Part shown: piece after piece, positions 1 to 64,000 of the stretch
Layout of the letters: each line of letters opens with the position of its first letter
Numbering within the stretch: position 1 is the stretch's first letter
Assembly: GCF_014203015.1 (NCBI RefSeq)
Contig: NZ_JACHIB010000004.1
Location: 1-64,000 of the forward strand
Reading direction: 5' to 3'
Length of the DNA stretch: 64,000 bases
Source: Castellaniella defragrans
GTDB taxonomy: Bacteria > Pseudomonadota > Gammaproteobacteria > Burkholderiales > Burkholderiaceae_B
Made by a program: the position numbers and the translations under genes
Notes under the pieces: model-generated
Databases searched by the model: none
Told to the model about the DNA's origin: nothing
What the model saw: only the letters and a program-made list of their open reading frames with translations

Positions 1-91
1 CTTTTTGGTTGTTTGGCGTGAGAACCAATAACCATAAGCCCTCGGGCAAGAATCGCCTATTCCTTTTTACCCGCCTGACGAAATTTCCGGG

Positions 92-1966
92 CTAGAGCTC
101 CATCTGCATGCCCATCTCCACCACGCGGTTGGGCGGAATCTTGTAGAACCGGGTGCTGCGGCTGGCATTGCGCGCCATGAAGGCGAACAGATGCCGCCGC
201 CAGCTCTGGTACCAGGGCAGGCGGCGCACCACGATCACGGTCTGGCGCGACAGGAAATACGAAGTCTGCATGGGTTCGAGGTTCAGTTCCGGCACCTCCT
301 GCCCGATCTGCTCAACCACCTGGGGCACGTTCGGCTCCTGCTTGAAGCCCCAGCGCGCCACGGCCTGCCACGCGCCGCGGCTGACCCGCTCGATCCGCAC
401 CCGCTCGCCGAAAGGCACGTAGGGCACGTCGGCCACCTCGATCGTGAGGAACAGCGCCTGCTCGTGCAGGACCTTGTTGTGTTTCAAATTGTGCAGCAGC
501 GCGGGCGGCACCGTGCCGACGATCATGCTCATGAACACCGCCGTGCCCGGCACGCGGGTGGGCGGATAGGCCTCCAGGGATTCCATGAAGCTGGCGAGCG
601 GCTGCTGGTCTCCCGCCAGCGTGTCGTGCACCTGCTGGCGCCCCTGCTTCCAGGTCACCATCAGCGTCAGCAGGCCGATGCCCACCACCAGCGGCAGCCA
701 GCCGCCCTCGTGCAGCTTGAGCGTGTTGGACGAGAACAGCAGCACGTCGATCGTCAGGAACAGCGAAATCAGCGCCAGCCAGGCCAGGCGGCGCAGGCCG
801 CGCGCATGGCGGGGCAGCACGGCGAACGCCAGCAGCGAGGTCATCAGCATCGTGCCGGTGACGGCGAAGCCGTAGGCGTGCGCCAGGCGGTCGGAAGAGC
901 CGAACGACAGCGTCAGGACCAGCACCGCCAGCAGCAGCAGCCAGTTCACGCGCGGCAGGTAGATCTGCCCTTCCTCGCGCGCCGAGGTGTGCTGGATCAC
1001 CATGCGCGGCCAGTAGCCCAGCTGCACCGCCTGGCGCGTCATGGAAAACGCGCCCGAGATCACCGACTGCGAGGCGATCACCGTGGCCAGCGTGGCCAGC
1101 GCCACCAGCGGGATCAGGCCCCAGTCGGGCGCCAGCAGGAAGAAGGGATTGCGGATGGCCTCCGGGTCGCTCAGCAGCAGCGCGCCCTGGCCGAAATAGC
1201 ACAGGACGAGCGCCGGCAGCACCAGGGAGAACCAGGCGCGACGGATGACCGGGCCGCCGAAATGCCCCATGTCGGCGTACAGCGCCTCGGCGCCGGTCAG
1301 CGCCAGGACGAGCGCGCCCAGCGCCAGGAAGGTCTCCCAGGGGGCGTCGCCGATGAAGCGCGCCGCCCAGACCGGATTGACCGCCTGGAGGACCTCGGGC
1401 TGGCCGACGATGCGCCAGGCGCCCAGGCCCCCCAGCACCAGGAACCAGCACAGCATCACCGGCCCGAAGAGCTTGCCCACCGCGCCGGTGCCGCGCGACT
1501 GGAACATGAACAGCGCCAGCAGCACGACCACCGAAATCGGCACCACCCAGGCGTCCAGCCGGTGCGAGACGATGCCGATGCCTTCGACGGCGGACAGGAC
1601 GGAGATCGCGGGGGTGATCATGCTGTCGCCGTAGAACAGGCTGGCGCCAATCAGTCCCAGCAGGGCCAGGCGCCAGCGGGAAGGCCCGCTGCGGCCGCGC
1701 AGGGCGAGCTCCATCAGGGCCAGCGTGCCGCCCTCGCCGCGGTTGTCGGCGCGCAGGATGCAGGTCACGTATTTCAGCGACGCCACCAGGATCAGCATCC
1801 AGAACAGGATCGACAGCATCCCCAGGACGTGCTCGACGTCGGGGCGGCCCGCGCCCGAGAGGGCGACCTTCATCGTGTACAGCGGACTGGTGCCGATGTC
1901 CCCGTAGACGACGCCCAGGGCGCCGATCAGCAGGGCGGCCCGCGGATTGTCTTTCTGCATGCTCAT
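92..1966 (-). CDS. kup: Kup low-affinity potassium transporter
   Basis: Inner-membrane K+ uptake protein, probably a K+/H+ symporter as known for the family. The 624-residue product has the Kup hallmark GDIGTSPLY near residue 22, about 12 hydrophobic segments up to residue ~440, and a soluble C-terminal domain, which is the normal Kup length and plan. Two ATGs lie at 1966 and 1960. I chose 1966, which follows the sensor-kinase stop by 8 nt and implies translational coupling. A longer open frame extends to 2434 but runs inside the kinase gene in another frame. It is the last gene of a response regulator-kinase-kup operon, so the two-component system may sense or adjust K+ or envelope state; that link is inferred from position only. 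Confidence 0.95.
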   Translation of the reverse strand: MSMQKDNPRAALLIGALGVVYGDIGTSPLYTMKVALSGAGRPDVEHVLGMLSILFWMLILVASLKYVTCILRADNRGEGGTLALMELALRGRSGPSRWRLALLGLIGASLFYGDSMITPAISVLSAVEGIGIVSHRLDAWVVPISVVVLLALFMFQSRGTGAVGKLFGPVMLCWFLVLGGLGAWRIVGQPEVLQAVNPVWAARFIGDAPWETFLALGALVLALTGAEALYADMGHFGGPVIRRAWFSLVLPALVLCYFGQGALLLSDPEAIRNPFFLLAPDWGLIPLVALATLATVIASQSVISGAFSMTRQAVQLGYWPRMVIQHTSAREEGQIYLPRVNWLLLLAVLVLTLSFGSSDRLAHAYGFAVTGTMLMTSLLAFAVLPRHARGLRRLAWLALISLFLTIDVLLFSSNTLKLHEGGWLPLVVGIGLLTLMVTWKQGRQQVHDTLAGDQQPLASFMESLEAYPPTRVPGTAVFMSMIVGTVPPALLHNLKHNKVLHEQALFLTIEVADVPYVPFGERVRIERVSRGAWQAVARWGFKQEPNVPQVVEQIGQEVPELNLEPMQTSYFLSRQTVIVVRRLPWYQSWRRHLFAFMARNASRSTRFYKIPPNRVVEMGMQMEL

Positions 1967-1974
1967 ACTCTGTG

Positions 1975-3033
1975 CTATTCGGCCCGCGTGAGGCAGGCGC
2001 CCAGCCGGGGGCCGGGGAAGACGAGGGACACCCGCGTGCCGGAAAACGCGGGCCGGCTGGCGATTTTCCACCAGGCGCCGTGCGCGCGCGCGATCTCGCG
2101 CACGATGGCCAGCCCCAGGCCCGAGCCGCCCTGGCCCGCGTCGGCGGCGCGGTAGAAGGCCTCGAAGACGCGGTCCAGGTCCTCGGCGCGGATGCCGGCG
2201 CCGTCGTCCTCGACGGAAAACGAGGGCGGATTGGCCATGACGCGCAGCACGATGCGCCGCGCGCCCAGGCCGTAGCGCAGGGCGTTGTCGATCAGGTTGC
2301 CCAGCAGTTCCTCCAGCAGCACCGGGTCGCCGTCCACCCAGACCGGGTCCTCGGGCGCCACCAGCTGCAGGTCGATGGCGCGCTCGCGCGCGCGCCCCAG
2401 CCATTCGGCGCCCGCCTGGCGCATCCATTCGCACAGGTCCAGGCGCACGAAGCTGTCCCGCGGCCGCACCGCGTGCTCGGCGCGCGCCAGCACCAGCAGC
2501 TGCTGGCCCATGCGGATCATGTGGTCGGTCACGGACTTGATGCGCCCGGCGCGCACGCGGATGTCCTCGGGCAGATCCTGGCCGAGCATGAGCTCGGACT
2601 CGACCTTGAGGCCGGCCAGGGGGGTGCGCAACTGGTGCGCCGCGTGGCCGATGAAGCGGCGCTGGGCCTGCACCGAATCGTCCAGGCGCACCAGCAGGTC
2701 GTTGAAATGCAGGACCAGCGGCGCGATCTCGCCGGGCAGGCCGGCCAGGTCGAGCGGCTGCAGGTCCTCGATGGAGCGCTGGCGGATGTCGTCGGCCAGG
2801 CGGTTGATGGAGGCCAGCTCGGAACGGATGCCGGAAATCAGGACCCAGACGAACAGCGCCACCAGCAGGCCCTGGGTCAGCATCATGGTCCAGAACAGGT
2901 CGCGCAGCAGCCAGGGCTGGGGACGGATCACGCCGGTCATGAACCAGGTGGCCAGCAGATCGATGGCCACCAGAATGAAAAAGGCCGGCAGCAGCCGGCG
3001 GACCAGGCGGCGGGCGAGCGAGTCCCGGGGCAT
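1975..3033 (-). CDS. Sensor histidine kinase (TctE/QseC-like)
   Basis: Membrane sensor kinase that would phosphorylate the regulator encoded just upstream. The 352-residue product has a first membrane segment at about residues 15-35, a very short periplasmic part, a second membrane segment near residue 55, a HisKA domain with the phospho-acceptor motif GHAAHQLRTPL, and a HATPase domain with DDGAGI and GSGLGLAI. The HATPase motifs are intact. The start is uncertain: ATG at 3033 leaves a 55-nt gap after the regulator stop, while an in-frame GTG at 3099 would overlap that stop by 11 nt and add 22 residues. The small periplasmic region suggests sensing in or near the membrane. The signal is unknown. 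Confidence 0.88.
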   Translation of the reverse strand: MPRDSLARRLVRRLLPAFFILVAIDLLATWFMTGVIRPQPWLLRDLFWTMMLTQGLLVALFVWVLISGIRSELASINRLADDIRQRSIEDLQPLDLAGLPGEIAPLVLHFNDLLVRLDDSVQAQRRFIGHAAHQLRTPLAGLKVESELMLGQDLPEDIRVRAGRIKSVTDHMIRMGQQLLVLARAEHAVRPRDSFVRLDLCEWMRQAGAEWLGRARERAIDLQLVAPEDPVWVDGDPVLLEELLGNLIDNALRYGLGARRIVLRVMANPPSFSVEDDGAGIRAEDLDRVFEAFYRAADAGQGGSGLGLAIVREIARAHGAWWKIASRPAFSGTRVSLVFPGPRLGACLTRAE

Positions 3034-3088
3034 CAGGCGCTCGACCAGACCCGGCGCCCCGCGGCCGGAAGGCGGGCCGGCGGTGGAC

Positions 3089-3763
<675 letters not shown>

Positions 3764-3857
3764 GACGGTGATTCTAGCCTGAAGCGGTCACGCCGCGTCA
3801 CCGCTGGAGGGCCTGCGTTACATAGTTGACGGTTGCTTGAACGCCGGGAACGCGCGT

Positions 3858-4421
3858 TCAGCCGCCGCCGGGGGCCGGCGCGGCGGCGGGCGGCGCCGCG
3901 GGAGGCTGCGCGGACGCGGCGGGAGCCGGGGCCGGCGTGGCCGGGCGGGCCGGTGCTCCGGAGGCGCCCGCGGCGGCGGCGCCTTCGGCCGCCGCGGCGG
4001 GGGCCGCCTGCCCCGGCGTGGTGACGAAGCCCAGGCGCTTCATGCCCGCCTGGCGCGCCGCCCCCATGATCCGCGCCAGCAGGCCGTAGCGGGTCTCCAC
4101 GTCGGCGCGGATGCGGACTTCGGGCTGGGGATCGGCCGCCGCCTCGCTGGCGAAGCGGGCCTGCAGGTCTTCCTCGGCGATCGGCTGCTCGTTCCAGAAC
4201 AGCGCTCCGGACGGATCGATGGCGAGATCGATCACCGCGGGCTTCTGCTCCATCGGCTGGGCGGTGACCTGCGGCACGTTGATGCGGATCGAGTGGCTCA
4301 GCAGCGGCGCGGTGATGATGAAGATCACCAGCAGCACCAGCATCACGTCGATCAGCGGCACCATGTTGATCTCGGACATGGTGGTGCCCGGTCCCTTGGA
4401 ATCGAAGCTGCCGAACGCCAT
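3858..4421 (-). CDS. exbD: ExbD/TolR-family energy transducer
   Basis: Inner-membrane partner of ExbB and TonB that couples the proton gradient to outer-membrane transport. The 187-residue protein has one membrane helix at about 18-42 with the functionally essential Asp at residue 25 (VPLIDVMLVLL), then a periplasmic domain ending near FVTTPG (about residue 136). A tail of about 50 residues made almost only of Ala, Pro and Gly follows. Most ExbD proteins (around 140 residues) lack such a tail, so this is an unusual extension. The gene starts 1 nt after exbB stops and is last in tonB-exbB-exbD. Confidence 0.93.
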   Translation of the reverse strand: MAFGSFDSKGPGTTMSEINMVPLIDVMLVLLVIFIITAPLLSHSIRINVPQVTAQPMEQKPAVIDLAIDPSGALFWNEQPIAEEDLQARFASEAAADPQPEVRIRADVETRYGLLARIMGAARQAGMKRLGFVTTPGQAAPAAAAEGAAAAGASGAPARPATPAPAPAASAQPPAAPPAAAPAPGGG

Positions 4422-4422
4422 G

Positions 4423-5343
4423 TCAGGCTCCCCGGTGGCTGGCCAGGCTGATGGTGCGGCCGTTGCGCTCGTGGCTGCCGTCGGCCACCTGCTGGCCGGT
4501 GGTCAGGAAGGTGAACAGGTCGTGCGCGAAGGCGTCGAGCTGCGCCAGGTAGACGCGGTTGACGCGCACGAAGGCGTTGTAGCCCAGCACGGCGGGAATG
4601 GCGACCGCCAGGCCCAGACCGGTCATGATCAGGGCCTCGCCCACGGGGCCGGCGATGCGGTTGATGGTGACGCCGTCGGTCATGCTGATGCTGAGCAGGG
4701 CGTGATAGACGCCCCACACCGTGCCGAACAGGCCGACGAAGGGCGCGGTCGAGCCCACCGAGGCCAGCACCGTCAGGCCGTTTTCCAGGCGCGCGGTCTC
4801 CTCGTCGATGACCTTGCGGATGGTGCGCGTCACGAAGGCCGCCGTCGAGCCGCTTTCCTCCAGCTTGAGCGCGCCGTACTTGGTGTGGTGCTTCTGCGCG
4901 TGGATGGCGTGGCTGGCCAGGTGCGCGAAGGGCTCGTCCGCGCCGTGCGTGGAGATCTCGTTTTCCACCTGCTCCAGGGAGCTGGCGGCCCAGAATTCCG
5001 ACAGGAACTTGCGCGAACGGCGGCGGATACGCAGGTGCGTCAGGCCCTTGGCCAGGATCAGGTACCAGCTCGCCAGGGACATCAGCATCAGGAAGACGAA
5101 CAGGGACTTGCCCACCGCGTCGCTCTGGCCGATGAAATGCAGCACCCCCTGGCCGCCGGTTTCCATGGCGCCGGCCGCCAGCGCCGCCTGGGCGGCCGTC
5201 GCCGTCCCCGTGGCGGCCGCGGTCGCCGCCACGTCGGCGGCCGCCGACACCGCCGGCGCCGCGTGCGCGGCGGCCTGCGCGGCATCCGGCCCCGCGGCCT
5301 GGGCGAGCGTCAGCGCCGCGCTTGCGATCAGATCGAGCATCAT
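4423..5343 (-). CDS. exbB: ExbB/TolQ-family proton channel
   Basis: Proton-channel subunit of the TonB motor. The 306-residue product starts with an Ala-rich leader of about 70 residues, then a first membrane helix (SLFVFLMLMSLASWYLILA, about 88-106), a cytoplasmic loop, and the conserved paired helices around VWGVYHALLSI and GLGLAVAIPAVLGYNAF. The extended N-terminus is seen in the ExbB group of betaproteobacteria and pseudomonads. Two adjacent ATGs (5343, 5340) follow an AGGA ribosome site. It lies 9 nt downstream of tonB and is probably iron-regulated through the Fur box ahead of tonB. Confidence 0.94.
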   Translation of the reverse strand: MMLDLIASAALTLAQAAGPDAAQAAAHAAPAVSAAADVAATAAATGTATAAQAALAAGAMETGGQGVLHFIGQSDAVGKSLFVFLMLMSLASWYLILAKGLTHLRIRRRSRKFLSEFWAASSLEQVENEISTHGADEPFAHLASHAIHAQKHHTKYGALKLEESGSTAAFVTRTIRKVIDEETARLENGLTVLASVGSTAPFVGLFGTVWGVYHALLSISMTDGVTINRIAGPVGEALIMTGLGLAVAIPAVLGYNAFVRVNRVYLAQLDAFAHDLFTFLTTGQQVADGSHERNGRTISLASHRGA

Positions 5344-5352
5344 GTTCCTGTC

Positions 5353-6183
5353 CTATAAGACGAAATCGAAAGGAATGTCCACCAGCGCCTTGTAGGCGAT
5401 GCCGTTTTCCGTGTACGGACGGAAACGCGCCTGGCGCATGGCCTCCACCGCCGCCTCGTCGAGGCGCGCATATCCCGAGGACGTGCGCACCGAGACGTTG
5501 GCCACCTGGCCCAGCGGAGAAATCAGCACGCGCAGCACCACCCGCCCCTGCTCGCCGCGGCGCTGCGAGATGCGCGGATACACCGGGCTGGGCCGCTTGC
5601 CCAGATAGTCCACCTGGCCGATGGCGCGGGGCCGGTCGGGATCGACGGCGCGCGGCTCGCCGCGCGCCTCGGAGGCCTGGCGCGCGCCGCCCGCCGCGGC
5701 GTCCCGCGCCACGCTGACCTGCGGCGCGGGCGGCACCGGCCTGGGCTGCGGCTTCGGTTCCGGCCTGGGCCGGGGTTTCGGCTTGGGCTTGGGCTTGGGT
5801 TCCGGCTTCGGCTCCGGTTTGGGCTCGGGCGGAGGCGGCTCGGTGATGGATTCGGGTTCGGGCGTCTCGACGACCGGCTCGGGCTCGGGTTCGGGCTCCG
5901 GCTCGACCACGGGTTCGGGCTCGGGCTCGGGTTCGACCACGGGCTCGGGTTCCGGCTCGGGCGGTGTTTCCACCGGCGGGGGCTCGGCCGCGGCCACGGG
6001 TTCGGGTTCGATGGCGGGGCCCAGCTCGACGAACTGCACGTCCAGCGCCTCGGGCTGGCCCAGGGCCACCTCGACCACCGGCGCCGACAGCACCATGGCG
6101 AGCACGGCCGCATGCAGCCCCAGGGCCGTGCAGGCGGCGACGATCTTCAGCGGGGCAAGACGCGAGGTGAAACCGGAGGACAT
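5353..6183 (-). CDS. tonB: TonB energy-transducing protein
   Basis: Periplasm-spanning link between ExbBD and TonB-dependent receptors. The 276-residue protein has an N-terminal membrane anchor (about residues 12-34), then a long rigid linker from about 50 to 160 made of Glu-Pro repeats followed by Lys-Pro repeats, and a C-terminal TonB domain with [12 protein letters not shown] and [17 protein letters not shown]. The start ATG at 6183 is the only one before the membrane anchor. It leads the tonB-exbB-exbD operon and has a good Fur box and promoter just upstream. A likely client, the siderophore receptor, is encoded at 19.6-21.8 kb. Confidence 0.95.
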
Positions 6184-6213
6184 GGACCAGCGGACAGCAG
6201 GGGCGAAAGCGTG

Positions 6214-6243
6214 ATGTTAGCAGGAATGATAACGGTTCTCAAT
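6214..6243 (-). promoter_or_regulatory. Fur-box promoter of tonB-exbB-exbD
   Basis: Read on the minus strand there is TTGAGA, 17 nt, then TAACAT: a fair sigma-70 promoter ending about 30 nt before the tonB ATG. The -35 and spacer overlap a Fur-box-like dyad, AATGATAACGGTTCTCAAT at 6225-6243. It keeps the inverted TGAGAA/TTATCA core of the Fur consensus. Fur-Fe2+ binding here would block RNA polymerase, as is known for iron-uptake operons. The regulator assignment is by motif only. Confidence 0.75.
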
Positions 6244-6448
6244 ACAAGGATGGCGGTGAGGTCATGATGCGGCGGTGCCGAGGAATGACAAGGAGGGCGA
6301 CAAGGGGGCTGCCGAAGCCATCCGCCGTCCGTCCGGAAACAAAAAATCACATTTTTCTTGAAACTCGGAGCCGTCCCGGCTGGTCCCTTCGTCTGGAGAC
6401 CGGATCCGGACCGGGCAGATCAACCTGAACGAAAAGCCGAACGACACC

Positions 6449-7612
6449 ATGTCCAGACACCTCGCATTGTGGGTCGCCGCCTTGTGCGCCCTGAGCTTCC
6501 AGACCGCCGCGCCGGCCGCGGAAACCGCGCCGCCCGGCATCGACCTGTCCACCGACTACCCCGCCCTGACCCTGAAGGCCGGAGAGACCTCGACCATCGC
6601 CCTGCAGCTGCGCAACCGCGCCACCCCGCCCGAGCGGCTGGCGCTGTCGGTGGAGGGCGTGCCCGCGGGCTGGAAGGCCACCCTGCTGGGCAACGGCCGC
6701 CCCGTCGAAGCGGCCATGCCTGGCAGCGATGATACGCTGCCGCTGCAACTGCAGCTTGACATTCCGCAAGGCGGCGCGGAATCGCGCCATACCCTGACCG
6801 TGCACGCCGACGGCGCCCAGCGGCGCCTGAGCCTGCCCATCGAGGTCGCCCTGGCCGACCAGCTGCCCGCCCAGCTGTCGATCCAGCCCGAACTGCCGCA
6901 GCTGACCGGCTCGGCCCGCACCGCCTTCGACTATCAATTGACGGTGAAGAACGCCAGCGGCCACGACGTCCTGGCGAGCCTGGCGGCGCGGGCTCCGCAG
7001 TATTTCGACACGTCCTTCACCGAGGGCTACGGCACCCAGCAGATCAGCGCCGTCCCCGTGAAGGCCGGCGAATCCAAGACCGTCAAGCTGCACGTGCGCC
7101 CGCCCGCATCGGCGCAGTCGGGCGAGCATTCGATCGAAGTCGAGGCCGCCGCCGACGGCGTCCGGGCGAGCACGGTCCTGAAGCTCGACATCACCGGCCA
7201 GCCGGCGCTGGACCTGGCGGGCCGCGACGGGCTGATGAGCACCGACGCGCAGATCGGCGACACCCGCGCCATGCCGCTGGTGCTGCGCAACGGCGGCACC
7301 GCCGCCGCCCGCGACATCGCGCTGGAGGGCACGGCGCCCGAGGGCTGGAAGATCGAATTCGAGCCCGCGCGCATCGCCCTGCTGGAGCCGGGCAAGACCG
7401 CCGAAGTCCAGGCCCGCATCACGCCCTCGGCCCAGTCCCTGTCGGGCGACTACATGGTCAAGCTGCACGCGCGCTCGGCCGGCCAGTCGGCCGACGGCGA
7501 CCTGCGCGTCTCGGTCACGACCTCGGCCCTGTGGGGGGTCAGCGGCGCCATCCTGATCGCCGTGGCCCTGCTCGCGCTGCTTGGCGCGGTGGCGCGCTAC
7601 GGCCGCCGCTGA
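6449..7612 (+). CDS. Secreted, membrane-anchored NEW3-domain protein
   Basis: Extracytoplasmic protein of 387 residues with a cleavable-looking signal peptide (1-24, ending AAPAAE). The body is made of beta-rich repeats with the phrases of NEW3/COG1470 domains: LTLKAGETSTIALQLRNR, VPAGWKATLLG, later APEGWKIEFEP and LEPGKTAEVQARITP. A C-terminal membrane helix (about 360-382) is followed by RYGRR. The topology is a periplasmic array of immunoglobulin-like domains held in the inner membrane. It is followed 14 nt later by an ABC ATPase and then a permease, so it is probably the periplasmic partner of that transporter. The substrate is unknown. Confidence 0.8.
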   Translation: MSRHLALWVAALCALSFQTAAPAAETAPPGIDLSTDYPALTLKAGETSTIALQLRNRATPPERLALSVEGVPAGWKATLLGNGRPVEAAMPGSDDTLPLQLQLDIPQGGAESRHTLTVHADGAQRRLSLPIEVALADQLPAQLSIQPELPQLTGSARTAFDYQLTVKNASGHDVLASLAARAPQYFDTSFTEGYGTQQISAVPVKAGESKTVKLHVRPPASAQSGEHSIEVEAAADGVRASTVLKLDITGQPALDLAGRDGLMSTDAQIGDTRAMPLVLRNGGTAAARDIALEGTAPEGWKIEFEPARIALLEPGKTAEVQARITPSAQSLSGDYMVKLHARSAGQSADGDLRVSVTTSALWGVSGAILIAVALLALLGAVARYGRR

Positions 7613-7626
7613 ACGGGCCGTCCGCC

Positions 7627-8675
<1,049 letters not shown>

Positions 8676-8679
<4 letters not shown>

Positions 8680-9644
8680 GCACGACCCGCATCGGCTCGC
8701 CCTGGCACGGCCTGGGCGCCGTCCTGTCCAAGGAACTCGCCGACCACCTGGGCAGCGCGCGCATGCGGCTGCTGGAATGGCTGGTCGTGCTGACCGCGGC
8801 GGCCGCCCTGTACGGCGCCATCGAAGGCATCCGCCAGACGACCGCCTCGGACCCCTTCGTGTTCCTGCGCCTGTTCACCGATGCGCGCGCGCCCCTGCCC
8901 TCCTTCGCCGCCCTGCTGGGCTTCCTGATCCCGCTGCTCGCCATCGGCCTGGGGTTCGATGCCATCAACGGCGAATACGGCCGCCGCACCCTGAGCCGCA
9001 TCCTGTCGCAGCCCCTCTACCGCGACGCCCTGCTGCTGGGCAAGTTCCTCGCCGGCCTGGCCGCGCTGGCCATCAGCCTGGTCTGCCTGTGGCTGCTGGT
9101 CATGGGCGCCGGCCTGATCCTGCTGGGCGTGCCGCCCAGCGGCGAGGAAGTCGTGCGGTCCCTGGCGTTCCTGCTCGCCGCGCTGGCCTACGCCGGCGTC
9201 TGGCTGGCCGTCGCCCTGCTGTGCTCGGTGCTGTTCCGCTCGGCCTCGACCTCGGCGCTGGTCGCCCTGGGCCTGTGGCTGTTCTGCGCCCTGCTGTGGC
9301 CCATGCTGGCTCCCGCGCTGGCCCGCGCCATCGCCCCGCCCGACCTGGCGACCCTGATGGGCGGCGGACTGGACCTGCACGCCCTGGCCTGGCAGAACGG
9401 CCTGCTGCACGTCTCGCCCGCCACCCTGTTCAACGACACCGCCATCACCCTGCTGAACCCGTCCACCCGCAGCCTGGGGCCGGTGTTCCTGTCGCAGCTG
9501 CAGGGCGCCCTGCTGGGCAGCCCGCTGCCGCTGTCCGAAAGCCTGGCGATCGTCTGGCCGCAGTTCACCGGCCTGATCGCGGCGGTCGTGCTGCTGTTCA
9601 CCCTGGCGTACATCGCGTTCCAGCGGCAGGAGGTGCGGGCCTGA
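8676..9644 (+). CDS. ABC transporter permease (NosY/ABC-2 type)
   Basis: Membrane subunit of 322 residues with about six hydrophobic helices and the ABC-2/NosY pattern: an N-terminal cytoplasmic helix with LSKELADHLGSARM, a large loop after the first helix, and the phrase NGEYGRRTLSRILSQPLYR, typical of NosY-like permeases. Start and upstream stop share ATGA, so it is translationally coupled to the ATPase. With the preceding NEW3 protein this forms a three-gene unit. No copper or nitrous-oxide genes are nearby, so a role like Nos maturation is not supported. Confidence 0.85.
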
Positions 9645-9704
9645 GGAAGCCCGCGGGGGGGTGGATGATACACTCGCGGGCACCCAACCCGGAACCCGCC
9701 CGCC

Positions 9705-11513
9705 ATGGCTCGCCCATCCCGCCCGTCCCGCCTGCAGCTTCCCGCCCTGCCCCGCTTCAAGCGCCCTCCCGAACTACTGTACGCCGTCGACGAGCGGCCC
9801 CCGGCGGCGACGCTGGCCAGCCTGGCGCTGCAGCACGTCGCCACCGCGCTGACGCTGATCGCCTACGTGCTGGCGGCCGCCAAGATCGGCCGCCTGGACG
9901 CCGCGACGACCCAGGCCATGGTCACGGCCACCATCCTGGGCATGGCGGCCTCGACCTTCCTGCAGGCCTGGGGCGGGCGGCTGGGCTCGGGCATGCTGCT
10001 GGTCCACATCCCCGATCCGCTGCTGGTCGCCCTGTCGGGCATGCTGGCCGCCCAGTACGGCCTGGGCGGCCTGGTGCTGGTCGGCCTGATCAACGGCGCG
10101 GTGGCGCTGGGCACCGGCTCGCTCATGCCGTACCTGCGCACCATCCTGCCGCCCACCGTGGCCGGCATCATCGTCTGCGTGGCCGGCCTGTCGCTCATCG
10201 AGCCGGCCCTGCGGCACGTCACCGGGCTGGCGGAAAGCGGCGGCCTGGACGGCGCCGACATCCTGATCGGCGCGGCCACCCTGGCGACGATCGTGGGCCT
10301 GTCGATCTGGGGCAGCCAGCGCGGCAAGCTGGCCGCGCTGCTGGGCGGCCTGCTCGCCGGCCTGGCCGTGTCGGCCCTCACCGGCAAGCTGCACGGCTGG
10401 GAAGCGCTCGCCAGCGCCCCGGTGTTCGGCCTGCCGCACCCGCCCATGCCCGTCTTCGACATCGACGCCGGCATCCTGGTGGCCGTCGCCGTGCTCGCGC
10501 TCATGACCCAGCTGGACGTCTTCGGCTGCGTGGTGCTGCTGCACAAGATGAACGACTCCGACTGGCGCCGCCCCGACATGCGCATGATCAGCGGCGGCAT
10601 GCGCGCCTGCGGCCTGGGCAACATCGTGGGCGCCTGGCTGGGCGCCCTGCCCAACGTCGCTTCGTCGGCCAACATCGCGCTGGCGCACATCAGCCGCTCG
10701 ACCTCCCGCTGGATCGGGCTGCTCACCGCCCTGCTGCTGGCCCTGATCGCCTTTCTGCCGCAGGCCTCGCTGGCGCTGACCCTGATCCCGACCGCCGTGA
10801 TCGGCGCCATCGAGATCTACGCCGCCGCCTACCTGATCGTCTCGGGCATCGAGCTGATCGCCTCGCGCGCCCTGGACTCGCGCGGCATCTTCATGATCGG
10901 CCTGTCCTTCGTGCTCGGCATGGGCGTGATCCTGATGCCGGAACTCGCCGGCCGCGCCCCCGAATCGCTGCGTTTCGTGGTCGGCAACGGCATCATCATC
11001 GCCGGCCTGAGCGCCATCGCGCTGAACCTGCTGTTCCGCCTGGGGATCTCGCGCCAGGCGCAGCAATCCTTCGACGAGGCCGCCGGCGCCGCGGCCGACA
11101 CGGTCATCCACGTCGCGGCCGAGCCGATCCAGCGGGTGGTGGACTTCGTCGAGACGCAGGGGGCCACCTGGAGCGCCCGGCGCGACGTGGTGCGGCGCGC
11201 CGCCCAGGCCGCGCTGGAGGCCGCCGAAGCCATCCAGAGCGGCGGCGGACGGCGGCTGCGCGGCATCCGCGGCAGTTTCGACGAACACAATCTGGACATC
11301 GAGCTGCTGCACGACGGGCCCGAACTCGAACTGGGCGGCCACGCGGCCCATGCGCCGGCCGACCTGCTCGACATCGACGACGCCGCCTTCCAGCACGCGC
11401 TGGACCAGGCCCTGTCGGGGATCTCGGGCATCATGCTGCGCGGCCTGGCCGACCGCCTGCAGTCCGGCCGGCGCGACGGGCTGACCTACCTGCGCCTGCA
11501 CTTCGACCATTGA
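9705..11513 (+). CDS. NCS2-family nucleobase permease with C-terminal HATPase-like domain
   Basis: Inner-membrane protein of 602 residues. Residues ~30-445 are a run of 12-14 hydrophobic helices with NCS2 (xanthine/uracil permease) features: LQHVATALTLIAYVL at the front, PTVAGIIVCVAGLSL, and a late LPNVASSANIALAHISR. Residues ~450-602 are soluble and atypical for the family. They contain a helix ALEAAEAI, a strand-turn IELLHDGPELEL, and a final GIMLRGLADRL followed by TYLRLHFDH, which resembles the layout of an RsbW-type HATPase but without the N-box Asn. Substrate class is from family knowledge and the domain call is my inference. It is transcribed alone, 60 nt after the ABC permease. Confidence 0.78.
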   Translation: MARPSRPSRLQLPALPRFKRPPELLYAVDERPPAATLASLALQHVATALTLIAYVLAAAKIGRLDAATTQAMVTATILGMAASTFLQAWGGRLGSGMLLVHIPDPLLVALSGMLAAQYGLGGLVLVGLINGAVALGTGSLMPYLRTILPPTVAGIIVCVAGLSLIEPALRHVTGLAESGGLDGADILIGAATLATIVGLSIWGSQRGKLAALLGGLLAGLAVSALTGKLHGWEALASAPVFGLPHPPMPVFDIDAGILVAVAVLALMTQLDVFGCVVLLHKMNDSDWRRPDMRMISGGMRACGLGNIVGAWLGALPNVASSANIALAHISRSTSRWIGLLTALLLALIAFLPQASLALTLIPTAVIGAIEIYAAAYLIVSGIELIASRALDSRGIFMIGLSFVLGMGVILMPELAGRAPESLRFVVGNGIIIAGLSAIALNLLFRLGISRQAQQSFDEAAGAAADTVIHVAAEPIQRVVDFVETQGATWSARRDVVRRAAQAALEAAEAIQSGGGRRLRGIRGSFDEHNLDIELLHDGPELELGGHAAHAPADLLDIDDAAFQHALDQALSGISGIMLRGLADRLQSGRRDGLTYLRLHFDH

Positions 11514-11517
11514 GCCG

Positions 11518-11570
11518 GGGCCGCGTCCGGGACTGCGTCCGGGACCGCATTCCGGGCCGCGTCCGGGGCC
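11518..11570. repeat. Decayed 12-bp tandem repeat
   Basis: Four imperfect copies of a unit near CCGCGTCCGGGA lie between the convergent permease and GGDEF-EAL genes. There is no coding role. Similar GC-rich decayed repeats recur at other gene junctions in this window. Confidence 0.55.
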
Positions 11571-11619
11571 GGATCGCCTCGCCGGTTCGCCTGGCCGCGC
11601 AGCGGCGCCGCCCGCGGCT

Positions 11620-13848
11620 TCAGGCGGACAGCAGCCCGGCCAGGGGATGGCCGGGCGCGAAGCGCAGGTCCAGCGCCTCGGCGGCGGGCACCGGCCGGCC
11701 GACCAGGTAGCCCTGGATCAGGTCGCAGCCCAGGCGCTGCAGGCGGGCCAGCTGCTCGGCGGTCTCGACCCCTTCGGCGACGATGTCCAGCTCCAGGCTG
11801 TGGCCCAGCGCGATGATCGCCGTGACGATGGACACGTTGCCGGGATTGGTCTCCAGGTCGCGGACGAACGACATGTCGATCTTCAGCCGGTGCACCCGGA
11901 GGTGCTGGAGATAGGACATAGAGGAATAGCCCGTGCCGAAGTCGTCGATCGACAGGCGCACGCCCAGGCCGCGCAGCGTCTCCAGGGTGGCGATGGCGCG
12001 GCTGCGGTCGGCCATCAGGCAGCTCTCGGTGATTTCGAGCTCCAGGCAGCCGGGCGCCAGCCCGTTTTCCCGCAGCACGGCCTGCACCGAATCGACGAAG
12101 CCCTCGCTGCCCAGCTGCAGCGCGGACAGGTTCACGGCGACGTAGCCCGGCGCCCGGCCCTCGTCGAGCCAGGCGCGCATCTGGCGGCCGACCTCGCGCA
12201 GGACCCAGTTGCCCAGCGGCACGATCAGGCCGCTTTCCTCGGCCAGGGCGATGAACGCGCCCGGCGCGATCAGGCCGCGCCCGGGATGCTGCCAGCGCAC
12301 CAGCGCCTCCAGCCCCGTCACCGCGCGCTCGTACAGGTGCAGCTGCGGCTGGTAGTGCACGCGGAACTCCCCGCGCTCCAGCGCGCGGCGCATCTCGGCC
12401 TCCAGCGACAGGCGCTCCCGGGCGCGCAGCATGATCTCCGGCGAAAAGAAGCGCAGGCTGCCGCGCCCGTCCGCCTTGGCCTGGTGCAGCGTCGCGTCCA
12501 CCCGGCTGAGCAGTTCGTCCGCCGTCGCGCCGTCCTCGGGATAGAGCGCCACGCCGATGCTCGCGCTCACGTAGATCGCCTGGCCGTCCAGGACGAAGGG
12601 CGCCGCCAGGGCGTCGAGCATGCCCTGGCCCGCCAGGGCCACGCCCCGCTCGCCCTGGTCGCGGTCCAGGATGACGTAGAACTCGTCGCCGCCGACCCGC
12701 GCCAGGGCGTCGCGCTCGGGCAGCAGGCCGCGCAGCCGCTGCGCCACTTCGACCAGCACCCGGTCGCCGGGCCCGTGCCCCAGGGTCTCGTTGATGGCGG
12801 CGAACTTGTCCAGGTCCAGGCACAGCAGGGCGAAGCGCATGGCGGCGTGCTGGGCCATCTGGATGGAGTGGGCCAGCAGTTCCGCGAACAGCACCCGGTT
12901 GGGCAGTCCGGTCAGCGGGTCGCGGTGCGCCAGGATGCGGTATTTTTCCTCGCTCACGCGCAGCAGGGCGGTGCGCTGCGCCACCAGGTCCTCCAGGAAG
13001 CGGCGCAGGCGCGCCAGTTCGAGATGGGCCCGCACCCGCGCGCGCACCTCCTCGATGTCGAAGGGCTTGGTCACGTAGTCGGCCGCCCCCAGGGCGAAGC
13101 CGCGCACCTTGTCGCGCGTGTCGTCGATCACGGTGACGAACATCACCGGGATGCGCTGGCCGGCCGGCGTGGACTTGATGCGCCGGCAGACTTCGTAGCC
13201 GTCCATCCCCGGCATCACCACGTCGAGCAGGACCAGATCGGGCGGCGCCGGCCCCTGCACGATCTCCAGCGCCCGGGCGCCGTCGCCGGCCACCAGGATG
13301 CGGAATTCGTCGCGCAGGGCGGCCAGCAGCTCGTGGATGTTCTCCGGCACGTCGTCCACCACCAGCAGGGCCGGCAGCGGCGCATCGGCCGCCTGCAGCG
13401 CGAAGTCGAAGGCCGCCGGCATGCGGCGGTAGCGCCTGAGTTCGAGCTGGTTCCTCACCCGGACGCGGAACAGTTCCGGATTGATGGGCTTGGTGACGTA
13501 GTCCGCCGCGCCCATCAGCAGGCCGCGCGCCGCGTCCGCCGCCTCGGCCAGGGCGGTCACGAAGACGACCGGGATGTCCGCCGTCGCCGCGTCCCGCTTC
13601 AGGGCCGCCAGCACCTCGTAGCCGTCCATGTCCGGCATCTGGATGTCGAGCAGGATCAGGTCGGGCCGCGGCTCGCGCCGCGCCAGTTCCAGGGCCTTGC
13701 GGCCGCTGGTGGCGGCGGAGATGGCGTATTCGTCGCGGAACATGCCGACCAGCGTGTGCAGGTTCACGGAGGCGTCGTCGACGATCAGCAGCCGGGGGCG
13801 CCCGCCGGCGCGGGCGGGCGATCCGGCCGCGGGAGGGTTCGGGATCAC
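11620..13848 (-). CDS. REC-REC-GGDEF-EAL cyclic-di-GMP response regulator
   Basis: Cytoplasmic effector of 742 residues. Order: receiver 1 (about 20-135, phospho-acceptor Asp68), receiver 2 (about 160-280, Asp209), GGDEF domain with an intact GGDEF at 386-390, and EAL domain with EAL at 514-516 and many catalytic residues of active phosphodiesterases present ([17 protein letters not shown]). No RxxD inhibitory site precedes GGDEF. It could make, degrade or only bind c-di-GMP. The GTG start at 13848 overlaps the upstream kinase stop (GTGA), which fixes the start and couples translation. The open frame continues upstream to 16407, but that part is only a shadow of the kinase gene. Confidence 0.92.
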
Positions 13849-16800
13849 GGGGCGTCCTCCGGGGGAATGGGCAGGGATGCCAGCGGGGCCAGCGCGGCAT
13901 CGAGCTCGAAGCGGTCGATGCGCGCGGCGATCTCGCGCACGGCCGGCTGCAGGGGCGTGCCGGCCGCGCCCCGGTCCAGCTCGTCGAGCAGCGGCTCGAC
14001 GGCCCCCAGGTCGGTGCCGAGCGCCCGCCGCAGGCGCTCGACCAGGGCGCGCAGCGCGGCGGGCGTCGGCGGCACGGCGGGCGCCGGCGGCGGCGCCTCG
14101 TCCGCCAGCGAATCGATGTCCGCCAGCACGCCGCGCAGGAGCGTTTCGGCCGCGTCCAGCTGCGCGGCGTCGGGCACCTGGTCCTGCTTGAGCAGCGCGT
14201 CGATCTCGGACACGTGGGCGAACAGCGCGCGCGCGCCGAGATTGCCGGCCACGCCCTTCAGGGCATGGCAATGCGCCTCGGCCGCCGCCGTGTTCCCCTG
14301 CGCCAGCAGTTCCCGCAATGTCTCGATGGCGCCGCCGTACTGCGCGCGGAAGCGGCGCAGCTGCTTGCGGTAGGGCGCGGGCCGGCCGCCGATGCGGCGC
14401 ACGCCGTCGGCCGCGTCGAGGTGCCCGAGGGCCAGCAGGTCCGCGGGCAGGCGCGGCGTCCCGCCCGCATGCTCGCCCCCATGCCCGGCCGGCCCGGCGG
14501 GCGTCCCGCCCGGCTCGGCGCCGGGAACCGGGAGGCCGGGGGCCTTCATCCAGCGGGAGATCGTCGCCAGCAGGTGGTCGGGGTCGATCGGCTTGGCGAT
14601 GTGGTCGTTCATGCCGGCGTCCTGGCTGGCCTGCGCGTCGGAGGCCATGGCCAGCGCCGTCATGGCGATGATCGGCAGCTCGGCGAACCGCGCGCCGCCC
14701 GGCGCCTGGCCCAGGCGGCGGATGCGGCGGGCCGCCTGCAGGCCGTCCATGACCGGCATCTGGATGTCCATCAGCACGGCATCGTAGTGCTTGCGCTGGA
14801 TCCGCTCGACCGCCTCCTGCCCGTTGACCGCCTCGTCCACCGCCACGCCCTCGCCGCGCAGCAGCTCCACCGCGAATTCGCGGTTGATGTCGTTGTCCTC
14901 GACCAGCAGGATCCGGGCGCCGGCCAGGCCGGCGCGCCCCGCCCGCGCCCCCGGCCCGGGCGCCCCGGCGCCCGCGTCCGGCAGCGTGCCGCGCCCCAGC
15001 ACGGTCAGCATCGTGTCCAGCAGCGAGGACGGGGACACCGGCTTGATCAGGAAGCCGTCCATGCCGGCCTGGTTCGCCCGGCGCATCACGTCCTCGCTGC
15101 CGTAGGCGGTGACCATGACGATCTTCGGCTGGTGCGCGATGCAGGGATCGGCGCGGATGCGCCGGGCGGCCTCGTCGCCGTGCATGCCGGGCATGCGCCA
15201 GTCCATCAGCACCAGGTCGTACGGCTGGCCGCTGGCCTGCCGCAGCATGGTCAGGGCCTGCGCGCCATGGCTGGCGGTGCTCACGTCCACCTGGAAATAC
15301 ATCAGCATGTCCGAGAGGATTTCCAGCGACACCGGATTGTCGTCCACCACCAGCACGCGCCAGCCCAGCAGCCGCGGCCCGACCCGCTCCAGCAGCTGGC
15401 GCTGCCGGGTCTGGGCCTGGTGCGCCACGGCCAGCCGGGCGGTGAAGCAGACCGTCGTGCCGTGCCCCGGCTCGGAGGATTCCACCCACAGGTGCCCGCC
15501 CATCAGGTCCACCAGGCTGCGGCTGATCGTCAGGCCCAGGCCCGTCCCGCCGTAGCGGCGCGTCGTGGACTGGTCGGCCTGGGTGAATTTCTGGAACAGC
15601 GTGTGGATCCGGCCCGGCTCCATGCCGATGCCGGTGTCGCGCACGCAGGCCTGGATCCTGACGCCCTCCTCGTCCCGCTCCAGGCAATGCAGGGCCAGCT
15701 CGACCTCGCCCTGCTCGGTGAACTTGACGGCGTTGCCGCACAGGTTGAGCAGCACCTGGCCCAGGCGCAGGGGGTCGCCCACCAGCAGCGTCGGGATGGC
15801 CGGATCGTGCCGGATCAGCAGCTCGATGCCCTTGGCGTCGGCCTGCAGGCCGACGGCGTCCACCAGCCGCTCCAGCACCAGTTCCAGGTCGAACTCGACC
15901 TGCTCGAGGGCGAGCTTGCCGGCTTCGAGCTTGGAAAAATCCAGGATGTCGTTGATGATGCCCAGCAGCGACTGCGCGGCGCCCTGGGCCTTGACCAGCC
16001 GGCCGCGCACGGTGGCCGGCATGTCTTCCTTGAGCACCAGGTACAGCATCCCCAGGATGGCGTTCATCGGCGTGCGGATCTCGTGGCTCATGGTGGCCAG
16101 GAAATCGGACTTCACGCGCGTGGCGGATTCGGCAGTCTCCTTGGCCCGCTGCAATTCCCGGGTCCGCGCCGAAACGATGGATTCCAGGTCGTGGTTCAGC
16201 GCATCGAGCTCGCGCATCGAGGCCGACAGGCGCAGGCGGCTCTCGCGGAAGGCGTCCACCAGCTCGCCCAGCTCGTCGGAATACGGATAGGACAGCGGCT
16301 CGGCCGCGGTGTCGTCGGTGCCGAAGCGCCAGTTCTTCACCGCGGACACGACGGCCGCCAGCGTGTTCGACAGGCGGTAGCGGATCGTCCAGACGAACAG
16401 CAGCCACAGCACGCCGCTGAGCACCACCGAATTGAGCAGCGCCACCGCGAAGCCGTACTTGAGCCGGTCCCAGATCACCGAGGGCGCCGCATGCAGCCGC
16501 AGCACGCCGAGCAGCTGCAGCTCGCCGCCGGCCGTGGCGTGGCGCAGCGGCGTGGCGGCCGACTGCCCGTGCACGAAGAACACCGGCTCGGGCGCATCGG
16601 CGGATTCGCGCGGCCAGCCGCTGTCGGCCAGGAGGGCGCCGTCCGGCGATTCGATGCGCGCCCCCGAGACGATCGCGTTCTGCCGCGCCCCGTCGAGCGC
16701 CTCGATCATCCGGTCGCGGTCGAGCTCCCAGACGGCGTTGGTCACGGCGGGCTCGATGGTGCGGCCCAGCGAGGCCAGGTCCTCGGCGATCGCCCGGCTG

Positions 16801-16913
16801 ATGCCGACATACTGGATGGCCAGTTGCACCACCACCATGCCGAGGGTCGCCAGGAGATACCAGGGCAGCATGAACCGCAGCAAGCGCCTGGACAAGGTCG
16901 ATTGCGCCTTCAC
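13845..16913 (-). CDS. Hybrid sensor histidine kinase with two receivers and Hpt
   Basis: BarA-like phosphorelay kinase of 1022 residues. A membrane helix at about 15-35, a periplasmic domain of about 120 residues and a second helix at about 160-180 are followed by a HAMP-like linker, HisKA with His277 in [10 protein letters not shown], a HATPase with GTGLGLTIS, receiver 1 (Asp571), receiver 2 (Asp716) and a C-terminal Hpt with His883 in HALKG. All phosphorelay residues are intact. The start is GTG at 16913 with a GGGGAGG ribosome site. It begins 16 nt after a periplasmic binding protein gene and overlaps the GGDEF-EAL gene, so the three should work together, with the binding protein a plausible ligand sensor. 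Confidence 0.93.
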
Positions 16914-16929
16914 CCCGCCTCCCCCCGCC

Positions 16930-17781
16930 TCAACGCCACCACCATTGCGTATCGATTTCCGCCGATCCCGGCGGCAGCAGGGGATTGTCCAGCCGGATGA
17001 CCCGGCGGCGGCTGCGGCCGAGGTCCGCGATCATCGCGGCGTGATGGGCCTCGAACAGCGTGCGCAGGGACCCGTCGGCCAGGGCCGCCCGCAGGCCCCG
17101 CTCGATCCGGGCGGCCAGCTGCGCGTCCTGGCGGTTCACCCAGAAATAGATGGGATACGGGAAGAACAGGGCGCGGGTCCGCTCGATGGTCAGCTGGGGA
17201 TAGGCTTCCTGCCGGGCGGCGAGTTCGACCGCCGCCTCGCCGATCCCCCGGGGCAGCGCGTCGAAGCGGTGCGCGGCCAGCATGCCGAACAGGCTCTCGT
17301 AATCCGTGGAGGTCAGTACCGTGTAGCCGTTGGCGCGCATGACGGGCACGTCGGCCCACTGGCCGTTCAGGCCGAAGGTCAGGTTCTTCCTGAACGCCTC
17401 GTCGTCCATGCGCGCGATCCGTTCCTGGTCGGACGCCGCAATCAGGAAGACCCGGTAGCCGACGATCCCGCGGGAAATGTCGAACTTGACGGGCAGCATC
17501 CGGGCCTCGCGCTCGTCGTTGGTGCCCAGCGCGATGACGTCGATCGCACCGGCCTGCAGCAGGCTGACGGCCCGGTTCTGCGTCACGTCCTCGGCGAAGG
17601 GCCGCAGCCCGAACGCCACGCCCTCGTCCCGCCGGACGTGGTCCAGCGCCAGTTCGAGGACTTTCCAGCGGTATTCGTAGATGGGGCCGACGGGGAAGTA
17701 GCTGAGGGTGCGATCCGCCGCGGCCGCCGTCCCGAACGCGCACACCGCGAACATGGCCGGCAGCAGCCTGCGCATGCACAT
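16930..17781 (-). CDS. Periplasmic solute-binding-protein-like sensor component
   Basis: Secreted protein of 283 residues with a signal peptide ([17 protein letters not shown], cleavage after AAAA). The mature part looks like a type-3 solute-binding (PBPb) fold: an opening strand [15 protein letters not shown], a segment on loss of ligand ([13 protein letters not shown]), and late [25 protein letters not shown]. No ABC transporter genes are near. The next genes in the operon are a hybrid kinase and a c-di-GMP regulator, so it is more likely a signal receptor than an importer subunit. Upstream in-frame starts exist (to 17829), but the residues they add do not fit a signal peptide. The ligand is unknown. 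Confidence 0.8.
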
Positions 17782-18035
17782 CGCCCATCGCCGGACGCGG
17801 GAACCTTTGTTCGTCACCAAGCGTCGCACCCCGATCCTCCCCTGGTTGCCGTCGGATGCGCGGGCCTGTTCCGGCCCGTCGCATCGAGGAGAAGTTCAGG
17901 ATAGCACAGGGCATGTATCAAGGTATCACCGGGCGGCGGGCGGCGCGGAAGGCCGCGCCTGCCGGACCGGCGGCCCTGGCGGGACCGCGCCTGCCCCGAG
18001 CCGGGCGCCGCCCGGCGGCCGTCCCGATCCCCCGG

Positions 18036-18806
18036 TCAGGCGTCCCGCGTGATGGTCAGCGCGGAGAACGACTGTGAGGTCGGCATGACCTCGATCGCAT
18101 TGATATTGATGCGCGGCGGCAGCGAGGCCACCCAGGCGACCGTCTCGGCGATGTCGTCCGGCCCCAGCGGATGGGCGCCGGCGTAGACCGAATCCGCCTT
18201 CTGCCGGTCGCCCCGGTAGCGGGTCAGGGAAAATTCGGTGTCGCCGCACAGCCCGGGCTGCACGTCCGTCACCCGCACCCCCGTGCCCGCGAGGTCGGCG
18301 CGCAGATTGCGGCTGAACTGCGCCACGAAGGCCTTGGTGGCGCCATAGACGTTGCCGCCCGGATAGGGATATTTGCCGGCCACCGAGCCGATGTTGACGA
18401 TCAGCCCGCGCTTCCGGGCCACCATGCCCGGCAGGAAGGCGTGCGTCATCAGCGCCAGGCCGGTGACGTTGGTGTCGATCATCGTCCGCCAGTCCCGCAG
18501 GACGGCCTCCTGCGCCTTCTCGGTCCCGAGGGCGAGGCCGGCGTTGTTGACCAGCACGTCGATGTCGCGCCAGCCTTCGGGCAGGGACGCCTTCATGGCG
18601 GCGATCGCCTGCTCGTCGCGCACGTCCAGGGACACCGGCAGCAGCGCCTCGCCGTATTGTTGCCGCAGTTCCAGCAGCGGCTCCATCCGGCGCGCGGCGG
18701 CGATCACCCGGTAGCCGTCGCGCAGGAAACGTTCGCAGATCGCGCGGCCGAAGCCCGCGGAAGCCCCGGTCACCAGGGCGATCTGTTGCTGTGTGGAATC
18801 GTTCAT
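18036..18806 (-). CDS. ydfG: SDR oxidoreductase, YdfG-like
   Basis: Short-chain dehydrogenase of 256 residues, close in pattern to the NADP-dependent 3-hydroxy acid (serine/malonic semialdehyde) dehydrogenase YdfG. Visible motifs are the cofactor loop TGASAGFG, the NNAG motif, a catalytic Ser in NIGSVAGKYPYPGG, and YGATK with the catalytic Tyr and Lys. The phrase PGLCGDTEFS matches the YdfG-type active-site loop. Start ATG at 18806 fits the usual family N-terminus. It stands alone; its left neighbour is transcribed in the same direction but is over 250 nt away. Confidence 0.88.
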   Translation of the reverse strand: MNDSTQQQIALVTGASAGFGRAICERFLRDGYRVIAAARRMEPLLELRQQYGEALLPVSLDVRDEQAIAAMKASLPEGWRDIDVLVNNAGLALGTEKAQEAVLRDWRTMIDTNVTGLALMTHAFLPGMVARKRGLIVNIGSVAGKYPYPGGNVYGATKAFVAQFSRNLRADLAGTGVRVTDVQPGLCGDTEFSLTRYRGDRQKADSVYAGAHPLGPDDIAETVAWVASLPPRININAIEVMPTSQSFSALTITRDA

Positions 18807-18892
18807 AGGTCCTCTGAATGCTCCGCCTGCGGGCCGGTCGCCGGACCCGCCTCCAAATCTGCGATGGTACTCCTTCGCGGCCGTCCTCCGGG

Positions 18893-18950
18893 CATCCGGG
18901 GCATCGGGGGCATCGGGGGGGCGCGGGCATCCGGGCATCTAGGCAGCCGG
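18893..18950. repeat. Short GC-rich tandem repeat
   Basis: Six imperfect copies of GGCATCCGGG/GGCATCGGGG in 58 bp, including a run of seven Gs, lie in the divergent intergenic region between the SDR and a small proline-rich gene. The run could slip during replication. No coding role is visible. Confidence 0.55.
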
Positions 18951-18991
18951 GCACACTCCTTGCCCCTTCCTGCCGTCCACCCCGCAGGAGC

Positions 18992-19219
18992 ATGCCCATG
19001 ACGAAGCCCACGCCCGATACCGATCCGCTCAAGCGCGAGCCGCCCGGCGAAACGAGCAGGGTGCCCGGCACCGACGCCGGAAAAGGCGGCCGGCCCGCCG
19101 GCAGACCCGGCATCGACGTGCCGGCCAAACCGGGACGGCCCACCCCTTACCCGACGCACCCCGGCCATCCGGGCGGGCCGCCGGAACCCGTGGAACCGGG
19201 CAAGACACCGACGCTGTAG
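18992..19219 (+). CDS. Small proline/glycine-rich protein
   Basis: A 75-residue protein with no signal peptide or membrane helix. It is rich in Pro, Gly, Lys and Thr, with phrases such as HPGHPGGPPEPVEPG, so it is probably disordered. A GCAGGAG ribosome site stands 5 nt before the ATG, which supports real translation. The next gene encodes a similar protein. I do not recognise a family. A second ATG at 18998 is possible. Confidence 0.6.
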   Translation: MPMTKPTPDTDPLKREPPGETSRVPGTDAGKGGRPAGRPGIDVPAKPGRPTPYPTHPGHPGGPPEPVEPGKTPTL

Positions 19220-19278
19220 CGCGGCGGGCATGCGAATTGCTCCGGCCCGGCGCCCCGCGGCGATTGCAAGGAGATGCC

Positions 19279-19428
19279 ATGAGCGACCACACCAACGAAC
19301 CTCCCGAGCCCACCGTGCCCAAACCGGAGCCCGACGACGTGCCCCAGCCCGATGAAGACGAGGTCAAGCTGCCGCCCAAGGAAAAGCCGCCGATGAGGGT
19401 GGTCAGGCGGCCGGACTCGCGCACATAG
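19279..19428 (+). CDS. Small acidic proline-rich protein
   Basis: A 49-residue protein, acidic and proline-rich in its first two thirds (EPPEPTVPKPEPDD) and basic at the end (MRVVRRPDSRT). It has a clear AAGGAG ribosome site 6 nt before the ATG. It follows the previous small gene by 59 nt, and both are on the plus strand. It looks intrinsically disordered. No known family is recognised, so function is unknown. Confidence 0.6.
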   Translation: MSDHTNEPPEPTVPKPEPDDVPQPDEDEVKLPPKEKPPMRVVRRPDSRT

Positions 19429-19616
19429 TCCATGACGGCCTAGCCCACGGCGCTTTCACAGCCACGGGGCTTGCGGCTGCCGTGGCCCGCGGCGCTGCAC
19501 TGCGATGGCCCGCGGCGCATCTCTCCTCCATGATCCGCAGCCAGAGCGGACGCCGCCGTGCCATGTCCATCCGCCTTGCTGCCTTCTTACCGGCCGCACA
19601 TCGGCCGGAAGCCCGC

Positions 19617-21848
19617 TCACAGCTTCACCCTCAGGGTGAGCGTGACGCTGCGCGGCTCGCCGTACACGTTGCCGAAATTCGCCGGTCCGAACGCGCCTGC
19701 CGAGCCGAGGCGGGAGTAATACCTTCTGTCGAACAGATTGTTGACGTTCAGCCCCAGGGACCACGTCTTGTCGATCCGGTAGCCCGCGCGCAGGCTGGCA
19801 ACGGCATATCCGCCCTGGCTGACGCGCACGCCCGGATTGCCTCCCTGGCTGTAGGTGCCACTTTGCACGTCGACGCCGCCGCCGATGTTCCAGGCGTTCC
19901 ATTGCCCGGGCAGCTGGTACGAAGTCCATAGACGCAGCAAATGCTTCGGTGCGATGCTGCGGAATGGCTGTCCCTCATAGGTCGCGTCCCGCAGGTATCT
20001 GGCCGTATTGAAAGTGTAGCCCGCCGCCAATTGCCAGCCGGGCAGCACTTCCCCGGAAATCTCCGCCTCGAATCCCTGGCTGCGGACCTTGCCGTGGGCC
20101 GCATGGCAGCAGCCATCGATCACGGTGGGCGTCACCTGGACGGCGCGGTTCGTTTCCTCGATGCGGAACACGGAAAAAGCGAGATTGAGCCGGCCGCCGT
20201 AATAGGCGCCCTTGACGCCCGCCTCGTAGCTGGCGCCGGTCACGGGGGGCAGACCGCTGCCGTTCTCGTCCTTGTAGTTGCTCTGGACGCGGAAGATGTC
20301 GGCATAGCTGGCATAGACGGACCAATGGGGAGTCACGTCATAGACGATGCCGGCGTAAGGCGTGAAGCGCGCATCCTGCTCGTAATCCGAGGTCTGTGCG
20401 CCGGTCAGCCGGTTGTAGGCCTGCGTATCCCACCAGCTGACCCGCCCGCCCAACAGCAGGGTCAGGGGATCGCCCAACCTGAGCCGGGTCGCACCATACA
20501 TGCCGTACTGCCGGGTCTTGCTGCGGCTGTCGCTCGTCCAGGCGGGCTCGCCCGGATCGGGGATGGACGAGGGATCGAAATCGAAGACGTCGACCGGCGT
20601 TCCGCCGAAGCCGGCCAGCCGCCCGCCTTGCGAGTCGGCCGTCCGGTCGTACCAGTTGGCGCCGAGGACGAGTTCGTGGCGGCGGCCGAAGGCCTGGAAT
20701 GCGCCGCTCAGGTTCGCGTCCAGCCCCAATTGCGCATTGTCGTAGGCATTCGCACCCCCGCTGAGCATCGGCCCGGCCAGGGTGGTCCGGTCCACCGCAC
20801 CCGCCACATAGGCATATTTCAGATCGCTGGTTTCGTGGTCGGAGACCGCGCTGAGCTTGAGTTCCCAGGCGGGATCGAACGTGTGCGTCAGGTCGGCGAA
20901 GACCTGCGTCGTCTCGAAGTCCCAGCGCGTCCACGGCGTGCTCAGGAACGTGCTGCGCGGCAGTTCCAGATCGCCGCCATCCCTGTAGCGCGGCACGCCC
21001 ATCATCGCCGGCAGCCAATCCCGTTTCTGATACCCGCCGCCAAAGGAAACGGTCGTCTGCGGCGTCAGGTCCGCCTCGATGATCCCATACAGCGAGGTGC
21101 GCTGGCCGTTGGCGTAATCGACAGGGGATTTGCGGTCGTCGTAGGCCGCCGCCAGGCGCCCCCGCACGGAGCCGCTCTGGTTCAGCGGCGTGCTGTAGTC
21201 CAGTTCGCCATGATGGGCATCCCAGGAACCCGCGCTCAAAGAACCCGAAAACTGCCGGTCGGCGAACGGGCGCTTGCGGACCAGATTGATGACGCCGCCC
21301 GGCTGGCCGGCGCCGTTGAACAGGCCGCCCGCGCCGCGCAGCACCTCCACCCGGTCGAACATGATCATGTCGGGCTGGGACCATGACGCGCCGCCGGTCT
21401 GAATGGGCACGCCGTCGTACTGGAAATACTCGACGGGATAGCCGCGGATGTAGTACGTCGGGATGACGGCGGTGCCGCTCAGGTCCACGGTCACCCCCGT
21501 CGCCTGGCCCATGACCTGATCGAGCGTGGCGAGGTTCTGATCCTCCATGCGCTGGCGCGTGATGACCGACACCGACTGCGGCGTCTCCTTCAGCGTGGCC
21601 GGGATTTTCGAGCCCACCGTCGCGCCCGCGGCGGTGTAGGAGCCCGTTCCCTCCGTCGGCATGCCGGGGGCCTGGCCCCGGACGGTCACGGCGGGCAAAG
21701 TCGCCGCTTCGCCCCCGGCGGTGGACGCCGATTGCGCGCAGGCCTGCGTCGGCAGCCCGCACAGCATGGCCATTGCCAGCGCTGCCGGCAAGGCGCTCCG
21801 GGAGGGCAAGAGAAGGGGGCGGACGAGCGGCCGGTCCGGGATAAGCAT
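19617..21848 (-). CDS. TonB-dependent siderophore receptor
   Basis: Outer-membrane receptor of 743 residues for a ferric siderophore, in the FhuE/FoxA/FpvA-like group. It has a signal peptide ending ACAQS, a TonB box near LPAVTV, a plug domain (TPQSVSVITRQRMEDQNLATLDQVM, then YYIRGYPVEYFQYDG and VEVLRGAGGLFNGAGQPGG), and a beta-barrel with the terminal strand RSVTLTLRVKL. It ends in Leu rather than the usual Phe. It lacks the N-terminal STN signalling domain, so it does not signal through a FecR-type system. ATG at 21848 is preferred to 21857 because AAGGA is 8 nt before it. A Fur box lies upstream, and an AraC-type regulator is the upstream neighbour. Confidence 0.93.
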   Translation of the reverse strand: MLIPDRPLVRPLLLPSRSALPAALAMAMLCGLPTQACAQSASTAGGEAATLPAVTVRGQAPGMPTEGTGSYTAAGATVGSKIPATLKETPQSVSVITRQRMEDQNLATLDQVMGQATGVTVDLSGTAVIPTYYIRGYPVEYFQYDGVPIQTGGASWSQPDMIMFDRVEVLRGAGGLFNGAGQPGGVINLVRKRPFADRQFSGSLSAGSWDAHHGELDYSTPLNQSGSVRGRLAAAYDDRKSPVDYANGQRTSLYGIIEADLTPQTTVSFGGGYQKRDWLPAMMGVPRYRDGGDLELPRSTFLSTPWTRWDFETTQVFADLTHTFDPAWELKLSAVSDHETSDLKYAYVAGAVDRTTLAGPMLSGGANAYDNAQLGLDANLSGAFQAFGRRHELVLGANWYDRTADSQGGRLAGFGGTPVDVFDFDPSSIPDPGEPAWTSDSRSKTRQYGMYGATRLRLGDPLTLLLGGRVSWWDTQAYNRLTGAQTSDYEQDARFTPYAGIVYDVTPHWSVYASYADIFRVQSNYKDENGSGLPPVTGASYEAGVKGAYYGGRLNLAFSVFRIEETNRAVQVTPTVIDGCCHAAHGKVRSQGFEAEISGEVLPGWQLAAGYTFNTARYLRDATYEGQPFRSIAPKHLLRLWTSYQLPGQWNAWNIGGGVDVQSGTYSQGGNPGVRVSQGGYAVASLRAGYRIDKTWSLGLNVNNLFDRRYYSRLGSAGAFGPANFGNVYGEPRSVTLTLRVKL

Positions 21849-21873
21849 CGGGAGCATCCTTGATTACATATTG

Positions 21874-21892
21874 AATGAGAATTGATCTCATC
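21874..21892 (-). promoter_or_regulatory. Fur-box-like operator of the siderophore receptor
   Basis: AATGAGAATTGATCTCATC, an inverted repeat with the TGAGAAT half-site of Fur boxes, lies 26 nt before the receptor start. It suggests iron repression of the receptor gene. Confidence 0.7.
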
Positions 21893-22018
21893 GAAGTTTA
21901 GGGATGCTGCCTCGAAAGTTCTTAAGCGAACGGCACCATTACTTTCGTTTTTTCCCGGGGAAGACGAGCTTGCGGGACGATGGGCCCGTCTTCACAGGCC
22001 AGCGCCCGGGGAACCGGA

Positions 22019-22870
22019 TCAGTTCTTCAGCTGCTTCGGAGAGAAGCCGAAGCGCTTCCTGAACAGCACGGAGAAATGCGGAATCGCATAGCCCACGAAC
22101 GCGGCGACCTCGGACACCGAATAGGTGCCGGTCGAAAGCATCTGGTAGGCCTGCTTGAGACGGTGGTCCTGGACGTACTGGAAAACGCTCATGCCGAACA
22201 ACTGCTGAAATCCGGCATTCAGCTTGTTCACGTTGATCCCCGCCCGTCGGGCCAATTCATGCAGCGTGAGCGGTTCCTGGTGATGCCGAACGGCAAGCTC
22301 GCGGGCGTACCAGAGGCGTTCCGTATCCGCCCCGGTCAGCCGCCTCTTGCGGGCATCGTTTCCATCGGCCAGGCCCTCCAGGGCGACCGCGGCCAATTCC
22401 AGCCCCTTGCCCGCCAGGTAGACGTCCCGCATCGTCCCCCCGAACGGGCAGATCAGGGCCTGTATCGCAATGGCCTTGAGCGCCGGAGTCAAGGGGCGAT
22501 GCAAGACGGTGATGTCTTCGCCGTACAAGCGCCTGCATCCGCTGCGGGCGATCCGATGCAGATCGAACCCGTGGCGCGCGGCGCTTCCCGCTTCGATGCC
22601 GACACGGACGAATTGCTGCAGCGTGCCCGGTTCGAGCCGATCGTAGCCCTCGTGCCGGCCGGAAGCCACCACCAGATAGGCGCCCGGCTCCGCGATCTCG
22701 AAGGGAGCCCGGCCATTGACGCGGCTGCGCAGCCGGCTGTTGAGCGACACGATGACCTGCAGGCCCTCGAACACGGGCGCGGTCACTTCCAGCGCATCTT
22801 CCAGCACGACCGATCCCGCCGACATCGTCATGTCCGCGGAAAACCGCCGTGACCATTGAGAAGGCTGCAT
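22019..22870 (-). CDS. AraC-family regulator, PchR-like
   Basis: Transcription regulator of 283 residues. The C-terminal third (about 190-283) is an AraC double helix-turn-helix: LTLHELARRAGINVNKLNAGFQQLFG, then SVSEVAAFVGYAIPHFSVLFRKRFGFSPKQLK. The N-terminal part matches the style of siderophore-responsive regulators such as PchR/AlcR, which bind ferric siderophore and activate the matching receptor. It lies directly upstream of the receptor gene on the same strand and has its own Fur-like operator. Together they form the usual pattern of iron repression plus substrate induction. Confidence 0.88.
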   Translation of the reverse strand: MQPSQWSRRFSADMTMSAGSVVLEDALEVTAPVFEGLQVIVSLNSRLRSRVNGRAPFEIAEPGAYLVVASGRHEGYDRLEPGTLQQFVRVGIEAGSAARHGFDLHRIARSGCRRLYGEDITVLHRPLTPALKAIAIQALICPFGGTMRDVYLAGKGLELAAVALEGLADGNDARKRRLTGADTERLWYARELAVRHHQEPLTLHELARRAGINVNKLNAGFQQLFGMSVFQYVQDHRLKQAYQMLSTGTYSVSEVAAFVGYAIPHFSVLFRKRFGFSPKQLKN

Positions 22871-22983
22871 CGTTCATCCTGAACGGAAATGCTCCGGATC
22901 CCCCGCCGATTCCACCGGGCGAAGCATGCGGGGATGCCCGACCCGGACGGTGCGGGAAATGTCCGATTTTTCCATGCGAAGGC

Positions 22984-23014
22984 ATTATACTGGAAATAAG
23001 AATCAATCTTATTT
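22984..23014 (-). promoter_or_regulatory. Promoter and Fur-like operator of the AraC regulator
   Basis: A perfect -10 TATAAT (minus strand, 22989-22984) is preceded by a 21-bp near-palindrome at 22994-23014. Its arms are AAATAAGA and TCTTATTT, matching the inverted Fur-box form. The operator covers the region where the -35 would lie. Transcription would leave a 5' leader of about 105 nt. Confidence 0.7.
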
Positions 23015-23175
23015 ATCGGCTACAGTTCCGCCCGGTGCGGGTGCTCCCGTGTCTCGCCCTCACGTCTGCTCCACGGCCAAGGTACTCAAACGGGTACATC
23101 AGACGGATCGTTTCAGCCCGAAACCGGCGGCTTCGACCAAATGAACACCGGCCGCGCAGACCCGCACAAAGCAAA

Positions 23176-23207
23176 AAACCCGCAAGACTGAGTGTCTATG
23201 CGGGTTT
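23176..23207 (-). terminator. Terminator of tRNA-Leu
   Basis: Read on the minus strand, AAACCCGCA, a 14-nt loop and TGCGGGTTT form a 9-bp stem followed by a run of T. It lies 55 nt after the tRNA 3' end. Confidence 0.85.
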
Positions 23208-23262
23208 CGCTTTTTGATGCCGGAGGACATCGGACTGCATTGGACTTCTTGAAACCAAGAAG

Positions 23263-23347
23263 TGGTGCCCAGGAGAGGACTCGAACCTCCACACCTTGCG
23301 GCACATGGACCTGAACCATGCGCGTCTACCAATTCCGCCACCTGGGC
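23263..23347 (-). tRNA. tRNA-Leu (anticodon CAG)
   Basis: 85 nt including an encoded CCA. The acceptor GCCCAGG pairs with CCTGGGC, the D loop has GGCGGAATTGGTAGACGC, and the anticodon arm CATGG-TTCAGGT-CCATG gives anticodon CAG. The long variable arm is as expected for Leu, and the T arm is GGAGGTTCGAGTCCTC. It reads CUG, the main Leu codon in such GC-rich genomes. Confidence 0.97.
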
Positions 23348-23455
23348 ACTGCATAACGTGTATGCTATTGTCTTCGCCGATCCGCTGCGTTGTTTGGCGC
23401 GTCGTTCAGCGAAGACAGAACTATACAACACAATTTTTTTGGATGCAAACAGCCT

Positions 23456-25897
23456 TTGAAAAAGCGAACCAACAACGACAATAACCGCGACGCTTCCAAC
23501 CCGCCAGCGAACAGTCTCCCCTCTGATTTCGACCCCGACGTCCCCACCCGCGAGCAGGTGCTGGACACCCTGCGCGAGGCGGGCAAGCCCCTGTCCCTGG
23601 AAGCCCTCGCCGACGCCACCCATGCCGCGATCCCCCTGTCCACGGGCTTCATCCGCCGCATCAAGGCCATGGAACGCGACGGCCAGCTGCGCTACAACCC
23701 CCAGGGAAGGTTGCAAATCTGCAACAACACGCACTTCATCACCGGCACCGTCCAGGGACACCGGGACGGCTTCGGCTTCCTGGTCCCCGACGAAGGCGGC
23801 CAGGACCTGTTCCTGTCGCCCCACGAAATGGCGAAGGTCCTGCACGGCGACCGCGTGCGGGTAAAGGAATCCGGCGAATTCCGCGGCCGCCCCGAAGGCA
23901 CCATCGTCGAGGTCGTCGAGCGGCGCACGCTGAAGCTGGTCGGCCGCTTCCTGAAGGAGCACGGCGCCTTCATCGTCGCGCCCGAGGACCAGCGCATCAA
24001 GCACGACATCCTGATCGCTCCCCAGGACACGGCGGGCGCCGAGCCCGGCCAGGTGGTCACGGTGCAGATCCTGCGCCAGCCGGCCAGCTATCTCCAGCCC
24101 CTGGGCCGCGTGATCGAGGTCCTGGGCGAGATCGACGACCCCGGCATGGAGATCGAGATCGCCGTGCGCAAGTTCGACGTGCCGGTGGAATTCTCCGACG
24201 CCACGCGCCGGCAGCTGGCCTCGATCCCCGACCACGTGCGCGCGGAGGACTGGGCCGGGCGCATCGACCTGCGCGACGTGCCCTTCATCACCATCGACGG
24301 CGAGGACGCCCGCGACTACGACGACGCGGTGTTCTGCATGCCCGCCGACCTGGGCACGGCCAAGCGCGCGCGGCCCGGCTGGCGGCTGCTGGTCGCCATC
24401 GCCGACGTCAGCCACTACGTGCGGCCCGGCACGGCGCTGGACGAGGACGCCCTGGACCGCGGCACCAGCGTGTACTTCCCGCGCCGCGTCATCCCCATGC
24501 TGCCGGAAGCCCTGTCCAACGGCATCTGCTCGCTCAATCCGGACGTCGACCGCCTGGTGATGGTGTGCGACATGATGATCCCGGCGGGCGGCGCCAAGGC
24601 GGGCACCGTCACCGCCTACCAGTTCTACGAAGCCGTCATCCATTCCCACGCCCGCACCACCTACACCGACATCTGGACGGCCCTGCAGCAGCCCGGCGGC
24701 CCGGCGGGGCAGAGCCTGGGCGATCTGCTGCCCCACGTGCAGACGGCCTACGACCTGTTCCAGGCCTTCGAGCAGGCCCGGCGCAAGCGCGGCGCCATCG
24801 ACTTCGACACGATCGAGACCCGCATCGTCTGCAACCCGCTGGGCCGCATCGAGCGCATCGAGCCCTACGCGCGCAACGACGCCCACCGCCTGATCGAGGA
24901 ATGCATGCTGGCGGCCAACACCTGCGCGGCGGATTTCATCGTGCGCAACAAGGCCCAGGCGCTGTTCCGCGTGCACGACGGCCCGACCCCGGAAAAGCTG
25001 GAGACGCTGCGCGCCTTCCTGCGCCAGTTGGGGCTGACCCTGGACGGCGGCGACGATCCCTCGACCGCCGACTACGCCCGCCTGATGCAGGCCAGCCGGG
25101 CGCGCCCGGACTTCGCCTCGATCCAGACGATGTGCCTGCGCTCGATGCAACAGGCCATCTACAGCCCCGAGCAGACCGGCCACTTCGGCCTGGCCTACGC
25201 GCATTACGCGCACTTCACCTCGCCCATCCGGCGCTACCCGGACCTGCTGGTGCATCGCGTGATCCGGGGCATCCTGCACCAGCGCCGCTACCAGCCGCCG
25301 GTGCTGCCCGGCCAGCCCGCCGATCCCGCCCTGCCCGCGAAGGTCCGCGAGCACGATGCCTGGGAGGCCCTGGGCGCCCTGCTGTCGGCCCGCGAACGGC
25401 GCGCCGACGAGGCCTCGCGCGACGTCGAGGCCTGGCTGAAATGCTGGTTCGTGCGCGAGCACGTGGGCGAAGTCTTCAGCGGCCGGATCAGCAGCGTCAC
25501 CAGCTTCGGCGTGTTCGTCACGCTGGACACGCTCTACGTGGAAGGCCTGGTGCACATCTCCGAGCTGGGCGGCGACTACTTCCAGTACCACGAGGCCCTG
25601 AACGAACTGCGCGGCGAGCGCACCGGCCTGCGCTACCAGCTGGGCGACGCCCTTCAGGTCCAGGTGTCGCGCGTGGACCTGGAAGCCCGGCGCATCGACT
25701 TCCGCCCGGTCAAGGGCGAGGACTTCAAGTCGCTCCAGGCCGAGATCGAAGGCGAGCCGCGCTCCTCCACCTCCCGGCCGCACAAGAAGGCCGCCGGCGC
25801 CAAGCCCGCCGCCCTGCGCGGCACCACGGCGCGCCAGCGCCGCGCCGAGGCCAAGCGCGCCGCGCGCCAGGAAACGCCGCACAAGCGGCGGTCCTGA
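23456..25897 (+). CDS. rnr: Ribonuclease R
   Basis: 3'-to-5' exoribonuclease for structured RNA, mRNA and rRNA turnover. From the TTG at 23456 it has 813 residues: an N-terminal winged helix (about 25-85), cold-shock domains, the RNB catalytic domain with [13 protein letters not shown] carrying the metal-binding Asp cluster, an S1 domain starting [20 protein letters not shown], and a Lys/Arg-rich tail typical of RNase R. No ATG fits. TTG at 23456 opens with MKKR, the family style; a TTG at 23390 lies upstream of a -10-like TATACA (23422-23427) and is less likely. rlmB follows, the same neighbour order as in many proteobacteria. Confidence 0.9.
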
Positions 25898-25920
25898 TCC
25901 GGTCCGCGGCCCGGGAGGCC

Positions 25921-25967
25921 GGCGGCGGGCGCCGGGGACGGAGAATGCGTCCCCGGCGCCCGCCGCC
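25921..25967. repeat. 20-bp perfect inverted repeat between rnr and rlmB
   Basis: Arms of 20 bp (25921-25940 and 25948-25967), all G/C except one A/T pair, enclose a 7-nt loop GAGAATG. The hairpin would be very stable in RNA from either strand. No T run follows on the plus strand, so it is not a standard terminator. It could be an mRNA stabiliser or a processing signal. Confidence 0.8.
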
Positions 25968-26105
25968 CACGCAGCCCCTCCCAAGCGGGTCCTTCCCTAC
26001 ATGCCCTCGCGGCGAACACCTTCCCCGCAAGCACTACAATTCCGGCAAGGACTCCGCCGCCGCGCGCGGCGGGCCGCCCCGCCCACTCCCGATAGGCCTT
26101 GCCCG

Positions 26106-26858
26106 ATGTCATCCCAACAAATCCTCGCCGGCTTCCACGCCGTGCAGGCGCGCCTGCGCCACGCCCCGGACTCCATCCGCGAGGTCTACCTGGACACCGC
26201 GCGCCAGGACGCCCGCATGCAGCGCTGCATCGAACAGCTGGAAGCCGCGAACGTGCGCTGGCACGCGGCCGACGCCCAGCGCCTGGAAGGCCTGGCGCGC
26301 GGCGTGCGCCACCAGGGCATCGTCGCCCTGGCCCGCCCCCGGCCCCTGGCCGTCTCGGCGGACGAGGTGCTGGACGCCCTGGAAGACCGCGGCGAGCCGG
26401 CCCTGCTGCTGGTGCTCGACGGCGTCACCGATCCGCACAACCTGGGCGCCTGCCTGCGCACGGCCGACGCCGCCGGGGTGCACGCCGTGATCGCGCCGAA
26501 GGACCGGGCTGTGGGCCTGAACGCCACGGTCCAGCGCGTGGCCTGCGGCGCGGCCGACACCGTGCCCTATCTGACGGTCACCAACCTGGCGCGCACCCTG
26601 CGCGCCCTGCGCGAGCGCGACATCTGGCTGGTGGGCACGGACGACGCCGCGCCGCACGGCCTGCACCAGGTCGATGCGCGCCGGCCCATGGCCTGGGTGA
26701 TGGGCGCCGAAGGCGAAGGCATGCGCCGCCTGACCCGGGAGACCTGCGACGAACTGGTGTCCATCCCCATGCGGGGCTCCGTCGAAAGCCTGAACGTCAG
26801 CGTCGCCAGCGCGGTCTGCCTGTACGAGACCGTGCGCCAACGGCTGACGCCGGCCTGA
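26106..26858 (+). CDS. rlmB: 23S rRNA Gm2251 2'-O-methyltransferase RlmB
   Basis: SPOUT methyltransferase of 250 residues that methylates the ribose of G2251 in the 23S rRNA P-loop. An N-terminal L30e-like substrate domain (about 5-80) precedes the SpoU domain with the knotted motifs [30 protein letters not shown] and [16 protein letters not shown]. The ATG at 26106 matches the family start. It sits 208 nt after rnr on the same strand. Confidence 0.95.
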
Positions 26859-27031
26859 GCCCGAGCCGCGCGGCCCGGGTGGCCGCAAGGCCTCCCTGCT
26901 GGCCGCCCGCCGTCCCCACGGGAGCTGTTGCCATATGACGCGGCCCCATGGCAAAAAAGCGCATAATGTCCCGGCTGGCGCGCCCGCAGGGGCCGCGCCT
27001 TTCCATTTCAATCCGACCGCACCGTCTTCCC

Positions 27032-28273
27032 ATGTCCGATCAAGGCTTCACCACCCGGCTCGTCCACGCCGACCACCGCGCCCAGCTGGAGCACGGCGCC
27101 ATCCATCAGCCCATCCATCCGTCCACCGAATACGCCTACACCGACGCGCGCGAGCTCGCCGCCGTGTTCCAGGGCAAGGCGGGCTACACCTATGCCCGCC
27201 AAGGCACGCCGACCACGGCCTCGCTGGAGGCCAAGGTCACGGACATGGAACACGCCCAGGCCACGGTGGCCTTCGCCACCGGCATGGCGGCGCTGAACGC
27301 CATCTTCTTCGCCCTGCTGCGCCAGGGAGACCACCTGATCGCCAGCAAGTACATCTTCGGCAACACCAACAGCCTGCTGATGACGCTGGAGAACTTCGGC
27401 GTGGAGCTGAGCCTGGTGGACGCGACCGATGCCGCCCAGGTCGAGGCGGCGATCCGGCCCGACACCCGCATGGTCTTCGTCGAGACCATCGCCAATCCCG
27501 GCACCCAGATCGCCGACCTGAAGGCGATCGGCGAACTGTGCCGCGCGCGCAGGCTGGTCTACGTGGTGGACAGCACCCTGTCCTCGCCCTACCTGGCCCC
27601 GGGCCGGGATTTCGGCGCCTCGCTGGTGGTCAATTCCCTGTCCAAGCACATCGGCGGGCACGGCAACGCCCTGGGCGGCGCCGTCACCCAGACCGGGCTG
27701 TACGACTGGTCCGGCTTCCCGCACATCTACGAGCAATACCGCAAGGGCGACCCGCGCGGCTGGGGCCTGCTGCAGATCAAGAAGAAAGGCCTGCGCGACA
27801 TGGGCGGCACGCTGTCCTCGGACGTGGCCCACCGCATCGCGGCGGGGGCCGAGACCATGGCGCTGCGCATGGACCGCATCTGCGCCAACGCCCTGGCGCT
27901 GGCGCGCTTCCTGGAAACGCACCCGCAGGTCAGCCGGGTCCACTATCCCGGCCTGCCGAGCCACCCGCAGCACGCGCGCGCCACGCAGTGGTTCGGCGGC
28001 CGCTACGGCGGCCTGCTGGGCGTCGAGCTGCACGACCACGTGGACGTCTTCGACTGCCTGAACCGCCTGCGCGTCGCCGCCCTGGCCACGCACCTGGGGG
28101 ACAACCGCACGCTGGTCCTGCCCGCCGCCCACACCATCTACTACGAAATGGGGCCGGAGCGCCGCGCCCTCATGGGCATCCCCGACGGTTTCCTGCGAAT
28201 CTCGGTGGGGATCGAAGACGAAGCCGATCTGATCGGCGATTTCGCCCGGGCGCTGGACGCCGTGGGGGCCTGA
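27032..28273 (+). CDS. Cystathionine gamma-synthase-family PLP enzyme
   Basis: Cys/Met-metabolism PLP-dependent lyase/synthase of 413 residues. The PLP Lys is in NSLSKHIGGHG, the PLP-binding loop is ATGMAALNAIF, and the substrate side has YTYARQGTPTT. The N-terminal phrase HGAIHQPIHPSTEYAY is typical of the family, which includes cystathionine gamma-synthase, O-succinylhomoserine sulfhydrylase and cystathionine gamma-lyase. Which of these it is cannot be decided from the sequence alone. ATG at 27032 gives the usual N-terminus; an upstream in-frame ATG at 26948 adds an unlikely basic stretch. Confidence 0.85.
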   Translation: MSDQGFTTRLVHADHRAQLEHGAIHQPIHPSTEYAYTDARELAAVFQGKAGYTYARQGTPTTASLEAKVTDMEHAQATVAFATGMAALNAIFFALLRQGDHLIASKYIFGNTNSLLMTLENFGVELSLVDATDAAQVEAAIRPDTRMVFVETIANPGTQIADLKAIGELCRARRLVYVVDSTLSSPYLAPGRDFGASLVVNSLSKHIGGHGNALGGAVTQTGLYDWSGFPHIYEQYRKGDPRGWGLLQIKKKGLRDMGGTLSSDVAHRIAAGAETMALRMDRICANALALARFLETHPQVSRVHYPGLPSHPQHARATQWFGGRYGGLLGVELHDHVDVFDCLNRLRVAALATHLGDNRTLVLPAAHTIYYEMGPERRALMGIPDGFLRISVGIEDEADLIGDFARALDAVGA

Positions 28274-28525
28274 TTCGGGCTTGGGGGTATACCCCTACCC
28301 GATGACGGGATTTTTAACAAACGTCAGGAACCACGCGGGTTTCCAGTGATTTGTTCTTGACACTCCAGGCATTCAAAGGCTTAATACGCCTTAGCCTCCG
28401 AACCGGGGGTCCCGCCGCATTACGGCCGCGGAAACCGGATCGGCTTGGCTGCGACAGACCATCATCCATCAAACGTCTGGCGGATCGTCCGCCAGGCCAC
28501 AATAAACCTCAGGGGTATTTCATCA

Positions 28526-28804
28526 ATGAACAAGACCGAGCTGATCGAGCATATTTCCTCCAAGACCGATCTCTCCAAGGCCGACGTGGGCCGCGCCCTG
28601 GAAGCCTTCGTGGGCGCCGTGAAGACCACCCTGAAGAAGAAGGGCTCGGTCACCCTGGTGGGCTTCGGCACCTTCGCCGTGTCCGAGCGCGCCGCGCGCA
28701 CCGGCCGCAATCCGCGCACCGGCGAGGAAATCAAGATCAAGAAGGCCCGCGTGCCGAAGTTCCGTCCGGGCAAGGCCCTGAAGGACGCCGTGAACGCCAA
28801 GTAA
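28526..28804 (+). CDS. hupB: DNA-binding protein HU
   Basis: Nucleoid protein of 92 residues, one subunit of the HU dimer. It has the full HU fold: helical N-terminus [20 protein letters not shown], the core [24 protein letters not shown] with the DNA-intercalating Pro in RNPRTG, and the end [15 protein letters not shown]. The ATG follows an AGGGG ribosome site. It ends at a strong terminator. The 250 bp upstream (28274-28525) contain no gene and should hold its promoter. Confidence 0.96.
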
Positions 28805-28823
28805 TCCAGCGCCGCATCGCATG

Positions 28824-28857
28824 AAAGGCCGCCGCGATACGGTGGCCTTTTGCTTTT
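28824..28857 (+). terminator. Terminator of hupB
   Basis: AAAGGCCGCC and GGTGGCCTTT pair over 10 bp (one G-T) around a 7-nt loop, then TTTTGCTTTTT. It lies 20 nt after the hupB stop. Confidence 0.85.
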
Positions 28858-28907
28858 TCAAGCTACAATGCCACGCCTGCCGGAGGTCCGGCGGGCGCCA
28901 CACGGCC

Positions 28908-28983
28908 GGGTGCTTAGCTCAGTTGGTAGAGCGGCGCCTTTACACGGCGTAGGTCGGGGGTTCGAGCCCCTCAGCACCCACCA
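28908..28983 (+). tRNA. tRNA-Val (anticodon TAC)
   Basis: 76 nt including encoded CCA. The acceptor GGGTGCT pairs with AGCACCC, the D arm is GCTCAGTTGGTAGAGC, the anticodon loop TTTACAC gives TAC, and the T arm is GGGGGTTCGAGCCCC. A -10-like TACAAT lies 39 nt upstream. Its wobble U reads GUA/GUG. Confidence 0.97.
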
Positions 28984-29018
28984 CGGCCCGGCACGCCGGC
29001 CCCGCGGCAGTCCGCCCG

Positions 29019-30353
29019 CTAGCGCCGGCCGCGGCTGCGCTCGAAGAAATTCATCAGCGCCCGATAGAACCGCCGCGAGCTTTCCCGGTAGCCTTCCTGC
29101 GTGAAGTGGATCAGGTCGGGTCCCACCCAGCCGCGCGCCTGCCAGTCGAGCATGGGGCAGTCCCCGTCCATCGCGGCCTCCCAATCCCAGTACAGCGTCT
29201 TTTCCTGGCGCGCCACGTCGAGCTGGACGCGCTTGACCGTCTCGTGCATCGGCACGCCGCGCTCGCCGCAAGGCAGCGCCGCAGGCTTGCCCGGATCCAG
29301 GGCGCCGGGCGCCCCCAGCAGCAGCACCGCGGCTTCGGGCAGGGCCTGGCGCACCTGGCGGATGCCCTGCGCCAGGCCGGCGGCGAGAGCCTGCGGATCG
29401 AGCTGGCCGTTGAAGGCTTCGTTGGTGCCGTAGGCGATGATGACGAGGTCCGAGCCCGACCGCCTCAACTGGTCCAGCCAGCCGGGCGACCACCGCGTCC
29501 AGATGTCCTGGCGCGAGCCGTTGACGCCGATGGGAGACACGAGCGCGCCGCTCGTGTCGGCGCGCCGCAGCCAGATCCCGCCGACTTCGGCGGCGCCCGC
29601 CGCGGGCGCCACGATCTGGAACGGCAGCCGCACCGGGACCTGCACGTAGGACCAGCCGCCGACCGGCTCGCCGCCATCCAGGGGCAGCCGCCGCCCGTCG
29701 GGATTTTCGACGAACAGGCCCGACCGGCCACCGGGGCGCACCAGCACGGTCGCCAGGTAAGGGGACTGGTCCGGGGCCCAGGAGGCCACCCGCGTGACCG
29801 CGCCGGCCTGCGCCGGCGAGGCGATGTCGCCTCCCAGCGGAAAGGCGTCGGACGCCTGGTCGAGGCTGCTGGTGAGCCGCCAGCCCTGCGATTCGAGATT
29901 GACGCGCTGATGGCCCTGCCCCGGCACGGCCATGGGCGGCAGCCAGCCCACGCCGGCATCCCCCAGGCGCTGCTGCAGGCCCACGCGCAGCCCCGCCGTG
30001 AAGGCGTCGGAAGCCGTGTGCGAATCGCCGAACTGCACGATGGCGAACGGCCGCTCGGAGCGGCCGGCCTCGACCGCCCAGAAGCGCTCGGCCAGACGGC
30101 CGGCGCGGGGATCGCCGAAATCCCGCAGCGCCTGGGCGTGCGCCGGCCGGGAGGCCGGAGAAGCGCCGGAGGCGCCGGGCGAGGCCGCCCGCGCGGGGCC
30201 AATCTGGCAGGCCGCCGCCATGAGCAGCGCCGCCATGAACGAAGGCAGCAGGCGCGCCGCCTTGATGCGTGTGATCGGGCGAATGGAAGTCTCCCCGGAG
30301 AACTTGACCGGAACGAAACGGACTGGCGGGCCGCCGCGCGGCACCCAGGCCAT
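29019..30353 (-). CDS. Secreted SGNH/GDSL hydrolase
   Basis: Exported esterase-like protein of 444 residues. A hydrophobic export segment (LLPSFMAALLMAAACQI) sits after a 40-residue N-terminus. Catalytic SGNH blocks are present: GDSH at 109-112 with nucleophile Ser111, the block-III Asn in AYGTNEAF, and the D413-x-x-H416 pair in DLIHF. About 200 residues of beta-rich sequence lie between block I and block III, like the carbohydrate-binding insert known in peptidoglycan O-acetylesterases (Ape1). That role is a guess. The start is uncertain: ATG 30353 or a GTG a few codons in. The longer frame to 30677 overlaps selU and is rejected. Confidence 0.8.
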   Translation of the reverse strand: MAWVPRGGPPVRFVPVKFSGETSIRPITRIKAARLLPSFMAALLMAAACQIGPARAASPGASGASPASRPAHAQALRDFGDPRAGRLAERFWAVEAGRSERPFAIVQFGDSHTASDAFTAGLRVGLQQRLGDAGVGWLPPMAVPGQGHQRVNLESQGWRLTSSLDQASDAFPLGGDIASPAQAGAVTRVASWAPDQSPYLATVLVRPGGRSGLFVENPDGRRLPLDGGEPVGGWSYVQVPVRLPFQIVAPAAGAAEVGGIWLRRADTSGALVSPIGVNGSRQDIWTRWSPGWLDQLRRSGSDLVIIAYGTNEAFNGQLDPQALAAGLAQGIRQVRQALPEAAVLLLGAPGALDPGKPAALPCGERGVPMHETVKRVQLDVARQEKTLYWDWEAAMDGDCPMLDWQARGWVGPDLIHFTQEGYRESSRRFYRALMNFFERSRGRR

Positions 30354-30441
30354 CGCGGCGGCACGTTCCAGCGCGTTCCAGTGTAGCCGAGTCGGCGGCG
30401 TGCGGCGGCATCCGTCTGCGCGCGGATTTACAATCCCCGCC

Positions 30442-31518
30442 ATGAACCCCACACCGCATCCCCCGGGCTCGCAGCGCTGCGGCCTGGACGCCCTTGGCCA
30501 GTTCGACGAGATCGTCGACGTGCGCACGCCGGCCGAATACGCCGACGACCACATCCCCGGCGCCCTGAACGCACCCGTGCTCAGCAACGAGGAGCGCGTC
30601 CTGATCGGCACCATGTACGCCCAGGAATCGCCCTTCAAGGCCACGCGCCTGGGCGCCGCCCTGGTCGCGCGCCACATCGCCGAATACCTGGAGACGATCT
30701 TCGCCGACCGTCCGCGCAGCTGGCGGCCGCTGATCTACTGCTGGCGCGGCGGCAAGCGCTCGGGCGCCATGACGGCCTGGTTCAACCTGATCGGCTGGCG
30801 CGCGCGCCAGCTGGACGGCGGCTACAAGACCTGGCGCCGCCACGTGATCGACACGCTCGCCACCCGCCCGGCCGGCCTGGACTGCATCGTGCTGACCGGC
30901 CCCACCGGCTCGGGCAAGACCCGCCTGCTGCAATCGCTGGGCGCGGCCGGCGCCCAGATCCTCGACCTGGAGGGCCTGGCGCGCCATCGCGGCTCGCTGC
31001 TGGGCGCGCTGCCGGACCGGCCGCAGCCCAGCCAGCGCGGCTTCGAGTCCGCCCTGCTGCGGGCCATCGAGGCCCTGGACCCCGCCCGCCCCGTCTTCGT
31101 CGAGGCCGAAAGCCGGCGCATCGGCCAGCTGAGCCTGCCCGACACGCTGCTGCAGGCCATGCACGCCGGCCGCTGCGTGCGCGTGCGCGCGGCCCTGCAG
31201 CAGCGGGTCTCGTTCCTGCTGCAGGACTACGCCCACCTGTTCGATGCGCCCGACGACTTCGGCCGGACGCTGGAGCGGCTGATCGGCCTGCACAGCCGCC
31301 AGACGGTGCGCGACTGGCAGGCGCTGATCGCCGCGGGCCGGCGCGCCGAACTGTTCCAGGCGCTGGTGGAAACCCACTACGACCCCGCCTACCGCCGCAG
31401 CAGCGACTCCCATTACGCCGGCCTGGGCGAGGCCGCGACCTTCGACTACGACCCCACCGCCGACGACGGCCATGCCCAGGCGCGCGCCCTGATCGAACAG
31501 CTGCGCGTCCCGGCCTGA
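30442..31518 (+). CDS. selU: tRNA 2-selenouridine synthase
   Basis: SelU/MnmH (358 residues) replaces sulfur by selenium at the wobble 2-thiouridine of tRNA-Lys, Glu and Gln, using selenophosphate. It has an N-terminal rhodanese domain with the active Cys in YCWRGGKRSG (about residue 98) and a P-loop domain with TGPTGSGKT (about 153-161). Length is usual for the family. The ATG at 30442 gives the expected N-terminus. It is followed 35 nt later by selD, its selenium donor enzyme, so the two form an operon. mnmA, which makes the s2U substrate, is at 56-57 kb. Confidence 0.95.
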   Translation: MNPTPHPPGSQRCGLDALGQFDEIVDVRTPAEYADDHIPGALNAPVLSNEERVLIGTMYAQESPFKATRLGAALVARHIAEYLETIFADRPRSWRPLIYCWRGGKRSGAMTAWFNLIGWRARQLDGGYKTWRRHVIDTLATRPAGLDCIVLTGPTGSGKTRLLQSLGAAGAQILDLEGLARHRGSLLGALPDRPQPSQRGFESALLRAIEALDPARPVFVEAESRRIGQLSLPDTLLQAMHAGRCVRVRAALQQRVSFLLQDYAHLFDAPDDFGRTLERLIGLHSRQTVRDWQALIAAGRRAELFQALVETHYDPAYRRSSDSHYAGLGEAATFDYDPTADDGHAQARALIEQLRVPA

Positions 31519-31552
31519 ACTGCGCCCTTCCATTCCCGGATCATCCGCCTCC

Positions 31553-32614
31553 ATGAACGCTCCCGACACCCCGACTTCCGTTCCCCGCCTGACCTCGCTG
31601 TCCCACGGCGGCGGCTGCGGCTGCAAGATCGCCCCGGACGTGCTGGCGCGCCTGATGCGCGACGCCCTGCCCGCCGGATCCTTTCCCGACCTGCTGGTGG
31701 GCACGCAGTCGTCCGACGACGCCGCCGTCTACCGCCTCAACGACGAGCAGGCGCTGATCGCCACGACCGACTTCTTCATGCCCATCGTCGACGATCCGCG
31801 CGACTTCGGCCGCATCGCCGCGACCAACGCGCTGTCGGACGTGTACGCCATGGGCGGGCGCCCCATCCTGGCGCTGGCCATCGTCGGCATGCCGATCAAG
31901 GCCCTGCCGCACGACACCATCGCCGCCATCCTGGCGGGCGGCGCCTCGGTCTGCCAGCAGGCCGGCATTCCCATCGCGGGCGGCCATTCGATCGACTCCG
32001 TCGAGCCGATCTACGGCCTGGCCGTCATCGGCCTGGCGCACCCGGACCGCATCAAGCGCAACGACCGCGCCCGCGCGGGCGACGTCCTGATCCTGAGCAA
32101 GCCGCTGGGCGTGGGCATTTTGTCGGCCGCGCTGAAGAAGGACCGGCTCGGCGCCGAGGGCTACCGCGCCATGATCGACAGCGCCACCCGGCTGAACACT
32201 CCGGGCGCGCGCCTGGCCGGGCTCGACGCCGTGCACGCCCTGACCGACGTGACCGGCTTCGGCCTGCTGGGCCACGCCCTGGAAATGTGCCGGGGCTCGG
32301 GCCTGCGCGCCGAGGTGTCCTACGCCAGGCTGCCCTGGCTCGCGCCCGCCCCCGAGTTGGCCCGGGAGGGCATCCGCACCGGCGCGTCCGAGCGCAACTG
32401 GAACGCCTGCGGCGCCGAAACCACCCTGGACGCGGGCCTGCCCGACGAGGCCCGCGCCCTGCTGACCGACCCGCAGACTTCCGGCGGCCTGCTGGTCGCC
32501 TGCGCGCCGGAAGCCGCCGACGAGGTGCTCGCCCTGCTGCGCGCCGACGGCTTCGCGCAGGCCGCGCGCATCGGCCGCCTGGAAGCCGGCCCCGCCCATA
32601 TTCGAGTATCCTGA
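31553..32614 (+). CDS. selD: Selenophosphate synthase
   Basis: SelD (353 residues) makes selenophosphate from selenide and ATP. The N-terminal catalytic loop [10 protein letters not shown] holds the active Cys and Lys; the active position is Cys, not selenocysteine. The AIRS-type ATP-binding core follows ([40 protein letters not shown]), then the C-terminal domain with [15 protein letters not shown]. The neighbour selU shows that selenium goes at least to tRNA. No selA or selB is in this window, so selenoprotein synthesis cannot be judged. Confidence 0.96.
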
Positions 32615-32640
32615 TTGCCGTCCCACGCCCCGGAGTCCCC

Positions 32641-34167
32641 ATGGCCGATCCCCTGATCATCGCCCGCAACGCCGACGTCCAGGCCGCCCTGCTGCCCCAG
32701 CTGGCCAACCGCCACGGCTGCATCACCGGCGCCACCGGCACCGGCAAGACCGTCACCCTGCAGGTCCTGGCCGAATCGTTCTCCCGCATCGGCACGCCAG
32801 TCTTCATGGCCGACGTCAAGGGCGATCTCTCGGGCATCTCGCAGGCGGGCGCCGCCTCGCCCAAGCTCGCCCGGCGCCTGGCCGACCTGGGCCTGCCCGA
32901 GCCCGCCTGGGGCGCCAGCCCGACGACGCTCTGGGACATCTTCGGCGCGCAGGGCCACCCGATCCGCGCCACGGTGTCCGACCTGGGGCCGCTGCTGCTG
33001 GCGCGCATGCTGGACCTGAACGACACTCAGGAAGGCGTGCTGAACCTGGCCTTCCGCGTCGCCGACGACGAGGGCCTGCTGATCCTGGACCTGAAAGACC
33101 TGCGCGCCATGCTGCAGCACGTGGCCGACCACGCCGCCGAATTGCGCACCCGCTACGGCCAGGTGTCCGCCGCGTCCATCGGCGCCATCCAGCGCAGCCT
33201 GCTGCGCCTGGAATCCGAGGGCGCCGACACCTTCTTCGGCGAGCCCATGCTCGACGTCTTCGACTGGATGCGCACCGACGCCCAGGGGCGCGGCATGGTC
33301 AACATCCTGGCCGCCGACCGGCTGATGCAGTCCCCGCGCCTGTACGCCGTCTTCCTGCTGTGGATGCTGGCCGACCTGTACGAACGCCTGCCGGAAGTGG
33401 GCGACCTGGACAAGCCCAAGCTGGTGTTCTTCTTCGACGAGGCCCATTTGCTGTTCAAGGACGCGCCCGCCGCCCTGCTGGAAAAGATCGAGCAGGTCGT
33501 GCGCCTGATCCGCTCCAAGGGCGTGGGCGTGTATTTCGTCAGCCAGAACCCGGCCGACATCCCCGACACCGTGCTGGGCCAGCTGGGCCACCGCGTGCAG
33601 CATGCCCTGCGCGCCTACACCCCGCGGGACCAGAAGGCCGTCAGGACCGCCGCGCAGACCATGCGGCCCAATCCCGGGCTGGACATCGAGGCCGCGATCA
33701 CCGAACTGGCCGTGGGCGAGGCCCTGGTGTCCCTGCTGGACTCCAAGGGCCAGCCCACCCCCACGCAGCGCGTCTGGATGGCCGCGCCCGGCAGCCGCAT
33801 CGGGCCGGCCACGGCGGCGGAACGCCAGGCCCTGCTGGGCGCCTCCATGCTGGCCGGCAAGTACGACCAGGCGTTGGACCGCGAATCCGCCTACGAGATC
33901 CTGCTGCGGCGCGCCCAGTCCGGGGAGGCCGCGCCCGCCGGGACGCGCGGCGCCGCCGCTGACGGCGCCGGCCGCGCCGAGGCGCCCGCAGGCGAGGGCA
34001 ACGGCATCGCCGGCGTCCTGGGCGATTTCCTGTTCGGCTCCACCGGGCCGCGCGGCGGACGCCGCGACGGGGTGGTGCAGTCGGTCGCCAAGAGCATGGT
34101 GCGCAACGCCGCCAACCAGTTGGTGCGCGGCCTGCTGGGCTCGCTGGTCGGCGGCCGGCGGCGCTGA
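32641..34167 (+). CDS. YjgR/DUF853-family HerA-like ATPase
   Basis: P-loop ATPase of 508 residues of the HerA/FtsK-like YjgR family. Walker A is GATGTGKT (about 31-38), Walker B is [11 protein letters not shown] (about residue 265), and a late [26 protein letters not shown] carries the sensor region of HerA-type motors. The C-terminus has a Ala/Gly-rich spacer and a conserved end ([26 protein letters not shown]). Its cellular role is not established. It follows selD by 26 nt on the same strand. Confidence 0.9.
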
Positions 34168-34185
34168 GGCCACGCGACCGAGCCC

Positions 34186-34845
34186 ATGATGCAGGACAGG
34201 ACGCGCATGTCGACCCGATCCCCCGCAACTGCGGCGCCGGCCACCGTGCCCGCCGCACCGGCGACCTCGTCCGCCGCCCCCGCCGCGGCGGACCTCGTGC
34301 GCTGCCGCTGGTGCACCGACGATCCCCTGTACGTGCGCTACCACGACGGCGAATGGGGCGTGCCCTCGCGCGACCCCCGGCACCTGTTCGAGATGCTGAT
34401 CCTGGAAGGCTTCCAGGCGGGCCTGTCCTGGATCACCATCCTGCGCCGGCGCGAGGCCCTGCGCGCCGCGCTGCTGGACTTCGACCCCGAGGCCCTGGCG
34501 CGCACCGACGAGGCCTGGGTCCAGGACCGCATGCAGGACGCCACCCTCATCCGCAACCGGCTCAAGCTGCGCGCCGCCGGCGCCAACGCCCGCGCCTGGC
34601 TGGCCCTGCCCGACCCGGTCGGCCTGGTCTGGTCCGTGGTCGGCGGCCGGCCGGTCATCCACCACTACGCGGCCCCGGAAGACGCGCCCGTCGCCGGCCC
34701 CGAGGCCGAGGCCCTGAGCCGCCTGCTCAAGCGCCACGGCTTCACCTTCGTCGGCCCGACCATCTGCCAGTCCTACCTGCAGGCCATCGGCTGCCTGATG
34801 GACCACACCACGGACTGCCACCGCCATCGGGCGCTGGCGGGTTAG
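34186..34845 (+). CDS. tag: 3-methyladenine DNA glycosylase I
   Basis: Tag removes 3-methyladenine from alkylated DNA. The 219-residue product starts with an Ala/Pro-rich leader of about 35 residues, then the family signature RCRWCTDDPLYVRYHDGEWG with the first zinc ligands, the helix-hairpin-helix region (FEMLILEGFQAGLSWITILRRRE), and the closing zinc site in DHTTDCHRH. The leader is longer than in E. coli Tag (187 residues). An internal ATG at 34207 would shorten it by seven residues. It lies 18 nt after the YjgR-type gene. Confidence 0.94.
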   Translation: MMQDRTRMSTRSPATAAPATVPAAPATSSAAPAAADLVRCRWCTDDPLYVRYHDGEWGVPSRDPRHLFEMLILEGFQAGLSWITILRRREALRAALLDFDPEALARTDEAWVQDRMQDATLIRNRLKLRAAGANARAWLALPDPVGLVWSVVGGRPVIHHYAAPEDAPVAGPEAEALSRLLKRHGFTFVGPTICQSYLQAIGCLMDHTTDCHRHRALAG

Positions 34846-34882
34846 GCGGGGCGCCGGGGTCCACGAGGCCGCGCGCCCGCAC

Positions 34883-34985
34883 ATGGAGCACCGCAGCGCA
34901 CCCACATGAAGCACCGCAACGCGCCCCCATGAACCACCGCAACGCGCGCATGGCACACCGCAGCACGCCCATGGAACATCGCCCC
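34883..34985. repeat. ATG-containing 21-23 bp tandem repeat
   Basis: Five degenerate units begin at 34883, 34906, 34929, 34950 and 34971. Each opens ATG and continues like RMRCACCGCARCGC. The last three are in frame with the downstream gene, while the first two are shifted by 23-bp units. It covers the presumed 5' end of the DUF3293 gene. Confidence 0.75.
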
Positions 34986-35474
34986 ATGCTCACGGAACCC
35001 CGCGGCGCGCCCCCGGGGCCGGCCGCCTCGCCGCTGGCGCAGGCCTACCGGGCCGCGCACTACCGCATCGACACCGACCCGCCGCTCGTGCTGCGCATCG
35101 GCCAGGCGCATCCGGCGCTGCGCGCCCTCGCGCCGCACGGCGGCGTCTTCCTCACCGCCTGCAACCCGCGCAGCCGCCGCCTGCGCCCCGCCGCCAACGC
35201 CCGCCGCCTGCGCGCGCTGCGGCGGGCGGTCGCAGGGCTGGGCCACGCCTGGCTGCCGGGCCGGGGCCTGGACCCGCGGGGCCTGTGGCCCGACGAGCCC
35301 AGCCTGTGGATCCCGGGCCTGTCGCTGGACGCGGGGCTGCGGCTGGCGCGCCGCTTCGGGCAGAACGCCCTGGTCTGGTGCGGACCGGACACGGTGGCGC
35401 GGCTGGCGTGGACCGCTCGATGCGGGCCCGCCGGCACGGACGGACACGGGGCGGACGGACACGGGGCGGACTGA
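34929..35474 (+). CDS. DUF3293-domain protein
   Basis: Conserved protein of unknown function, 181 residues from the ATG at 34929. The DUF3293 pattern is clear: GGVFLTACNPRSR near the front, then WLPGRGLDPRGLWPDEPSLWIPGL and LARRFGQNALVW. The first 20 residues are encoded by a tandem repeat in which every unit carries an ATG, so starts at 34950, 34971 and 34986 are equally possible and no ribosome site chooses between them. The C-terminus ends in a short duplicated segment (DGHGA twice). Confidence 0.75.
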   Translation: MNHRNARMAHRSTPMEHRPMLTEPRGAPPGPAASPLAQAYRAAHYRIDTDPPLVLRIGQAHPALRALAPHGGVFLTACNPRSRRLRPAANARRLRALRRAVAGLGHAWLPGRGLDPRGLWPDEPSLWIPGLSLDAGLRLARRFGQNALVWCGPDTVARLAWTARCGPAGTDGHGADGHGAD

Positions 35475-35547
35475 AACGGGCCGGCCGATGCGGACCGCCG
35501 CCCATCTGCTAAGGTAGGCGGATCGCCCGACGCCCCGGAGCCCGTCC

Positions 35548-37350
35548 ATGTCCCGCCTGTTCACCCGCCACACCACCTTCCACGCCGTCATCGCCCTGAC
35601 CCTGCTGTGCGCCCTGCTGGCCCTGTCCTTCAGCGCCGCCTGGTGGCTGCCCTGTCTGCTGTTCCTGGGCCTGAGCCTGCTGGGGATCTACGACCTGCGC
35701 CAGACCCGCCACGCCATCCGCCGCAACTACCCGGTGATCGGCAACCTGCGCTTCCTGTTTGAATACGTCCGGCCGGAGGTGCGCCAGTATTTCTTCGAGG
35801 ACGACACGCTCAAGCTGCCCTTCTCGCGCGTGGACCGCTCCCTCGTGTACCAGCGCGCCAAGCAGCAGATGGACCAGCGCCCCTTCGGCACCCAGGGCGA
35901 CGTCTACGGCAACGACTACGAGTGGATCAACCACGCCATGGTGCCCGCCCACGTCCCGGACAGCGACTTCCGCATCACCGTCGGCGGGCCGGATTGCAGG
36001 CAGCCCGTGAGCCTGTCGGTCTTCAACATTTCCGCGATGAGCTTCGGCGCCCTGTCGGCCAACGCCGTCATGGCCCTGAACAAGGGCGCGGCGCTCGGCC
36101 GCTTCGCCCACGACACGGGCGAAGGCGGCGTCAGCCGCTACCACCTGGAGCACGGCGGCGACCTGATCTGGAACATCGGCTCGGGCTACTTCGGCTGCCG
36201 CGACGAGAACGGCCGCTTTTCCGAGGAGCGGTTCGCCGACATGGCCCGCCGCGACAACATCCGCATGATCGAGCTCAAGCTGTCGCAGGGGGCCAAGCCC
36301 GGCCACGGCGGCATCCTGCCGGCGCCCAAGGTCACCCTGGAAATCGCCGCCGCGCGCGGCGTGCCGGTCGGCGTGGATTGCGTGTCCCCCTCCAGCCACG
36401 GCGCCTTCGGCACCCCCATCGAAATGATGCGGTTCCTCGCGCGGCTGCGCGAACTGTCGGGCGGCAAGCCGGTCGGCTTCAAGCTGTGCATCGGCCACCC
36501 CTGGGAATGGTTCGCCATCGCCAAGGCCATGCTCGCCACCGGCATCACGCCCGACTTCATCGTGGTCGACGGCGCCGAGGGCGGCACGGGCGCGGCCCCG
36601 ATCGAATTCGTCGATCACGTCGGCACGCCGCTGCGCGAAGGCCTGCGCCTGGTCCACAACACGCTGGTGGGCATCGGCCTGCGCGAGCACATCCGGCTGG
36701 GCGCCTCGGGCAAGGTCATCAGCGCCTTCGACATGGCGCGCATCATGGCCCTGGGCGCGGACTGGTGCAACAGCGCCCGCGCCTACATGTTCGCCATCGG
36801 CTGCATCCAGGCCCAGACCTGCCACACCGGCCTGTGCCCCACCGGCGTCACCACGCAGGATCCCAAGCGCCAGCAGGCCCTGGTGGTGGCCGACAAATCC
36901 GTGCGCGTGGCCAACTACCACGCCAACACGCTCAAGGCCCTGGGCGAACTGCTCGGCGCGGCCGGCCTGACCCATCCCAACCAGCTGCGCCCGCACCACA
37001 TCGCGCGGCGCATCGCCAACGGCGAAGTGCGCGTCCTGTCCGCCCTGTTTCCCGACCTGGAAAAGGGCGAGCTGCTGGAAGGCCGCTTCCGCAACACGAT
37101 CTTTCGCACCGCCTGGCCGATGGCGCAGGCCGAATCCTTCGAGCCGCTCTACAGCCTGAGCGCGGCCCTGTCCGGCCATGCCGACACCACCGCCGCGCCG
37201 GACCGGGATCCGGCCGCGCAGCCCGGGACGGATGCCGCGGCAAACGGGGCGGAAAACGGGGCGGAAAACGCGGCGCGGAGCACGGTGCGCAACGCGGTGC
37301 GGGCCTCGGCGGCAAACGGGGCGAGTGCCGGGGCGAAAGACACGGCGTGA
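35548..37350 (+). CDS. FMN-binding glutamate synthase-domain protein
   Basis: Membrane-anchored protein of 600 residues with two N-terminal helices (about 12-50) and a GltB central/FMN-type barrel. It has SFGALSANAVMALNKGA, DTGEGGVSRYHLEHGGDLIWNIGSGYFG, LKLSQGAKPGHGGILP, DGAEGGTGAAP and the Cys cluster CIQAQTCHTGLCPTGV. It is the stand-alone 'FMN-binding glutamate synthase family' type, lacking the amidotransferase domain of true GltB, so its reaction is unknown. The last 60 residues are a low-complexity tail with repeated NGAEN motifs that looks like a decayed tandem repeat. Transcribed alone. Confidence 0.88.
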   Translation: MSRLFTRHTTFHAVIALTLLCALLALSFSAAWWLPCLLFLGLSLLGIYDLRQTRHAIRRNYPVIGNLRFLFEYVRPEVRQYFFEDDTLKLPFSRVDRSLVYQRAKQQMDQRPFGTQGDVYGNDYEWINHAMVPAHVPDSDFRITVGGPDCRQPVSLSVFNISAMSFGALSANAVMALNKGAALGRFAHDTGEGGVSRYHLEHGGDLIWNIGSGYFGCRDENGRFSEERFADMARRDNIRMIELKLSQGAKPGHGGILPAPKVTLEIAAARGVPVGVDCVSPSSHGAFGTPIEMMRFLARLRELSGGKPVGFKLCIGHPWEWFAIAKAMLATGITPDFIVVDGAEGGTGAAPIEFVDHVGTPLREGLRLVHNTLVGIGLREHIRLGASGKVISAFDMARIMALGADWCNSARAYMFAIGCIQAQTCHTGLCPTGVTTQDPKRQQALVVADKSVRVANYHANTLKALGELLGAAGLTHPNQLRPHHIARRIANGEVRVLSALFPDLEKGELLEGRFRNTIFRTAWPMAQAESFEPLYSLSAALSGHADTTAAPDRDPAAQPGTDAAANGAENGAENAARSTVRNAVRASAANGASAGAKDTA

Positions 37351-37496
37351 GGGCGCCTGCAGGCCCCGGGCGAAGCCGCCTGCGCGCCGCACGGCAGGGT
37401 TCCATGGCCCGGTGCCCAGCGGCCCCCGCCTGGATGGAAAACGAGGGAAACAGCGAAATCAGGGAATTCACCTATGGTCTGGAATTCCGGCCGATC

Positions 37497-37616
37497 TATA
37501 CTGGAATCGCTACCCGATGGTAGTCCATCACGCCTCGAAGGCGTTGACTTTGCACCGCTCCCATGCGGTGCAGCTGCCCACAGCGGCAGCAGGGCCCCGC
37601 CAAAAGGCGGGGCCTT
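37497..37616 (+). ncRNA. Candidate structured RNA: five consecutive hairpins
   Basis: After a -10-like TATACT (37497-37502) five perfect stems follow within 107 nt. H1 is CTACC-CGAT-GGTAG (37510-37523). H2 is ACGCC-TCGAA-GGCGT (37530-37544). H3 is TGCACCGC-TCCCAT-GCGGTGCA (37551-37572). H4 is GCTGCC-CACAGC-GGCAGC (37573-37590). H5 is GGCCCCGCC-AAAA-GGCGGGGCC (37593-37614). The pattern suggests a small RNA or a highly structured 3' region. H5 also lies 8 nt after the stop of the convergent diguanylate cyclase and may end that transcript. No clear -35 and no T run are present, and strand is uncertain. Confidence 0.4.
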
Positions 37617-37621
37617 CGCAT

Positions 37622-39193
37622 TCAGGGGGCCGCTTCCACCCGGTTGCGTCCGCCCTGCTTGGCCCGGTACAGGGCCTGGTCGGCGGCCTTCAGCGTCTGC
37701 TCCGCGGCGCCGCCGTCCCAGGCGGCCACCCCGGCCGACAGGGTCACGACCTCGTCGCCCAGCATCCGCGCGCGCTCCATGCCGGCCCGCAGGCGCTCCG
37801 CGATCCGCAGGGCTCCGTCCAGATCGGTCGCCGGCAGCACCACCAGGAATTCCTCGCCGCCCAGGCGGAACAGCGCATCTTCCTGGCGCGCCTGCGCCCG
37901 CATCAGATCCGCCACGCCGGCGATCACCCGGTCGCCCACGTCGTGGCCATGGCGATCGTTCACCCGCTTGAAGAAATCGATGTCCAGCACCACCATGGCG
38001 AATGGCTGCCGCCGTTCGTCCAGGGCCTTCAAGGCGGTCTCCAGCCCGCGCCGGTTGCCCAGCCTCGTCAGGGGATCCGTATTCGCGGCGCTGTAGAGCT
38101 CGCCCATCTGGGTGCGGACCCGCCCATACGCTTCCAGCAGTCCCCCGCGCAGGCGCTGCGCCTCCAGATACCAGCAGTTCACCGCGGCGATCCGCCGCAG
38201 GCCGCCTTCCTGGTCGCCATCGCGGATGATCTGCGACAGCTCGCCCAGCGGGCGCGAGATCCAGCCCGACAGCAGCCACAGCAGCGCGAGCAGGGCCAGG
38301 GCCGGCCATACCGTCAGCCCCAGCACCCGCAGCATCAGGTCGTTCAGCCCCTGCAGGGCGGCGTGCACGGGGCGCTGCACCACCACTCCCCAGTCGGCCG
38401 CCGCCACGTGGGCATATCCGGCCAGCATGTCCACGCCGCGGCTGTTGACCAGCCGCATCTGGCCGGAACGGCCCTTGCGGACGGCCTCGATCACGGGATT
38501 GCCCAGCACCACCGTGCCGATGCGCCCGGTCTCCGGGTGGTACAGGAGCCGCCCGCTCGAATCGACCACGTAGACGTAGGTGCCGTCGCGGAAATATTGC
38601 TCGCGCGCCAGGCGCTGCAGGCCGCCGTCGGCCCGCAGGTACATCGTCGCCGACAGGCGGCCCACGGGACGACCCCCGGCCTCGAACAGCGGCTGCGAGA
38701 TCACGATGGCCAGATTGCCCAGCACCGTCACGAACGGCGCGCTGATGGTCGACACCCGCTCGTCCACCAGGTCGCGCCACTGCGCCGAATCCAGCTGGCG
38801 GCCCTTCAGGCCGAGCGATTCCGGCGCGGCCGCGCGGACGATGCCCCGTATGTCCACCACCGTCACGGCATTGAACCCCAGCTCCAGGCGGCGCAGCCGG
38901 TCGACCTCGGCCTGCTGCACGGCCGGCGCCATCCCCGAGCGCTCCATCTGGTCGGCCGCATAGGCGAGATTGCTCTGCGCCCGCAGCAGCAGATCGGACG
39001 TGGTCTTGGCGAGCTTGGCGGCAAAGGCCTCGTTGGCGTCCAGCGTGCTCGCCATCAGCTGCTGGCGCTGCACCTGGTAGGCCCCCGCCATCCCGCCCGC
39101 CAGCATCACCGCCGCGCTGAACACGGCCAGCGACAGGATGAGATGCCGCAAGTTGATCCCGGCCAATCTCCCGGCCCATCGTCGGATGCGCAT
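37622..39193 (-). CDS. Cache-domain diguanylate cyclase
   Basis: Membrane sensor that makes c-di-GMP. The 523-residue product has an N-terminal membrane helix (about 17-38), a periplasmic dCache-like region (about 40-285; YVYVVDSSGRLLYHPETG is a typical Cache phrase), a second helix at about 290-312, a linker, and a GGDEF domain with intact GGEEF at 445-449. An RxxD inhibitory site (RQED) stands five residues before GGEEF, so product inhibition is likely. The ATG at 39193 has a GGGAGAGG ribosome site. It stands alone; a convergent GltB-like gene and the hairpin cluster lie downstream. Confidence 0.92.
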   Translation of the reverse strand: MRIRRWAGRLAGINLRHLILSLAVFSAAVMLAGGMAGAYQVQRQQLMASTLDANEAFAAKLAKTTSDLLLRAQSNLAYAADQMERSGMAPAVQQAEVDRLRRLELGFNAVTVVDIRGIVRAAAPESLGLKGRQLDSAQWRDLVDERVSTISAPFVTVLGNLAIVISQPLFEAGGRPVGRLSATMYLRADGGLQRLAREQYFRDGTYVYVVDSSGRLLYHPETGRIGTVVLGNPVIEAVRKGRSGQMRLVNSRGVDMLAGYAHVAAADWGVVVQRPVHAALQGLNDLMLRVLGLTVWPALALLALLWLLSGWISRPLGELSQIIRDGDQEGGLRRIAAVNCWYLEAQRLRGGLLEAYGRVRTQMGELYSAANTDPLTRLGNRRGLETALKALDERRQPFAMVVLDIDFFKRVNDRHGHDVGDRVIAGVADLMRAQARQEDALFRLGGEEFLVVLPATDLDGALRIAERLRAGMERARMLGDEVVTLSAGVAAWDGGAAEQTLKAADQALYRAKQGGRNRVEAAP

Positions 39194-39398
39194 CCGCCTG
39201 CCTCTCCCTGCGGGGTCGAGCCCGCTCCGATTTTTTCTTTAAATTTGAACTATACGCCAGCCGGGCTGGGCGCTCCCCGGCATCCTGCGGCGCCACACGC
39301 CGCCGCCGTCCCTTGAACCGGACATTTCTATTTGGGAGGCAGCCGGGGCATTTCCATCCGGCCTGGCTGTCCGGGGGGGAGCCCCCGGGGGGAGCGAC

Positions 39399-39427
39399 TT
39401 GCGCGCCGAAAATTCACCCCCTATAAT
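39399..39427 (+). promoter_or_regulatory. Promoter of tRNA-Met
   Basis: TTGCGC, 17 nt, then a perfect TATAAT ends 10 nt before the tRNA. The same TTGCGC -35 is used by tRNA-Lys at 53.4 kb. Confidence 0.8.
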
Positions 39428-39437
39428 GGCGTGCTTT

Positions 39438-39514
39438 GGCGCATTAGCTCAGCCGGTTAGAGCGACGGAATCATAATCCGCAGGTCCCCTGTTCGAATCA
39501 GGGATGCGCCACCA
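39438..39514 (+). tRNA. tRNA-Met (anticodon CAT, elongator type)
   Basis: 77 nt with encoded CCA. The acceptor GGCGCAT pairs with ATGCGCC, the D arm is GCTCAGCCGGTTAGAGC, the anticodon loop ATCATAA gives CAT, and the T arm is CCCCTGTTCGAATCAGGG. The acceptor is fully paired, as in elongator not initiator Met tRNA. The 27-43 pair at the base of the anticodon stem is A-C. Its 3' 48 nt are duplicated at 42129-42176, which marks it as the insertion site of a small island. The 3' half here may have been supplied by the element. Confidence 0.95.
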
Positions 39515-39515
39515 G
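39468..39515 (+). repeat. Left attachment-site repeat (within tRNA-Met)
   Basis: 48 bp from the anticodon arm to just past CCA. It matches 42129-42176 at 45 of 48 positions. The full functional tRNA is on this side. Confidence 0.88.
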
Positions 39516-39543
39516 AATTCTTCCTGTTGGATCAGGGCATCAG

Positions 39544-39568
39544 AGCCACTCTTTGCGGTGGCTTTTTT
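39544..39568 (+). terminator. Terminator after tRNA-Met, inside the island
   Basis: AGCCAC, an 8-nt loop and GTGGCT are followed by six T. It lies 30 nt past the tRNA and appears to be brought by the island, since the original tRNA terminator is at 42184-42216. Confidence 0.75.
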
Positions 39569-39585
39569 GTTGCCTGCGGCTTGAC

Positions 39586-39603
39586 TGTCAACCCAGTGTC
39601 AAC
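39586..39603 (+). repeat. Left arm-type repeat pair
   Basis: TGTCAAC, 4 nt, TGTCAAC (39586-39592 and 39597-39603). The same spacing and orientation occur near the right end at 42011-42028. Such pairs are the usual form of tyrosine-integrase arm sites. Confidence 0.6.
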
Positions 39604-39622
39604 GCAGGATCAGCACGCAGGA

Positions 39623-40309
39623 TCAGCCGGCCACCTTCAGCGTCTGCAAGTCCAGCAGCGTGAACTGCCCACCCTCACGCCAACCGCCCGTATCGATGTA
39701 GAAGACATTGCCCAACTGCGCCATTCTGGACAGGGTGACATGCCCATGGACTACGGCGCGCACATTTCTGATGGGCTGCATGTACCGTGTGCGGTAGCGA
39801 TCCGCCGACCACAGACAGGTCTCCCGATCGCCGGCGCTGAATCGTTCATGATGGATGGCCTGCCAGTCGTCATACGGGAAATCGGCATGTACGATGCCAA
39901 CCACACCTTGCGGAGTGCCCACCTCCATCGCCAGCGGCAACTCGCGTAGACGCTGCGCGATGCGCTCCTGCTTGGCCTTGCTGTGCTGATCCAGCCATTG
40001 GCCGCCGTGCTTCACATGATCGACCGCAGGATACGGATCACCGACGGCCCTGCGCCAAGCCATCAAATCATGGTTGCCACAGATGGCATGAAACCAGGGT
40101 CGATCCAGCCAATCCAGCACATGCTGGGATTCCGGCCCGCGATCCACCAGATCACCCACCGAAAACAGCCGGTCGAATTCTGGCGCAAACCGGATCTCCC
40201 GCAAGGCAGTTTCCAGCTTGCTAAAGCAGCCGTGTATATCGCCCACCGCGAAGTCTCGGCCTGACTCGTTGGCGCTGAACCGTTGCACAAGGGGATTACA
40301 GAAGGTCAT
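39623..40309 (-). CDS. PPP-family metallophosphatase (PrpA/lambda type)
   Basis: Predicted serine/threonine protein phosphatase of 228 residues. The two-metal active-site motifs are all present: GDIHG, GDLVDRG and GNHD, then two later metal-binding His residues (HADF and VVHGHV). Length and motif spacing match the bacterial PrpA/PrpB and phage lambda phosphatase group. It is the only gene on the minus strand of the island. The substrate is unknown, and nothing near it encodes a kinase. The ATG at 40309 is followed by MTFCNPLVQRF. Lower GC than the chromosome genes around it suggests transfer. Confidence 0.88.
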   Translation of the reverse strand: MTFCNPLVQRFSANESGRDFAVGDIHGCFSKLETALREIRFAPEFDRLFSVGDLVDRGPESQHVLDWLDRPWFHAICGNHDLMAWRRAVGDPYPAVDHVKHGGQWLDQHSKAKQERIAQRLRELPLAMEVGTPQGVVGIVHADFPYDDWQAIHHERFSAGDRETCLWSADRYRTRYMQPIRNVRAVVHGHVTLSRMAQLGNVFYIDTGGWREGGQFTLLDLQTLKVAG

Positions 40310-40511
40310 GCTTTTGCCGGGGGACGGTAACGCTGAATTTGTCTTGGCGACGTGATCATGGCCAGGTCGTCATGTCCTAACGCCATCTGATCGCTATAAC
40401 GTACCGAGCCGATGCCTGCCATGTCAAGGACGGGCACGGAAACCGCAGCCCGGCTTGCCGGGACCGGGCGAGTACCCGGCGAAGCGAATCTGTGCCAGGG
40501 CAGGAGCAGTG

Positions 40512-40533
40512 AACCTTTGTCATGACAAAGGTT
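40512..40533. repeat. Perfect palindrome P1 (22 bp)
   Basis: Both halves read AACCTTTGTCA outward to inward, and the centre is TCATGA. As RNA it would form a 9-bp stem with loop CATG, followed on the plus strand by TT. It shares the core TTTG(G)TCATGA(C)CAAA with P2. It may be an operator or a weak terminator. Confidence 0.85.
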
Positions 40534-40560
40534 TTGGGGGCATCATTCCCAGCCACTGCG

Positions 40561-40578
40561 ATTTGGTCATGACCAAAT
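40561..40578. repeat. Perfect palindrome P2 (18 bp)
   Basis: ATTTGGTCATGACCAAAT, a perfect 18-bp palindrome with the same centre as P1. The two centres are 47 bp apart. Confidence 0.85.
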
Positions 40579-40579
40579 T

Positions 40580-40924
40580 TTGATACTAATAATAGTACTA
40601 TTATTAGTATCGCTGCCTCACTGGCACGTGTACGCAGACTGGGCTGGCTGGTGGCCTATTCGAGGGGGATGGCAGCGGGAATGGACTCAAGAAGAATCCA
40701 TCGCCTATGAGTGCGCTCGTGACGCTATTGGTGCTGAAATAGCGCAGATCTCTGCCAAAATTCATGATGAATTGGAGCAAGACAGACTTGATGGTGTGAC
40801 TATGCAAGCGCTGAGAGCAGAGAGAAGCCGTCTGGCCCAGAAACGTGCCAAGTTGCGCGTTAAAGATCATGAGGAAATAGCCAGGATTCTGGCTATGTAT
40901 GGGAATTTTCAAACAGCCTCATAG
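40580..40924 (+). CDS. Hypothetical protein, possibly a truncated gene
   Basis: Open frame of 114 codons from TTG at 40580. The first ten codons lie in palindrome P3 and give a hydrophobic stretch that may be accidental. The rest is charged and helical, with a likely coiled coil (AEIAQISAKIHDELEQDRLDG, then ALRAERSRLAQKRAKLRVKDH). No ribosome site precedes the TTG or the GTG at 40628, and no ATG fits. It may be the 3' part of an older, longer gene cut at the palindromes. I do not recognise the family. Confidence 0.4.
   Translation: MILIIVLLLVSLPHWHVYADWAGWWPIRGGWQREWTQEESIAYECARDAIGAEIAQISAKIHDELEQDRLDGVTMQALRAERSRLAQKRAKLRVKDHEEIARILAMYGNFQTAS
40582..40611. repeat. Perfect palindrome P3 (30 bp, AT-rich)
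   Basis: Each 15-bp half reads GATACTAATAATAGT towards the centre, with no mismatch over 30 bp. As a hairpin it has a 13-bp stem and loop GTAC. It starts 3 bp after P2. Three perfect palindromes of this size in 100 bp are not expected by chance. Confidence 0.9.
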
Positions 40925-40965
40925 CCTCTTGGTTTGTGATTTCTGATTAAATTAGGCTTGGCTTG

Positions 40966-41127
40966 ATGCAATTTCTAGATCGAATTATTGTTGCTTGTGC
41001 ACACGGCATGGGTCGTGTTTTTTTGTTTTTGTCTACTGCGTGGGTCTATCTGATCACGCTGATTGTGCTGGTTCTGATCGGCTCAGGATTATGGTGGATA
41101 GCTTCCTGGATCTTCAGGAAACTTTGA
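40966..41127 (+). CDS. Small membrane protein
   Basis: A 53-residue open frame. It begins MQFLDRIIVACAHGMGRV and continues with a strongly hydrophobic stretch rich in Leu, Ile, Val and Trp (WVYLITLIVLVLIGSGLWW), ending FRKL. That is one or two membrane helices with a basic end. No strong ribosome site is seen, so translation is uncertain. It lies between the unknown 40580 gene and the toxin-antitoxin promoter, in the AT-rich part of the island. Family unknown. Confidence 0.45.
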   Translation: MQFLDRIIVACAHGMGRVFLFLSTAWVYLITLIVLVLIGSGLWWIASWIFRKL

Positions 41128-41170
41128 GATCAGAATCACAAATTGCGCGAATGCCCAAGAGTGCATATGG

Positions 41171-41199
41171 TTGACATGTACGGCAATTTGCCGTATCCT
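41171..41199 (+). promoter_or_regulatory. Autoregulated promoter of the toxin-antitoxin pair
   Basis: A perfect -35 TTGACA (41171-41176), a 17-nt spacer and -10 TATCCT (41194-41199). The spacer is almost exactly filled by the palindrome TACGGCAATTTGCCGTA (41179-41195), a likely operator for the ribbon-helix-helix antitoxin. Binding there would block RNA polymerase. Confidence 0.8.
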
Positions 41200-41220
41200 T
41201 TTTCAAGGAGGTCTCTTACC

Positions 41221-41502
41221 ATGCCTGCAACCATCTCTACCGCCCGTCTCGAAGCCCGAATCAGTACCGATCTGCATTCGATGCTCAAACGCGCCGCTGA
41301 GCTTCAGGGGCGCACCATGACCGACTTCGTGGTCACCGCTGTCCAGGACGCTGCACAACGCGTCATCGAACAGGCCGAGGTCATCCGTTTGTCGATGGCC
41401 GATCAGGAGTGCTTTGCACAGGCGCTGCTGTCACCACCCAAGCAAACACCTGCCTTGAAGCGCGCTTTTGCTCGCCGTAGCAAACTCCTGAGTGCTGAAT
41501 GA
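41221..41502 (+). CDS. DUF1778 antitoxin (TacA/AtaR-like)
   Basis: Ribbon-helix-helix antitoxin of 93 residues. It has the DUF1778 pattern TARLEARISTDLHSMLKRAAELQGRTMTDFVVTA, and a C-terminal toxin-neutralising part ending KRAFARRSKLLSAE. In the family the N-terminus binds DNA and the C-terminus wraps the GNAT toxin. The ATG at 41221 has an AAGGAGG ribosome site; the upstream in-frame ATG at 41143 would lie before the promoter. Its stop overlaps the toxin start by 4 nt (ATGA). Confidence 0.92.
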   Translation: MPATISTARLEARISTDLHSMLKRAAELQGRTMTDFVVTAVQDAAQRVIEQAEVIRLSMADQECFAQALLSPPKQTPALKRAFARRSKLLSAE

Positions 41503-42002
41503 GCAGTATGCCGTTCCAGCTTGTTTTGTTGGATAGCACGCACAATCGCGCTGCATTCAATAGTGATTCGGAACCCCTGAATCGCTACTTGCAGACGCAC
41601 GCCTCGCAGGATGTTCGCCGTCGTGTCGCTGCTTGCTATGTTGCATTGGCTGATGATCAGCGTATTGCGGGCTATTACACCGTGGCTTCCTCCAGTGTCT
41701 TGCTAACTGATCTTCCCGCCAATATCGGTAAAAAACTGCCTCGCTACCCGACTGTTCCAGCGGTTCGTATGGGCCGCTTGGCCGTCGATCAAGATTTCAA
41801 AGGACAGGGGCTAGGAGGTGCGCTGCTGGCCGATGCGCTTGATCGCGCTGCCAGAGCAGAGATTGCGGCCTTTGCCATGATGGTGGATGCCAAGGACGAT
41901 GCAGCCTCAGCCTTCTATCAACATCATGGCTTCATTGCTTTGCCTGATTCACCACTGACCCTGTTCCTGCCACTGGCGACTGTCCGGACTTCTCCAAAGT
42001 AG
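41499..42002 (+). CDS. GNAT acetyltransferase toxin (TacT/AtaT-like)
   Basis: Toxin of 167 residues expected to acetylate aminoacyl-tRNA and stop translation, as known for TacT and AtaT. The acetyl-CoA loop is GQGLGG at 102-107 after RLAVDQDFK, and the catalytic Tyr is Tyr140 in AFYQHHGF. All key residues are present, so it is probably active. It is coupled to the antitoxin by ATGA overlap. It is the last gene of the island, ending 9 nt before the right arm-type repeats. Confidence 0.92.
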   Translation: MSSMPFQLVLLDSTHNRAAFNSDSEPLNRYLQTHASQDVRRRVAACYVALADDQRIAGYYTVASSSVLLTDLPANIGKKLPRYPTVPAVRMGRLAVDQDFKGQGLGGALLADALDRAARAEIAAFAMMVDAKDDAASAFYQHHGFIALPDSPLTLFLPLATVRTSPK

Positions 42003-42010
42003 CATTTCAG

Positions 42011-42028
42011 TGTCAACCAAGCGTCAAC
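42011..42028 (+). repeat. Right arm-type repeat pair
   Basis: TGTCAAC, 4 nt, CGTCAAC. It mirrors the pair at the left end with the same 11-bp period and orientation, and lies 100 bp inside the right attachment repeat. Confidence 0.55.
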
Positions 42029-42128
42029 CGCATAGCAAAACATAGCGTATCCATAGCGTAGCGACGGATGACTGATCTAACCACTTGATTGCAAAGACAA
42101 AGCCACACCAATGCTGCACAATCAAACT

Positions 42129-42176
42129 GAATCATGATCCGCAAGTCCCCTGTTCGCATCAGGGATGCGCCACCAG
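42129..42176 (+). repeat. Right attachment-site repeat (tRNA-Met 3' remnant)
   Basis: 45 of 48 positions match the 3' end of tRNA-Met, including CCA. The three changes (A/G, G/A, A/C) show decay. There is no 5' half, so this is not a tRNA gene. Confidence 0.88.
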
Positions 42177-42183
42177 GGACACC

Positions 42184-42216
42184 AAGGGTCTGGCGATTGA
42201 TCGCCAGGCCCTTTTC
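42184..42216 (+). terminator. Original tRNA-Met terminator beyond the island
   Basis: AAGGGTCTGGCGA, TTGA, then the complementary arm TCGCCAGGCCCTT (one G-T) makes a 13-bp stem ending in TTTT. It stands 8 nt after the right repeat, as the native tRNA terminator would after an empty site. Confidence 0.85.
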
Positions 42217-42403
42217 CATTCCTGGCCGGCTCGGTTTCTGACGGATTGCCGCGCCGTGCCCACCCGTCTTGCCCGCCCGCCTTGCCCACCCGTCTTGCCC
42301 ACCCTCCCGCGGAACGCTACTCTACGCGATTGGCCGGCGCCCCGGCCGGCATCCCGTTGCCGCGCCGCGCCGGCCCCACCCACCGCATCAGAGTTCCACG
42401 AGC

Positions 42404-43273
42404 ATGGCAGCATCACCGCAAAGCAGCATCCGGGCTGGCATCGGCTGCATTCTGGTCGGCATATTCTGCCTGACCATCAGCGACGGCCTGGCCAAGTGGC
42501 TGGGCGCCTTCTATTCCCCCCTCCAGCTCCTTTTTCTGCGCGCGCTCATCGCCCTTCCCCTGGTCGCCGCGCTGGTACTGTTCCTGAGTGGGCGCACGGC
42601 GCTGCGCACCCAGCACATCGGCGTGCATCTGCTGCGCGGCGCCCTCAACGTCGCCTCCGCTTCCTGCTTTTACCTTGGCCTGACGATGCTTCCGCTGGCC
42701 GAGAACACCGCCGTCGCGTTCTGCGCGCCGCTGTTCGTCACCGCCATTTCCGTCGCCTTCCTCGGCGAAAAGGTCTCGAAAGGCAGCTGGCTGGCGATCC
42801 TGGCCGGATTTGCCGGCGTCATGGTCATCGTCCGGCCCAGTCCGGGCAACATCCAGTGGGCCGCCCTGCTGCCGCTGGCCACCGCGCTCGGCTACGCCGT
42901 CATGATGGTCAGCGCAAAGCGCATCGGCGCCCGCGAAAGCATGTTCACGACGATGTTCCACATCGTCCTCGGCCAGCTGATATTCGCCGGACTGCCCCTG
43001 GCCCTCGTCTGGAAGCCGATCGATTGGGCGCACCTGCCCGGCTTCATCGGGATCGCCCTCTGCAGCACGGCGGGGCTGGGGCTGATCACCCAGGCGTTCC
43101 GCATCGCGCCCGCCTCGGTGGTGGCTCCGTTCGACTATTTCGGCCTGATATCGGCGGGATTGCTCGGCTGGTTTTTCTGGGATGAGCTCCCCGACGCCTG
43201 GTTCTACGTCGGCGCGCTGACGATCGCCGCCAGCGGCATCTACGTGGCCCTGTCGACCCGGCGGCGCCGCTGA
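42404..43273 (+). CDS. EamA-family (DMT) transporter
   Basis: Inner-membrane protein of 289 residues with ten hydrophobic helices arranged as two EamA repeats, each near 140 residues (first from GCILVGIFCLTISDGLAKWL, second from WAALLPLATALGYAVMMVSAKRIG). Family members export amino acids or metabolites, but the substrate cannot be told. The ATG at 42404 precedes the first helix directly; the longer frame from 42269 adds an Arg/Pro-rich stretch encoded by decayed repeats and is unlikely. It is the first chromosomal gene right of the island. Confidence 0.87.
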   Translation: MAASPQSSIRAGIGCILVGIFCLTISDGLAKWLGAFYSPLQLLFLRALIALPLVAALVLFLSGRTALRTQHIGVHLLRGALNVASASCFYLGLTMLPLAENTAVAFCAPLFVTAISVAFLGEKVSKGSWLAILAGFAGVMVIVRPSPGNIQWAALLPLATALGYAVMMVSAKRIGARESMFTTMFHIVLGQLIFAGLPLALVWKPIDWAHLPGFIGIALCSTAGLGLITQAFRIAPASVVAPFDYFGLISAGLLGWFFWDELPDAWFYVGALTIAASGIYVALSTRRRR

Positions 43274-43305
43274 GCAGGAGCGCGGCGGCCGGCATGCCGC
43301 CGGCG

Positions 43306-43402
43306 CCCTCCGGGCGGACGCGCCCATCCAGGGACGTGCGGGGCAGGAGCGGCCCGCATGACCCCGGCCCTCCGGGCGGACGCGCGCATCCAGGGACGTG
43401 CG
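43306..43402. repeat. Direct repeat, two 35-bp copies
   Basis: 43306-43340 and 43368-43402 match at 34 of 35 positions (CCCTCCGGGCGGACGCGC, then ATCCAGGGACGTGCG after one variable base). The period is 62 bp. They lie between the EamA gene and the BON lipoprotein gene. Confidence 0.8.
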
Positions 43403-43486
43403 TCCAGCCACGTGCATCCAGGCATGCCACGTGCTACCGTGATTCCGAATGCAGCAAAACATCCCGCTCACAGGAGGACACACATC

Positions 43487-43813
43487 ATGAAATCGAACAT
43501 CGCCCGCCTCATCGCCATGGCTGCCCTGGCCGGCACCGCCACCGTCATGATCTCGGGCTGCTCCGTCGCCCGCAAGCAGGAAACCGTCGGCCAGTACATC
43601 GACGGCTCGGCCATCACGGCCGAGGTCAAGGCCAAGCTGGCCAACGATCCCACGACCTCGGCGGCGAACATCAACGTCAAGACCATCGACGGCGGGACGG
43701 TGCAGCTCTCCGGTTTCGCCAAGTCCCAGCACGAAAAGGATCGCGCGGGCGAAGTGGCCCGCTCGGTCAAGGGCGTGACGCGCGTGCACAACGGCCTGGT
43801 CGTCAAACCGTGA
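43487..43813 (+). CDS. BON-domain lipoprotein
   Basis: Lipoprotein of 108 residues. The signal peptide ends in the lipobox MISGC, with Cys near residue 25. The rest is a single BON domain (AITAEVKAKLANDPTTSAANINVKT, then GTVQLSGFAKSQHEKDRAGEVARSVKGVTRVHNGL). BON proteins of this type (OsmY/DolP-like) act at the cell envelope under stress. An AGGAGG ribosome site precedes the ATG. The next gene follows after 15 nt and may be cotranscribed. Confidence 0.9.
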   Translation: MKSNIARLIAMAALAGTATVMISGCSVARKQETVGQYIDGSAITAEVKAKLANDPTTSAANINVKTIDGGTVQLSGFAKSQHEKDRAGEVARSVKGVTRVHNGLVVKP

Positions 43814-43828
43814 GACAATGCGGGCGCC

Positions 43829-44596
43829 ATGACCGACGCCCGCACCGCTGACGCCCCCGCCGACCTCGACGATCCGCTCGCCGCGCTGGCCCCGCCGGGG
43901 GTCCAGGCGCAGGCGGCCGACCTGGCGCGCGACGCCTTCACGCAGGCATTCCGCCATGCGGCGGCGGCGGAATCCGCCCCTGTTCCCCCGGACGCACTGC
44001 GCACGCAATGCCTGGACTGGGTGCGTGCCGGTCCGGGCGACGACGTCCGCGCCGTGCGGATGGCGCTGCTGCTGGCCGGACTGGACCAATGGGGCCTGGC
44101 ATTCAGCCAGGCCTTCGGCATCCAGGCGATCCCCTCCCTGACCGCGCTGATCGGCGCCCTGCGCACCGGGCTGGACCCGGAGGAAGACGCCCGCTTCCAG
44201 CACCGGTTCGAGCAACTCGATGCCGCCGAGGCCACGGCCATCGACTTCAAGATCGCGCTGCGCCGCCAGATCCACCTGGCGCTGTGGCACGCCATGGGCG
44301 CGGGCGCCAGCCTGGAGGCGGTCGAGCCCGTGATCCGGACCCTGGGCGGCCAACTGCTGGCGCTGGAGGCGGGCATGCCGGAACTGGGCTGGCGCCTGGC
44401 GGCGGACACGCTGGCCCACATCCAGATCCGCCTGCTGGAAGACCCGGGCGCTCCGGAACTGGCCCAGTCGGGCACCCGATGCCTGTTCGCCTCGCTGCGC
44501 CAGGCCTGGCCCAAGAAACGCCATGATCGCATCATGGCGCTGGCCGGGCAGGCCGTGCTGGCCTGGCAGCGGAGCCGCCGCCCGCCGGCCGGCTGA
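43829..44596 (+). CDS. Conserved hypothetical protein
   Basis: A 255-residue cytoplasmic-looking protein, mostly alpha-helical and rich in Ala and Leu, with no signal peptide, membrane helix or motif I recognise. Segments such as DVRAVRMALLLAGLDQWGLAFSQAFGI and ALRRQIHLALWHAMGAGASLEAVEPVIRTLGG suggest helical repeats. It starts 15 nt after the BON lipoprotein. The function is unknown. Codon use is like the rest of the chromosome, which supports a real gene. Confidence 0.75.
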   Translation: MTDARTADAPADLDDPLAALAPPGVQAQAADLARDAFTQAFRHAAAAESAPVPPDALRTQCLDWVRAGPGDDVRAVRMALLLAGLDQWGLAFSQAFGIQAIPSLTALIGALRTGLDPEEDARFQHRFEQLDAAEATAIDFKIALRRQIHLALWHAMGAGASLEAVEPVIRTLGGQLLALEAGMPELGWRLAADTLAHIQIRLLEDPGAPELAQSGTRCLFASLRQAWPKKRHDRIMALAGQAVLAWQRSRRPPAG

Positions 44597-44767
44597 GCAC
44601 GGGACCGCAGGCGAGACGCGCGGACCGGCGCGCGGGCCGACGCGGATCGACGCGGCCTGCGGGCCGGCCGGCATGGGACAGGCCACGGTGCAGGCCACGG
44701 GAGACAAGGCGTCCACCTTCTGTTACATTTGGAACGCGGCATTCCTCTCATCCAGATTCCCGCTTCC

Positions 44768-46303
44768 ATGTCCCTGGTTTTCCGTCTCCGCACACAATGC
44801 TGCCGGAAGCCCATTCAGGCTGCCCTGCTCGCGGCATTCGCGCTCCTGTGCTCGTTCCTGGGCCAGCTGACCCAGCCCGAGGGGGGGCTTTCGATCCTCT
44901 GGCCGGCCAATGCGCTGCTGGCCGCCCTGCTGATCCGCCATCCGGCCCTGGCCCACCCGCTGTCCTGGGCGGGCGCGCTCTGCGGCCTGGCCCTGGCAAG
45001 CATCCTGCAAGGCCTGCGCTGGCCGGCCGCCGTGGGCTACGGCATCACGGACCTCTCCGGCGCGCTCGTCGCCTGGATCATCCTGTCGTCTCCCTGGTCG
45101 CCGCCGCGCCTGCGCAGCCCCCGGGCCATCGGCCAGGTGCTGACGGCCTGCGCGGCGGCGGCCGCCACCAACGCGGCCATCGCCCTGGCGTTCACGCCCT
45201 GGCTGCGGCCCGGCGGCCAGTGGACGACGATCGCCCTGAACTGGTTCTTCGGCCAGCTGCTCAGCTACAGCGCCTTCCTGCCGCCGATCATGCTCCTGCC
45301 CCGGCGCCTGCGGCTGCGCGGCGACCGCCGCCACTCCTGGGCCTCCCTGCGCAAGCGCCTCTTCAGCGGAACCCTGCTGCTGCCCTTCGTCGCGCTGGCC
45401 GCCAGCCTGTCGCTGTGCTTCGTGCTGGGCGGGCCGGGCGCCATCGCCTTCCCCATTCCGGCCCTGATGTACTGCGCCCTGGCGTACCGCCAGATCACGA
45501 CGGCCTGGCTCACCCTGGTGACCGCGCTCGCCGTGATGCTGGGCATCGCCAACGGCTGGCTGCCGCTGGGCACGAGCCAGCCGCTGGCAGGCCTCCATTT
45601 CCATGCCTGGGACATGGTGTCCCTGCGGCTGGGCGTGCTGCTGCTGGTCGCCTCGCCCCTGCTGGTATCCGGCATCCTGGCGGCCCGCAGCGATCTGATC
45701 TCGTCCCTGCACGTGGCCCTGGACCACGACGGCCTGACCCGCGCCCTGTCGCGCCAGGCCTTTCTGCGCAGCGCCGAGGAGCACCTGGGACGCACGCCGG
45801 CGCCGCCCCAGGGCAATGCCCTGCTGATGATGGACATCGACCACTTCAAGCTGCTGAACGACCGCCATGGCCACGCCGCCGGCGACCAGGTCCTGAAGGC
45901 CTTCGCGCGAACCATCCGCGGCGTCGTGCGCCCCCGCGACCTGTTCGGCCGCCTGGGCGGCGAGGAATTCTCCCTGTTCCTGCCCGACACCTCGGAGCAG
46001 GACGCGAACGACATCGCCGAACGCCTGCGCGGCCGCGTGGCCGGGCTGGAGATTTCCCTGAACGGCGGCGCGCCCCTGAAGATTTCCGTCAGCATCGGCA
46101 CGGTGCACGACTCGCAGGCGCCGCTTGCCTCCCTCTCGGGGCTTTTGGCGTATGCTGATCAGGCGATGTACCAGGCCAAGCGCGGCGGCCGCAACCGGGT
46201 GCACGCGTACGGCGGCGGCGCCGCCGAGGCATCGGACGCATCGGACACGACGGAGGATCCGGCATGGCACCCACCCTTGAACAACGCGCCCAAGGCGCCC
46301 TGA
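44768..46303 (+). CDS. MASE1-domain diguanylate cyclase
   Basis: Membrane protein of 511 residues. Residues 1-310 form eight or more helices of a MASE1-type sensor (LSILWPANALLAALLI and NWFFGQLLSYSAFLPPIMLLP are typical). The GGDEF domain follows with LDHDGLTRALSRQAFLR, an intact GGEEF at 397-401 and an RPRD inhibitory site five residues before it. The enzyme should be active and product-inhibited. The ATG at 44768 directly precedes the first helix. Its last 13 codons overlap the start of the next gene by 40 nt in another frame. Confidence 0.9.
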   Translation: MSLVFRLRTQCCRKPIQAALLAAFALLCSFLGQLTQPEGGLSILWPANALLAALLIRHPALAHPLSWAGALCGLALASILQGLRWPAAVGYGITDLSGALVAWIILSSPWSPPRLRSPRAIGQVLTACAAAAATNAAIALAFTPWLRPGGQWTTIALNWFFGQLLSYSAFLPPIMLLPRRLRLRGDRRHSWASLRKRLFSGTLLLPFVALAASLSLCFVLGGPGAIAFPIPALMYCALAYRQITTAWLTLVTALAVMLGIANGWLPLGTSQPLAGLHFHAWDMVSLRLGVLLLVASPLLVSGILAARSDLISSLHVALDHDGLTRALSRQAFLRSAEEHLGRTPAPPQGNALLMMDIDHFKLLNDRHGHAAGDQVLKAFARTIRGVVRPRDLFGRLGGEEFSLFLPDTSEQDANDIAERLRGRVAGLEISLNGGAPLKISVSIGTVHDSQAPLASLSGLLAYADQAMYQAKRGGRNRVHAYGGGAAEASDASDTTEDPAWHPPLNNAPKAP

Positions 46304-47346
46304 TCGGCGCCTACGTCGGCGACGCCCTGGCCCTGGGCCCGCATTGGTACTACGACCTGGACGCCCTGCGGCGCGACTACGGCGACTGGATCGACGGCTA
46401 CACGGATCCCCGCCCCGACCGCTACCATGCGGGGCTGCGGGCCGGCCAGTCGGGCCAGGCCGGCTTCATCCTGGACCTGCTGGCGCAATCCCTGGACGCC
46501 TGCGGCGGCTACGACGAGGCGGATTTCTGCCGCCGGCTGGACGAGGATTTCTTCCCCTTGCTGGACGGCACGCCCATGAACGGGCCGGGCGGCTACACCA
46601 GCCAGTCGATCCGCGAGACCTGGCGCCTGCGGGTGGGCCAGGGCCTGCCCTGGGGCCGGGTGGCGGGCCTGGCCGACACCACCGAGGCGGCCGAGCGCAT
46701 CCTGGCGCTGGCCGTGCGCTACGCCCGCCAGCCGGCCGATCTGGCGCGCCACTGCGCCGCGAACACGGCGCTGACCCAGCGCGACACGACGGTCATGGCC
46801 ATGACCGTGGCCTACGGCTGCGTGCTGGGCAGCCTGGTGCGCGGCGAGCCGCTGGACGCGGCCACGTCCGACCGGCTGATGGCGCTGGTGCGCAGCGGCG
46901 CCCTGCCCTTCCACAGCGTGACCTCGGCCGGGGAGGACACCCCGCCGCCGGGGCCGGAAGCGCCGCGCACCGCCGGCCAGTTCCCTTCGCCCGACGCCCT
47001 GCTGACGGTGTCGGGCATCCTGCGCGCCGCGCGGGATCCGGACATCCGCATTGAGCCAGCCTGGAAGGCCTCGCTGGTGTACGGCATGCCCTGCGCGGTC
47101 TACCACCAGTTCCCCGCCGCCTATTACCTGGCCGGCCGCTTCCAGGACGATTTCGAGTCGGCCGTCCTGCACGCCGTCAACGGCGGCGGCCAGAACCAGG
47201 CCCGGGCGATGCTGACCGGCGCCCTGTGCGGCGCCATCGGCGGCATCCAGGCGATCCCGGCCCGCTTCATCGAACCGCTGGAGCACGGCGCGCAGCGCCT
47301 GGAACGCGCCGGCCGGCTGGCGCGCCAGGCGGCCGCGCAGGCCTGA
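46264..47346 (+). CDS. ADP-ribosylglycohydrolase-fold protein lacking metal ligands
   Basis: A 360-residue protein of the ADP-ribosylglycohydrolase/J1-crystallin superfamily: GALIGAYVGDALALGPHWYY at the front, the NGGG segment and GALCGAIGG near the end. In active DraG-type enzymes the magnesium ligands are in TDDT and GGDTDT motifs. Here the aligned stretches read GQSGQAGF and NGGGQNQAR, so the Asp ligands appear to be missing. It may bind a ligand without hydrolysing it, or use another mechanism. It starts 40 nt inside the upstream gene. Family placement is by motif, with function open. Confidence 0.75.
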   Translation: MAPTLEQRAQGALIGAYVGDALALGPHWYYDLDALRRDYGDWIDGYTDPRPDRYHAGLRAGQSGQAGFILDLLAQSLDACGGYDEADFCRRLDEDFFPLLDGTPMNGPGGYTSQSIRETWRLRVGQGLPWGRVAGLADTTEAAERILALAVRYARQPADLARHCAANTALTQRDTTVMAMTVAYGCVLGSLVRGEPLDAATSDRLMALVRSGALPFHSVTSAGEDTPPPGPEAPRTAGQFPSPDALLTVSGILRAARDPDIRIEPAWKASLVYGMPCAVYHQFPAAYYLAGRFQDDFESAVLHAVNGGGQNQARAMLTGALCGAIGGIQAIPARFIEPLEHGAQRLERAGRLARQAAAQA

Positions 47347-47412
47347 CCGGAGCGGATGCCGGGACGGCGGCCCCGGGCAAACGCCTTCTCCGGGGCAAAC
47401 GCCCTCGATCCC

Positions 47413-48345
47413 TCAATACTGCCGGCTGCGGTCCACGACGCCGGTGACCGGCTCGCCCCGGTCCAGGGCGCGGATCTTGCCGGCGATCTGGCGCACCGTC
47501 CCGTCCATCAGGCTGGCGCCGGCGACGTGCGGCGTGACCCGGATGCGCGCGTGGGACCAGAAAGGATGGCCGGGCGGCAGGGGCTCGCGCTCGAAGACGT
47601 CCAGGGCCGCCGACCGCAGGCGCCCGCCGTCCAGGGCGGCCAGCAGGTCGGCCTCGACCAGATGCCCGCCCCGGGCGATGTTGATCACCACGGCGTCGGG
47701 CCGCAGCTGCTCGAAGGTGCGGCGGCACAGGATGCCCCGTGTGGCGTCGGTCAGCGGCAGCGCGTTCACCAGCACGCGCGTGCGCGCCAGGAACGCGGCC
47801 AGGTCCGCCTCGCCGCCGTAGGCCTCGACGCCCGGCACGGTGCGGCCGCTGCGCGACCAGACCGCCGTCGGGTATTCCAGGGCCGCGCAGGCCTGGGCGA
47901 CCCGCGCGCCCATGGCGCCGGCGCCCAGGACGCCGACGGTCCAGGCATCGCGGTCGATGTCGGCCAGGGGCTGCCAGAGTCCTTCGGCCTGCTGGCGCTC
48001 GTAGCGGCCGAAGTCGCGCGATTCGCGCAGCAGATGGTAGAGCGCGTATTCCGCCATCTGCACCGCCATGCCGCCGTCTTCCAGCCGCACCAGGGGCAGA
48101 TCGTCGGGCAGGCCCGGCAGGCGCAGCAGGGCGTCGACCCCGGCGCCCAGGTTGAACAGGGCGCGCAGGCGCGGCTCGCGGGCGAACAGGTCGGCCGGCG
48201 GCGCCCACACCACGGCGAAATCGGCGCGGCCTTCCGGCTCGCCGTCGCCCCACAGGCGCACCCGGGCGTCGGGCAGCGCGGTGCGCAGGGCCGCTACCCA
48301 GGCCTGCGGATCGGCTTCCAGTTGCGAGGCGAAAACGATCTCCAT
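47413..48345 (-). CDS. ghrA: Glyoxylate/hydroxypyruvate reductase A-like
   Basis: D-2-hydroxyacid dehydrogenase of 310 residues that reduces glyoxylate or hydroxypyruvate with NAD(P)H. The Rossmann motif is GVLGAGAMG, and the catalytic residues lie in INIARGGHL (Arg), LDVFEREPL (Glu) and TPHVAG (His). Length and N-terminus (MEIVFASQLEADPQAWVAAL) match GhrA. It follows the M14 peptidase by 4 nt. It could recycle glyoxylate from the glycolate oxidase encoded at 57-61 kb, but they are not linked in one operon. Confidence 0.88.
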   Translation of the reverse strand: MEIVFASQLEADPQAWVAALRTALPDARVRLWGDGEPEGRADFAVVWAPPADLFAREPRLRALFNLGAGVDALLRLPGLPDDLPLVRLEDGGMAVQMAEYALYHLLRESRDFGRYERQQAEGLWQPLADIDRDAWTVGVLGAGAMGARVAQACAALEYPTAVWSRSGRTVPGVEAYGGEADLAAFLARTRVLVNALPLTDATRGILCRRTFEQLRPDAVVINIARGGHLVEADLLAALDGGRLRSAALDVFEREPLPPGHPFWSHARIRVTPHVAGASLMDGTVRQIAGKIRALDRGEPVTGVVDRSRQY

Positions 48346-48349
48346 GCCG

Positions 48350-49264
48350 TCAATGCTCCAAAGCGTAGTCCAGCGCCGCGCGCACCGCTGCGGCCTGGGC
48401 CGCGTTGCATTGCTCGGGGGTGGCCCGCGGGCTGTCGGGATAGACTTCCGTCGTCGTGCGGTAGGGCGCGTCCGTGATGCCGGCGCACAGCCCCAGGGAG
48501 CGCAAGGCGTAGCGGATGACGCCCGGAGCGACCACGGGCGAGCCGATGATCTCGCCGTGCGCATCGGCCGGGGCGATGTGGGTGACTTCGGCCACCGCAC
48601 GGATCACGGCGGCCTGGAATTCGGGCCGGGGAGACTCGGTATCGTCCACCAGGTAGAAGCCGTCCGGGATGCCGCCCGGTGTGAAAGGCCGGCCGTCGCG
48701 CGCCGCCAGCGCGGGCCGGAACTCGGACTCGTCGCTGTCGGTGGTTTCGTGCAGGTCGATGTGCACCCGCACCCGAGTGGCGAACGGCGCCACCAGCGCC
48801 ATCAATGCCGCCGACTCCGGCGCGGGGCTGCCGGGGCGGAAGGACCGGTTCGGGTCCAGCGCCCGGGGATTCCAGCGGTGGATGCGCTCGTAGCCCCAGG
48901 GGCTGACGCAGGGGACGATCATCAGGTCCAGGCGGCCCGCGTAATCGGCCGCGTGCAGATCGGCGAAGCGCAGCGCGCCGTGCACGCCGCTGGTCTCGTA
49001 GCCGTGCACCCCGCCCGTGACCAGCGCCGCCGGCCGGTCGTCGCGCCAGCCGCGGCTGCGCAGCGCGAACAGGGGATATGCATCGGGCGCATAGTCCAAT
49101 TGGCCGTACTGCACGACGTCGAAACGGTCGCGCAGGCGGTCGACGACCGTCAGGACTTCGTCGGCATAGCTGCGCCGGCGCCGCTGGCGGGCGAGCCAGG
49201 CGGCGATTTCGGCTTCCCCCCAGGGGACGCCGGGGGTGCCGATCGGGTAGAACGGGGACTGCAT
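48350..49264 (-). CDS. M14-family metallocarboxypeptidase-like protein
   Basis: Predicted zinc peptidase or deacylase of 304 residues. Zinc-ligand motifs are GGVHGYET (H-x-x-E) and HIDLHETTD (third His and catalytic Glu region). The phrase RHWNP-like RIHRWNPRALDPNRSF is typical of the M14 carboxypeptidase/AstE group acting on small substrates. No signal peptide, so it works in the cytoplasm. ATG at 49264 is preferred to 49306. It is upstream of ghrA in the same operon. Confidence 0.82.
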   Translation of the reverse strand: MQSPFYPIGTPGVPWGEAEIAAWLARQRRRRSYADEVLTVVDRLRDRFDVVQYGQLDYAPDAYPLFALRSRGWRDDRPAALVTGGVHGYETSGVHGALRFADLHAADYAGRLDLMIVPCVSPWGYERIHRWNPRALDPNRSFRPGSPAPESAALMALVAPFATRVRVHIDLHETTDSDESEFRPALAARDGRPFTPGGIPDGFYLVDDTESPRPEFQAAVIRAVAEVTHIAPADAHGEIIGSPVVAPGVIRYALRSLGLCAGITDAPYRTTTEVYPDSPRATPEQCNAAQAAAVRAALDYALEH

Positions 49265-49361
49265 GAAGCGGACTCCAGGCTGAAAAACCGTCTGGGACTG
49301 TATCACAGGGGCATGCGGCGCCGGAGCCCGGGATCAGCGCACAGGCCGCCGGATGCTCAGC

Positions 49362-50042
49362 TCAATACAGCCACAGCCGGACGTGCAGCCAGCCCGCTTC
49401 CTGGAAGGCCTCGATGGCCTCGAACACGGGAATCGACAGGAAATACGGCAGGGCGTCGCGCACCGTGTTCCAGACGCCCTGGAGATCGACCGTGACGTGC
49501 CGCGGCGAACGCCAGGCGGACGGACGGGGCAGGAACCGGGGCACCCGCGCGCAGTAGTCCTCGAACGGCGCGCCGAAGGATGCGCGCAGCATCCGCTCCT
49601 CCTCGCCCACGATCCAGCGGAACACCGCCCAGGCCGCCAGGGCCAGGACCAGCCCTACCGTCAAGCTGCCGGTCTGCAGGCCGATGCCCAGGACGGCCAG
49701 GATGGAGAAGACGTACAGGGGATTGCGGCAGACCGAGTAAGGCCCCTCCGCCACCAGGTCGGCGCCCTTGCGCCCGCCCAGGTACAGCATGCAGGCGCAA
49801 CGCCCCAGCAGCGCCAGCGCCATCAGGATCAGGCCCGCCCATTCCAGACTCTGATTGACCCAGCCAGCCTCCGGCCAGGCGGAACCGACCCAGGGCAGCG
49901 CCAGCACGGTCAGCGCCCCCAGGACGCCCAGCGCGCGGCGGCGCAGCACCTGGGCATGGGCCAGGCGTTCCCAGACGGAATCGATGTCGGCTTTGGAACG
50001 GGCGGCGGGGGTGCCGGGGGAAGCGCAGGCGGACAAAGACAT
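49362..50042 (-). CDS. ICMT/PEMT-family membrane methyltransferase-like protein
   Basis: Membrane protein of 226 residues with four to five helices. The C-terminal half has the isoprenylcysteine/phospholipid methyltransferase signature: GPYSVCRNPLYVFSILAVLG, then EEERMLRASFGAPFEDYCARVPRFLP. The methyl acceptor is unknown in bacteria. It lies 52 nt after the sensor kinase gene and may be the last gene of a carbonic anhydrase-regulator-kinase operon. Confidence 0.82.
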   Translation of the reverse strand: MSLSACASPGTPAARSKADIDSVWERLAHAQVLRRRALGVLGALTVLALPWVGSAWPEAGWVNQSLEWAGLILMALALLGRCACMLYLGGRKGADLVAEGPYSVCRNPLYVFSILAVLGIGLQTGSLTVGLVLALAAWAVFRWIVGEEERMLRASFGAPFEDYCARVPRFLPRPSAWRSPRHVTVDLQGVWNTVRDALPYFLSIPVFEAIEAFQEAGWLHVRLWLY

Positions 50043-50094
50043 GATGGCTCCTGGTCGGACAGCGCTCACCATAGCCCCGAGGGCCACGAATCCG

Positions 50095-51417
50095 CTACGA
50101 ATTCCGCTGACCGGAAGCTGAATGGAGGTCCAGCCTGAAGGTCGTTCCGCTATCGGAGCCGCCCTGAGTCGAGTCCACGCTCAGCCGCCAGCCGCGCAGC
50201 TCGCAGACGCGCTGGGCGATGCCCAGGCCCAGCCCATGGCCGGTTTCGGATGCGTCCGCCGCGGACAGATCCGCCCGGCCGGCGCGCCACTCCCGCACCC
50301 GCGCCAGGCGTTCGGGCGCCATGCCCGGCCCATCGTCGCGCAGGACCAGGACGCCGTCCTGATCCAGACAGACCCGTAGCGTGGCCGGCGCAGCGTGCTC
50401 GATCGCGTTGCGCAGCAGGTTGCGCAGCACGATCAGCAGGGCGTCCGGGTCCAGGCACAGGCTCTCGTCCGGCGGAATGCGCGAATCCAGTGCCAGGCCG
50501 CGCGCGCGGGCCATGGGTTCCAGGGCGAACCAGGCCTGCTCCAGGGCCTGCGACAGGCCGACGCGGCGCACCCGGGCCGGATCGGCGCTGTTCAGGGCCG
50601 CCGCGCCCGCCAGGCTGCTGGCGGCGGCGTCGACCTGGACCATCATGCGCGCCAGGCGCGCTGCCAGGGACGTCCCCGGACCGGCGTCCAGCAGGGCCAT
50701 TTCGCAATCGGAGCGCAGGGCGGCCAGCGGCGTGCGCAGCTCGTGACCGAGATTGGCGGCGAACTGGCGCTCGAACGCCACGGAGCGGTCGATCCGGTCC
50801 TGGATGCGGTTGAAGGCCCCGATCAATTGCAGCGCCTCGTCGCCCCCGGGCGCCTCGTCGGCGAACGCCCCGCCCTCCCAGGCCGAGAGCCGGTCCGATA
50901 CGGCGCGGATCGGCGCCACCACCCGGCGCGCCAGCCGCCGGGCCAGCAGCCAGGCGCAGATCAGCGCCGACACGGCTCCGCCCGCCAGGATCCAACCGAA
51001 GGACCGGACCCGGTCCTCGTGCGCGGTGGCGTCGTAGCGAACGTAGAGGAGGCCTTGGGGGACGGTCTCGACCCAGGTGTGCCACGTCCGGCCCGCCTGC
51101 ACGATTTCCCGGCCGCCCGGCCCCGCCGCGAACATCCCTTCCAGGGGAGGCGGCCGATCCGCCGGCAGCACCCAGGTCCGGACGCGCCCTCCTTCGCTCC
51201 AGCGCGGCGGCTGGATCGCCGACACGGACAGTCCCGCCCCGAGATCGTCGCGCAAGGCCGCGATCTGGCCCGACAGGACTTCGTCGACCAGGTCGTCCTC
51301 CATGCGCGCAAAAGTCCCGTAGGCCAGCAGGCTGATGACCAGCAGGAATACGGCGGCGGTGCCGGTGACGGCCCAGGTGACCCGCCGGGCCAGGGAGGAC
51401 GGCTGTTTCAGCCTCAT
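50095..51417 (-). CDS. Sensor histidine kinase (PhoQ/QseC-like layout)
   Basis: Membrane kinase of 440 residues with two helices (about 15-35 and 155-178) around a periplasmic domain of about 120 residues. A HAMP-like linker, HisKA with GHELRTPLAALR, and HATPase with DDGPGM and GHGLGLGIA follow. All motifs look intact. Its ATG overlaps the regulator stop (ATGA). The stop is 52 nt before a predicted methyltransferase gene, so that gene may be a target or accessory. Confidence 0.9.
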   Translation of the reverse strand: MRLKQPSSLARRVTWAVTGTAAVFLLVISLLAYGTFARMEDDLVDEVLSGQIAALRDDLGAGLSVSAIQPPRWSEGGRVRTWVLPADRPPPLEGMFAAGPGGREIVQAGRTWHTWVETVPQGLLYVRYDATAHEDRVRSFGWILAGGAVSALICAWLLARRLARRVVAPIRAVSDRLSAWEGGAFADEAPGGDEALQLIGAFNRIQDRIDRSVAFERQFAANLGHELRTPLAALRSDCEMALLDAGPGTSLAARLARMMVQVDAAASSLAGAAALNSADPARVRRVGLSQALEQAWFALEPMARARGLALDSRIPPDESLCLDPDALLIVLRNLLRNAIEHAAPATLRVCLDQDGVLVLRDDGPGMAPERLARVREWRAGRADLSAADASETGHGLGLGIAQRVCELRGWRLSVDSTQGGSDSGTTFRLDLHSASGQRNS

Positions 51418-52130
51418 GCCGCGTCCCCGCCGCCCGCGTCGTCCGGCACCGGCGCCAAACGCCAGCCCCGGCCGGGTTCGGCCACGATGTCGGGTCCTCG
51501 CTCCGCGCGCAGGCGGCGGCGCAGCAGGCGCACCTGGTCGTGCAGGGCACGGTCGGACGGCGGTCCGTCGGGCCACAACGCCGCCGTCAGGTGGGCATGG
51601 GTTGCCAGGCCGCCCGCCGGCCGCAGCAGGGCCGCCAGCAGCAGCACCGATTTGCGCGGCAGGATCAGCGGCCGGCCGGCCAGGGTCACCGCCTGCGAAT
51701 GCGGGTCGTAGCGCAGATTCCCGTGGACGAGGGGGCCGGATTCGCCGCCCTGCCCCCGCCGCGTCAGGACGCGCAGCCGCGCCGCGACCTCGGCCAGGGA
51801 GAAGGGCTTGACCAGATAGTCTTCCGCCCCGAGGTCGAAGGCCAGGAGCTTGTCCTCCAGCCGCTCGCGCGCCGTCAACACCAGCACGGGCCGCCACAGC
51901 ATGGGTTCCCGCCGCATGGCGCGCAGCACGTCCAGCCCGCCCAGGCCGGGCAGGCCCAGGTCCAGCACCACGGCGTCGAAGACCGACCCGTGCAGCAGGG
52001 CCAGCGCTCCATGGCCGTCGTAGGCCACGTCCGGCGCCATACCCTGGCGCTCCAAATAGCCGTACAAATTTTCCGCCAGCGTCGGCTCGTCCTCGACGAT
52101 CAGGACGCGCGCGCCGGCCGCCTCCGTCAT
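51414..52130 (-). CDS. OmpR-family response regulator
   Basis: Regulator of 238 residues. The receiver has EDE near residue 13, the phospho-Asp in VVLDLGLPG and the Lys in YLVKPF. The C-terminal winged helix has the recognition region DRALHDQVRLLRRRLRAE and ends EPGRGWRLAP. It is cotranscribed with its kinase (4-nt overlap), and with a carbonic anhydrase gene 18 nt upstream. Confidence 0.9.
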   Translation of the reverse strand: MTEAAGARVLIVEDEPTLAENLYGYLERQGMAPDVAYDGHGALALLHGSVFDAVVLDLGLPGLGGLDVLRAMRREPMLWRPVLVLTARERLEDKLLAFDLGAEDYLVKPFSLAEVAARLRVLTRRGQGGESGPLVHGNLRYDPHSQAVTLAGRPLILPRKSVLLLAALLRPAGGLATHAHLTAALWPDGPPSDRALHDQVRLLRRRLRAERGPDIVAEPGRGWRLAPVPDDAGGGDAA

Positions 52131-52148
52131 GGCCAGCGCCTGTCCGCC

Positions 52149-52892
52149 CTAGCCCAGGAACTCGACCCGGCCGGTATCGAGCCGGTAGACGGCGCCGGCG
52201 AGCCGCAGCTTGCCGGCCCGCACCGCGTCGCCGAGGATGGTCGAACGCTCGGCCAGGGCGGCGACGTTGTCGCGGACGTTCTGTGCGGTGGCGGCCGCCA
52301 GCAGATCGCCTCCGCCGTCCTGGACTTTCTGCACGGCGGGCGCGATGGCCGACACCAGCGAAGGGATACGGCCGGGATACTGCGCCGATTCCGTGATGGC
52401 CTTGACCGCCGCCGCGACCGCGCCGCACTTGTCATGTCCGAGCACGAGGATCAGCGGCACGCCCAGGACCGCCACCGAATACTCCAGGCTGCCCAGCATG
52501 TCGACATTGACGAAATTGCCCGCCACCCGGGTGACGAACAGGTCTCCCCGGGCGCAATCGAAGGCGTATTCGGGCACCACACGCGAGTCCGCGCAGCCCA
52601 GCACGGCCGCGTAGGGATTCTGCCCCGCCGCCAGGGCCGGGCGCTCGTGGGCGAAATCGTGGCGCCGGGTCACCCCGGACACGTACCGCGCATTGCCCTC
52701 GGTCAGCCGCGCGAGCGCGGCATCGGGATCGAGGACGTTCTGCGGCTTGGGCGGGGACGCGGTGCGCGCCAGGGCCAGGCCGCCCGGCAGCGCGCCGCCG
52801 GCGGCGACCGCCAGGGCGGCGGCCAGCGAGGATCGTAGGAAGGAACGGCGGGAGTGCGCCGCCGCTTCCGCGCAGCATGTCGAATCACACAT
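52149..52892 (-). CDS. Tat-exported beta-carbonic anhydrase
   Basis: Beta-class carbonic anhydrase (CO2 + water to bicarbonate), 247 residues. A twin-arginine signal HSRRSFLRSSLAAALAVAAGG (about 23-43) predicts export folded, with zinc, to the periplasm. Zinc and catalytic motifs are CADSRV and GHDKCGA. Beta-carbonic anhydrases are more often cytoplasmic, so the Tat leader is notable. The N-terminus MCDSTCCAEAAAH holds three Cys before the signal. It leads an operon with a two-component system. Confidence 0.9.
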   Translation of the reverse strand: MCDSTCCAEAAAHSRRSFLRSSLAAALAVAAGGALPGGLALARTASPPKPQNVLDPDAALARLTEGNARYVSGVTRRHDFAHERPALAAGQNPYAAVLGCADSRVVPEYAFDCARGDLFVTRVAGNFVNVDMLGSLEYSVAVLGVPLILVLGHDKCGAVAAAVKAITESAQYPGRIPSLVSAIAPAVQKVQDGGGDLLAAATAQNVRDNVAALAERSTILGDAVRAGKLRLAGAVYRLDTGRVEFLG

Positions 52893-53066
52893 TCCAGTGT
52901 CTCCTGCAGGGGGTCCGGGCACGGCGCGATCCGCACGGGCATCGCGCAGCCATCATAACCAGCCCGCGCCCCGCCTGGAAAGCGGAACCCCGGCGGAATC
53001 CCGGCGTCCCGATCCACCGGCACGGCCCGTCCGTTCCGCCACGGGCCGGGAGCACGGGCCGGGAGA

Positions 53067-53309
53067 CTACCTGCCGGCGCTGCGCCGCAGCCGTTCCAGC
53101 GAAGCCCGGTTCAGTTCCTTGGCTTCCTGTTCGGCATAGTCCCGCTCGCCGGGCTCGTAGGAACCCTCGTAGAGGCACCGGCTGCGGTTCCACTGGCATT
53201 CGCCGCCGCGGTCCGCCTGCCGGGTCGGGCCGCCGCCCCCGAAGCAGCCGGAGACCAGGGCGGCGAACAGCAGCGCGATGCTGCATCGAATCACGACTCG
53301 GCCGGGCAT
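53067..53309 (-). CDS. Small hypothetical lipoprotein
   Basis: An 80-residue protein with a lipoprotein signal ending LVSGC (Cys near 22), a Gly-rich linker, two Cys in ECQWNRSRCLYEG that could form a disulfide, and a charged helical end. It is unknown otherwise. ATG at 53309 is chosen because it precedes the signal peptide; two upstream in-frame ATGs exist. Confidence 0.65.
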   Translation of the reverse strand: MPGRVVIRCSIALLFAALVSGCFGGGGPTRQADRGGECQWNRSRCLYEGSYEPGERDYAEQEAKELNRASLERLRRSAGR

Positions 53310-53420
53310 GTGTTCTTCTCGTGCTGGAATACGCATGTCGTTTTTATAACAGGTTCGCACAGGGGGATGCGGACATTCTCACGTTGCGCCAACAAGCCGC
53401 ATGCTTTGTCACATGCCTTT

Positions 53421-53449
53421 TTGCGCAGGCCGGCAAAAAGGTGTATAGT
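53421..53449 (+). promoter_or_regulatory. Promoter of tRNA-Lys
   Basis: TTGCGC, 17 nt, TATAGT, ending 25 nt before the tRNA. Confidence 0.75.
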
Positions 53450-53474
53450 TTCGTTCTTCGCAAATCATTGCGAC

Positions 53475-53550
53475 GGGCTGTTAGCTCAGTTGGTAGAGCA
53501 GCGGACTCTTAATCCGTCGGTCGAGTGTTCGAGTCACTCACAGCCCACCA
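53475..53550 (+). tRNA. tRNA-Lys (anticodon CTT)
   Basis: 76 nt with encoded CCA. The acceptor GGGCTGT pairs with ACAGCCC, the D arm is GCTCAGTTGGTAGAGC, the anticodon loop CTCTTAA gives CTT, and the T arm is GAGTGTTCGAGTCACTC. Its C34 wobble base is not a substrate for MnmA or SelU. Confidence 0.97.
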
Positions 53551-53579
53551 GGAATATCAAGCACTCAGATCAAGCGCTG

Positions 53580-53607
53580 AGGCCAGTTCTTCGGAACTGG
53601 CCTTTTT
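53580..53607 (+). terminator. Terminator of tRNA-Lys
   Basis: AGGCCAGTTC-TTCG-GAACTGGCCT, a 10-bp stem with a UUCG tetraloop, is followed by TTTT. It is a very strong rho-independent terminator 30 nt after the tRNA. Confidence 0.93.
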
Positions 53608-53771
53608 GTTTTTGGTTTCCATATAGGCGCTATGCAGGCATTTCAGGGGCTGTCGATCAACCTCGATCGCCTCCTGGACTCTGCCCCATGAACGGGCGAT
53701 GGGCACTCATCGGACACGGTTGTTCCCACTTCCGGCCGATAGGTAGGGTCGTCGCATATCCAGCAGTTTCC

Positions 53772-53805
53772 GGCCCGCGTCCTGAACCGCGCCCCGGCGC
53801 GGGCC
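53772..53805 (-). terminator. Hairpin downstream of purB
   Basis: GGCCCGCG and CGCGGGCC pair over 8 bp, 11 nt past the purB stop. There is no T run, so it may be a processing or weak termination site. Confidence 0.5.
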
Positions 53806-53815
53806 TTCCTGCTTC

Positions 53816-55504
<1,689 letters not shown>

Positions 55505-55506
55505 TC

Positions 55507-56121
55507 ATGAAATTGATCGGTTCCCTGACCAGCCCCTACGTCCGCAAGGTCCGTATCGTGCTGGCCGAGAAAAAGCTCGACTACGAGCTGGTCCTCGACG
55601 ACCCCTGGGGGCCCGCGACCCACGTCACGGCGCACAACCCCCTGGGCAAGGTGCCCTGTCTGATCATGGACGAGAACGGCGCGCTGTTCGACTCGCGCGT
55701 CATCGTGGAATACCTGGATACGCTCTCGCCGGTCGGGCGGCTGATCCCACCTCCGGGGCGCGAACGCGTGGAAGTCAAGCGCTGGGAAGCCGTGGCCGAC
55801 GGCGTCATGGACGCCGCCGCGGCGGCCTTCATCGAAGCCCACCGCCGCCCCGAGCCCCAGCGCAACCCCGACTGGATCGCCCGCCAGCACCAGAAGATCG
55901 GCGCCGGGCTGAACTACATGGAACAGCTCCTGGGCGAGCAGTCCTACTGCATGGGCGTCAACCTGTGCCTGGCCGACATCGCCGTGGGCGCGGCCCTGGG
56001 CTACCTGGACCTGCGCTTCCCGGAACTGGATTGGCGCGCCGACCACGCCCACCTGGCCCGCCTGACCGAAAAGCTCGACGCCCGGCCCTCCTTCGCCACG
56101 ACCAGGCCGCCCGCCGCGTAG
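55507..56121 (+). CDS. Glutathione S-transferase (YibF-like)
   Basis: GST of 204 residues. The N-terminal thioredoxin-like domain (1-80) has SPYVRKVRIVLAEKKLDYE and the cis-Pro loop KVPCLIMDENGALFDSRVIVEYLD, and the all-alpha C-terminal domain has NLCLADIAVGAALGYLDLRFPE. The Ser at position 9 of SPYVRK is the likely active residue as in beta-like and YibF-type GSTs. Its substrate is unknown. It is divergent from purB and convergent with mnmA, which ends 24 nt away. Confidence 0.9.
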   Translation: MKLIGSLTSPYVRKVRIVLAEKKLDYELVLDDPWGPATHVTAHNPLGKVPCLIMDENGALFDSRVIVEYLDTLSPVGRLIPPPGRERVEVKRWEAVADGVMDAAAAAFIEAHRRPEPQRNPDWIARQHQKIGAGLNYMEQLLGEQSYCMGVNLCLADIAVGAALGYLDLRFPELDWRADHAHLARLTEKLDARPSFATTRPPAA

Positions 56122-56145
56122 ATCCCGCGCGCCGCCGCCCGAGCC

Positions 56146-57279
56146 CTAGACGATGATCCCGCCGCCCAGGCAGACGTCGCCGTCGTACAGCACGGCCGAC
56201 TGGCCCGGCGTCACGGCCCATTGGGGCTCGTCGAAGCGCAGCGCGAAATCCCCCGCGCCCTGCCCCGCTTCCAGGACGCAGGCGGCATCGGCCTGGCGGT
56301 AGCGGGTCTTGGCGGCGTAGGCGCCGGGGGCCGGCGGCTCGCCCGCCACCCAGCTGGCGTCCTGCGCGCGCAGGCGTTCGCTGAGCAGCCAGGGGTGGTC
56401 GTGGCCCTGGACGACGTACAGGACGTTGTTCTCCAGGTCCTTGCGGGCCGCGTACCAGGCGTCGGCCGTGCCGTCCCCGCGCTGGGCGCCGCGCACTCCG
56501 CCGATGCCCAGGCCCTTGCGCTGGCCCAGGGTATGGAAGGCCAGGCCCTGGTGGCGGCCGACCTCGCGGCCCTCCGGGGTCAGCATCGGCCCCGGCTTCG
56601 TAGGCAGGTAGCGGTTCAGGAATTCGCGGAACGGCCGCTCGCCGATGAAGCAGATGCCCGTGGAATCCTTCTTGGCGGCGTTGGGCAGGCCGATCTCGCG
56701 CGCGATGCGGCGGACCTCGGTCTTGGGCAGCTCGCCCAGGGGAAACAGGGTGCGCGCGAGCTGGTCCTGGTTCAGGCGGTGCAGGAAGTAGCTCTGGTCC
56801 TTGGTGCCGTCCAGCGCCTTCAGCAGCTGGCTGCGCGGCCCCCGCGGCGTGGCGGCGCGGCGCACCCGGGCGTAGTGGCCGGTGGCGATGTAGTCGGCGC
56901 CCAGCCCCATGGCGTGGTCCAGGAAGGCCTTGAACTTGATTTCCGCGTTGCACAGCACGTCCGGATTGGGCGTGCGGCCGGCGGAATATTCGCGCAGGAA
57001 CTCGGCGAACACCCGGTCCTTGTATTCGGCGGCGAAATTGACCGCCTCGATGTCCACGCCCACCACGTCGGCCACGCTGGCGGCGTCCAGCCAGTCCTGG
57101 CGCGACGAGCAGTATTCGCTGTCGTCGTCGTCCTCCCAGTTCTTCATGAACAGGCCGACCACTTCGTAGCCCTGCTGCTTGAGCAGCCAGGCCGACACCG
57201 AGGAATCCACGCCGCCCGACATGCCGATGACGACCCGGGCGCCGCGCGTGGGCTGGTCAGTCACGCGCCGGTCAGTCAT
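56146..57279 (-). CDS. mnmA: tRNA 2-thiouridylase MnmA
   Basis: MnmA (377 residues) adds sulfur to C2 of U34 in tRNA-Lys(UUU), Glu and Gln. It has the PP-loop GMSGGVDSS, the two catalytic Cys in [10 protein letters not shown] and STGICFIGE, and the C-terminal beta-barrel. Its product s2U is the substrate of SelU, encoded at 30.4 kb. The start overlaps the glcF stop by 8 nt, so it is probably the last gene of the aroG-dld-glcDEF operon, an unusual partner set. Confidence 0.95.
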
Positions 57280-58501
57280 GGAGGGCCTCGTCGACGGTTT
57301 CGATCCAGTGGCGCACCGGCGTGCCGGTGCCGCTCTGGAGATGGCAGATGCAGCCGATGTTGGAGGACACGATGGTGTCGGGCAGCGTGGTCTGGATCGC
57401 CTGCAGCTTGCGGTCGCGCAGCGATTTCGACAGCGCCGGCTGGGTGATCGAATAGGTGCCCGCCGAACCGCAGCACAGATGCGATTCGCCGAAGGCCTGC
57501 AGATCGAAGCCCAGGTCGGCCAGCAGCCGCTCGGTGACGGCGCGCAGGCCTTGCCAATGCTGCAGCGTGCAGGGCGGATGGAAGGCGCTGCGGCCGGGCG
57601 CGCGGCGCATCTTCGCGCGCACCTCGGCTGCCATCGGCGCGAGGAATTCGGCGATGTCCTTGACGTAGGGCATCAGGCGCGCGGCGCGCTCGGCATAGGC
57701 CGGGTCGTGCTTGAGGTGATGGGCGTAGTCCTTGATCATGCCGCCGCAGCCCGAGGCGTTGACGATCACGGCCTCGACCTCGCCGGATTCCAGCAGCGGC
57801 AGCCAGGCGTCCACGTTGGCGCGCATCTGGTCGCGGCCGGCCTCCTGGGCGTCCAGGTGGAAGTTGATGGCGCCGCAGCAGCCCGATCCGGCGGCGATGC
57901 GCGTGCCCACGCCGACCGCGTCCAGCACGCGCAGCGTGGCGGCGTCGATGGACGGCATCATGGCCGGCTGCACGCAGTTGGCCAGCATCAGCACCTGGCG
58001 CGCATGGCGGCCGGGCTCGGCCGGCAGCGGCCCGGCCGGGCGCGCCTGCGCGATCTTCGCGCGCAGCACGGCCGGCAGCGCGGGCCGCACCCAGACGCCG
58101 ATCCGGTACAGGGGGCCGAACCAGGGCGAGCCCATCAGGCGGCGCAGGGCCTCGCGCACCAGGCGCTCGCGCAGCGGCCGGCGCACGCGCTCGCTGACGA
58201 TCTGGCGGCCGATGTCCACCAGGGCGCCGTACTGGACGCCCGACGGACAGGTGGTCTCGCAGTTGCGACAGGTGAGGCACCTGTCCAGGTGCTGCTGGGT
58301 GACGAAGGTGGGCTCGGCGCCTTCCAGGACCTGCTTGATCTGGTAGATGCGCCCGCGCGGGCTGTCGAGCTCGTCGCCCAGGATCTGGTAGGTGGGACAG
58401 GTCGCCAGACAAAAGCCGCAATGCACGCAGCGGCGCAGGATCTCGTCGGCTTCCCGGCCGAAATCGGTATCGCGCGCCCAGTCCGCGAGTTGAGTCTGCA
58501 T
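57272..58501 (-). CDS. glcF: Glycolate oxidase iron-sulfur subunit
   Basis: GlcF (409 residues) carries electrons from the flavin subunits of glycolate oxidase. Two 4Fe-4S motifs are present: [12 protein letters not shown] (about 25-36) and [12 protein letters not shown] (about 76-87). Two CCG domains follow, with CCGAINFH and CCGSAGTYS. It starts 9 nt after glcE and overlaps mnmA by 8 nt. Confidence 0.94.
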
Positions 58502-58510
58502 GGTGGGTCC

Positions 58511-59605
58511 TCAGAGTTCCGGATACAGCCGATGGGCGTTGAAGATCCCGGCGGGATCGAATTCCCGTTTCAGCCGCCGGTGGATCTGCAGGACGCCGTC
58601 GGCCAGGGGATGGAAGGTCGGCACGCCGGCGGGCGCGCCTTCGCGGCGGTACAGGCAGGCGGAGCCGCCCAGCGACTGGACCCGGTCGCGCAGCGCCGCG
58701 GCATCGTACGGCCCGGCCAGCCAGCGCAGGCAACCGCCCCATTCGTGCAGCACGGGCGCGAGGCCCAGCGCGGGCGCGCCGGCGGGCAGGACGATGCGCC
58801 ACAGGGGCCGCTGGCGGAAGAACGGGTGCGTCTGGTCGCGCAGGCCCAGCCAGAAGGCGTCGGCGGCCTCGTCGTCCAGGGACTCGCCGCCGATGTCCTC
58901 CAGGCCCTGGCGCACGGCCGATGCGTTGCCCGACAGGCGCACCCACAGTTTCCCGCTGGCGCCCGAGGCATCGGCCATCCAGGCCGTCGCCGACACGGGC
59001 AGCGGCCGCGACCGCCAGCGCAGGCACCGTTCCAGGGCCGCGGATTCGTCCAGCGCCAGCACGCGCGTGGCCTCGCGGTGCGGCCGCGGCGCGACCTTCA
59101 GCGAGATTTCCACCAGCGCCCCCAGGACGCCCAGGGATCCGGCGAGCAGGCGCGAGACGTCGTAGCCGGCGACGTTCTTCATGACTTCGCCGCCGAAGCA
59201 CAGCACGTTGCCGTCGGCGCTCAGCAGGCGCGTGCCGAGCACGAAATCCGCCAGCGAGCCGGCCACCATGCGGCGCGGGCCGGACAGGCCCGAGGCCACG
59301 CAGCCCCCCAGGGTGCCGGCGGCGCCGAAGCGCGGCGGCTCGAAGGCCAGCATCTGTTCCCGCGACGCCAGCAGCGCCTCGATTTCCGCCAGCGGCGTGC
59401 CGGCCCGCGCCGTCAGCACCAGCTCGGACGGCTCGTAGCCGACCACGCCCCGATAGGCCGACAGCTCCAGCCAGGACGCGGCGTCTTCCGACGGCAGCGG
59501 ACCGCCGTAGAACAGCCGCGTGCCGCCGCCCCGGATCAGGAGCGGGCGCTGGGCCGCGCGCGCGGTCACGACCTGCTCGCAAAGTTCGGACAGTACGAAT
59601 TCCAT
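58511..59605 (-). CDS. glcE: Glycolate oxidase FAD-binding subunit
   Basis: GlcE (364 residues) is a shortened FAD-binding subunit of glycolate oxidase. It has a PCMH-type FAD domain: RGGGTRLFYGG, GTLGGCVASGLSGPRR and EVMKNVAGYDVSRLLAGSLGVLG. It ends in the typical KREFDPAGIFNAHRLYP. It lacks the large catalytic C-terminal domain of GlcD, as is usual. It lies 11 nt after glcD. Confidence 0.93.
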   Translation of the reverse strand: MEFVLSELCEQVVTARAAQRPLLIRGGGTRLFYGGPLPSEDAASWLELSAYRGVVGYEPSELVLTARAGTPLAEIEALLASREQMLAFEPPRFGAAGTLGGCVASGLSGPRRMVAGSLADFVLGTRLLSADGNVLCFGGEVMKNVAGYDVSRLLAGSLGVLGALVEISLKVAPRPHREATRVLALDESAALERCLRWRSRPLPVSATAWMADASGASGKLWVRLSGNASAVRQGLEDIGGESLDDEAADAFWLGLRDQTHPFFRQRPLWRIVLPAGAPALGLAPVLHEWGGCLRWLAGPYDAAALRDRVQSLGGSACLYRREGAPAGVPTFHPLADGVLQIHRRLKREFDPAGIFNAHRLYPEL

Positions 59606-59616
59606 GAGGGGGATTC

Positions 59617-61113
59617 CTAGAACCGGGGGATGTCGGGGAAGCGGACTTCGCCCTGGTGGACGTGCATCTTGCCGTATTCCGCGCAGCGCACCAGCGTCGG
59701 GATGAGCTTGAGCGGATTGAGCAATCCGTAGGGATCGAAGGCGCGCTTGACCGCCGCGAAGGCGTCCAGTTCCTCGCGCGTGAACTGCGTGCACATCTGG
59801 TTGATCTTCTCCAGGCCCACGCCGTGTTCGCCGGTGATGGTGCCGCCCACCTGGACGCACAGTTCCAGGATGGCGGCGCCGAAGGCCTCGGCGCGCTCGA
59901 CCTCGTCGGGCCGGTTGGCGTCGAACAGGATCAGGGGATGCAGGTTGCCGTCCCCGGCGTGGAACACGTTCGCGCAGCGCAGGCCGAACCGCGTCTCCAT
60001 CCCGGCGATGGCCGCCAGCACCCTGCCCAGGTGGCGGCGCGGGATGGTGCCGTCCATGCAGTAGTAATCGGGCGAGATGCGCCCGGCCGCGGGAAAGGCG
60101 TTCTTGCGCCCGGCCCAGAATTTCAGGCGCTCGGCTTCGGACGCGGAGGTCTGCAGCCGGGTGGCGCCGGCCTCGCGCAGCAGCGCCTCGATGCGAGCGA
60201 TTTCCTCGGCCACCTCGTCGGGCGTGCCGTCGGATTCGCACAGCAGGATGGCCTCGGCCTCCAGGTCGTAGCCGGCCTGCACGAAGGGTTCGACCATGTG
60301 CACCGAGCGCTTGTCCATCAGCTCCAGCCCGGCCGGGATGATGCCGCCCGCGATGATGCGCGTGACGCCCTCGCCCGCCTGCTCGACGCTGGGGAAGCTG
60401 GCCATGACCACCCGCGCCAGCTGCGGGCGCGGAATCAGCCGTACCGTGACCTCGGTGACCAGGCCGAGCATGCCCTCGGAGCCGATGAAGGCCTGCAGCA
60501 GGTTCAGGCCCGGGGCGTCCGGCGCCTCGCCGCCGAGCTCGACGATCTCGCCCTCGACCGTGACCATGCGCACGCGCAGCACGTTGTGCACCGTCAGGCC
60601 GTATTTCAGGCAATGCACGCCGCCGGAGTTTTCCGCCACGTTGCCGCCGATGGAACAGGCGATCTGGCTGGACGGGTCCGGCGCGTAGTACAGGCCGTGG
60701 GGCGCGGCCGCCTCGGAGATCGCCAGGTTGCGCACCCCCGGGCCGACCACGGCCACGCAGGTCGCGGGATCCAGGCGCAGGATGCGGTTGAGCTTGGCCA
60801 GGCCGATCACCACGCCCTGCGGATGCGGCGTGGCGCCGCCCGACAGCCCCGTGCCCGAGCCGCGCGGCACCACCGGCACGTTGTGTTCGTGGCAGGCCTT
60901 GAGGATGGCGATGACCTGGGCCTCGTTTTCGGGCAGCACCACGACGGGGGGCAGCTCGCGGTACAGGGCCAGCCCATCGCACTCGTAGACGCGGGTCTGG
61001 TCGGGCCGGGTGAGGATGCAGTGCGCCGGCACGTCGCGGGCGATGCGGGCGAGGAAGCCGGGAAAATCGGGCACGGTGGCGTGCCGTTCGTCCGCGGGGC
61101 TGGCGATGTCCAT
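59617..61113 (-). CDS. glcD: Glycolate oxidase subunit GlcD
   Basis: Catalytic flavoprotein subunit (498 residues) that oxidises glycolate to glyoxylate. FAD-binding motifs are PRGSGTGLSGGATP, PDPSSQIACSIGGNVAENSGG and FIGSEGMLGLVTEVTVRL. The FAD-oxidase C-terminal domain has HAGDGNLHP and TGEHGVGLEK. It follows the dld-like gene by 16 nt. The set glcDEF is complete; no malate synthase or glc regulator is in view. Confidence 0.95.
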   Translation of the reverse strand: MDIASPADERHATVPDFPGFLARIARDVPAHCILTRPDQTRVYECDGLALYRELPPVVVLPENEAQVIAILKACHEHNVPVVPRGSGTGLSGGATPHPQGVVIGLAKLNRILRLDPATCVAVVGPGVRNLAISEAAAPHGLYYAPDPSSQIACSIGGNVAENSGGVHCLKYGLTVHNVLRVRMVTVEGEIVELGGEAPDAPGLNLLQAFIGSEGMLGLVTEVTVRLIPRPQLARVVMASFPSVEQAGEGVTRIIAGGIIPAGLELMDKRSVHMVEPFVQAGYDLEAEAILLCESDGTPDEVAEEIARIEALLREAGATRLQTSASEAERLKFWAGRKNAFPAAGRISPDYYCMDGTIPRRHLGRVLAAIAGMETRFGLRCANVFHAGDGNLHPLILFDANRPDEVERAEAFGAAILELCVQVGGTITGEHGVGLEKINQMCTQFTREELDAFAAVKRAFDPYGLLNPLKLIPTLVRCAEYGKMHVHQGEVRFPDIPRF

Positions 61114-61129
61114 GGGAGTCCTTCGGCGC

Positions 61130-62542
61130 CTAGGCGGCCGGCGGCAGAATCTTGCCGGGGTTGAGCACGTTGCGCGGGTCCAGCGCGGCCTTCAGGGCCG
61201 CCATCACGTCCAGGGCGTCCTGGCCGTGCTCGGCGCGCATGAAGGCCTGCTTGTGCAGGCCGACGCCGTGCTCGCCGGTGCAGGTGCCCTGCATGGCGAT
61301 GGCGCGCGCCACCAGGCGCTGGTTCAGGCGTTCGGATTCGGCCCATTCGTCCGGATCGTCCGGGTCGAGCAGCATCAGCACGTGGAAGTTGCCGTCGCCC
61401 ACGTGGCCCACGATGGTGTAGGGAAAGCTCGCCTGGTCCAGCTCGCGCGCGGTTTCCCCCACGCATTCGGCCAGCCGGGAGATCGGCACGCACACGTCGG
61501 TGGTGCTGGAGCGGCAGCCGGGGCGCAGCTGCAGGCCGGCGAAATAGGCGTTGTGCCGCGCCGTCCACAGGCGGCTGCGGTCCTCGGGGCGGTCGGCCCA
61601 CTGGAAATCCTGGCCGCCGTGCTCGCGCGCGATGGCCTGCACCGATTCGGCCTGCTCGCGCACCGAGGCCGGGCTGCCGTGGAATTCAAACAGCAGCAGC
61701 GGCGATTCGCGCAGGCTCAGGTGGCTGTAGCGGTTGGTGGCCCGCACGGCGTGGGCGTCCATGAATTCGATGCGGGCCACCGGCACGCCCATCTGGATGA
61801 CCTCGATCACGCTTTGGACGGCGGCGTCCAGGTCGGGGAAATTGCAGATCGCGGCGGACACGGCCTCGGGCTGCGGATACAGGCGCACGGTGACTTCGAC
61901 GATGATCCCCAGGGTGCCCTCGCTGCCCACGAACAGGCGGGTCAGGTCGTAGCCGGCCGAGGACTTGCGCGCCCGGCTGGCGGTCTCGATCACGCGGCCG
62001 TCGGCCGTGACGACCTTCAGCGACATGACGTTCTCGCGCATGGTGCCGTAGCGCACGGCGTTGGTGCCCGAGGCGCGCGTGGCCGCCATGCCGCCCAGGC
62101 TGGCGTCGGCGCCCGGGTCGATGGGGAAGAACAGGCCGGTGTCGCGCAGGGCTTCGTTGAGCTGCTTGCGGGTCACGCCCGCCTGCACCGTGGCGGTGAA
62201 GTCCTCGGCGTGCACGGCCACGATCCGGTCCATCCCGGACAGGTCCAGGCACACGCCGCCCTGGACCGCCAGCAGGTGGCCTTCCAGGGACGAGCCCGCG
62301 CCGTAGGGGATCAGGGCGATGCCGTGGTCGTGGCAATGGCGCGCCACCCAGGCGACCTCGTCCACGTCCCGGGCGTAGACCACCGCGTCGGGCGGCATGA
62401 CCGGATACGGGGATTCGTCGCGACCATGGTGCTCGCGCACCGCCTGCGCCGTGGAGCAGCGCTCGCCGAAGCGCGCGGCCAGCGCGTCGAGGAAGCCATC
62501 CGGCAAGGGCCGGGCCCGCTGGGCGATGTGCAAGGTATCCAT
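61130..62542 (-). CDS. FAD-linked D-lactate dehydrogenase-like oxidase
   Basis: Flavoprotein of 470 residues in the D-lactate dehydrogenase (cytochrome)/GlcD family: YGAGSSLEGH, PGADASLGGMAATRASGTNAVRYG, FVGSEGTLGIIVEVTVRLYP, then GHVGDGNFHVLMLLD and TGEHGVGLHKQ. This pattern is closer to Dld/DLD1-type D-2-hydroxyacid oxidases than to GlcD, so the substrate may be D-lactate or a related acid. It stands between aroG (57 nt) and glcD (16 nt) on the same strand. Confidence 0.88.
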   Translation of the reverse strand: MDTLHIAQRARPLPDGFLDALAARFGERCSTAQAVREHHGRDESPYPVMPPDAVVYARDVDEVAWVARHCHDHGIALIPYGAGSSLEGHLLAVQGGVCLDLSGMDRIVAVHAEDFTATVQAGVTRKQLNEALRDTGLFFPIDPGADASLGGMAATRASGTNAVRYGTMRENVMSLKVVTADGRVIETASRARKSSAGYDLTRLFVGSEGTLGIIVEVTVRLYPQPEAVSAAICNFPDLDAAVQSVIEVIQMGVPVARIEFMDAHAVRATNRYSHLSLRESPLLLFEFHGSPASVREQAESVQAIAREHGGQDFQWADRPEDRSRLWTARHNAYFAGLQLRPGCRSSTTDVCVPISRLAECVGETARELDQASFPYTIVGHVGDGNFHVLMLLDPDDPDEWAESERLNQRLVARAIAMQGTCTGEHGVGLHKQAFMRAEHGQDALDVMAALKAALDPRNVLNPGKILPPAA

Positions 62543-62599
62543 GTTCGATCCTGTCTACTCGGAAGCCGGCGGACCCGCGGGCCCGCCGGGCGGAACGTT

Positions 62600-63697
62600 T
62601 CAGGCGGCGCTGCCGACCGGCTCGGCCGCCGCGCCCACGGCCTGGCGGCGCGCGCGCACCGCGGCGGCCAGGCGGTCGAGCACGGCCACCGTCGTGTCCC
62701 AGTCCACGCAGCCGTCGGTGATGCTCTGACCATACACCAGGGGCTTGCCCGGCACCAGGTCCTGGCGGCCGCCCACCAGGTGGCTTTCCACCATGACGCC
62801 GAACAGGCGCATGTCGCCGGCCTCGACCTGGGTGCAGATGTCCTCGATCACCAGGGGCTGGCGGGCGTAGTCCTTGCTGCTGTTGGCGTGGCTGGCGTCC
62901 ACCATGACGCGCGGGCGCATGCCGGCCTTTTCCAGGGCCGCGGCCGCCGCCTGGACGTGCTCGGCCTGGTAGTTGGGCGCCTTGCCGCCGCGCAGGATCA
63001 CGTGGCAGTCCTCGTTGCCGCGCGTGGACACGATGGCGGAATGCCCGCCCTTGGTGACCGAGAGGAAGTAGTGCGGCTGCGACGAGGCCTTGAGCGCGTC
63101 GATGGCGATGCGCGTGTTGCCATCGGTGCCGTTCTTGAAGCCCACCGGGCAGGACAGCCCCGAGGCCAGCTCGCGGTGCACCTGGCTTTCCGTGGTGCGC
63201 GCCCCGATGGCGCCCCAGGACACCAGGTCGGCGATGTACTGCGGCGTGATCATGTCGAGGAACTCGGTGCCGGCCGGCAGGCCCAGGGCGTTGATGTCGA
63301 TCAGCAGCTCGCGCGCGGTGCGCAGGCCCTGGTTGATGTCGAAGCTGCCATCCAGGCCCGGGTCGTTGATCAGGCCCTTCCAGCCCACCGTGGTGCGGGG
63401 CTTCTCGAAGTACACCCGCATGACGATTTCCAGGTCGGCGCCCAGCCGCTCGCGCTGCGGCGCCAGGCGGCGGGCGTATTCCATGGCCGCCTGGGTGTCG
63501 TGGATGGAACACGGCCCGACCACGACCACCAGGCGGTCGTCCGCGCCGTAGAGCACGTCGTGGATGGCGCGCCGCGCATCGTGCACCGTGCGGGAAATGT
63601 CCGCCGTGCAGGGAAATTCACGCATCACGTGGGCGGGCGGGGCCAGCTCGCGGATTTCTCGGATGCGGGTATCGTCGGTATTGTGTGACACGGTCAT
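62600..63697 (-). CDS. aroG: DAHP synthase (class I, AroG-type)
   Basis: 3-deoxy-D-arabino-heptulosonate 7-phosphate synthase (365 residues), first enzyme of aromatic amino acid synthesis: PEP + erythrose 4-phosphate. Motifs are VVGPCSIHD, RVYFEKPRTTVGWKG, IGARTTESQ, GFKNGTDGN, and VMVDASHANSSKD. The N-terminus carries the extension used by E. coli AroG/AroF/AroH for feedback by aromatic amino acids. Expression is probably set by the Phe/Tyr-rich leader peptide and attenuator directly upstream. That leader suggests Phe (and Tyr) supply is the controlling signal. It is first in a long minus-strand operon. Confidence 0.96.
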   Translation of the reverse strand: MTVSHNTDDTRIREIRELAPPAHVMREFPCTADISRTVHDARRAIHDVLYGADDRLVVVVGPCSIHDTQAAMEYARRLAPQRERLGADLEIVMRVYFEKPRTTVGWKGLINDPGLDGSFDINQGLRTARELLIDINALGLPAGTEFLDMITPQYIADLVSWGAIGARTTESQVHRELASGLSCPVGFKNGTDGNTRIAIDALKASSQPHYFLSVTKGGHSAIVSTRGNEDCHVILRGGKAPNYQAEHVQAAAAALEKAGMRPRVMVDASHANSSKDYARQPLVIEDICTQVEAGDMRLFGVMVESHLVGGRQDLVPGKPLVYGQSITDGCVDWDTTVAVLDRLAAAVRARRQAVGAAAEPVGSAA

Positions 63698-63733
63698 GCT
63701 CCATTCATGGGCCGGATGCGGGAAGGCGGCAAC

Positions 63734-63766
63734 AAAAAAGCCGCCTGGCAGCGCCGGCGGCTTTTT
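63734..63766 (-). terminator. Attenuator (terminator) of aroG
   Basis: On the minus strand AAAAAGCCGCC, a 10-nt loop and GGCGGCTTTTTT form a classic rho-independent terminator between the leader stop and aroG. Its 5' arm can instead pair with the leader: CCGCCGG (63760-63754) with CCGGTGG (63816-63810). The inner pair ATTCCC (63773-63768) with GGGAAT (63804-63799) extends this antiterminator. Confidence 0.9.
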
Positions 63767-63780
63767 CGGGAATGTGTGGT

Positions 63781-63864
63781 CTACCTTTTAGTACAGCGAT
63801 TCCCTTCCTCCACCGGCGGCTTTGGAAACGTAAAAAAGTAGAAAAAATAAGGAATCGAGTGCAT
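63781..63864 (-). CDS. Phe/Tyr-rich leader peptide of aroG (PheL-like)
   Basis: A 27-residue peptide starting MHSIPYFFYFFTFPKPP: five Phe and two Tyr in its first 13 residues. It closely matches the known E. coli pheA leader [15 protein letters not shown] in both start and end of the core. It ends at TAG 63783-63781, 15 nt before the attenuator. An AGGA precedes ATG by 7 nt. Ribosome stalling at the Phe/Tyr codons would free the segment 63816-63799 to form the antiterminator; with enough charged tRNA, the early segment GATTCC (63856-63851) can pair with GGAATC (63803-63798) and leave the terminator free. The mechanism is inferred from this layout and from known pheA attenuation. Confidence 0.88.
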   Translation of the reverse strand: MHSIPYFFYFFTFPKPPVEEGNRCTKR

Positions 63865-63870
63865 TGGTGA

Positions 63871-63900
63871 ATCCTAGCACAGTCACCACCCCTGGAGCAA
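63871..63900 (-). promoter_or_regulatory. Promoter of the aroG leader
   Basis: TTGCTC, 18 nt, TAGGAT (minus strand; -10 at 63876-63871, with an upstream TGC that resembles an extended -10). Transcription would start near 63865-63864, at the A of the leader ATG. If so, the leader peptide would be made from a leaderless RNA. Another promoter further upstream is possible; 63901-64000 shows no clearer one. Confidence 0.6.
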
Positions 63901-64000
63901 GAAAGTTGCTCCGGCGATCCCTGCAGGATTTTTCGCGCCCGAAGGATTTCCTACGCTCCCCCAGCCTTTTCCATGCGATCCGGACGTTCCGCATGAATTG

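Follow-up and report, generated by a model that had tools for sequence, protein, structure and literature searches.

A predicted Phe/Tyr-sensing attenuator leader upstream of aroG in Castellaniella defragrans and other Proteobacteria

What is the role of a short reading frame crowded with Phe and Tyr codons in front of aroG, the gene for DAHP synthase, which is the entry enzyme of the aromatic pathway? Such a frame is found on the minus strand of the window, by which we mean the whole stretch of 64,000 nucleotides of Castellaniella defragrans DNA analysed here (Table 1). An earlier note had described three parts at this site, namely, a 27-codon Phe/Tyr leader, a strong terminator and a nested antiterminator, and all three are borne out. 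The leader begins with the ATG at 63864, ends with a TAG stop at 63783-63781 and has 27 codons. Seven of the eight codons 6-13 specify Phe (codons 7, 8, 10, 11 and 13) or Tyr (codons 6 and 9). The arms of the intrinsic terminator, AAAAAGCCGCCGGC to GGCGGCTTTTTT (63766-63734), end in a T run, and 91.9% of the terminator cells are paired across 48 aligned leaders. Both antiterminator stems are present in the window. The outer helix joins CGCCGGTGG (63818-63810) to CCGCCGGCG (63760-63752) and covaries in relatives, while the inner helix joins GGGAAT (63804-63799) to ATTCCC (63773-63768). When the window region is compared with dinucleotide shuffles, z is -2.17 and 3 of 200 shuffles fold as well. 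Judged from sequence and comparison, the site is very probably a ribosome-mediated transcription attenuator of aroG.

Table 1. Features of the leader region, its promoter and the adjacent genes in the window.
Feature	Position	Strand	Remark
Leader ORF MHSIPYFFYFFTFPKPPVEEGNRCTKR, including stop	63781..63864	-	Probably leaderless
Sensor codons 6-13 (Y F F Y F F T F)	63826..63849	-	Variation restricted to F/Y, 43 relatives
Region 2, antiterminator 5' arm (CGCCGGTGG ... GGGAAT), within the leader ORF	63799..63818	-	
Region 3, antiterminator 3' arm (ATTCCC ... CCGCCGGCG), overlapping the terminator 5' arm	63752..63773	-	
Intrinsic terminator, regions 3:4, AAAAAGCCGCCGGC GCTGCCA GGCGGC TTTTTT	63734..63766	-	GC-rich, six T
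Early pair GATTCC (63856-63851) : GGAATC (63803-63798)	63798..63856	-	In the window's minimum-energy fold
Weak -35-like hexamer TTGCTC, 18 nt from the -10 hexamer	63895..63900	-	Weak assignment, 3/6 letters
Extended -10 element TGTGC-TAGGAT	63871..63881	-	Sequence read and family comparison
aroG, DAHP synthase	62600..63697	-	NF006723 AroG 579.3 bits, cut-off 568; Pfam DAHP_synth_1
dld-like FAD oxidase gene downstream of aroG	61130..62542	-	Possible co-transcription, predicted

The antiterminator is retained in the relatives. Its outer helix has 90.0% of cells paired in alignment A1 and 86.8% in alignment A3, and standard pairs account for 80.9% (A1) and 79.6% (A3) of all antiterminator cells versus 33-53% in slid controls. 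In A3, which comprises 84 leaders and leans towards structure because it was fitted to the model, there are 124 both-side changes versus 55.4 in shuffled alignments (0/500 as high) and no more than 60 in slid ones. Covariation is weaker in the unfitted A1 (23 cells versus 17.7 shuffled, 30/500 as high), and RNAalifold run on A1 found the terminator and did not find the antiterminator. The duplex between regions 2 and 3 beats its shuffles (at most 5/100 as good) in 40 of 48 leaders; the misses include L012 and L047, where region 3 was misplaced and the terminator energy is near -5. The RNA of both regions is highly conserved. The early GATTCC:GGAATC pair of the earlier note has a different standing. 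The window has it, and the minimum-energy fold of the window includes it, but in relatives only 45.5% of cells are paired versus 34-53% in slid controls, and it was rejected as a conserved protector. The duplex of regions 1 and 2 beats shuffles in 22 of 48 leaders, and the window folds one.

Folding of the remaining full transcript at equilibrium, with the ribosome stalled in mid-core, favours the terminator in 76 of 82 leaders (the 84 minus two rows failing the start/stop rules); the window is among the other six. Therefore, the antiterminator would have to form before region 4, and the decision would be kinetic in most species. Since equilibrium folding favours the terminator almost always, we used nascent folds. 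When the nascent RNA extends as far as region 3, this region pairs upstream in 82/82 leaders with a stalled ribosome, a figure partly built in since the fold begins at or before region 2, in 8/82 with the ribosome at the stop codon and in 54/82 with no ribosome. The ribosome-free pairing suggests that a protector hairpin may be missing in many relatives. Under the same folding, Escherichia coli pheL pairs 7/8 arm bases when the ribosome is stalled, 0 when it is at the stop and 0 when the RNA is ribosome-free, and shows no kinetic need.

The codons of the leader are constrained in two distinct ways. Codon analysis covered those 43 of 48 aligned leaders that offered a usable anchor. Counted back from the region-2 proline, positions -7, -6 and -5 always encode Phe or Tyr (43/43 leaders), and four more positions do so in 38-41 of the 43. 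In these three core codons the first base is invariant, the second alternates between T and A, and the third between T and C. Given that Phe and Tyr interchange and synonymous changes are tolerated, the constraint appears to lie on tRNA identity. This swapping of core codons across species is a natural experiment on the amino acids sensed. Within region 2 the pattern is that of RNA pairing. Third bases of its first six codons are nearly fixed (mean mismatch 0-0.09, with one codon at 0.26), and amino acid changes fall where pairing survives: V/A swaps (GTG/GCG) keep a U-G or C-G pair, and one pair is C-G in 25 sequences and U-G in 23. Outside the F/Y core the peptide is highly variable, save where region 2 RNA constrains it. 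In two Advenella leaders (L076, L082) the frame stops at the start of region 2, and the bases are largely kept (GGCGGAGGAAAGG or a near copy). The distances are also regular: 54/82 leaders have 7 nt between the last F/Y/W codon and region 2, and in 80/82 the leader stop is found 11-38 nt beyond the point where region 2 starts. Trp is present in 30/82 leaders. Leaders outside the window's family (L089-L111 and many of L120-L216) often add this residue, as in FYFYFFWYL or YFFWFWY. Lineages may therefore differ in which amino acids they sense.

From this arrangement we infer the following start site, leader translation, stalling and effect on aroG. Transcription would begin at, or a few bases from, the leader ATG, and ribosomes would load onto the leaderless 5' end. 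When both charged tRNA-Phe and charged tRNA-Tyr are ample, the ribosome would pass codons 6-13 and region 2 and reach the stop; with region 2 covered, region 3 would pair with region 4 and transcription would end before aroG. When either tRNA is short, the ribosome would wait at a Phe or Tyr codon and leave region 2 free to pair with the emerging region 3, so that the terminator would come too late and aroG would be transcribed.

The predicted start comes from the promoter. With the A of the leader ATG as +1, the -10 hexamer of the window occupies exactly -12 to -7. In 70/71 sequences of the family group, 6-9 nt separate the end of a TG-extended -10 element from the leader ATG, versus 4.2 expected from mononucleotide and 4.1 from dinucleotide shuffles; the sole exception, L068, has an in-frame ATG closer to the -10. 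The TG together with T1, A2 and T6 of the hexamer is found in 71/71 distinct family sequences, in a scan that favours such letters, and the best -35 match at 16-18 nt shares 4 or 5 of the 6 TTGACA letters in 52/71. In other families of the order the -10 stands 5-9 nt before the ATG in 41/78 sequences (3.4 and 3.2 expected), and outside the order 3/4 have an extended -10 at that spacing. The Burkholderia group has 0/16 at that spacing, and 7/16 have an element 35-36 nt upstream. One rule for Shine-Dalgarno-like pairing, applied to both genes, gives 7/71 leader starts and 71/71 aroG starts; the aroG value holds for a Shine-Dalgarno window placed 3-9 nt past the first aligned residue, chosen because aroG starts there, and falls to 12-20/71 at 0 or upstream. 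The promoter spacing in 70/71 sequences suggests that the leader mRNA is probably leaderless. Such a predicted start makes a link between initiation and attenuation testable. As for aroG itself, its listed ATG is 37 nt downstream of the leader/terminator region, but the gene probably starts at the GTG at 63691 (VSHNTDD) rather than at this ATG at 63697: several relatives open with VSHNTDD, and the Shine-Dalgarno-like spacing suits the later start.

How widely the element is conserved was assessed at 110 aroG loci (L001, L003-L111) picked by AroG similarity, of which 105 are distinct since five pairs are one record twice. The earlier note had suggested looking in relatives for the short ORF and for compensatory changes, and both were found: an F/Y-rich short ORF with a terminator precedes aroG at 91/105 distinct loci, and the antiterminator covaries. 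Three loci (L088, L101, L104) were excluded from the leader count by hand. One of them, L101 from an Oxalobacteraceae MAG, has an F/Y-rich short ORF and a terminator-like end; thus, 91/105 is slightly low. A locus of the same genus, L005, is identical over the compared stretch to L061, that is, Castellaniella caeni NBRC 101664. Leader-bearing genera include Achromobacter, Bordetella, Alcaligenes, Pusillimonas, Advenella, Burkholderia and Paraburkholderia. Phe and Tyr are both present in 91/91 leaders, and Trp too in 23. Among these aroG loci the T run of the terminator ends 14-148 nt short of the aroG start. The aroG upstream regions of L065, L069, L078, L081 and L083-L087, which are mostly Alcaligenaceae-type MAGs, showed no F/Y-rich leader. 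At these same loci a gene ending in ...EGLTVGGTA, presumably resembling tldD, closes just before aroG. In a sample of the family, drawn mainly by genus, the leader is present at 28/33 primary aroG copies (model R2, at least 42.9 bits) and at 0/7 second copies (L295-L301, about 60-62% identity). The five leader-less members have genomes of 0.7-3.2 Mb.

Two covariance models, R1 built from 48 leaders and R2 from 84, extend the range. In the own genome R1 has a single match up to E 1. Across the order R1 matches 76/399 genomes at 77 sites, 70 of which were inspected, and 70/70 sit 14-133 nt upstream of an aroG on the same strand; eight of these sites, from the own family, overlap the training set, and four Burkholderia-type rows were also trained on. 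The aroG products at the 70 sites are 58-100% identical to that of the window, and nearly all sites have an F/Y/W-rich peptide. R2 matches 108/399 genomes, which amounts to 27% of the sampled genomes of the order under strict filters, and 18 of 20 further sites stand before aroG (among them L219, without a clear F/Y core). The two exceptions are a partial match (L220) and a site before another gene (L217). With two more sites of family f27 that were also inspected (L251, L252) and that likewise stand before another gene, 88/92 inspected sites in the order precede aroG. The class sample has matches in 10/369 genomes: three are from the order, four are real aroG leaders outside it, and three (L198-L200, E 0.007-0.009) are not at aroG and were set aside as apparent chance matches. 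In family f63, 14/60 genomes match and 12/12 inspected sites precede aroG; in family f253, 7/80 genomes match. The phylum sample has matches in 39/299 genomes at E 0.001. Inspection of 18 of them revealed 13 aroG leaders from families of another class, four sites before pheA, whose genes were confirmed by Pfam, and one spurious-looking match (L247, E 3.6e-4), which is not at aroG and was rejected as a leader. On plasmid 1 of the alphaproteobacterium Paracoccus denitrificans PD1222, the leader MSHRMPCTISFYWFRCPQRSRV, scoring 36.4 bits, precedes the DAHP synthase gene. No leader was found at the aroG copies of Caballeronia and Cupriavidus on replicons filed as plasmids. In an AroG protein tree of 62 rows, leader-bearing enzymes cluster by lineage and leader-less ones are scattered. 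This grouping fits an old element with several losses in a tree whose root is not fixed and in which long branches meet.

Two kinds of site depart from the common arrangement. In family f27, an F/Y/W leader, e.g., MNTFSAVFNAYFYWYRSSRRLQGASLH, stands before a non-aroG gene at L217 (G396), L251 (G425) and L252 (G264). These leaders have a terminator-like stem with a poor T run, and the downstream gene encodes about 206-260 aa; that of L251 has no Pfam match above the cut-off. The f27 element is a candidate detached attenuator or trans-acting RNA. The second kind is L174, where the frame of the leader in front of aroG closes after MNCAAKFFF, leaving 20 nt to region 2; it is perhaps a decaying copy.

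Within the own genome there is one clear AroG-type gene; a second match is marginal (E 6.4e-4, 32% identity across a portion of the protein), and the search for a type II DAHP synthase gave no hit. The own pheA has no F/Y/W-rich short ORF (at least 5 in 10 codons) in the 3.5 kb of sequence that surrounds the gene. The earlier note had further suggested that the switch might control the dld-glcDEF-mnmA genes behind aroG, and this the comparison does not support. A dld-like gene lies behind aroG, in the same orientation and sometimes at a distance of 1.1 kb, at 70/87 Alcaligenaceae-type loci (at least 58% identity) but at 0/19 Burkholderia-type loci with the same kind of leader; the survey used about 1.5 kb of flank per locus, and some contigs end early. 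Thus, the switch goes with aroG. Four further Alcaligenaceae-type loci have a dld-like gene at 29-32% identity, and among the other 23 loci it is found in one, the gammaproteobacterial L107. In the window no terminator-like site was found in the interval between aroG and dld; read-through into dld would therefore be possible, and with it co-control of dld with aroG. The broader proposal of that note, that this lineage controls pathway entry by Phe/Tyr charging, keeps its core on comparison, i.e., a leader and switch before the entry enzyme, in a range wider than the lineage; the early pair as a general part and the co-control are what the comparison does not support. About 270 nt separate the aroG leader from the start of a divergent, upstream ABC transporter of amino acid type. 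Its genes, encoding SBP_bac_3, two permeases and an ATPase, lie just outside the window (L112:2133-5267).

Could the same parts serve another end? The leader and switch might have as their main output a short terminated RNA or a peptide acting in trans, as in the case of rnTrpL and peTrpL of Sinorhizobium, with aroG being secondary. A trans-acting precedent with a leaderless leader is reported (PMC7298713), and the f27 leaders L217, L251 and L252 stand before a non-aroG gene. However, all 70 first-round sites are close to aroG, the peptide is variable outside the F/Y core except under the RNA constraint of region 2, and the two Advenella leaders that stop at region 2 retain GGCGGAGGAAAGG or a near copy, so we consider a main output in trans unlikely. 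Still less probable is that the frame is a generic gene for an F/Y-rich membrane micropeptide, equipped with a terminator of its own and unrelated to aroG control. Short hydrophobic peptides could serve other uses, but such a gene does not account for core codon variation almost confined to Phe/Tyr, for a second, covarying fold that overlaps the terminator or for the presence of the leader at 28/33 primary aroG copies versus 0/7 paralogs.

The F/Y codons could also be incidental, with a protein or small molecule sensed on the RNA or with control at the level of aroG translation. The high conservation of region 2/3 RNA and the antiterminator seen in 54/82 nascent folds without a ribosome would agree with another sensor of this kind. 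Yet an RNA aptamer leaves the codon pattern unexplained, no Rfam riboswitch or leader is found at the gathering score in the 15 aroG-linked loci, and the terminator, closed by a T run, lies 14-148 nt upstream of where aroG starts. We give this explanation as little credence as the micropeptide gene. Ribosome-mediated attenuation of aroG transcription is the reading we retain.

Its mechanism is the classical one of ribosome-stalling attenuation; new, within the searched literature, is the placement on the entry enzyme AroG in Proteobacteria. No aroG attenuator in Proteobacteria was found in a search of open-licence PMC text; comparative surveys published elsewhere may contain an earlier prediction. 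Nor did the papers found name a regulator of betaproteobacterial aroG or explain how Betaproteobacteria govern flux into the aromatic amino acids. Taking the evidence as a whole, we lean towards an old, widespread proteobacterial element: a leaderless leader which would jointly sense the charging of Phe and Tyr tRNAs, in many lineages also Trp tRNA, gate entry into the aromatic pathway, replace TyrR/TrpR-type control in Betaproteobacteria and ride with aroG to other families of the class and to Alphaproteobacteria. If one element reads two or three aromatic tRNAs at the point of entry, it would account for the service of a single DAHP synthase to several products.

Among known systems, the DAHP synthase genes of E. 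coli are under the protein repressors TyrR and TrpR (PMC11878033, PMC5343134). This control acts on the same enzyme step with protein repressors, unlike the RNA leader of the window. According to PMC5343134, TyrR and TrpR are absent outside Gammaproteobacteria in the genomes surveyed, and the aroG leader may therefore be the missing control. A Phe-codon uORF with a terminator before a DAHP synthase gene has been predicted for Acholeplasma aroF, namely, the uORFC-13-1 motif (PMC8632094), the one published precedent for this target that was found; by its description there, this motif is known solely from Acholeplasma and environmental sequences (24 representatives) and has an RBS. The leaderless trpL-trpE(G) attenuator of Sinorhizobium meliloti, in which the trpL RNA starts at the leader ATG according to PMC7298713, shares leaderless transcription attenuation with our system; the codons there are for Trp, and the start in the window is predicted from spacing. 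A counterpart with a similar core peptide is E. coli pheL-pheA (RF01859 Phe_leader). The label 'PheL-like' given in the earlier note is apt for the mechanism and the core peptide but not for family membership: the window scores 25.8 bits against Rfam Phe_leader, for which the gathering score is 55. Among 18 loci searched with Rfam 15, 0/15 aroG-linked loci have a match at the gathering score, and of three pheA loci L113 and L245 reach that of Phe_leader and L246 does not. Conversely, R2 finds E. coli pheL weakly (29.3 bits), and four other pheA sites were matched. The pheL leader controls pheA, whereas that of the window precedes aroG; pheL has Phe without Tyr codons and stops before its GGGAGGC segment, whereas the window ORF runs through region 2. 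Common to both are a core peptide akin to IPYFFYFFTFP of the window and a terminator with a competing stem.
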